Below are positions 1 to 23,798 of a stretch of 23,798 nt of DNA, piece by piece (the stretch's first letter is position 1; each line of letters starts with the position of its first letter). The stretch is from a virus. Where the stretch lies: the IMG/VR virus record IMGVR_UViG_3300012928_000043, positions 1-23,798 of that record; one strand, 5' to 3'. The notes under the pieces are model-generated. The model did no database searches. It was not told the origin of the DNA and saw only the letters and a program-made list of their open reading frames with translations. Both the position numbers and the translations under genes were made by a program.

Positions 1-40
1 ACAGACCATTTTCGTGCCTCTAGAATCATATGGTATAAAG

Positions 41-188
41 ACAGCTGGGCAAAATAACAAAATAATCATTTCAGCATTGGTCACTCATATGACTAAAACA
101 AAAATAAAAAACGACTGGCTTTTTATTTTTACATACAATCATGAGTGATACATTTTACCAATGATTAAATGATACAATACCCAGCTGT
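41..188. repeat. Nested long inverted repeat (possible cruciform or structured RNA)
   Basis: Five pairs of complementary arms are nested in order. They are 41-49 with 180-188 (ACAGCTGGG/CCCAGCTGT), 65-71 with 167-173 (ATCATTT/AAATGAT), 75-81 with 157-163 (CATTGGT/ACCAATG), 82-88 with 141-147 (CACTCAT/ATGAGTG) and 100-110 with 120-130 (AAAAATAAAAA/TTTTTATTTTT). That is about 41 Watson-Crick pairs with small internal loops and a 9-nt apical loop. The pairing is directly visible. Whether it acts as DNA (origin, packaging or recombination site) or as RNA is unknown. The innermost A-tract/T-tract stem could also weakly end transcription in either direction, but it lacks the GC-rich stem of an ordinary intrinsic terminator. 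Confidence 0.6.
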
Positions 189-213
189 TGTTAGAGAGAC
201 ACGATGATGATGA

Positions 214-392
214 TAGCACGATGAGTGCTAACTTCAAGATGGTGGGGTCTTGTGGAGCAAGAGCAAGACCCTACCTGAATTGAAGTTAATGGTAGTGAAG
301 TGATAAGCATCAATCTTGCTTCTTGGATTCGCAAGAAGTATCTAGCGAAATGGGTTCGACACCCGTTTCGGTGGATAAAACTCCAGCAAGAT
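214..392 (+). ncRNA. Candidate structured RNA or leader element upstream of the late promoter
   Basis: No credible ORF lies here, but the segment folds densely on paper. There is a 6-bp hairpin at 214-230. A bipartite stem pairs 229-236 with 281-288 (8 bp) and 241-252 with 264-275 (12 bp including one G-U), with an 11-nt loop. Another hairpin pairs 317-325 with 332-340 (one G-U), and a 10-bp hairpin pairs 346-355 with 361-370. The loop sequence AGCAAGA (256-262) is complementary to TCTTGCT (314-320), which also pairs with AGCAAGA at 385-391, so two alternative folds exist. GC looks higher than in the late genes. I do not recognise a known RNA family. The strand is assumed from the surrounding genes and the RNA boundaries are inferred. 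Confidence 0.4.
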
Positions 393-398
393 CAAGGG

Positions 399-413
399 GT
401 TACACCGTGTGAC
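399..413. promoter_or_regulatory. Imperfect 15-bp dyad abutting the -35 box (possible operator)
   Basis: GTTACAC and GTGTGAC flank a single central C; six of the seven half-site positions are complementary. The dyad ends one base before the TTGACA -35 box. That placement suits a dimeric regulator. The same sequence could not form a good RNA hairpin because the loop would be one base. No regulator is identified in this window. Confidence 0.35.
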
Positions 414-443
414 TTGACATGTTGATAGAGGGCTGTGTATTAT
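414..443 (+). promoter_or_regulatory. Sigma-70-type promoter for terS and the late operon
   Basis: A perfect -35 hexamer TTGACA (414-419) is followed by an 18-bp spacer and TATTAT (438-443), which matches the -10 consensus at five of six positions. Transcription would start near 450, about 20 nt before the terS ATG at 471. This is the best promoter I can see in the window and implies use of host RNA polymerase at least here. Confidence 0.65.
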
Positions 444-470
444 CATTCAAAGAGATTATGGGTCTAGGAT

Positions 471-902
471 ATGACTAAAGCAAACAAACAACAACAAGAG
501 AAGTACAAGGGTAAGATAGTACCCATGAACGAAATTGAGAGCAATGCGAAGACATTGCGACCTTTGAGTGATATCACGGATGCACAAGCAGAACTGGTAC
601 ACATGATGTTGCATGATGGTTGCAACCCAACAGAAGCAAGTAAACGTCTGGGTAGGAATAAGGCATGGGCATATAAAACCATTGTAAAACAACATGTTAT
701 CGACTACCGACAGAAGTTAAGCATGATGACATTGGGATGGGATGCCACACAGGCATTGGCAACCATGAGAGAACTGTTGCAAGCAAAGAGTAACTACATC
801 AGACTTGAAGCCAGTAAAGATCTGATGGACAGAGCAGGACTAAAGGTTGAGCCAGTACGAGGAGCCAACACCAACGTAAGTATAAACTTCAACATTGATT
901 AA
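471..902 (+). CDS. terS: Terminase small subunit
   Basis: This 143-residue protein is the likely DNA-recognition subunit of the packaging motor, which binds concatemeric phage DNA and hands it to the large subunit. A helix-turn-helix-like stretch lies around residues 52-71 (NPTEASKRLGRNKAWAYKTI). It is followed by a helical oligomerisation-like region containing RLEASKDLMDRAGL, a layout typical of phage small terminases, and the usual short charged C-terminal tail. The size fits the family. It is the first gene after the 414-443 promoter and two genes upstream of terL. The ribosome-binding site is weak (AGG at 466-468). GC is near 48% in its middle, higher than the late genes. The family call rests on pattern and context. 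Confidence 0.75.
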   Translation: MTKANKQQQEKYKGKIVPMNEIESNAKTLRPLSDITDAQAELVHMMLHDGCNPTEASKRLGRNKAWAYKTIVKQHVIDYRQKLSMMTLGWDATQALATMRELLQAKSNYIRLEASKDLMDRAGLKVEPVRGANTNVSINFNID

Positions 903-1081
903 ACAACACGAGAAACTTGTATAGGGGGACCCATTTGATGCAAGGCACACTGACAAAAGTCACTTAAAAACTGTGGTGCAATAAAACAAAAAAGTAAACC
1001 ACATGCACGATAGTATTGTGAAAAGTATTAACCTAAAAAAAATTTTACTATACAAAGGTCAATTTAACAAAGGAGTTAATT

Positions 1082-1714
1082 ATGGGTGAAGAAGCAAGTG
1101 TCTCTAATGACCCTTCTGAACAGAAGAAAAGAGATAAAGCAATGCAAGAGATGTATGAGAAAGAATCTTTAAGAAATACTAAAGATCGTCAATCATCTTT
1201 TGATAACTATGGAGAGAGTCGTAAAGCAGCTGAAAAGGGTATAGACGACATGATGTCTGCTAAAGACTCTATTGCAGTAAGAGACAATGCAAGAATGGCA
1301 ATGGAGCTAGAAGAGAAAGCAGATAAAGGTTTATTAACTGGCAGTCGTACTGGTGACATGTTTATCCCAGGTGCTAACATTCTCAGTCTTGTACAGAGCA
1401 AAACTCTCAAAGGAGCAGCTAGAACTCTTAGAGAAGGTGGCAGAGCTATATTAGACGAAAGAGGTTCTGTTGTAGGTGCTGCAAAGTATGATATGGATGG
1501 CAATGTCATTGCTGGTTCTTATTATGGTCAATCAGAATATGACCCAACAAAAACTGTTGAGCCTGATGAAAGTCCTGAAGCTGAAGGAGCTATGGCTAAA
1601 AAAGATGGAACTGGAGAAAGTGGTGTTGAAGTTCCAAAGGCAAAGAAGCCAGCTGCAAGTAGAAGATCATTGATAGCTGGTGGTGGTGGAGCAAGTCGTA
1701 GAGTATTCTTTTGA
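1082..1714 (+). CDS. Unknown protein between terS and terL
   Basis: This 210-residue protein is not recognised. The N-terminal half (residues 1-90) is highly charged and probably helical or coiled-coil. A central part contains GSRTGDMFIPGANILSLV, and residues 150-190 are Pro/Glu/Lys-rich and probably disordered. The C-terminus is a basic glycine-rich motif, RRSLIAGGGGASRRVFF. Similar Arg/Gly-rich tails occur on some phage structural proteins, so a virion-associated role is possible but only inferred. A good Shine-Dalgarno (AAAGGAG, 1069-1075) lies 6 nt before the ATG. Its TGA overlaps the TTG start of terL in TTGA, which suggests translational coupling. Confidence 0.7.
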   Translation: MGEEASVSNDPSEQKKRDKAMQEMYEKESLRNTKDRQSSFDNYGESRKAAEKGIDDMMSAKDSIAVRDNARMAMELEEKADKGLLTGSRTGDMFIPGANILSLVQSKTLKGAARTLREGGRAILDERGSVVGAAKYDMDGNVIAGSYYGQSEYDPTKTVEPDESPEAEGAMAKKDGTGESGVEVPKAKKPAASRRSLIAGGGGASRRVFF

Positions 1715-3249
1715 ATCTCGACTACAAACCTCCTGGGAATGTTGCCAAGGCTTTCATGAAGGATGGCTCTTTTGTTCGTGGAATAAGAGGGCCAGTAGGA
1801 TCAGGGAAGTCCGTAACTTGTTGCATGGAAATCATGCGAAAGGCAGTATCTCAAAAACCAAATGCACAGAATGTGCGAAAGTCCAGATGGGCAGTAATAA
1901 GAAATACCAATCCTCAACTCAAAACTACTACTATCAAAACTTGGAGAGATTGGTTTACTGATGAACTAGGGAGATTTGTATGGTCACCTCCGTATACTCA
2001 CAATATATGCATTGCATTACCAGACAAAACGACTGTTGAACTAGAAGTAATATTCTTAGCATTAGATAAGACAGAAGATGTCAAGAAGCTATTATCTCTT
2101 GAATTAACTGGTGTTTGGATCAATGAGGCCCGTGAAATTAATAAAAACATCGTTGATGCATGCACTATGCGTGTTGGGCGTTTTCCTTCTATGCGTGATG
2201 GTGGTCCTAGCTGGTTTGGGGTAATTATGGACACAAACAGCCCTGATGAATCCCATTGGTGGGGGATTATGGCTGGAGAAGTACCCATACCAGAGTATCT
2301 AACTACTGATGAAAAGCTACTTATGGTCAAGCCTGATGACTGGAACTTTTTTTCCCAACCAAGTGCAATGTTTGAAAAGAAGGATGAACATGGTAATTTA
2401 AGTGGTTATACACCTAATTTAGATTCTGAAAACCGATCTAATCTTAATGCTGCTTACTATGAAAAGATTATTCTTGGTAAGTCACCAGCTTGGGTAACTG
2501 TTTATGTTTTAAATAAATATCAAGCTATATTAGATGGTAAACCTGTTTATCCTACGTTTAAAAGAGAAACCCATGTTGCTAAAGAACCATTAACTCCTGA
2601 GCCACATTCTGATGTTTATGTAGGTATAGATTTTGGCAGAAGTCCATCAGCTATATTTTGTCAATTCCATAACAATAGATGGATTATATTTCATGAGTAT
2701 CTAGCAAAAGATATGGGTGCAACAAGATTTGCTGACTTACTTAAAAAAGATATAGCTAGAAATGGCTATGAAAAATTACCATTAAAATTTATTGGAGATC
2801 CAGCTGGTAACCAAATGGCTCAAACATCTGAGCATACTCCTTTTATGATTCTAAGAGCAGCTGGTATACAATGCTATCCAGCTCCTACAAATGACATTGC
2901 AGTTAGAGTAGAAGCAGTAGAATCTGTATTGAACAAAATGACAGAAGGCTATCCATCAATTCTTATATCTCCTACATGCACAAACCTCATCTCTGGCTTT
3001 GAAGGTGGATATCAGTATAAAAGAATATACTATATGTCCAATGAGAGATATGAAGATAGACCTGATAAAAACAGATTTAGTCATGTTCATGATGCTTTAC
3101 AGTATGCATTTCTTGGAGGTGGGGAAGGTCGTAGAGTAATATTAGGTGGGAGAAATCCAACATCCCCTACCATTGTCCAACGAGTAGGTAATCCCTTTGC
3201 AAGATTACGAACTACAAGACAAAGAGGAAGATTGGCTAGAAGTTTATGA
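1711..3249 (+). CDS. terL: Terminase large subunit (ATPase and nuclease)
   Basis: This is the packaging motor that cuts concatemers and pumps DNA into the prohead using ATP. It has 512 residues. A Walker A motif GPVGSGKS lies at 27-34. A Walker B-like segment LTGVWINEA at 132-140 has catalytic Glu139. An RNase H-like nuclease domain follows, with acidic residues at Asp307 (VGIDFG), Asp363 (IGDPAG) and Asp461 (HVHDALQYAF). The start is TTG, inside the TTGA overlap with the upstream gene; the next ATG (1756) would trim residues just before the ATPase core. GC falls from about 41% over 1741-2340 to about 32% over 2341-2760, within the linker between the two domains. Confidence 0.95.
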   Translation: MNLDYKPPGNVAKAFMKDGSFVRGIRGPVGSGKSVTCCMEIMRKAVSQKPNAQNVRKSRWAVIRNTNPQLKTTTIKTWRDWFTDELGRFVWSPPYTHNICIALPDKTTVELEVIFLALDKTEDVKKLLSLELTGVWINEAREINKNIVDACTMRVGRFPSMRDGGPSWFGVIMDTNSPDESHWWGIMAGEVPIPEYLTTDEKLLMVKPDDWNFFSQPSAMFEKKDEHGNLSGYTPNLDSENRSNLNAAYYEKIILGKSPAWVTVYVLNKYQAILDGKPVYPTFKRETHVAKEPLTPEPHSDVYVGIDFGRSPSAIFCQFHNNRWIIFHEYLAKDMGATRFADLLKKDIARNGYEKLPLKFIGDPAGNQMAQTSEHTPFMILRAAGIQCYPAPTNDIAVRVEAVESVLNKMTEGYPSILISPTCTNLISGFEGGYQYKRIYYMSNERYEDRPDKNRFSHVHDALQYAFLGGGEGRRVILGGRNPTSPTIVQRVGNPFARLRTTRQRGRLARSL

Positions 3250-3668
3250 AATGGATTATAGCTTTTTGCGATGCTAAGAACATAGGTATATGGAAACTGT
3301 TTACAAAACACAGAAAAGGTTTCTCACATTGTTTTGCAGTTCAGTATATACCTGATGTAAAACATTGGATATGCATGGAATTTGTAACCAGAGGATTCAA
3401 AGCAAAAATCCTAACAGAAGATGAAGCCACTCACATGGTTGGTTTCATGGTTAAATACTGCAAATGTATTGAATATCAGCCAACAGATAAGCCAATATAC
3501 GTTCCTAGATGGTTATATTGTGTTAGTTTTATTAAACATTTATGTAATGTTCGTAAATTTTGGATACTTACCCCTTATCAATTGTATTGTGAATTGAAAA
3601 AAAGGGGTGGAAAAAGCATATTTGAAGATAACAAGGAGAATAGTAATGGGCAACCTCAATCCGTTTAA
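3246..3668 (+). CDS. Small protein, possible permuted NlpC/papain-like fold
   Basis: This 140-residue protein is joined to terL by an ATGA overlap. The pattern is a His in a strand (GFSHCFAVQY, His28), a W-I-C-M-E strand near 41-45, then a Cys at the start of a helix (YCVSFIKHLC, Cys92), followed by ILTPYQLYCEL. A His before a Cys-led helix, followed by a TP-x-x-L motif, is the order of circularly permuted papain/NlpC-type amidases and peptidases. That assignment is my inference from pattern only. It is cysteine-rich (seven Cys). No signal peptide is visible. Its place between terL and the portal suggests a head or packaging role, or an enzyme carried in the virion. Confidence 0.75.
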   Translation: MKWIIAFCDAKNIGIWKLFTKHRKGFSHCFAVQYIPDVKHWICMEFVTRGFKAKILTEDEATHMVGFMVKYCKCIEYQPTDKPIYVPRWLYCVSFIKHLCNVRKFWILTPYQLYCELKKRGGKSIFEDNKENSNGQPQSV

Positions 3669-3936
3669 AACACCTAAAATGCCACAACAATCACCAGAAG
3701 ATCAAAAAGCTTTAGCAGATTTAAGAAAACAGCAACAACAAGAAGCTGCTGATCTAGAAAATGCAAAGAAAGAAAGAATAAGAAAAATTGCTGGTAATTT
3801 AGTTGGCCCTAAATCAACTCAATCTAAACAGTTAGAAGGTTTTACTGGATTTAGAGATGATGATGATGAAGATGAATTAGGTTTAAAAAATCGTAGTAAA
3901 ACTAGAACTATGGGTAAAGTCAAAATAGGATATTAA
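3646..3936 (+). CDS. Small charged protein upstream of the portal
   Basis: This 96-residue protein is not recognised. It has an N-terminal region rich in Gln/Pro, a helical Lys/Glu/Gln stretch (LADLRKQQQQEAADLENAKK) and a very acidic run (DDDDEDE), and ends basic. It is probably partly disordered. I chose ATG 3646 because AAGGAG (3633-3638) lies 7 nt upstream. A GTG at 3607 in the same frame would add 13 residues but has poorer support. The start overlaps the end of the upstream gene by 23 bases, and the stop lies 1 nt before the portal ATG. A minor head or assembly factor is plausible, but only from context. Confidence 0.65.
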   Translation: MGNLNPFKTPKMPQQSPEDQKALADLRKQQQQEAADLENAKKERIRKIAGNLVGPKSTQSKQLEGFTGFRDDDDEDELGLKNRSKTRTMGKVKIGY

Positions 3937-3937
3937 A

Positions 3938-5527
3938 ATGGAAAGATATGATTCTGATCCAGCACCTTCCGTAAGCCAAGGTCAAGATGCTAAATATAAA
4001 AAGATAATGGACAAGTATCAAAAAGCCAAAAGCAGATGGAATACTTGGACAGATGTTTGGGAAGAAATATATGATTATGTATTTCCTGATAGAGAAAGTT
4101 TTTATGGAGAGATGTATGGTTCTCGAAGAACTGAAAAAGTCTATGATGAAACTGCTAGTACTGGAGTACCAAGATTTGCATCAAGATTACAACTAGGATT
4201 TTTTCCTCCAAATGGCAATGCTTTTAAATTAATAGCTGGACCAGAAATACCTGATGAAGCAGTAACACCAAATCTAGAATTTGAATTAAATAAAATTACA
4301 GAGATTATCCATGAGGGGTTAAGAAACAGTAACTTTAATGCAGAGTTTCATGAAGGTCTACAAGATTTGGGTATTGGTACTATGAATATGTTAGTAGAGC
4401 CAGGAAGGTTTTTAGGAGATCTGCATTTTACAGCAGTTCCTCCAACTAATCTTGCTCTTATTGGTGGTGGCATGGATCAGGTTACTGGATGGTTTAGATG
4501 GATGTATGATTGTGATATTACAGATATTAAACATAGATATCCATATATTAAGTATACACCTGAGATGGAAGCTATACAAAAAAGAGACCCAAGAAGAAAA
4601 ACAAGAATAATAGAAGCTACTTGTTATGATCCTGATGACAAGTTTAAAGATGAACATTCTTACTATATTATTTCAGAAACAGATAAAGCTATATTATATG
4701 AAACAAAACTAAAAGGCAGAGGTTCTGTACCTTGGATTACGACTAGATGGTCTAAGTCTGGATTTGAAGTTTGGGGTAGAGGCCCAGTACTACAAGCTAT
4801 GCCAGCAATCAAAACATTGAACTTAACTATTCAGCTTATATTAGAAAATGCTGAGATGGCTATAGGTGGTGCTTATGTTTATGATGATGATGGAGTATTT
4901 AATCCTGATAACATAACAATACAACCTGGAACATTTATACCAAGAAGTCCTGGCTCTCAAATTCAAAATTTACAGAGTCCAGCTAGATTTGATGTTGCAC
5001 AACTTATTCTAGATGACATGAGAAGAAATGTCCGTAAAGCTATGTTTATTGATGAATTAGATTCAAGACCAAATGCAAAGACTCCATTATCTGCTACAGA
5101 AGTTTCTGAGAGATTAGCCGATGTAGCAAGAGACATGGGAGCAGTTGCTGGTCGTATGCAAAAAGAATTTCTTATGCCTTTGGTAGAAAGAATTGTTTTT
5201 ATTTATAGTCAACAAGGCATCATAAACATTCCAAAAATAGATGGCAGAGAAATAAAAATTGTACCTGTATCACCTTTATTAAGGGCCCAAGATCTACAAG
5301 ACGTTGCTGATTTTACTAGATTCAATCAAGCTATTGCTGGTACATTTGGACAAGAGATTGGTCCAGCATTGTTGAATCAAGAAAATGTAGTCAAGTTCTT
5401 AGCAGAGAAATTTGGGATGAAGCCAGAGTTGTTAGCTAAGCAAGAGCAAGTTGAAAGCAACATGCAAATGGCAATGCAACTATTACAAGGAGGTATGAGT
5501 GAACAAAATCAAACAGGAGGTAATTAA
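3938..5527 (+). CDS. Portal (head-tail connector) protein, T7 gp8-like
   Basis: This 529-residue protein is close in length to T7 gp8 (536). It forms the dodecameric ring at one head vertex through which DNA enters and leaves and to which the tail attaches. The N-terminus has the helical family opening (WNTWTDVWEEIYDYVFPDRE), followed by GVPRFASRLQLGFFPPNGNAF, as in podoviral connectors. The middle carries wing and stem segments (SWITTRW-like VPWITTRWSKSGFEVWGRGP), and the C-terminus is Gln/Met/Gly-rich. The region LSATEVSERLADVARDMGAVAGR matches the helical segment near the tunnel. Two downstream Shine-Dalgarno sequences lie inside its 3' end, and the next gene starts within it at 5499. Confidence 0.92.
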   Translation: MERYDSDPAPSVSQGQDAKYKKIMDKYQKAKSRWNTWTDVWEEIYDYVFPDRESFYGEMYGSRRTEKVYDETASTGVPRFASRLQLGFFPPNGNAFKLIAGPEIPDEAVTPNLEFELNKITEIIHEGLRNSNFNAEFHEGLQDLGIGTMNMLVEPGRFLGDLHFTAVPPTNLALIGGGMDQVTGWFRWMYDCDITDIKHRYPYIKYTPEMEAIQKRDPRRKTRIIEATCYDPDDKFKDEHSYYIISETDKAILYETKLKGRGSVPWITTRWSKSGFEVWGRGPVLQAMPAIKTLNLTIQLILENAEMAIGGAYVYDDDGVFNPDNITIQPGTFIPRSPGSQIQNLQSPARFDVAQLILDDMRRNVRKAMFIDELDSRPNAKTPLSATEVSERLADVARDMGAVAGRMQKEFLMPLVERIVFIYSQQGIINIPKIDGREIKIVPVSPLLRAQDLQDVADFTRFNQAIAGTFGQEIGPALLNQENVVKFLAEKFGMKPELLAKQEQVESNMQMAMQLLQGGMSEQNQTGGN

Positions 5528-5789
5528 TTCAGTAGATGGTCGGAAGTACCCTCCAAATGTTGAAGATGATCTTAATAGTAAAGCCAATGCACTATTTTCT
5601 GAAGGTATTGGTAAAAAGTTTCTCCAGTATCTTGAAGGCATTACAACGAACAATGTACATGGTCCAGGATTGGGAATTGAGAGTTTGGCACACTATGAAG
5701 GACAAAGATACATTGTGGGAATTATTAAAGCACGAACTGAAATGGGCAAAAAGATCCCAGACCAATCAATTGAAAGGAGAGTCGAGTAA
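5499..5789 (+). CDS. Small conserved-type protein between portal and scaffold
   Basis: This 96-residue protein has unknown function. The core GKKFLQYLEGITTNNVHGPG and HYEGQRYIVGIIKAR resembles small proteins I associate with the portal-scaffold interval of podoviruses; that is recall, not a search. The start is GTG at 5499, inside the portal gene in another frame, supported by AAGGAGG (5487-5493) 5 nt upstream. A second AGGAGG at 5515-5520 lies near the portal stop. It has no partner ATG or GTG at ideal spacing, so it may serve an unusual start or be chance. The stop shares one base with the next ATG (TAATG). Confidence 0.75.
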   Translation: MNKIKQEVINSVDGRKYPPNVEDDLNSKANALFSEGIGKKFLQYLEGITTNNVHGPGLGIESLAHYEGQRYIVGIIKARTEMGKKIPDQSIERRVE

Positions 5790-5929
5790 TGTCAGGAAAA
5801 CCAACAAATCCTAAACTATATGCAAGAGCAAAAGCTATAGTTAAAGCAAGAGTAAAGAAATGGCCTTCAGCTTATGCATCAGGTCAGCTTGTAAGACAGT
5901 ATAAAAAGATGGGTGGAAAGTACGCTTAA
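5789..5929 (+). CDS. Tiny basic protein (46 aa)
   Basis: The translation is 46 residues, beginning MSGKPTNPKLYARAKAIVKA and ending SGQLVRQYKKMGGKYA. It has 12 Lys and 4 Arg and almost no acidic residues. The YASGQLVRQYKKMGGKY pattern is one I associate with short virus proteins of a domain of unknown function (DUF5872-like, from memory). Both ends share one base with neighbours (TAATG at 5787-5791 and 5927-5931), so it is embedded in a coupled run of small genes. That makes it likely real despite its size. A nucleic-acid-binding or capsid-internal role is possible from charge alone. Confidence 0.7.
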   Translation: MSGKPTNPKLYARAKAIVKARVKKWPSAYASGQLVRQYKKMGGKYA

Positions 5930-6159
5930 TGAGTTTAACTAAGTGGTTCAATGAGAAGTGGGTTGATATATCTACAAAGAAAGATGGTAAACATCCAAAG
6001 TGTGGTCGGTCTAAAGGCGATGGTAGAGGTTACCCAAAATGTGTACCACAAAGAAAGGCAATGATGATGAGTGCTAAAGAAAAGAAACAAGCCACTAATA
6101 GAAAAAGAGCTACCAATCCTAGTGGTGGTGGCAAAACACCAACATATGCGAGGACTTAG
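5929..6159 (+). CDS. Small basic protein with WVDISTKKDG/GYPKC motif
   Basis: This 76-residue protein starts by a 1-base overlap with the gene before it. An N-terminal WFNEKWVDISTKK is followed by CGRSKGDGRGYPKCVPQRKA. Its two Cys (25 and 39) could be paired or could help bind a metal. The C-terminal half (MSAKEKKQATNRKRATNP) is strongly basic. I recall this arrangement from short virus and marine-phage proteins of unknown function (DUF5872-like). It is adjacent to two other small basic genes, which suggests a shared role in or near the virion, but no function is known to me. Confidence 0.72.
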   Translation: MSLTKWFNEKWVDISTKKDGKHPKCGRSKGDGRGYPKCVPQRKAMMMSAKEKKQATNRKRATNPSGGGKTPTYART

Positions 6160-6162
6160 AAA

Positions 6163-6432
6163 ATGGCAAAGACTCCAGCTTGGCAAAGAAAAGAAGGTAA
6201 AAGTCCATCAGGAGGACTCAATGCAAGGGGTCGTGCTAGTCTTAGGCGTCAAGGGAAAAATATCAAACGACCAGTTTCTAGAAAACAAGCGAAGAAAAGC
6301 CCAAAGGCAGCTGCTAGAAGAAGGTCGTTCTGTAAAAGAATGATGGGTATGAAAAAGAAGCTAACTAGCAAAAAGGTTGCAAATGATCCAAATAGTCGTA
6401 TAAATAAATCATTACGAAAATGGGATTGCTAA
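6163..6432 (+). CDS. Small basic protein, AWQRKEGKSPSGGLNARGR family
   Basis: This 89-residue protein has an AWQRKEGKSPSGGLNARGRA block (residues 6-25), a basic middle, then SFCKRMMGMKKKL and a C-terminal LRKWDC. Short proteins with AWQRKEG...GGLNAKGRAS...SFC-R-M-G...W-C occur in many marine phages; I recall this as a domain of unknown function (DUF6321-like). The conserved Cys residues (57 and 89) and heavy Arg/Lys content are the visible features. It starts 3 nt after the preceding TAG and ends 9 nt before the scaffold gene. Its TAA leads straight into the scaffold Shine-Dalgarno. Confidence 0.75.
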   Translation: MAKTPAWQRKEGKSPSGGLNARGRASLRRQGKNIKRPVSRKQAKKSPKAAARRRSFCKRMMGMKKKLTSKKVANDPNSRINKSLRKWDC

Positions 6433-6441
6433 GGAGGTATC

Positions 6442-7236
6442 ATGAATGAACAAGCAGTTACAGAAAGCAATGAAAGCACCGATCAAGCCGAAATCCAAGA
6501 AGCAGAGCAAACTACGGAGAAAACTGAATCAGCTGAAAGCAGACCAGAATGGCTTGACGAAAAATTTGAAAGTGGAGAGCAACTCCAAAACAGCTACAAC
6601 CAGCTACAACAAAAGTTCCATGAAAGAAGGGATAACCTTCGTAACGAACTTATTAACGAACTTAATGAAGAAAGCCAAGAAGGTGTGCCTGAAAGTGCTG
6701 GAGATTATCGTATTCATGCCTCTGCGTTTGGTTTGGAAGATCTTGAAGGGGTTGATGAAGAAACTATCCAAGCAGTAAAAGATGATCCACAAGTCAACTG
6801 GCTTATGGAGAAAGCTCATCAGTTTGGTCTAACGAATGATGAGTTCAATACTGTTATTTCTGAGTTTAGAGAGATGGATCAAACTAAAGGTCCAGACTGG
6901 AATGAAGAATCACAGATACTAGGTGAACATGCAGATGCAAGATTAGAAAGAATTGCTGCTTGGGCAGAATCTTCTTTACCTGAAGATGCATATAAAGTTT
7001 TTGCTAGTATACCAGCATCAGCTGGCATGGTTCATTTGTTTGAGAATTTAATGGAACTAAATGGTCAACCTAAATTTAATATGGTTAGTGAGACACAGTT
7101 CCAAGAAAGAGTATCAAAAGAAGATCTTAATGCAGCTATGAAAGATGAGAGATACTGGAAGAATGGTGGAGATCCATCTTATATAGCAAAAGTAAGAGCT
7201 ATGTCCAGAGAAGTGGCTAGAGAAAAAGCACAGTAA
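6442..7236 (+). CDS. Capsid assembly scaffold protein
   Basis: This 264-residue, strongly acidic protein would guide capsid subunits into a prohead and leave before or during packaging. The first 35 residues are Glu/Thr/Gln-rich and disordered. They are followed by RPEWLDEKFESGEQLQNSYN, which matches the opening of podoviral scaffolds. A central helical region (DPQVNWLMEKAHQFGLTNDEFN, WAESSLPEDAYKVFASIPAS) and a basic C-terminus (YIAKVRAMSREVAREKAQ), probably capsid-binding, complete it. It is a little shorter than T7 gp9 (about 307). It has one of the strongest ribosome sites here (AAGGAGGT, 6431-6438) and lies directly before the capsid gene. Confidence 0.88.
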   Translation: MNEQAVTESNESTDQAEIQEAEQTTEKTESAESRPEWLDEKFESGEQLQNSYNQLQQKFHERRDNLRNELINELNEESQEGVPESAGDYRIHASAFGLEDLEGVDEETIQAVKDDPQVNWLMEKAHQFGLTNDEFNTVISEFREMDQTKGPDWNEESQILGEHADARLERIAAWAESSLPEDAYKVFASIPASAGMVHLFENLMELNGQPKFNMVSETQFQERVSKEDLNAAMKDERYWKNGGDPSYIAKVRAMSREVAREKAQ

Positions 7237-7386
7237 TGTGAATAAACATCTTTTTGTTTTTAATGCATAGTATATATAGTTTGGCTCGTTAAGTGAGATT
7301 TGTAGCCCAGGCATGGATAACTACTAATATAATCGAATAAGGCGAATAACCGACTGGAAACTATAACTTTTTAACAAGGAGCTTGT
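7237..7386 (+). promoter_or_regulatory. Leader of the major capsid gene
   Basis: This 150-nt untranslated gap is exceptional in an otherwise gapless operon. It contains a T-rich stretch (7250-7261), an exact TATAAT (7328-7333) without a good -35, and a tandem 9-mer pair CGAATAAGG/CGAATAACC (7334-7351). A strong AAGGAG (7376-7381) lies 5 nt before the capsid ATG. Weak 4-5 bp hairpins are present near 7283-7307. It may hold a promoter, a processing site or an RNA stabiliser that raises capsid output. Only the sequence elements are observed; the role is inferred. Confidence 0.4.
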
Positions 7387-8226
7387 ATGGCTAATCCAAG
7401 TATAAGCACTTCCTTTATTGAGGAGTTTGAGTCTGGCGTTCATATGGCATATCAACGTATGGGTTCAAAGCTGAGAAATACAGTCAGAACTCGTAATGGT
7501 GTCAAGAACAAGACCACATTCCAGAAAATCGGTAAAGGTTTTGCAACAACTAAGGCTAGACATGGAAACATAGCACCAATGAACTTAGCACACACTAATG
7601 TATCAGTTACGTTAGAAGACTATTTTGCTGGTGAATGGGTCGATGATCTAGACCAATTAAGAATCAATCATGATGAAATGGTAGTAGCTCAACAATCAGG
7701 TGCATATGCATTAGGTCGTAAGACAGATGATCTAATTCTAGCTGCAATGACAACGACTACATCTGCACATGATGAGACTACAAATGGTATAACTTTAGCA
7801 TGGGCATTAGAACTCATGGAAAAGTTTGGTAATAATAGTGTACCAGATGATGGTAGAAGATTTGTAGCAGTAGGTTGGGAGCAATGGTCTCAACTAATGT
7901 CTATCGATCAATTCTCTAGAGCTGAATACATTGGAACAGAGCAACTTCCATTTCCAAGTGGAATGACTGCTAAACAATGGTTAGGTTTTATGTGGTTTCC
8001 ACACTCTGGTCTAACACAGACTAATGGTAGTGGTGCAGCTGGCACAACTCATGTTGAGTGTTTTGCTTATCATGCAGATGCAATTGCACATGCTATTGGT
8101 GCTGATATATCTTCAAATATGCAGTATCACAACGATAAGGACAGTTACTTTGTAATGAACAAAATGCAAATGAACTCTGTACTTATTGATGCTGAAGGTG
8201 TATTTGAACTAGAGCTAAAGAAATAG
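7387..8226 (+). CDS. Major capsid protein
   Basis: This 279-residue protein should build the icosahedral head, presumably in the HK97 fold. The pattern FESGVHMAYQRMGSKLRNTV, GKGFATTKARHGNIAPMN, LEDYFAGEWVDDLDQL, then GAYALGRKTDDLILAAM is characteristic of a podoviral capsid family. It is shorter than T7 gp10A (345), so it is probably not a direct T7-type subunit. It follows the scaffold and has its own leader and a strong ribosome site, as expected for the most abundant virion protein. No slippage site or read-through extension is obvious at its end (TAG 8224-8226). Confidence 0.9.
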   Translation: MANPSISTSFIEEFESGVHMAYQRMGSKLRNTVRTRNGVKNKTTFQKIGKGFATTKARHGNIAPMNLAHTNVSVTLEDYFAGEWVDDLDQLRINHDEMVVAQQSGAYALGRKTDDLILAAMTTTTSAHDETTNGITLAWALELMEKFGNNSVPDDGRRFVAVGWEQWSQLMSIDQFSRAEYIGTEQLPFPSGMTAKQWLGFMWFPHSGLTQTNGSGAAGTTHVECFAYHADAIAHAIGADISSNMQYHNDKDSYFVMNKMQMNSVLIDAEGVFELELKK

Positions 8227-8235
8227 GGGGTAGAT

Positions 8236-8508
8236 ATGGCGTTTATACAATCAGATTTAGCCCTTGTTAGTTACTCTGGTAATGGCTTTCATATATGGCA
8301 CTATAAGTCAAATGATGCTGCAACAGTAATCGATGGAGCTGGTTATTTTAATAACATGGCAAAAGAGATGAATGTTGGAGATATCATCTTTGCAAACACA
8401 GACGTAGATGGCACACCTGTCTATGGTATGTTTGTGGTCAATGCAAATGATGGCTCAACAGTTGACGTTGCTAATATAACACAAGTCGGAAGCTCAGATT
8501 CAGACTAA
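8236..8508 (+). CDS. Small protein after the capsid (possible head decoration)
   Basis: This 90-residue acidic protein appears rich in beta strands (ALVSYSGNGFHIWHYKSND, VGDIIFANTDVDGTPVYGMF). A DAATVIDGAGYFNNMAKEMNVGDII block is common in small genes next to podoviral capsid genes, as I recall. It has no signal peptide or membrane helix. A purine-rich GGGGGTAG lies just upstream of the ATG. Position and size suggest a head-decoration or head-fibre protein, but this is inference. Its stop shares a base with the next ATG. Confidence 0.75.
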   Translation: MAFIQSDLALVSYSGNGFHIWHYKSNDAATVIDGAGYFNNMAKEMNVGDIIFANTDVDGTPVYGMFVVNANDGSTVDVANITQVGSSDSD

Positions 8509-8633
8509 TGGCAATTAAAGCTAAAAAAAAGAAGGTTGAGGAAGCAAAAGCTCCTCAGCCTACTTCATTGATTAAATTTGGATCTAAAGTTAAATTAGGT
8601 AAAAGAGTAAAAACCAATGGCAAATTACAATAA
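8508..8633 (+). CDS. Tiny lysine-rich protein (41 aa)
   Basis: The translation is 41 residues, starting MAIKAKKKKVEEAKAPQPTS and ending VKLGKRVKTNGKLQ. It starts in a TAATG overlap with the gene before. The next tiny gene begins inside it in another frame. Such overlapping short Lys-rich reading frames are easy to overlook. The unbroken overlap chain 8236-8508-8617-8694 supports real translation. The function is unknown; its charge suggests binding to DNA or to acidic virion surfaces. Confidence 0.55.
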   Translation: MAIKAKKKKVEEAKAPQPTSLIKFGSKVKLGKRVKTNGKLQ

Positions 8634-8694
8634 AAAAAAGAAAAAGAAAAAAGTAATCAAAACTATGAATAATAAGAAAAAAGGTTCTTATTAA
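8617..8694 (+). CDS. Tiny poly-lysine peptide (25 aa)
   Basis: The sequence starts MANYNKKKKKKKVIKTMNNK and ends KKGSY, with 11 Lys in 25 residues. The ATG lies inside the end of the 8508 gene, and the TAA shares a base with the ATG of the 8694 gene. A-rich codon runs (8632-8653) could be chance in AT-rich DNA or a slippage-prone tract, so this call is less certain than its neighbours. Very short Lys/Arg-rich genes near the capsid or tail junction occur in some marine phages. Confidence 0.42.
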   Translation: MANYNKKKKKKKVIKTMNNKKKGSY

Positions 8695-9377
8695 TGTCAG
8701 AAGATTTTAAGAAAACTAAAACATATAAAGTTCTAAAAAAAGCAAAAGATATTGGTGAGCATTTTGCTAATAATCCAAGTCATATCATAGGGGCCCAAGC
8801 TGCAACTATTGGAACTATGTATGCTGGATATAAATTCGATACTAGAAAAAGACCACCAAAGACATTAAGTAATAATCCTAAACTAAGAAATAAAGTTAAA
8901 ACAAGATACGATAATAGAATGTCTTTTATGAAAGCTAAAGCTGATCAATTATCAAGATCATCTGTTAATGCTGGATATAATAGAAACTTTGAAAGAGTAT
9001 ATCCTGAAAGAGGTAATCAATTTAACAAGTCTTTTCAAACTGGTAAACCAGTAGTTAATAACCCTAATAAACCAAATCCTAAAATCTCATCTAATACTGG
9101 CTCTAATTATGCCAAGTCAGCACAGATTGTAAATAAAGGTAATCAGAAGTTTGCTGAATTTGGTCGTAAATATAATAGATTAGCTGGTGCTTTTGAAAAA
9201 GATAAAATTAAAGCATCTGCAAAACCTAGTAAGGTTGTTAAGTTTTTAGGTAATTTGAAAAAACTAAGTCCCTTTGGTTTGGTTGGTGCAATTATGACTC
9301 CAAAAGAAGCTGGAGCTGGATCTACTTTAACACAAACTGGAGAGTATGTACCAAGAAAGAAAGTGAAGACATACTAA
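8694..9377 (+). CDS. Basic protein of unknown function
   Basis: This 227-residue protein is rich in Lys, Asn and Arg. A short hydrophobic patch lies at about 31-46 (IIGAQAATIGTMYAGY) and another near 192-203 (LSPFGLVGAIMT), neither long or pure enough for a confident membrane helix. The middle (residues 80-160) is low-complexity, Asn/Lys/Ser-rich and probably disordered. I do not recognise the family. It lies between the capsid-associated genes and the tail tube, so a minor virion or assembly protein is likely. Its TAA abuts the next ATG directly. Confidence 0.7.
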   Translation: MSEDFKKTKTYKVLKKAKDIGEHFANNPSHIIGAQAATIGTMYAGYKFDTRKRPPKTLSNNPKLRNKVKTRYDNRMSFMKAKADQLSRSSVNAGYNRNFERVYPERGNQFNKSFQTGKPVVNNPNKPNPKISSNTGSNYAKSAQIVNKGNQKFAEFGRKYNRLAGAFEKDKIKASAKPSKVVKFLGNLKKLSPFGLVGAIMTPKEAGAGSTLTQTGEYVPRKKVKTY

Positions 9378-10007
9378 ATGCCAAATACTGCAAGTACTGA
9401 TATTGAGGTAGCACAAAGAGCAATGGTTTTAGTAGGCATGAATCCATTGTCTACATTTACAGAAGCTACTGATGAAGCTTTAGTTATGAATACGACTTAT
9501 GAAGATATCGTACAAGACTGCCTTGCACAGCATAACTGGAACTTTGCAACAGGACAAAAACAACTACCAAGATTATCCGATGTTCCCCTTGATCGATGGT
9601 CAGCTGCTTATGCCTTACCAACTGAGCCAGCTGTTGTGCAAGTGCAGACCGTGACAGTAGATAGTGTAGTTCAACAATATGATATCTATGAAAAGTATTT
9701 ATATATAAATGCAGATGTAAATGATGATGTTATTTTAAGTTATATATTTAGACCAGCTACTTCTCAATGGCCTCCAGCTTTTACATTATGGGTTGTTTAC
9801 AGACTTGCTGGTATATTAGCATTATCTGTTATTAGAAAAGGCGATATTGCAAATAGCTATGCCACATTAGCAGAGAATCAATTTAGAAGAGCTAAATCTA
9901 GAGATTCACAACAAACATCAACACAATCAATTAATCTAAGTAGATTTACAAGAGTTAGACTTGGTAGTAATCTTTATGCTAGAATAGAAGGCGAAACAGT
10001 TGAATGA
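9378..10007 (+). CDS. Tail tubular protein A, T7 gp11-like
   Basis: This 209-residue protein is near the length of T7 gp11 (196). The family's adaptor ring joins the portal to the nozzle. Recognisable features are EVAQRAMVLVGMNPLSTFTEA at the start, VMNTTYEDIVQDCLAQHNWNFA, the strand-rich LYINADVNDDVILSYIFRP, and a helical YRLAGILALSVIRKGDIAN segment followed by a basic linker. It precedes the tail tube B gene, to which it is joined by an ATGA overlap. No separate ribosome site is obvious, so translation may depend on the upstream gene. Confidence 0.88.
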   Translation: MPNTASTDIEVAQRAMVLVGMNPLSTFTEATDEALVMNTTYEDIVQDCLAQHNWNFATGQKQLPRLSDVPLDRWSAAYALPTEPAVVQVQTVTVDSVVQQYDIYEKYLYINADVNDDVILSYIFRPATSQWPPAFTLWVVYRLAGILALSVIRKGDIANSYATLAENQFRRAKSRDSQQTSTQSINLSRFTRVRLGSNLYARIEGETVE

Positions 10008-11935
10008 CATTATTAAGACAGTATGTAACCAATTTTTCTTCAGGAGAGCTAAGTCCTTTACTGAGTAGTAGACTAGATGCTCAAGCTTATAAGAATGGTG
10101 CATTTCGACTTCGTAATGTAAGATTAAGATCTCAGGGTGGAGTTACTAGAAGACCTGGACTTAGATATCATCAAACAATTAGTAATCTAACATATCAAAC
10201 AGAAGCTTATATCTATGATGAAGATGAAGCTTATATTCTTTTATTTAGTGCTGGTGAACTTAGAATTATAGATGATTCTAATCCTACTGTAATACTTGAT
10301 ACTATAGGAAGCTGCCCTTGGACTGCTAATGAAATAGGCCAGTTAGTTGTTACACAAACTGGTGATACCATGTTTATAGCTCATCCTAATTTTATGATAA
10401 GAAGACTTACAAGACAAACTGCTAGTTCATTTAGTTTGTCTAATTTTGTATTTGATAGTTCTGATGGCATGGTGTTTCAACCATATTTTAAATTTGCACC
10501 TGGCTCCGTGTCAGTTACACCTAGCACTACTTCTGGAACTAATGTAAATTTAACTGCATCTGCACCTTCGTTTAGTGCTGATTATGTTGGGTTGCATATA
10601 AAACTTATTGATTCAGCTGGAAACGAAAGACATTTTCAAGTTACTGGATATACAAGTGATACAGTTCTTGTAGGTACGTTATCTGGAGGTTTGGCTAATA
10701 CACAAGCTATATTGTCTTGGGCAGAGCCAGTACTGAGTACACCTAGAGGATTTGCTAGAACTGTACAGTTTCACGATCAGAGATTTATTATAGGTGGTAG
10801 TAAGGATTTACCAAACTTTTTATTTATGAGTAAAGTTGCAGAGTTTTTTAACTTTGATCTAGGCAATGCTTCAGATTCTGATGCTATACAAATACAGATA
10901 GCTGAAAACCAAGTATCAGAAATAAAAGCAATGCAATCTTTTAGATTCTTGACAATCTTTACATCTGAGCAAGAACTCTATGTGCCTACATCAGAAAACA
11001 GACCTCTGGCTCCTTCAACGATTACAGTTAAGAAGCAAACTGGATTTGGTAGTGGTACTGTGCAACCTGAAGAATTTGATGGAGCCATTGTATTTTTAAC
11101 CAAGTCAAAAGGTGCTGTTCGTGAATTTGTATTTAGTGATATATCACAAGCTTACAATGCAGATTCTATAACATTGTTATCTGAACATCTAATTGGAACG
11201 CCATTAGAAATAGAAGCACAAAGAGAAGCACCAGACCAAATGGAGTCTTATTTATATCTTGTCAATGCAGAAGGTACGTTACCAGTATTTATGTCAATTC
11301 GTAAAGAAACATTACAAGGTTGGGCAAGATATGAAACTAATGGATTATTTAAGAGTATAGTTAACGTAAATAGAAAAATGTATTGTGTAATAGAAAGAAC
11401 TATCAATGGTGCAACTATTACAAGTTTAGAGCAGTTTGATAATTCTTTTCATTTAGATATGGCAACAAAACAAACTAACAGTACTGCACAGAAAACATGG
11501 ACTGTATCTCATTTACCTAATACAGCAGTTAAAATTAAGTCTGGTAATTACAGCCTTGGTGAATTTACAACAAATAGTAGTGGTCAAATTACTTTAGTCG
11601 ATGGTGTAAAAGAAGTAGAAATAGGATTATCTTATACACCTGAGATAACAACATTGCCACCTGAAACACAACTCCAAGATGGTATTACTGTTGGGCAGAA
11701 AAGACGAATTGTTAGAACTGTGCTGGATATAGTAAGTACTTTGAATGTGAAAGCACAAGGAACTAAAATTTTGGTAAGATCTGTTACAGATGACTTTTCA
11801 TTAGAACCACAACCAATAACTAGGAGAGAAGAAGTTTTTATGTTAGGTTGGAACTTATTAGGTAGAGTGACTATTACTCAAGATGAACCATTACCATTAA
11901 CATTGAATGGTGTAATGCTGGAGGTAGAGGTATAA
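10004..11935 (+). CDS. Tail tubular protein B (nozzle), T7 gp12-like
   Basis: This 643-residue, beta-rich protein would form the tail nozzle; T7 gp12 has 794 residues, so this one is compact. The N-terminal SSGELSPLLSSRLDAQAYKNGAFRLRN with RPGLRYH is the signature of this family. Later segments include FARTVQFHDQRFIIGGSKDLPN, and FTSEQELYVPTSENRPLAPSTITVKKQTGFG, where an adhesive or lumen-gating domain is expected. The C-terminus ends in a strand (PLTLNGVMLEVEV). The stop shares one base with the next ATG. Confidence 0.9.
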   Translation: MTLLRQYVTNFSSGELSPLLSSRLDAQAYKNGAFRLRNVRLRSQGGVTRRPGLRYHQTISNLTYQTEAYIYDEDEAYILLFSAGELRIIDDSNPTVILDTIGSCPWTANEIGQLVVTQTGDTMFIAHPNFMIRRLTRQTASSFSLSNFVFDSSDGMVFQPYFKFAPGSVSVTPSTTSGTNVNLTASAPSFSADYVGLHIKLIDSAGNERHFQVTGYTSDTVLVGTLSGGLANTQAILSWAEPVLSTPRGFARTVQFHDQRFIIGGSKDLPNFLFMSKVAEFFNFDLGNASDSDAIQIQIAENQVSEIKAMQSFRFLTIFTSEQELYVPTSENRPLAPSTITVKKQTGFGSGTVQPEEFDGAIVFLTKSKGAVREFVFSDISQAYNADSITLLSEHLIGTPLEIEAQREAPDQMESYLYLVNAEGTLPVFMSIRKETLQGWARYETNGLFKSIVNVNRKMYCVIERTINGATITSLEQFDNSFHLDMATKQTNSTAQKTWTVSHLPNTAVKIKSGNYSLGEFTTNSSGQITLVDGVKEVEIGLSYTPEITTLPPETQLQDGITVGQKRRIVRTVLDIVSTLNVKAQGTKILVRSVTDDFSLEPQPITRREEVFMLGWNLLGRVTITQDEPLPLTLNGVMLEVEV

Positions 11936-12435
11936 TGGGTGGATATGGACATGCAGCTATGGCTGCTCTGACTGTTGTCAATGGCATGAATGAACAGAAA
12001 AGAATGAACAAGATTGCCAGGGGTTATGAAGAACAAGCTGATAATGTAAGTTTAGAAGTAAATGATGAAGTTATTGCTATTGAGCAAAACTTTGAAGATC
12101 AACTATCTATATTAGATTCTTCATTTGCTGGCAGAGGTGTATCTGTTAATCAAGATGGAACAATGCAAGCTCTTAGGCAAAGAGAAAAGAAAGTAGCACA
12201 AAAAGATACTACAAAAGTAAGAGCTATGGGTGCAAACAAAAAGCAACAACTAAGATTAGGTGCATACGATGCAAGGGCCAAAGGTAAACAAGCTATGACA
12301 AATGCTTTAATTCAAGGAGCTGGTCAAGGCACTAAAGCTTATTCATTTTATGCTGATCCTAAAATTACATTTAGTGGCACACAATCTAGAGTTGGTAAAC
12401 AGCTTAATCCATCAAAGAAGAAAAGGTTTGGTTAA
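11935..12435 (+). CDS. Internal virion protein, T7 gp14-like
   Basis: This 166-residue protein compares with 196 in T7 gp14, which leaves the head first and forms a pore in the outer membrane. The N-terminus has a small-residue hydrophobic stretch (GHAAMAALTVVNGM) that could insert into membrane. It is followed by long helical charged regions (EVIAIEQNFEDQLSILDSSFAGRGVSVNQDG, REKKVAQKDTTKVRAMGANKKQQLRLG). FAGRGVSVNQDGT resembles the conserved turn of this family. It sits first in a three-gene ejection-protein block in the T7 order 14-15-16. The identity is inferred from order and pattern. Confidence 0.8.
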   Translation: MGGYGHAAMAALTVVNGMNEQKRMNKIARGYEEQADNVSLEVNDEVIAIEQNFEDQLSILDSSFAGRGVSVNQDGTMQALRQREKKVAQKDTTKVRAMGANKKQQLRLGAYDARAKGKQAMTNALIQGAGQGTKAYSFYADPKITFSGTQSRVGKQLNPSKKKRFG

Positions 12436-15400
12436 TGGTATATCAGCCAAGTAAAAGAACTGGTCGAGTTAAATTTAGAAATGTTGGAAACGTATATACT
12501 CCACAACCATCTAACACAATAAATACCTTAGTTAAAACAGTAGATTCTGCTATTGATACTTTAGGTAAAAGCCAATTTGAAAATGCAAAACTCTCTGCTA
12601 TTTCTCAAGGAGAGATTAATGCATATGGAATCACTAAAGATGGCCAAATAGATTTATCATTATTAGACACTAGTGGCATAGATGTAGATGCTGGTGCTTT
12701 TAACTTTATGAATAATATTCAGAAAAATGCAGCAGTACAGTTATATAAAGATAATTTATACTCTAATGTTGCAAATGATATTATTGTAAAAGCAAATAGT
12801 GATGCAGATAAATTATTTGCTGAAAATAATGACAATCCATCTGTTATAAAAAATGGTATAACTACATTTAAAAATTCATTAAAATTTGATTCTGCACCTG
12901 ATGATTTTAAAAACTATATAGACCATCATATAACCCAAGCCTATGGCTCAGCTATTAGTAAAGCTACTGCCAATCAGATTAGAAATACAAGAATTAAAAA
13001 CATAAATGGTGCAACAACTGCATTTCAAAATAAAAATATACATCTTAATACTTCATTATCGACTTACATGACCAGTAAAGATGAAAAGGTAAAAAATAGA
13101 ATTACCCAAGATTTTAATGAAGGCATTATAGATTTATTAAAAGTTACAGTTGCTAATAAAGGTGACACAGATAATGTTATGAAAAGCATTAACAATAGCG
13201 TTATGAATTTAGCACAAACTTACTTTACAAAAACTGTAAACGATATTGCTTCTAATCAAGGAGAAGATGCTGCACGACTATATCTTGCTAACTTGACAGA
13301 TAATTTAGTAAAAGATCCATTATATCTTAAAAAAGAATTAGAGAAAAATGGCATAGTTATATCTGATAAAGTAAAAGATAAGATCGGTACAAAGTTCAGT
13401 CTAAACTCTATATTTGCTAGTACTGATAATTTTTTAGAGATGGCAAACACAGCTTTTAAAATACAAAAAGAAAAAAGAAATGCTGAACAAAATACAAAAA
13501 AAACTAAAGATCAATTAATTTATAATGCTATTAGTGAAAAAATCATTAAGTATGAAATTGCTGCTTTAAGTGGTAAAACACTACCAGCTTTGCCTACAAT
13601 TAATGACATCAATAGTGCTAATTTTATTAGTAATAAAGCCTCAGGTTATAAAGTTGATTTATTAAACAAACTAAAAGCTGCAAACTTTACAAAACTGAAT
13701 CTAGATAGAGAAGGCAATAATAACGAAAACAAAAAACTAGAAGGACAAATAAAAAGTCTACTCATACGTTACAATGCTCAAACTTGGGAATCTACTAGAG
13801 AGAAAACAAAACAAGACTTTATGAAAAATTATGCAATGGTTAATGATACTGGTATTCTTAGCACAGACGTTAATGAAAAAGTTGCAAACATGTTAGATAA
13901 AAATAGGTATGAAATAATTACAGAAGCAAAAGAGTTACTTAAAGATTGGGAGGTTGATAAAACTGGCTTTAAAGGTGGGCTTTATCAACAAGTTATAGAA
14001 GCTGAACAAAAATATCTTGATGGTGTTGCTAAATCAGAAAATGCAGTAAAAGTTGCTTTTGCTAATAGTGTATTTGAAATAGCTGATACAAGTCCATCTA
14101 ATATGAGTGTTGCACCAAGTAAATTAAAACCAATAATTGATTCTGCAATAGCTTATGCTCAGTCTAAAGGTGACTTAGATCAAGCATATAGACTTTCACA
14201 AAGACTACAAAAGTATAACAAACAATGGCGTGATGCAATGTCAAAAGCCAATAGATATAAAGCTATGAAAGAAAACATAGAAGGTAAAAATAATAAGTTT
14301 GACTACGATCAAAAAGATTTAGAAGGCATGTTCAAGTATTATCAAATATTACCTGAACTTGAAAATATGGATATAAATGATGACAGTAAAATTAATGCAA
14401 ATTCACAAGTAATTGCATCAGCTGTAAATAAATATGGCTATATACCACCAGCCTTTAAAGATTTAATGCAAAATATGTTTCTTACAGATAATGACAAGAC
14501 TTACGATAGAGGTAAGGCCATATTAAGAGAAGTGTTTAAGCCATATATGAGCATGCAAAATGCTGATGAAAGAGTTAAATTTAAATACTTTTTAGGAAAT
14601 CAATTATCAGATATTGGAATGAACTCTGGAATAATAGAATATTTATTAACATCAGATATAGATAGAAAAGGTTTCCAAGATGTTATTAACGGTACTAAAG
14701 AACTTAAAAATTCTACAAGAAGTTTATCTGCATTAATACCAGATGGCGTCACTTATGAGGAACATATCAATAATATTATACAAAATACAGAATTGTATGG
14801 TGGTATGTGGAAAGGTTTACTAAGATATTTTGGTTTTTATGATTCTAGCTCTACCTATAAAAAAGGTGACCAAGATAGAATTGATGGTATGCTTAACCAA
14901 TTTGGATTATCAAACCTAGGTGAAGTACTAGTTGGTAACAAACAATTTATGAAAATTATATATGCTGAGGTTAAGCCAGAGATAAATAAATATGTACAAA
15001 GTGGTTTGCCTATGGATAACAATAAGATAGTTACTGAAGCAGTAGGCTCTGTTATTGCAAGGCATGTAAATAAGTTAGGCATTACTAAAGAAATGAAAGA
15101 TGGCGAAGAAGTATATAGTTTATCTTATATGCCAATAGAAAAATATATAATAAATTCTGCACCTGGCATGCCTAGTAATATTAGTGAAAGTCCTGATCTT
15201 GTTAGAAATATTGCAATTGATTCTGTAAAAACATTTTTACAATTAAAATATCCTGACAGAATGGGAGATCCACAATTTTTTGCTGAGATAGATAAAGGTA
15301 ATTTTAGATTTATTTATAATTATGAAAGTGGCCCTAATAATCCTACCTATACTGTATTGATGATGAATCCTGAAGATGCAAGTGATGAAGGAATACCAAT

Positions 15401-15701
15401 AGCTACAGATTTTACATTTGATTTTAAGTTAAGTAATTTAAATGCTTCTTATAAAAAAGCTACTAGAGATATGAACAGTTGGAGTAAAGCTGCATACAGA
15501 ATACTACCTTTTTTATATAAAAGAGAAACAAAACATATGATAGAAGACTACTTGGAAAATGACGATATTAATACATTTACCAATAAGTTTTTTAGATTAG
15601 CTAACAGAATAGGCATTGCAATAAAAGATAAACCTACTTTTACAATAAAAGAACAAAAAGCATGGAAAGATTGGTTAGAATCTTGGGTGCCAGGGTACTA
15701 A
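12435..15701 (+). CDS. Internal virion protein, T7 gp15-like
   Basis: This 1088-residue, mostly helical, Asn/Lys-rich protein occupies the place of T7 gp15 (747 residues), a core and ejection-channel component crossing the periplasm. The N-terminus (YQPSKRTGRVKFRN, then helices with TVDSAIDTLGKSQFENAKLS) and the C-terminal KDWLESWVPGY are suggestive, but I see no catalytic motif. It has no signal peptide and no strong membrane helix. It is joined to its neighbours by a shared base upstream and abutment downstream. The assignment is mainly positional. It is longer than the T7 protein and may include an extra domain. Confidence 0.72.
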   Translation: MVYQPSKRTGRVKFRNVGNVYTPQPSNTINTLVKTVDSAIDTLGKSQFENAKLSAISQGEINAYGITKDGQIDLSLLDTSGIDVDAGAFNFMNNIQKNAAVQLYKDNLYSNVANDIIVKANSDADKLFAENNDNPSVIKNGITTFKNSLKFDSAPDDFKNYIDHHITQAYGSAISKATANQIRNTRIKNINGATTAFQNKNIHLNTSLSTYMTSKDEKVKNRITQDFNEGIIDLLKVTVANKGDTDNVMKSINNSVMNLAQTYFTKTVNDIASNQGEDAARLYLANLTDNLVKDPLYLKKELEKNGIVISDKVKDKIGTKFSLNSIFASTDNFLEMANTAFKIQKEKRNAEQNTKKTKDQLIYNAISEKIIKYEIAALSGKTLPALPTINDINSANFISNKASGYKVDLLNKLKAANFTKLNLDREGNNNENKKLEGQIKSLLIRYNAQTWESTREKTKQDFMKNYAMVNDTGILSTDVNEKVANMLDKNRYEIITEAKELLKDWEVDKTGFKGGLYQQVIEAEQKYLDGVAKSENAVKVAFANSVFEIADTSPSNMSVAPSKLKPIIDSAIAYAQSKGDLDQAYRLSQRLQKYNKQWRDAMSKANRYKAMKENIEGKNNKFDYDQKDLEGMFKYYQILPELENMDINDDSKINANSQVIASAVNKYGYIPPAFKDLMQNMFLTDNDKTYDRGKAILREVFKPYMSMQNADERVKFKYFLGNQLSDIGMNSGIIEYLLTSDIDRKGFQDVINGTKELKNSTRSLSALIPDGVTYEEHINNIIQNTELYGGMWKGLLRYFGFYDSSSTYKKGDQDRIDGMLNQFGLSNLGEVLVGNKQFMKIIYAEVKPEINKYVQSGLPMDNNKIVTEAVGSVIARHVNKLGITKEMKDGEEVYSLSYMPIEKYIINSAPGMPSNISESPDLVRNIAIDSVKTFLQLKYPDRMGDPQFFAEIDKGNFRFIYNYESGPNNPTYTVLMMNPEDASDEGIPIATDFTFDFKLSNLNASYKKATRDMNSWSKAAYRILPFLYKRETKHMIEDYLENDDINTFTNKFFRLANRIGIAIKDKPTFTIKEQKAWKDWLESWVPGY

Positions 15702-18700
15702 ATGTTTAATGAAGAAACACCATTATTTATAACTCAAGAGTCAAAGAAGAATCTTGTTAATTCTTTGAACGATCATGACTTTTTTATGACTCAAGAAGTT
15801 ATCGATAATCCACCTACTTCTACATTAAACATGGATAAACCTTTTTATTATAGAAGTAACTATGAACAAGATCTAAAAGCTAATATGAGGAAGTATAATA
15901 TATTTCCAGCCATATCTAGGTTTTTAGAAAACCAGCAATTACCTGATGCTGATCCTAACTATGATCCATTTCAAGACCCACAGTTGGAAAAATATGGCTC
16001 TTATGTATGGAGGTTTGCTGATAGTAGTAGTGAAGCTGAGACAGCTTTAAGGATTGAAAGATTTGAACAAGATCGTGAAGATACCATGACAATAGCAGAA
16101 TCTACTAATTTATCTCCTATGCTTATTGCAAGTGGTGCATCACCTCTTTTGGCTACACCAGTTGCACCTCTGGCTATTATGAGGTCTGGAAGTTTATTAA
16201 AAAGGTTTTTAGGGGGTGCTGCTTTTAGTATGGCAGTATATTTGCCAGAAGAAGCTTTTATTGATGCTATGTCTGAAGATAGACAAACATCTGATTTAAT
16301 TTATCATTTAACTGCTGGATCACTTTTTCAAGGTATTTTTGCTTCTGCATTTGGCAAGCAAGGGTACAGAGGCTTTAGGCAGACTATGTTTAAATCAAAC
16401 ATGGCTTATGAACCTCCCCCTACCATTGCTAAAGAGTCTGATAACATGACACCAGCTGGACCAAAAGTAAACCCAGGTGTAGGTGCAAACATAAACCCAG
16501 CAAGTCCATTATATAGACAACAATTGTATACTATGATGGATGAAGACTCTCTTGTTGAAACTGGTGTTAAGTTAGAAAAGTTACCTTGGAATCCAGTACT
16601 TAGACTAGCACAAAGTCCTAATCCTATATCAAGAAAAGTATTTTCTAAGATAGTTGATGTAGGTGGTCTAATACAAAAGAAAGTTCTAAAAGAAGAAGCT
16701 ATGGACCAATCTGTAGAAGTTAATTTTAGAACAAAGTATATAGGTTTATTAGTAGATGCAACAAGAAGAATAGATTTTGAATATTTACAGTATAGAGGAT
16801 TACAACCTAGAAAAGGTGAGATAGGTCGTTCTGTACAAAAGATTAGACAAGCTATATCTGATAAACTTAGAGGTAACAATGGCAAAATATCTGATTATGA
16901 CTTTAGAGTTAGAGTTACAAAAGCATTAAGAAATGGTGGCAAAGATTTAGTTGATGATACTGCAACACCTTTTGTTAATAAAGCTGCAAGAAATGCAAGA
17001 CAAGTATTTAACAAAGTTAAAGACGAAGCACAAAGTGTAAAGTTATTTGAAAAAGAAGTAAGAGGTATAATTAATGGTTTAAAAGAAACTATAAGAAAAA
17101 CTACTGATGCCACAAAAAAAGCAGAGCTAGAAGATGAGCTAAGAAATGCAACTGCAAAATTACAACAGATTATGCAACATGGTCCTAGTATAAATACTGC
17201 TAAAGGTTATGTTACAAGAATACCTAGAATTGATAAACTAATGGAAAATAAAGAACTGTTTATACAAAGGGTATCACAATGGGCATTGAGTGCTAATTTT
17301 GGTTATGACACAATAGCTGCAAGAAAGTTTGCACAAAAGGTTCATGACCAATATACAAGAAGCAAACCATATTTTGACTTAGATGAAGGTGTAAGCCAGA
17401 TTGATTGGGTTAAAAACCCAGGATCTGTAAAAGAAAGAAGCTTTTTAATACCTGATGAAATTATAGAAGACTTTTTAGAAAACGATATAGAAGCAATACT
17501 GAGACATTATACAAAAACTATGGGAACTGACATAGAGCTTATGAGAATGTTTGGCAGTATAGATATGAAAAATATTCTAAAAGAAGTTACCGATGAATAT
17601 AAACTGCTAATGAGAGATGTAAGTGGTCCAGCCTTAAAAAAATTACAGAGACAGATGGATAGAGACATAGCAGATATAAAAGGTCTTAGAGATAGAGTAA
17701 GAGGAACCTATGGTGCTAGTAAAGATCCACATCAAATGTCTAGCAGATATGTAAGAGCCATGAAGTCTTTTAATGTTATGGTTGGCATGGGCAATGCTAC
17801 AATATCAAGTATACCTGATGTTATAAGAACAGTTATGACTGAAGGTCTTATGACAACATATGAAAAAGGCATATCAAAATGGTTTAGTCATGTAGATGAC
17901 ACACTAAAAAAACTAAAAGCAAGAGAACTTAGGGCAGCTGGTGTAGCTGGAGATGCATCATTAGGATTAAGATCTCATGCTTATGCTGACATAGGCGATA
18001 CTTTTGGCTCTAGGTTTGGTGTTGAAAGAAAACTTTATAATGCAACTAACGTATTCTTTATACTTAATGGATTAAACTACTGGAATCAAATGATGAAAGA
18101 GTTTGCTGGAGGTGTCATTATGTTTAGAATGACAGATTCGATAATGAAGCCATGGGCAAGTCTTTCTACTAGTGCAAAAGAAAAATTACTAAAAGCTGGT
18201 ATTGATGAAGTAGATGCCTTTAGCATGCAACAACTTATTACAAAACATGGTAGAAAAGAAAATGGTGAGTGGTTTCCAAATACTGATCTATGGCCTATGA
18301 AAGAAAGACAGTTATTTAGAAATGCTTTAAATCAAGCAGTAGATAGAACTATTGTAACACCTGGAGCTGGTGACAGAGCTTTATGGACATCTACAGAGTT
18401 TGGGTCACTCATAACTCAGTTTAGAGGATTTGGTCAAGGTGCAACTATCAGAGTCCTAACATCTGGCTTACAAGAAAGAGAAGGGGCTTTTTACCAAGGC
18501 GCCATCGGATTAATAGGATTAGCATATATGGTTAACCAATTTAAAAGAATACAATATGGTATGGACAGAGAACAAGACATGAGTGAAAAACTATTAGATG
18601 CTGTAGATAGGTCTGGTGTTCTTGGTTACTTTATGGATTTTAATAATGCATTAGAAAAGATTACAGATTACAAGTTAGGTCTTGGGCCTTTCCTTACTAA

Positions 18701-18935
18701 TCGTGATCCTTTTCCAATGCCCTTTGGAGCTAAAATAGGTGCATTGTTTGGACCAGCTGCACAAAATGTGAATAATGCAATTGGTGTAACAGCAGATATA
18801 CTAACAGGACAAGCTAATGCAAAAACATTAGAGTCAAGTAGATTTTTAGTGCCAGGGGGTAATATAGCTTATTTAGATCCAATTTATGATGGTATCTTTA
18901 ATTACCCTAAGAATGTGAATAGTAAAAGTAATTAA
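15702..18935 (+). CDS. Internal virion protein, T7 gp16-like
   Basis: This 1077-residue protein is in the position of T7 gp16 (1318 residues), which enters the cytoplasmic membrane during ejection. Hydrophobic small-residue segments at about 138-160, 168-185 and 200-218 could be membrane-active. The middle (about 400-500) is helical and charged, and the C-terminal part contains aromatic and Gly-rich helices (FGSLITQFRGFGQGATIR, FLTNRDPFPMPFGAKIGALFGP). I did not find a clear lytic transglycosylase motif at the N-terminus, where T7 gp16 carries one. It is followed 19 nt later by the tail fibre gene. Confidence 0.78.
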   Translation: MFNEETPLFITQESKKNLVNSLNDHDFFMTQEVIDNPPTSTLNMDKPFYYRSNYEQDLKANMRKYNIFPAISRFLENQQLPDADPNYDPFQDPQLEKYGSYVWRFADSSSEAETALRIERFEQDREDTMTIAESTNLSPMLIASGASPLLATPVAPLAIMRSGSLLKRFLGGAAFSMAVYLPEEAFIDAMSEDRQTSDLIYHLTAGSLFQGIFASAFGKQGYRGFRQTMFKSNMAYEPPPTIAKESDNMTPAGPKVNPGVGANINPASPLYRQQLYTMMDEDSLVETGVKLEKLPWNPVLRLAQSPNPISRKVFSKIVDVGGLIQKKVLKEEAMDQSVEVNFRTKYIGLLVDATRRIDFEYLQYRGLQPRKGEIGRSVQKIRQAISDKLRGNNGKISDYDFRVRVTKALRNGGKDLVDDTATPFVNKAARNARQVFNKVKDEAQSVKLFEKEVRGIINGLKETIRKTTDATKKAELEDELRNATAKLQQIMQHGPSINTAKGYVTRIPRIDKLMENKELFIQRVSQWALSANFGYDTIAARKFAQKVHDQYTRSKPYFDLDEGVSQIDWVKNPGSVKERSFLIPDEIIEDFLENDIEAILRHYTKTMGTDIELMRMFGSIDMKNILKEVTDEYKLLMRDVSGPALKKLQRQMDRDIADIKGLRDRVRGTYGASKDPHQMSSRYVRAMKSFNVMVGMGNATISSIPDVIRTVMTEGLMTTYEKGISKWFSHVDDTLKKLKARELRAAGVAGDASLGLRSHAYADIGDTFGSRFGVERKLYNATNVFFILNGLNYWNQMMKEFAGGVIMFRMTDSIMKPWASLSTSAKEKLLKAGIDEVDAFSMQQLITKHGRKENGEWFPNTDLWPMKERQLFRNALNQAVDRTIVTPGAGDRALWTSTEFGSLITQFRGFGQGATIRVLTSGLQEREGAFYQGAIGLIGLAYMVNQFKRIQYGMDREQDMSEKLLDAVDRSGVLGYFMDFNNALEKITDYKLGLGPFLTNRDPFPMPFGAKIGALFGPAAQNVNNAIGVTADILTGQANAKTLESSRFLVPGGNIAYLDPIYDGIFNYPKNVNSKSN

Positions 18936-18954
18936 TATAATGGATAAATAAAGT

Positions 18955-19896
18955 ATGGCTACTGTAGTAATAAATGATAATGACGCTAGAATCAAATATG
19001 ACAATCAAGCTGTTGTTGCAAATGTAACAGAATTGATTATTGATTTTCCGTTTTTCTCATTAGATGACATTAAGGTAATTAGAACTGCCAGTGATAATAC
19101 TGAAGTTCAGTTACAAAGAGGTACTGCAACAAATCAGTTCTCAGTAACAGGTTCAGCAGTTGATGATGGCTTTACTGGTGGTTTCATTAAACTAAATGAT
19201 ACTAATGACAATACATTTAGTTATACAATATTTAGAGACACACCAGTAGCAAGAACAAGTGACTTTCCAACTTCTGGGCCATTTAATATTTCTACATTAA
19301 ATACAGAGCTAGATAAATTATTTGCAATCATGCAACAGTTAGAAACTGCTGTTGGTCGTTCTATGACATTAAAAGATTCTGACTCTGCAACAACAATTGA
19401 TATTCCATTAACTTCTGCTAGAGCTAATAGATTGCTTGCATTTGATGGTTCAGGTAATACTGTAGCTGGTCCAACTACTGCATCTGTAGTTGATGTAGGT
19501 ACACAGTTAACTGCTGCAACTGAAGCTGCATCTACTGCAACTACACAAGCTGGCTTAGCCTTGCAAGCTGCACAAGATGCAACAGATGCTAATACAAATG
19601 CACAAGCTGCATTAACTGCCGCTGGTATACCAAGTAGTTTATCAGGTCAAGGTGGTAAAATATTACAAGTTAATTCTGGTGGAACTGCATATGAACTTGC
19701 TGTTTCAGCAACAAATAATGGAGTTTTTTATGGACTCCGTGTCGACACTACTACTGGTCATCTAGTAGTAGATAGTACAACTTTAGGTGGTAGTGAAAGT
19801 TTTAATATAGATAACTATGATAATTACTTCTTTTCTTCTCCTAATATTGGATTTTCTTTAGATTCATCTGGAGATTTAATTTTAACCACACCGTAG
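18955..19896 (+). CDS. Tail fibre adaptor with T7 gp17-like N-terminal domain
   Basis: Of 313 residues, about 1-150 match the T7 gp17 anchoring domain in pattern: YDNQAVVANVTELIIDFPFF, VQLQRGTATNQFSVTG, and FRDTPVARTSDFPTSGPFN. These are followed by a helix (LNTELDKLFAIMQQLETAVGRSM). Residues 180-225 form an Ala/Thr-rich helical, probably coiled-coil, shaft (AATEAASTATTQAGLALQAA). The short C-terminal part (230-313) is strand-rich and ends without a large receptor domain. It therefore looks like a short stalk that attaches a separate receptor-binding protein, the next gene. Its ribosome site is weak; an ATG at 18940 leads only to MDK. Confidence 0.88.
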   Translation: MATVVINDNDARIKYDNQAVVANVTELIIDFPFFSLDDIKVIRTASDNTEVQLQRGTATNQFSVTGSAVDDGFTGGFIKLNDTNDNTFSYTIFRDTPVARTSDFPTSGPFNISTLNTELDKLFAIMQQLETAVGRSMTLKDSDSATTIDIPLTSARANRLLAFDGSGNTVAGPTTASVVDVGTQLTAATEAASTATTQAGLALQAAQDATDANTNAQAALTAAGIPSSLSGQGGKILQVNSGGTAYELAVSATNNGVFYGLRVDTTTGHLVVDSTTLGGSESFNIDNYDNYFFSSPNIGFSLDSSGDLILTTP

Positions 19897-19905
19897 GAGG
19901 TTCTA

Positions 19906-21966
19906 TTGGCAACAATAAATGTAGGAAAACTAAGGGTAAATTGGAGAGGAGCATATAATGCCGCTACTGCTTACGAAGTAAATGATGCAGTATCCTACCA
20001 AGGTAACTCTTATATAGCAATTGATGCAACGACTGGGAATTTACCCACCGTAACAACTAAATGGAATGTTATGGCACAGGGTACAAATCCTTTAACAACT
20101 GCTGGTGACATAATGAGTCACGATGGGTCTAGTGCAATAAGAGTACCAGTTGGCAATGTTGGTCAAGCATTACAAGTAACAGGTGCAAACACATTAGGAT
20201 TTGGTAACCAAAAAGGTTTTCAAGGTATTGATGTACTAGAGTCTAATGTGCCTTTATATGCAAATACAACAAACAATACTATTCCTGGCACAGATGGTAA
20301 AAGGCCTTGGTTAGCACAATATAATGGCAAATCAGGTGCTTCTGCTGATTGGATTCCTGTAGATGGTATGCCAAATGGTCATATGAGTCCAGTTAAAAGA
20401 GGTCACGATGAGTATATGGATAGTAGAACACAGTTCTTTTTTATAAACTCTAACCATGAAATAATGACAATGGGTCATTCTTCATATGGAAGTGGGTCAT
20501 TTGACAATGGTAATTTTAATCCTAGAGTTCAAAGAAACCTTGCTTTATCTATGGAATTTGGTGGCATGGCTGCTGACGAAAAATTTGTTCGTATTTGGTA
20601 TACTGGTAATTGGACAATGTATGCCCTTACAAATAAAGGTAATGTATGGGTACAAGGTGAAAATGGCCTTGGTCAATTAGGTTTAGGCGACACTAATGAC
20701 AGACATCAATTAGTTAGAAATCCTTATCTTGGTCCAGATGCAACAAATAACAGTATTACATGTGAAGTATCAGGCATAGCAATAAATGATGCTAGAGGCT
20801 ATCAAGGCATGGGTAATACTCATGCTTTCTTTATACTGCATGATGGTCGTGTTATGGCTTGTGGATGGGCTGGTAGTGGTTCATTAGGTAGTGGTAATAC
20901 AACTGCTGTTAATATACCTACAATTATAAGTGGTCTTACAAATATATGTATGGTTGCTTGTGGGTATCGTGATACCTATGCAGTAGATACAAGTGGTAAT
21001 GCTTTTCATACAGGTGCTGATACAAATAGCATGTCATCTTTAGGCAGTAGCAGAAACTCATTTGCACAAATGACTGCTGTAACAAATTGTCAACAAATTC
21101 TTAACTGTTGTACTTACTACTATAATGGTGCTGTAGCAGCTTCTGCATACTATATTAATACAACTGGTGACTTGTATGGTATTGGCTACAATGGTGTTGG
21201 TAATATAGCACAAGGTAATACAACTAGTCCTATTTCTACTTGGTCACAAATTGGTGGTAGTGAAAACTTTAGTGCAGTACAAGCTGCTGGTAATGCTACA
21301 ACATTGAGTGTACTAGCTTGGCTTGGCAACTCATCTGGTCAAGATGGTCCAGGCGATATGTATACTTATACTATAGCAGCTAATACTGGCATGCCTTTTA
21401 GAATGTTTGGTTACAATAATAATGGTCAACATTTACAAGGTGACACAACTGCTAATCAGTCTGTTAGAACACCAAGTACTAATACATTTAATCCAAGTGG
21501 TGTGCATGTACACAATACTGTTAGTGCTAGTGCTGATGGATCTATAACTAAAACTGGACTTGTATTCCCAAGAAATAACATGAAAGCATGTTTTCCAATA
21601 AGAACAAGTGGTTATAACTCTCCAGGTTGGTGGGGTATAGATACTCAAGGTCGTCTTTGGATGTGGGGATATATGGCACAAGTTTTTGATAGAAATGCTA
21701 ATACAGGTGCTGAGACATTTAGCTTAGCTTATAATTTCCCATGTCCTGCTCAGCATACATTAACTGGACAAACTGCATGGTGGGCTGGAGAAGTAGATAA
21801 TTCATTTGTTGATATTCAATCTGCTGGTCATTACTATAGTGGTTATTGGACTCATTTTGCAAGAATGAGTAATGGTGATCTATATATGATAGGCAACAAT
21901 TATTATTACCAACATGGATGTTCTCAAAACGTACATCATCATTGGTGGCATAAAAGAAACCCATAG
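19906..21966 (+). CDS. Receptor-binding candidate with RCC1-like beta-propeller
   Basis: It has 686 residues and starts at TTG 19906, 5 nt after AGGAGG (19895-19900). Residues 12-57 (WRGAYNAATAYEVNDAVSYQ to WNVM) match the carbohydrate-binding type 5/12 (chitin-binding-like) pattern. Residues 62-101 hold a fibre-like TTAGDIMSHDG and GQALQVTGANTLGFG segment. From about 225 to 672 there are repeated blades: NKGNVWVQGENGLGQLGLGDTND, DGRVMACGWAGSGSLGSGNTT, SGNAFHTG, TTGDLYGIGYNGVGNIAQGNTT, FGYNNNGQHLQGDTTAN, TQGRLWMWGYM and NGDLYMIGNNYYYQHG. These fit RCC1-type repeats. The C-terminus is His/Trp-rich (HHHWWHKRNP). The role in host recognition is inferred from position and domains. Confidence 0.88.
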   Translation: MATINVGKLRVNWRGAYNAATAYEVNDAVSYQGNSYIAIDATTGNLPTVTTKWNVMAQGTNPLTTAGDIMSHDGSSAIRVPVGNVGQALQVTGANTLGFGNQKGFQGIDVLESNVPLYANTTNNTIPGTDGKRPWLAQYNGKSGASADWIPVDGMPNGHMSPVKRGHDEYMDSRTQFFFINSNHEIMTMGHSSYGSGSFDNGNFNPRVQRNLALSMEFGGMAADEKFVRIWYTGNWTMYALTNKGNVWVQGENGLGQLGLGDTNDRHQLVRNPYLGPDATNNSITCEVSGIAINDARGYQGMGNTHAFFILHDGRVMACGWAGSGSLGSGNTTAVNIPTIISGLTNICMVACGYRDTYAVDTSGNAFHTGADTNSMSSLGSSRNSFAQMTAVTNCQQILNCCTYYYNGAVAASAYYINTTGDLYGIGYNGVGNIAQGNTTSPISTWSQIGGSENFSAVQAAGNATTLSVLAWLGNSSGQDGPGDMYTYTIAANTGMPFRMFGYNNNGQHLQGDTTANQSVRTPSTNTFNPSGVHVHNTVSASADGSITKTGLVFPRNNMKACFPIRTSGYNSPGWWGIDTQGRLWMWGYMAQVFDRNANTGAETFSLAYNFPCPAQHTLTGQTAWWAGEVDNSFVDIQSAGHYYSGYWTHFARMSNGDLYMIGNNYYYQHGCSQNVHHHWWHKRNP

Positions 21967-21974
21967 GAGCAAAC

Positions 21975-22388
21975 ATGACATTTACACCTCATTTAAAAAG
22001 AAAGTTATATAAAACAGTTCTGAAGAGAAATCAGATAAAACATCCAGACACTCTTCCATCACCTGATGGAGCTGGTAAAGATCAGGATTATGTAAAACCA
22101 ATTATATGGCATGAAATAGGGGATAAGATTTACGCAACAATGTGGGATGATTACGCAACACAGTATAACAAGTTCAATGCTAATAAGTTTGTATTAGCTG
22201 ATTCAGATGATGCAACTAAAGTAAAATCTTTGTTTGATAAAGAAGTTACAAATGAAATAAATCACGAAGTTACTAATAAATATACTGCTACACAACTAGC
22301 AGTACCAACTGATGCTATAAAGAAAGATATTACTGCAATAACTAAAAAGTTTAATGACATGTACGATAGCATGGTAATAATAAAATAG
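21975..22388 (+). CDS. Unknown protein after the receptor-binding gene
   Basis: This 137-residue soluble-looking protein is not recognised. A mixed N-terminal part (HPDTLPSPDGAGKDQDY, IIWHEIGDKIYATMWDDYATQYN) is followed by helical C-terminal segments with Asp, Lys and Thr. It has no Cys, signal peptide or membrane helix. AGGAG (21965-21969) lies 5 nt before the ATG. Its place directly behind a fibre gene allows a fibre chaperone or cap, but this is only position. The TAG overlaps the possible GTG start of the next gene. Confidence 0.7.
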   Translation: MTFTPHLKRKLYKTVLKRNQIKHPDTLPSPDGAGKDQDYVKPIIWHEIGDKIYATMWDDYATQYNKFNANKFVLADSDDATKVKSLFDKEVTNEINHEVTNKYTATQLAVPTDAIKKDITAITKKFNDMYDSMVIIK

Positions 22389-22585
22389 TGTGGCATATTA
22401 TATTGGAATATATGCCTATGCCTAAATTATCAGTACAAGAAGTGAAAGCAGAGTTAGACACACATGAAGCTGTGTGTGCTGAACGATGGAAAGAAACAAT
22501 ATTAAGAATTAAACGTATTGAACATATTATGATTGGTACTGCTGGTACAACAATTGTTTTATTGATAGGTTTGCTTGTGAGGTAA
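22388..22585 (+). CDS. Small membrane protein, possible holin or XhlA-like
   Basis: It has up to 65 residues. An amphipathic, charged helix (VQEVKAELDTHEAVCAERWKETILRIKRIEHIM) leads into one C-terminal membrane helix (about 47-64, MIGTAGTTIVLLIGLLVR). This is the plan of haemolysin XhlA-type and some holin-like phage proteins, with a predicted cytoplasmic N-terminus. The GTG at 22388 shares a base with the previous TAG, but no good ribosome site precedes it. ATG 22412 or 22418 in the same frame would give 57 or 55 residues and may be the true start. A lysis role is inferred from topology and position. Confidence 0.65.
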   Translation: MWHIILEYMPMPKLSVQEVKAELDTHEAVCAERWKETILRIKRIEHIMIGTAGTTIVLLIGLLVR

Positions 22586-22586
22586 A

Positions 22587-23078
22587 ATGGATCCAGCCAC
22601 TATTGGGTTGTTATTAACTGGTGCAACCAAAGCATTTAATTATCTAAAACAAGGAGTGGCCCTCGGTAAAGATTTAGAATCCATGTCCAGCCAAGTGTCC
22701 AAATGGATTAGTTCAAGTAGTGACATTGACCACATGGAGAAAAGGGCTAAGAATCCTCCATTAGTCCTATCTTGGCTCAAGGGTGGCACTATTGAACAGG
22801 TCGCCCTTGAGTCTTATATGGCAAAGAAAAAGCTAGACAAACAAAGATACGAACTTAAAAATCTAATTAATATGTCATATGGTCCACAAGGTTGGAATGA
22901 ACTTATGGCATTAGAAGGTCGTATTAGAAAAGAACGTCAAGCAGCTGTATATGCTAGACAACAAAAGATGGACAAAATACTTAATTGGATTGGCATTGTT
23001 GTCTTATCTATTACTATAATCGGCTTAATACTCTTTATGGCTTGGCTCTATAGAGAAAAGAAGTTTGGTAGATTATGA
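22587..23078 (+). CDS. Membrane-anchored protein, unknown (lysis or tail region)
   Basis: This 163-residue protein begins MDPATIGLLLTGATKAFNYL, a short amphipathic or hydrophobic helix. It continues with a charged helical body (YMAKKKLDKQRYELKNLIN) and has a strong membrane helix at about 131-154 (ILNWIGIVVLSITIIGLILFMAWLY), followed by a basic end that should face the cytoplasm. The family of short phage proteins starting MDP-TIG is familiar from marine podoviruses, but its function is unknown to me. It starts 1 nt after the previous TAA and its TGA overlaps the next ATG (ATGA). A spanin- or holin-related role is possible. Confidence 0.7.
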   Translation: MDPATIGLLLTGATKAFNYLKQGVALGKDLESMSSQVSKWISSSSDIDHMEKRAKNPPLVLSWLKGGTIEQVALESYMAKKKLDKQRYELKNLINMSYGPQGWNELMALEGRIRKERQAAVYARQQKMDKILNWIGIVVLSITIIGLILFMAWLYREKKFGRL

Positions 23079-23269
23079 AGCCAGCTTTTGTATTGTTGTG
23101 TTATCTTGCTGGCAATCCAGCTGGACAGTTACACTTAGCAAGTGTTAATAACTGTGTATATTTTAAAAAGTTTCTTACAAATCAAACAGTTAAGATTGGT
23201 GAGGAAACAAAAAACTATGAGTGTTATTGCAAACTTGTTAAGGTAAATAATCAGATGAGATTATACTAA
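23075..23269 (+). CDS. Small Cys-containing protein
   Basis: This 64-residue protein has a short hydrophobic start (AFVLLCYLAG) that is too short for a confident signal peptide. Four Cys (9, 27, 50 and 52) include a C-x-C pair (YECYCKL). The pattern suggests a compact, possibly disulphide-linked or metal-bound fold. It overlaps the previous gene by four bases and the next by one, so it is in a coupled run. It is not recognised. A small tail or lysis accessory protein is possible from context only. Confidence 0.6.
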   Translation: MKPAFVLLCYLAGNPAGQLHLASVNNCVYFKKFLTNQTVKIGEETKNYECYCKLVKVNNQMRLY

Positions 23270-23798
23270 TGGCAATATTTGTAGATACAGATCATTCACA
23301 GAAAAAAAAGGTTTTGCCTGATGCAAGTGGCACGATCATGCTTACAAGCCTTACAGATGCAGATGCAAGTATAGGCATTGTACCTGTTGCAGCTGGTAGG
23401 TTTAACTTGAATGGTGGTCATGTTAAAGCAAAGAATCTATCTTGTAGTAGAACTGGTGTTGGTAGTTACAGATTGACATTTGGTACTGCAAGACCAGATT
23501 CAAACTATGTTGTTACAGCACAAGTTATAAAAGACCCCAATGTCTTAATGGAAGATCTTAATATACATGTAGCTAATAACTCACAACAGACAACTCATTT
23601 TGACGTAGATATATATGAAAGAGAGAATCCTGATATAACAGTTGAAAGTGGTTTAACTCTTACTGATTTATTTAGTCCTAATGTAACAATAGTAACTGCT
23701 GAATATAGTAGAGGACAGCCAGTAGTATTTGGTTGTGAAGTGGTGTTTCCTACTTCTGTTACTACAGCTTGTACTCTATGGGAACATGGGGGAGGTGG
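23269..23798 (+). CDS. Partial virion protein, cut by window end (fibre-like)
   Basis: This open reading frame starts at ATG 23269 (TAATG overlap) and runs without a stop to the window end, giving at least 176 residues. The N-terminus has DTDHSQKKKVLPDASGTIML, then a strand-rich part including VKAKNLSCSRTGVGSYRLTFGTA and RPDSNYVVTAQV. G-x-Y-x-x-x-F-x-T-A-R-P-D-x-N-Y-x-V is a pattern of C-terminal tail-fibre or collar domains in phages. It ends in a Gly-rich segment (HGGG) at the edge. A second fibre or fibre-associated protein is inferred; the complete length is unknown. Confidence 0.7.
   Translation, partial: MAIFVDTDHSQKKKVLPDASGTIMLTSLTDADASIGIVPVAAGRFNLNGGHVKAKNLSCSRTGVGSYRLTFGTARPDSNYVVTAQVIKDPNVLMEDLNIHVANNSQQTTHFDVDIYERENPDITVESGLTLTDLFSPNVTIVTAEYSRGQPVVFGCEVVFPTSVTTACTLWEHGGG

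Follow-up and report, generated by a model that had tools for sequence, protein, structure and literature searches.

The gap between the early and late genes of this phage probably contains a structured non-coding RNA on the + strand, extending from position ~190–203 to ~377–392 of the window (the single linear IMG/VR virus record IMGVR_UViG_3300012928_000043, 23,798 nucleotides). We read it, with moderate confidence, as a strongly diverged member of a locus that occupies the early/late gap of a group of marine phages. Fold energy, + strand bias, conserved position and compensatory changes in related cassettes together lead us to predict that this gap is a real, fast-evolving and modular phage RNA locus, of which the window RNA is one orphan member. 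An earlier note on this DNA had interpreted the region as a structured RNA, non-coding and unassigned to any family, beside the late promoter and working as a switch through a duplicated pairing partner; the candidate RNA is retained here and the switch is not.

Genomic setting and relatives

The window begins within the early/late gap, and the divergent early gene lies outside it, visible only in relatives, where most upstream genes point leftward and ~600 bases with no evident gene precede the terminase small subunit gene (TerS; 21 loci). The element is located in this gap upstream of terS, immediately before a TTGACA promoter that we assign to the late genes because of the genes behind it (Table 1); the late operon behind the element spans >20 kb of the record. 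The −35 element and its surroundings are conserved in 81/84 gaps, which lends good support to the late promoter that the earlier note had placed beside the element. In the family, the promoter takes the form TTGACA, ~18 bases and TATAnT, with an A-rich block and a TTAnnnnnnTGTGA motif in front of it. The same promoter-upstream motif is retained, as GTTACAAAGATGTGAATAGACA, in a distant relative on a MAG contig labelled Flavobacteriales (L168 6090–6150; TerL 54%).

Searches with TerS and TerL yielded ~240 loci and, from these, 109 distinct gaps (window included). The folding set comprised 84 distinct gaps (83 relatives and the window; 300 nt before the promoter each). The window's TerL and its counterpart in Pelagibacter phage Hodr are 57% identical. 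Among ten early-region proteins tested beside the gap, SSB alone was recognised by name (its gene adjoins the gap of relative L022).

Table 1 Features of the early/late gap and adjoining late region in the window.
Feature	Position	Strand	Remarks
GATGATGATGAT microsatellite, 5' marker of the family RNA locus	203–214	+	Repeats ≥9 nt long in 79/84 gaps (9.5 expected)
Short hairpin AGCAC-GATGA-GTGCT	215–229	+	Directly 3' of the microsatellite; same architecture in near relatives
Long two-part hairpin	229–288	+	AGCAAGA in loop (256–262); core pair probabilities near 1
Candidate three-way junction	313–392	+	Closed by 313–320/385–392; encloses hairpins 321–336 and 339–377
Promoter-upstream block	378–412	+	Colinear with relatives L002, L003 and L006; holds AGCAAGA (385–391) and TTAnnnnnnTGTGA motif
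Late promoter TTGACA-18-TATTAT	414–443	+	TTGACA 414–419, TATTAT 438–443; 11/12 consensus positions; conserved in 81/84 gaps
Terminase small subunit (TerS), first late gene	471–902	+	PHROG 2538, E 1.3e-06

A structured and modular locus across the phage group

Compared with shuffles, the 84 gaps had a median z of −3.9 on the + strand and −3.0 on the − strand (coding control, −0.5 and −0.3), and structure was seen in gaps of all cassette types. The + strand folded better in 29/36 cluster representatives (p 2.3e-6) and the controls were without bias, which favours a rightward RNA over a DNA element. Covariation was found within individual cassette types. In a four-way-junction domain, aligned across 17 distinct relatives, 12 pairs form in every sequence, four of them with compensatory change, and a 13th, outermost pair forms in just 8/17. 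This domain occurs in L111 and 16 others at about −170 to −75 from TerS (CCAGATCGTTACCC...GAGCTGG), has no Rfam match and may well merit a new RNA family of its own. A second cassette type has two pairs with compensatory change, and the sequences of a third are too uniform to show covariation. Related sequences entered these counts as found, so independent events are fewer than the figures imply. Cassettes are also exchanged, as relatives with a common 5' module can carry different 3' domains. When the window was treated as a diverged four-way-junction cassette, alignment scores were no better than those of shuffles; given that cassettes are swapped at the locus, homology of internal modules is not required of a family member.

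The 5' end of the locus is more uniform in its architecture than in its letters. Other gaps carry GT, GTA or TTG repeats at the place of the window's microsatellite (Table 1), and the unit varies between lineages, yet on the + strand it nearly always contains G but lacks C (34/43 clusters; the reverse in one). The short hairpin behind it is common in the nearer relatives and not universal (stems of at least 5 in 22/59, 7 expected); across 12 stems, the letters differ at all five pairs with pairing retained. Positions 203–229 of the window hold the same arrangement, a strand-polarised microsatellite and then the short hairpin that covaries in near relatives, and this shared part sits just outside the stretch described by the earlier note. 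Further upstream, a TCATCATnnnATGATA partial dyad precedes the microsatellite in L008, L015, L052, L074 and others, often ~18 bases after TTKACT, and might serve as an operator or as a promoter of unusual type. The window itself has an A/T-rich inverted repeat at 101–131 (AAAAATAAAAA...TTTTTATTTTT), upstream of the candidate RNA, that could be a two-way terminator.

Predicted fold of the window element

Positions 200–400 of the + strand fold at −79.4 kcal/mol compared with −49.7 for shuffles (z −7.3; 0/200 dinucleotide shuffles as good), which bears out the earlier claim of a structured RNA at the level of a candidate. The − strand also folds well, at a less extreme score (−58.6, z −5.4). Scanned on both strands at intervals of 60, the 23.8 kb has its lowest-energy 164-nt stretch beginning at 241. 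All folding energies come from a nested model, and a pseudoknot falls outside its score.

The hairpin at 229–288, the TCTTGCT at 314–320 and the AGCAAGA at 385–391 are present exactly where the earlier note had placed them. Read off the sequence, the hairpin consists of an outer helix (229–237/280–288) and an inner helix (241–252/264–275). Hairpin 339–377 is likewise firm (core pair probabilities near 1) and ends in the tip GGG-TTCGACA-CCC. The longer-range stem that had been proposed to enclose two hairpins held up in part: 313–320/385–392 appears in the free minimum free energy (MFE) structure of 229–400, but in 200–400 this stem lies 1.1 kcal/mol above the MFE with a probability of ~0.05 and is not firm. 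Neither blastn nor local alignment nor a covariance model found a homologue of window 229–377; the structure predicted for these middle and 3' modules comes from folding energy.

Searches for a known identity

The element had been described as explained by no protein gene and assignable to no RNA family, and both statements agree with our searches. The open reading frames within the element are all ≤47 amino acids and none is supported as coding. The Rfam search proposed as a check gave no match for the window element at the gathering threshold or at E up to 10, and 20 relatives also had no match. The T-arm letters of hairpin 339–377 prompted a search for tRNA and tmRNA, for which ARAGORN and Rfam were negative. 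A single-sequence covariance model of 305–397 (R1) found only itself and matches at E 0.36 or worse. A scan of the collection for GGGTTCGACACCCGTTT returned two loci only; matches to hairpin DNA patterns were chance-like, and none scored with R1, which covered 1/3 and 7/9 matches of two scans. Searches by blastn against phage records gave nothing convincing, and a literature search, in which few subscription journals were covered, found no description of such an RNA locus. Structured phage RNAs are already known as a kind; what would be new here is the family and its unusual mode of evolution.

Alternative pairings and possible roles

The AGCAAGA sequence occurs twice, in the loop at 256–262 and at 385–391, and TCTTGCT (314–320) can pair with either copy; the pairing with 385–391 grows to 8 bp with 313/392. 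As the earlier note had it, the two pairings exist, are mutually exclusive and are energetically feasible. A two-state switch, in which TCTTGCT pairs with the loop as a pseudoknot or with 385–391 and the choice controls late transcription, nevertheless seems improbable to us. A duplicated 7-nt partner arose in only 32/5000 dinucleotide shuffles of the region (0.6%), but also in 26/1154 windows of 164 nt across the genome (~2%), such that the feature by itself is weak evidence. Among relatives the pattern was present in 5/43 clusters, which does not support it as a family trait. The distal AGCAAGA falls inside the conserved promoter-upstream block that near relatives have in common (CTCCAACAAAAACAA in the closest relatives L002 and L003, TTCAGCAAGAACAA in L006 and CTCCAGCAAGATCAA in the window), and L002, L003 and L006 lack an upstream TCTTGCT partner even with G-U pairs allowed. 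Alternative pairings that are conserved or covary were therefore not found, the colinear block occurring in near relatives without its partner, and the low probability of the closing stem in 200–400 points the same way. In another lineage, L015, L023, L031, L034, L051 and others have GTCTTGC at about −280 to −70 from TerS, with GCAAG on its 5' side and G(T/C)AAGA on its 3' side; these relatives, mostly of one lineage and spotted after the fact, may keep the idea of a switch alive. The alternative pairings of TCTTGCT are probably a local property of the window sequence, and a conserved switch is unlikely. On the simplest reading, the CTTG/CAAG-rich helices of a structured RNA give alternative pairings without switching.

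We computed position, favoured strand, structure and the covariation in relatives, and infer transcription and action in cis. From 5' to 3', the locus begins with the microsatellite, in many cases continues with a short hairpin, and then has exchangeable structured modules and the late promoter. Transcription would start upstream of the microsatellite, cross the element and enter the late operon, and the nascent RNA would fold and act in cis on late-operon transcription, either by modifying RNA polymerase in the manner of put (see below) or by using the microsatellite and hairpin to bring in a phage protein. We offer this role as a nascent leader RNA tentatively. The position of the element upstream of the only clear promoter and the good folding of the − strand count against our overall reading, and the main gap in the proposed mechanism is the promoter: no consistent sigma-70-type promoter was found before the microsatellite. 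Somewhat more doubtful is a discrete, abundant, trans-acting phage RNA (a decoy, sponge or scaffold) that processing or termination near 392–400 would set free. Extensive structure and the rapid exchange of modules between relatives would suit such an RNA, and phage RNAs that are large and structured have precedents in GOLLD and ROOL (PMC12286853); against it, a terminator scan of 1–1100 found no terminator-like site on the + strand, and known families gave no match. That the gap acts at the DNA level only, through operators, a packaging site or inverted repeats and with no functional RNA, we regard as unlikely. The gap does adjoin terS, the conserved motif and A-rich block stand immediately before the promoter, and both strands beat shuffles in folding, but simple double-stranded sites would not be expected to show the + strand folding bias (p ~2e-6), the branched covarying domains or the polarised microsatellite. 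We give still less credence to a primer or R-loop RNA at a replication origin. The gap between divergent early and late genes would be a fitting place, an RNA–DNA hybrid would be favoured by the G-containing, C-free + strand of the microsatellite, and the early region of L022 contains the SSB gene; however, the effects of gene strand and GC skew cannot be separated at the locus, and the structure sits 3' of the G-containing stretch.

Considering the family as a whole, the gaps might hold structured RNAs of a new class, modular and quickly exchanged, with a C-free, G-containing microsatellite as their mark. Through partners specific to each cassette, such RNAs would act on late transcription or on competing phages, a proposal we make tentatively. 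For a structured RNA it would be uncommon to keep position and architecture while nearly all sequence is swapped, and such swapping at a kept locus may point to the evolution of specificity. If transcribed, the predicted RNA would be family-wide in uncultured marine phages and detectable in existing metatranscriptomes.

Comparison with known systems

The put RNA of phage HK022 (~70 nt; PMC9378689) forms two stem-loops downstream of an early promoter, modifies RNA polymerase and is considered to influence the transcription of a long operon in cis. Antitermination without a trans-acting phage protein is characteristic of put. The window element resembles put as a phage-encoded structured stem-loop RNA, with cis action on a long operon only proposed in its case. 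Unlike put, it is ~190 nt, branched and upstream of the only clear promoter, and we do not claim it as a put-type element. GOLLD and ROOL are large structured phage RNAs, and GOLLD has a variable 5' part (PMC12286853). Both are much longer than the window element, are often found near tRNA islands and are represented in Rfam, and their models do not match the window. The tip of hairpin 339–377 has the letters and sizes of a tRNA or tmRNA T-arm, but the window element is without acceptor stem, CCA or tag. In c4 RNA, another phage RNA, one element has complementary partners elsewhere. This antisense immunity RNA (RF01695, listed in PMC2864571) gave no match in the window, and the pairing partners in the window are not conserved.

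The closest parallel in position comes from Pelagibacter phage EXVC031P Hodr (L161 3600–3830), in which divergent early genes, a gap and a TerS homologue follow in the same order, the TerS homologue is the first rightward gene after the divergent gap, and the gap is strongly structured. In Hodr, the gap holds a single long inverted repeat (L161 3610–3750) upstream of TTGACA, with z of −3.8 on the + strand and −4.9 on the − strand; it differs from the window in consisting of this one repeat, in having no sequence homology and in the opposite strand bias of z. The non-homologous sequence and opposite bias make the Hodr gap a lead only. With a structured element at the same place in a distant cultured relative, the question is open to bench testing.
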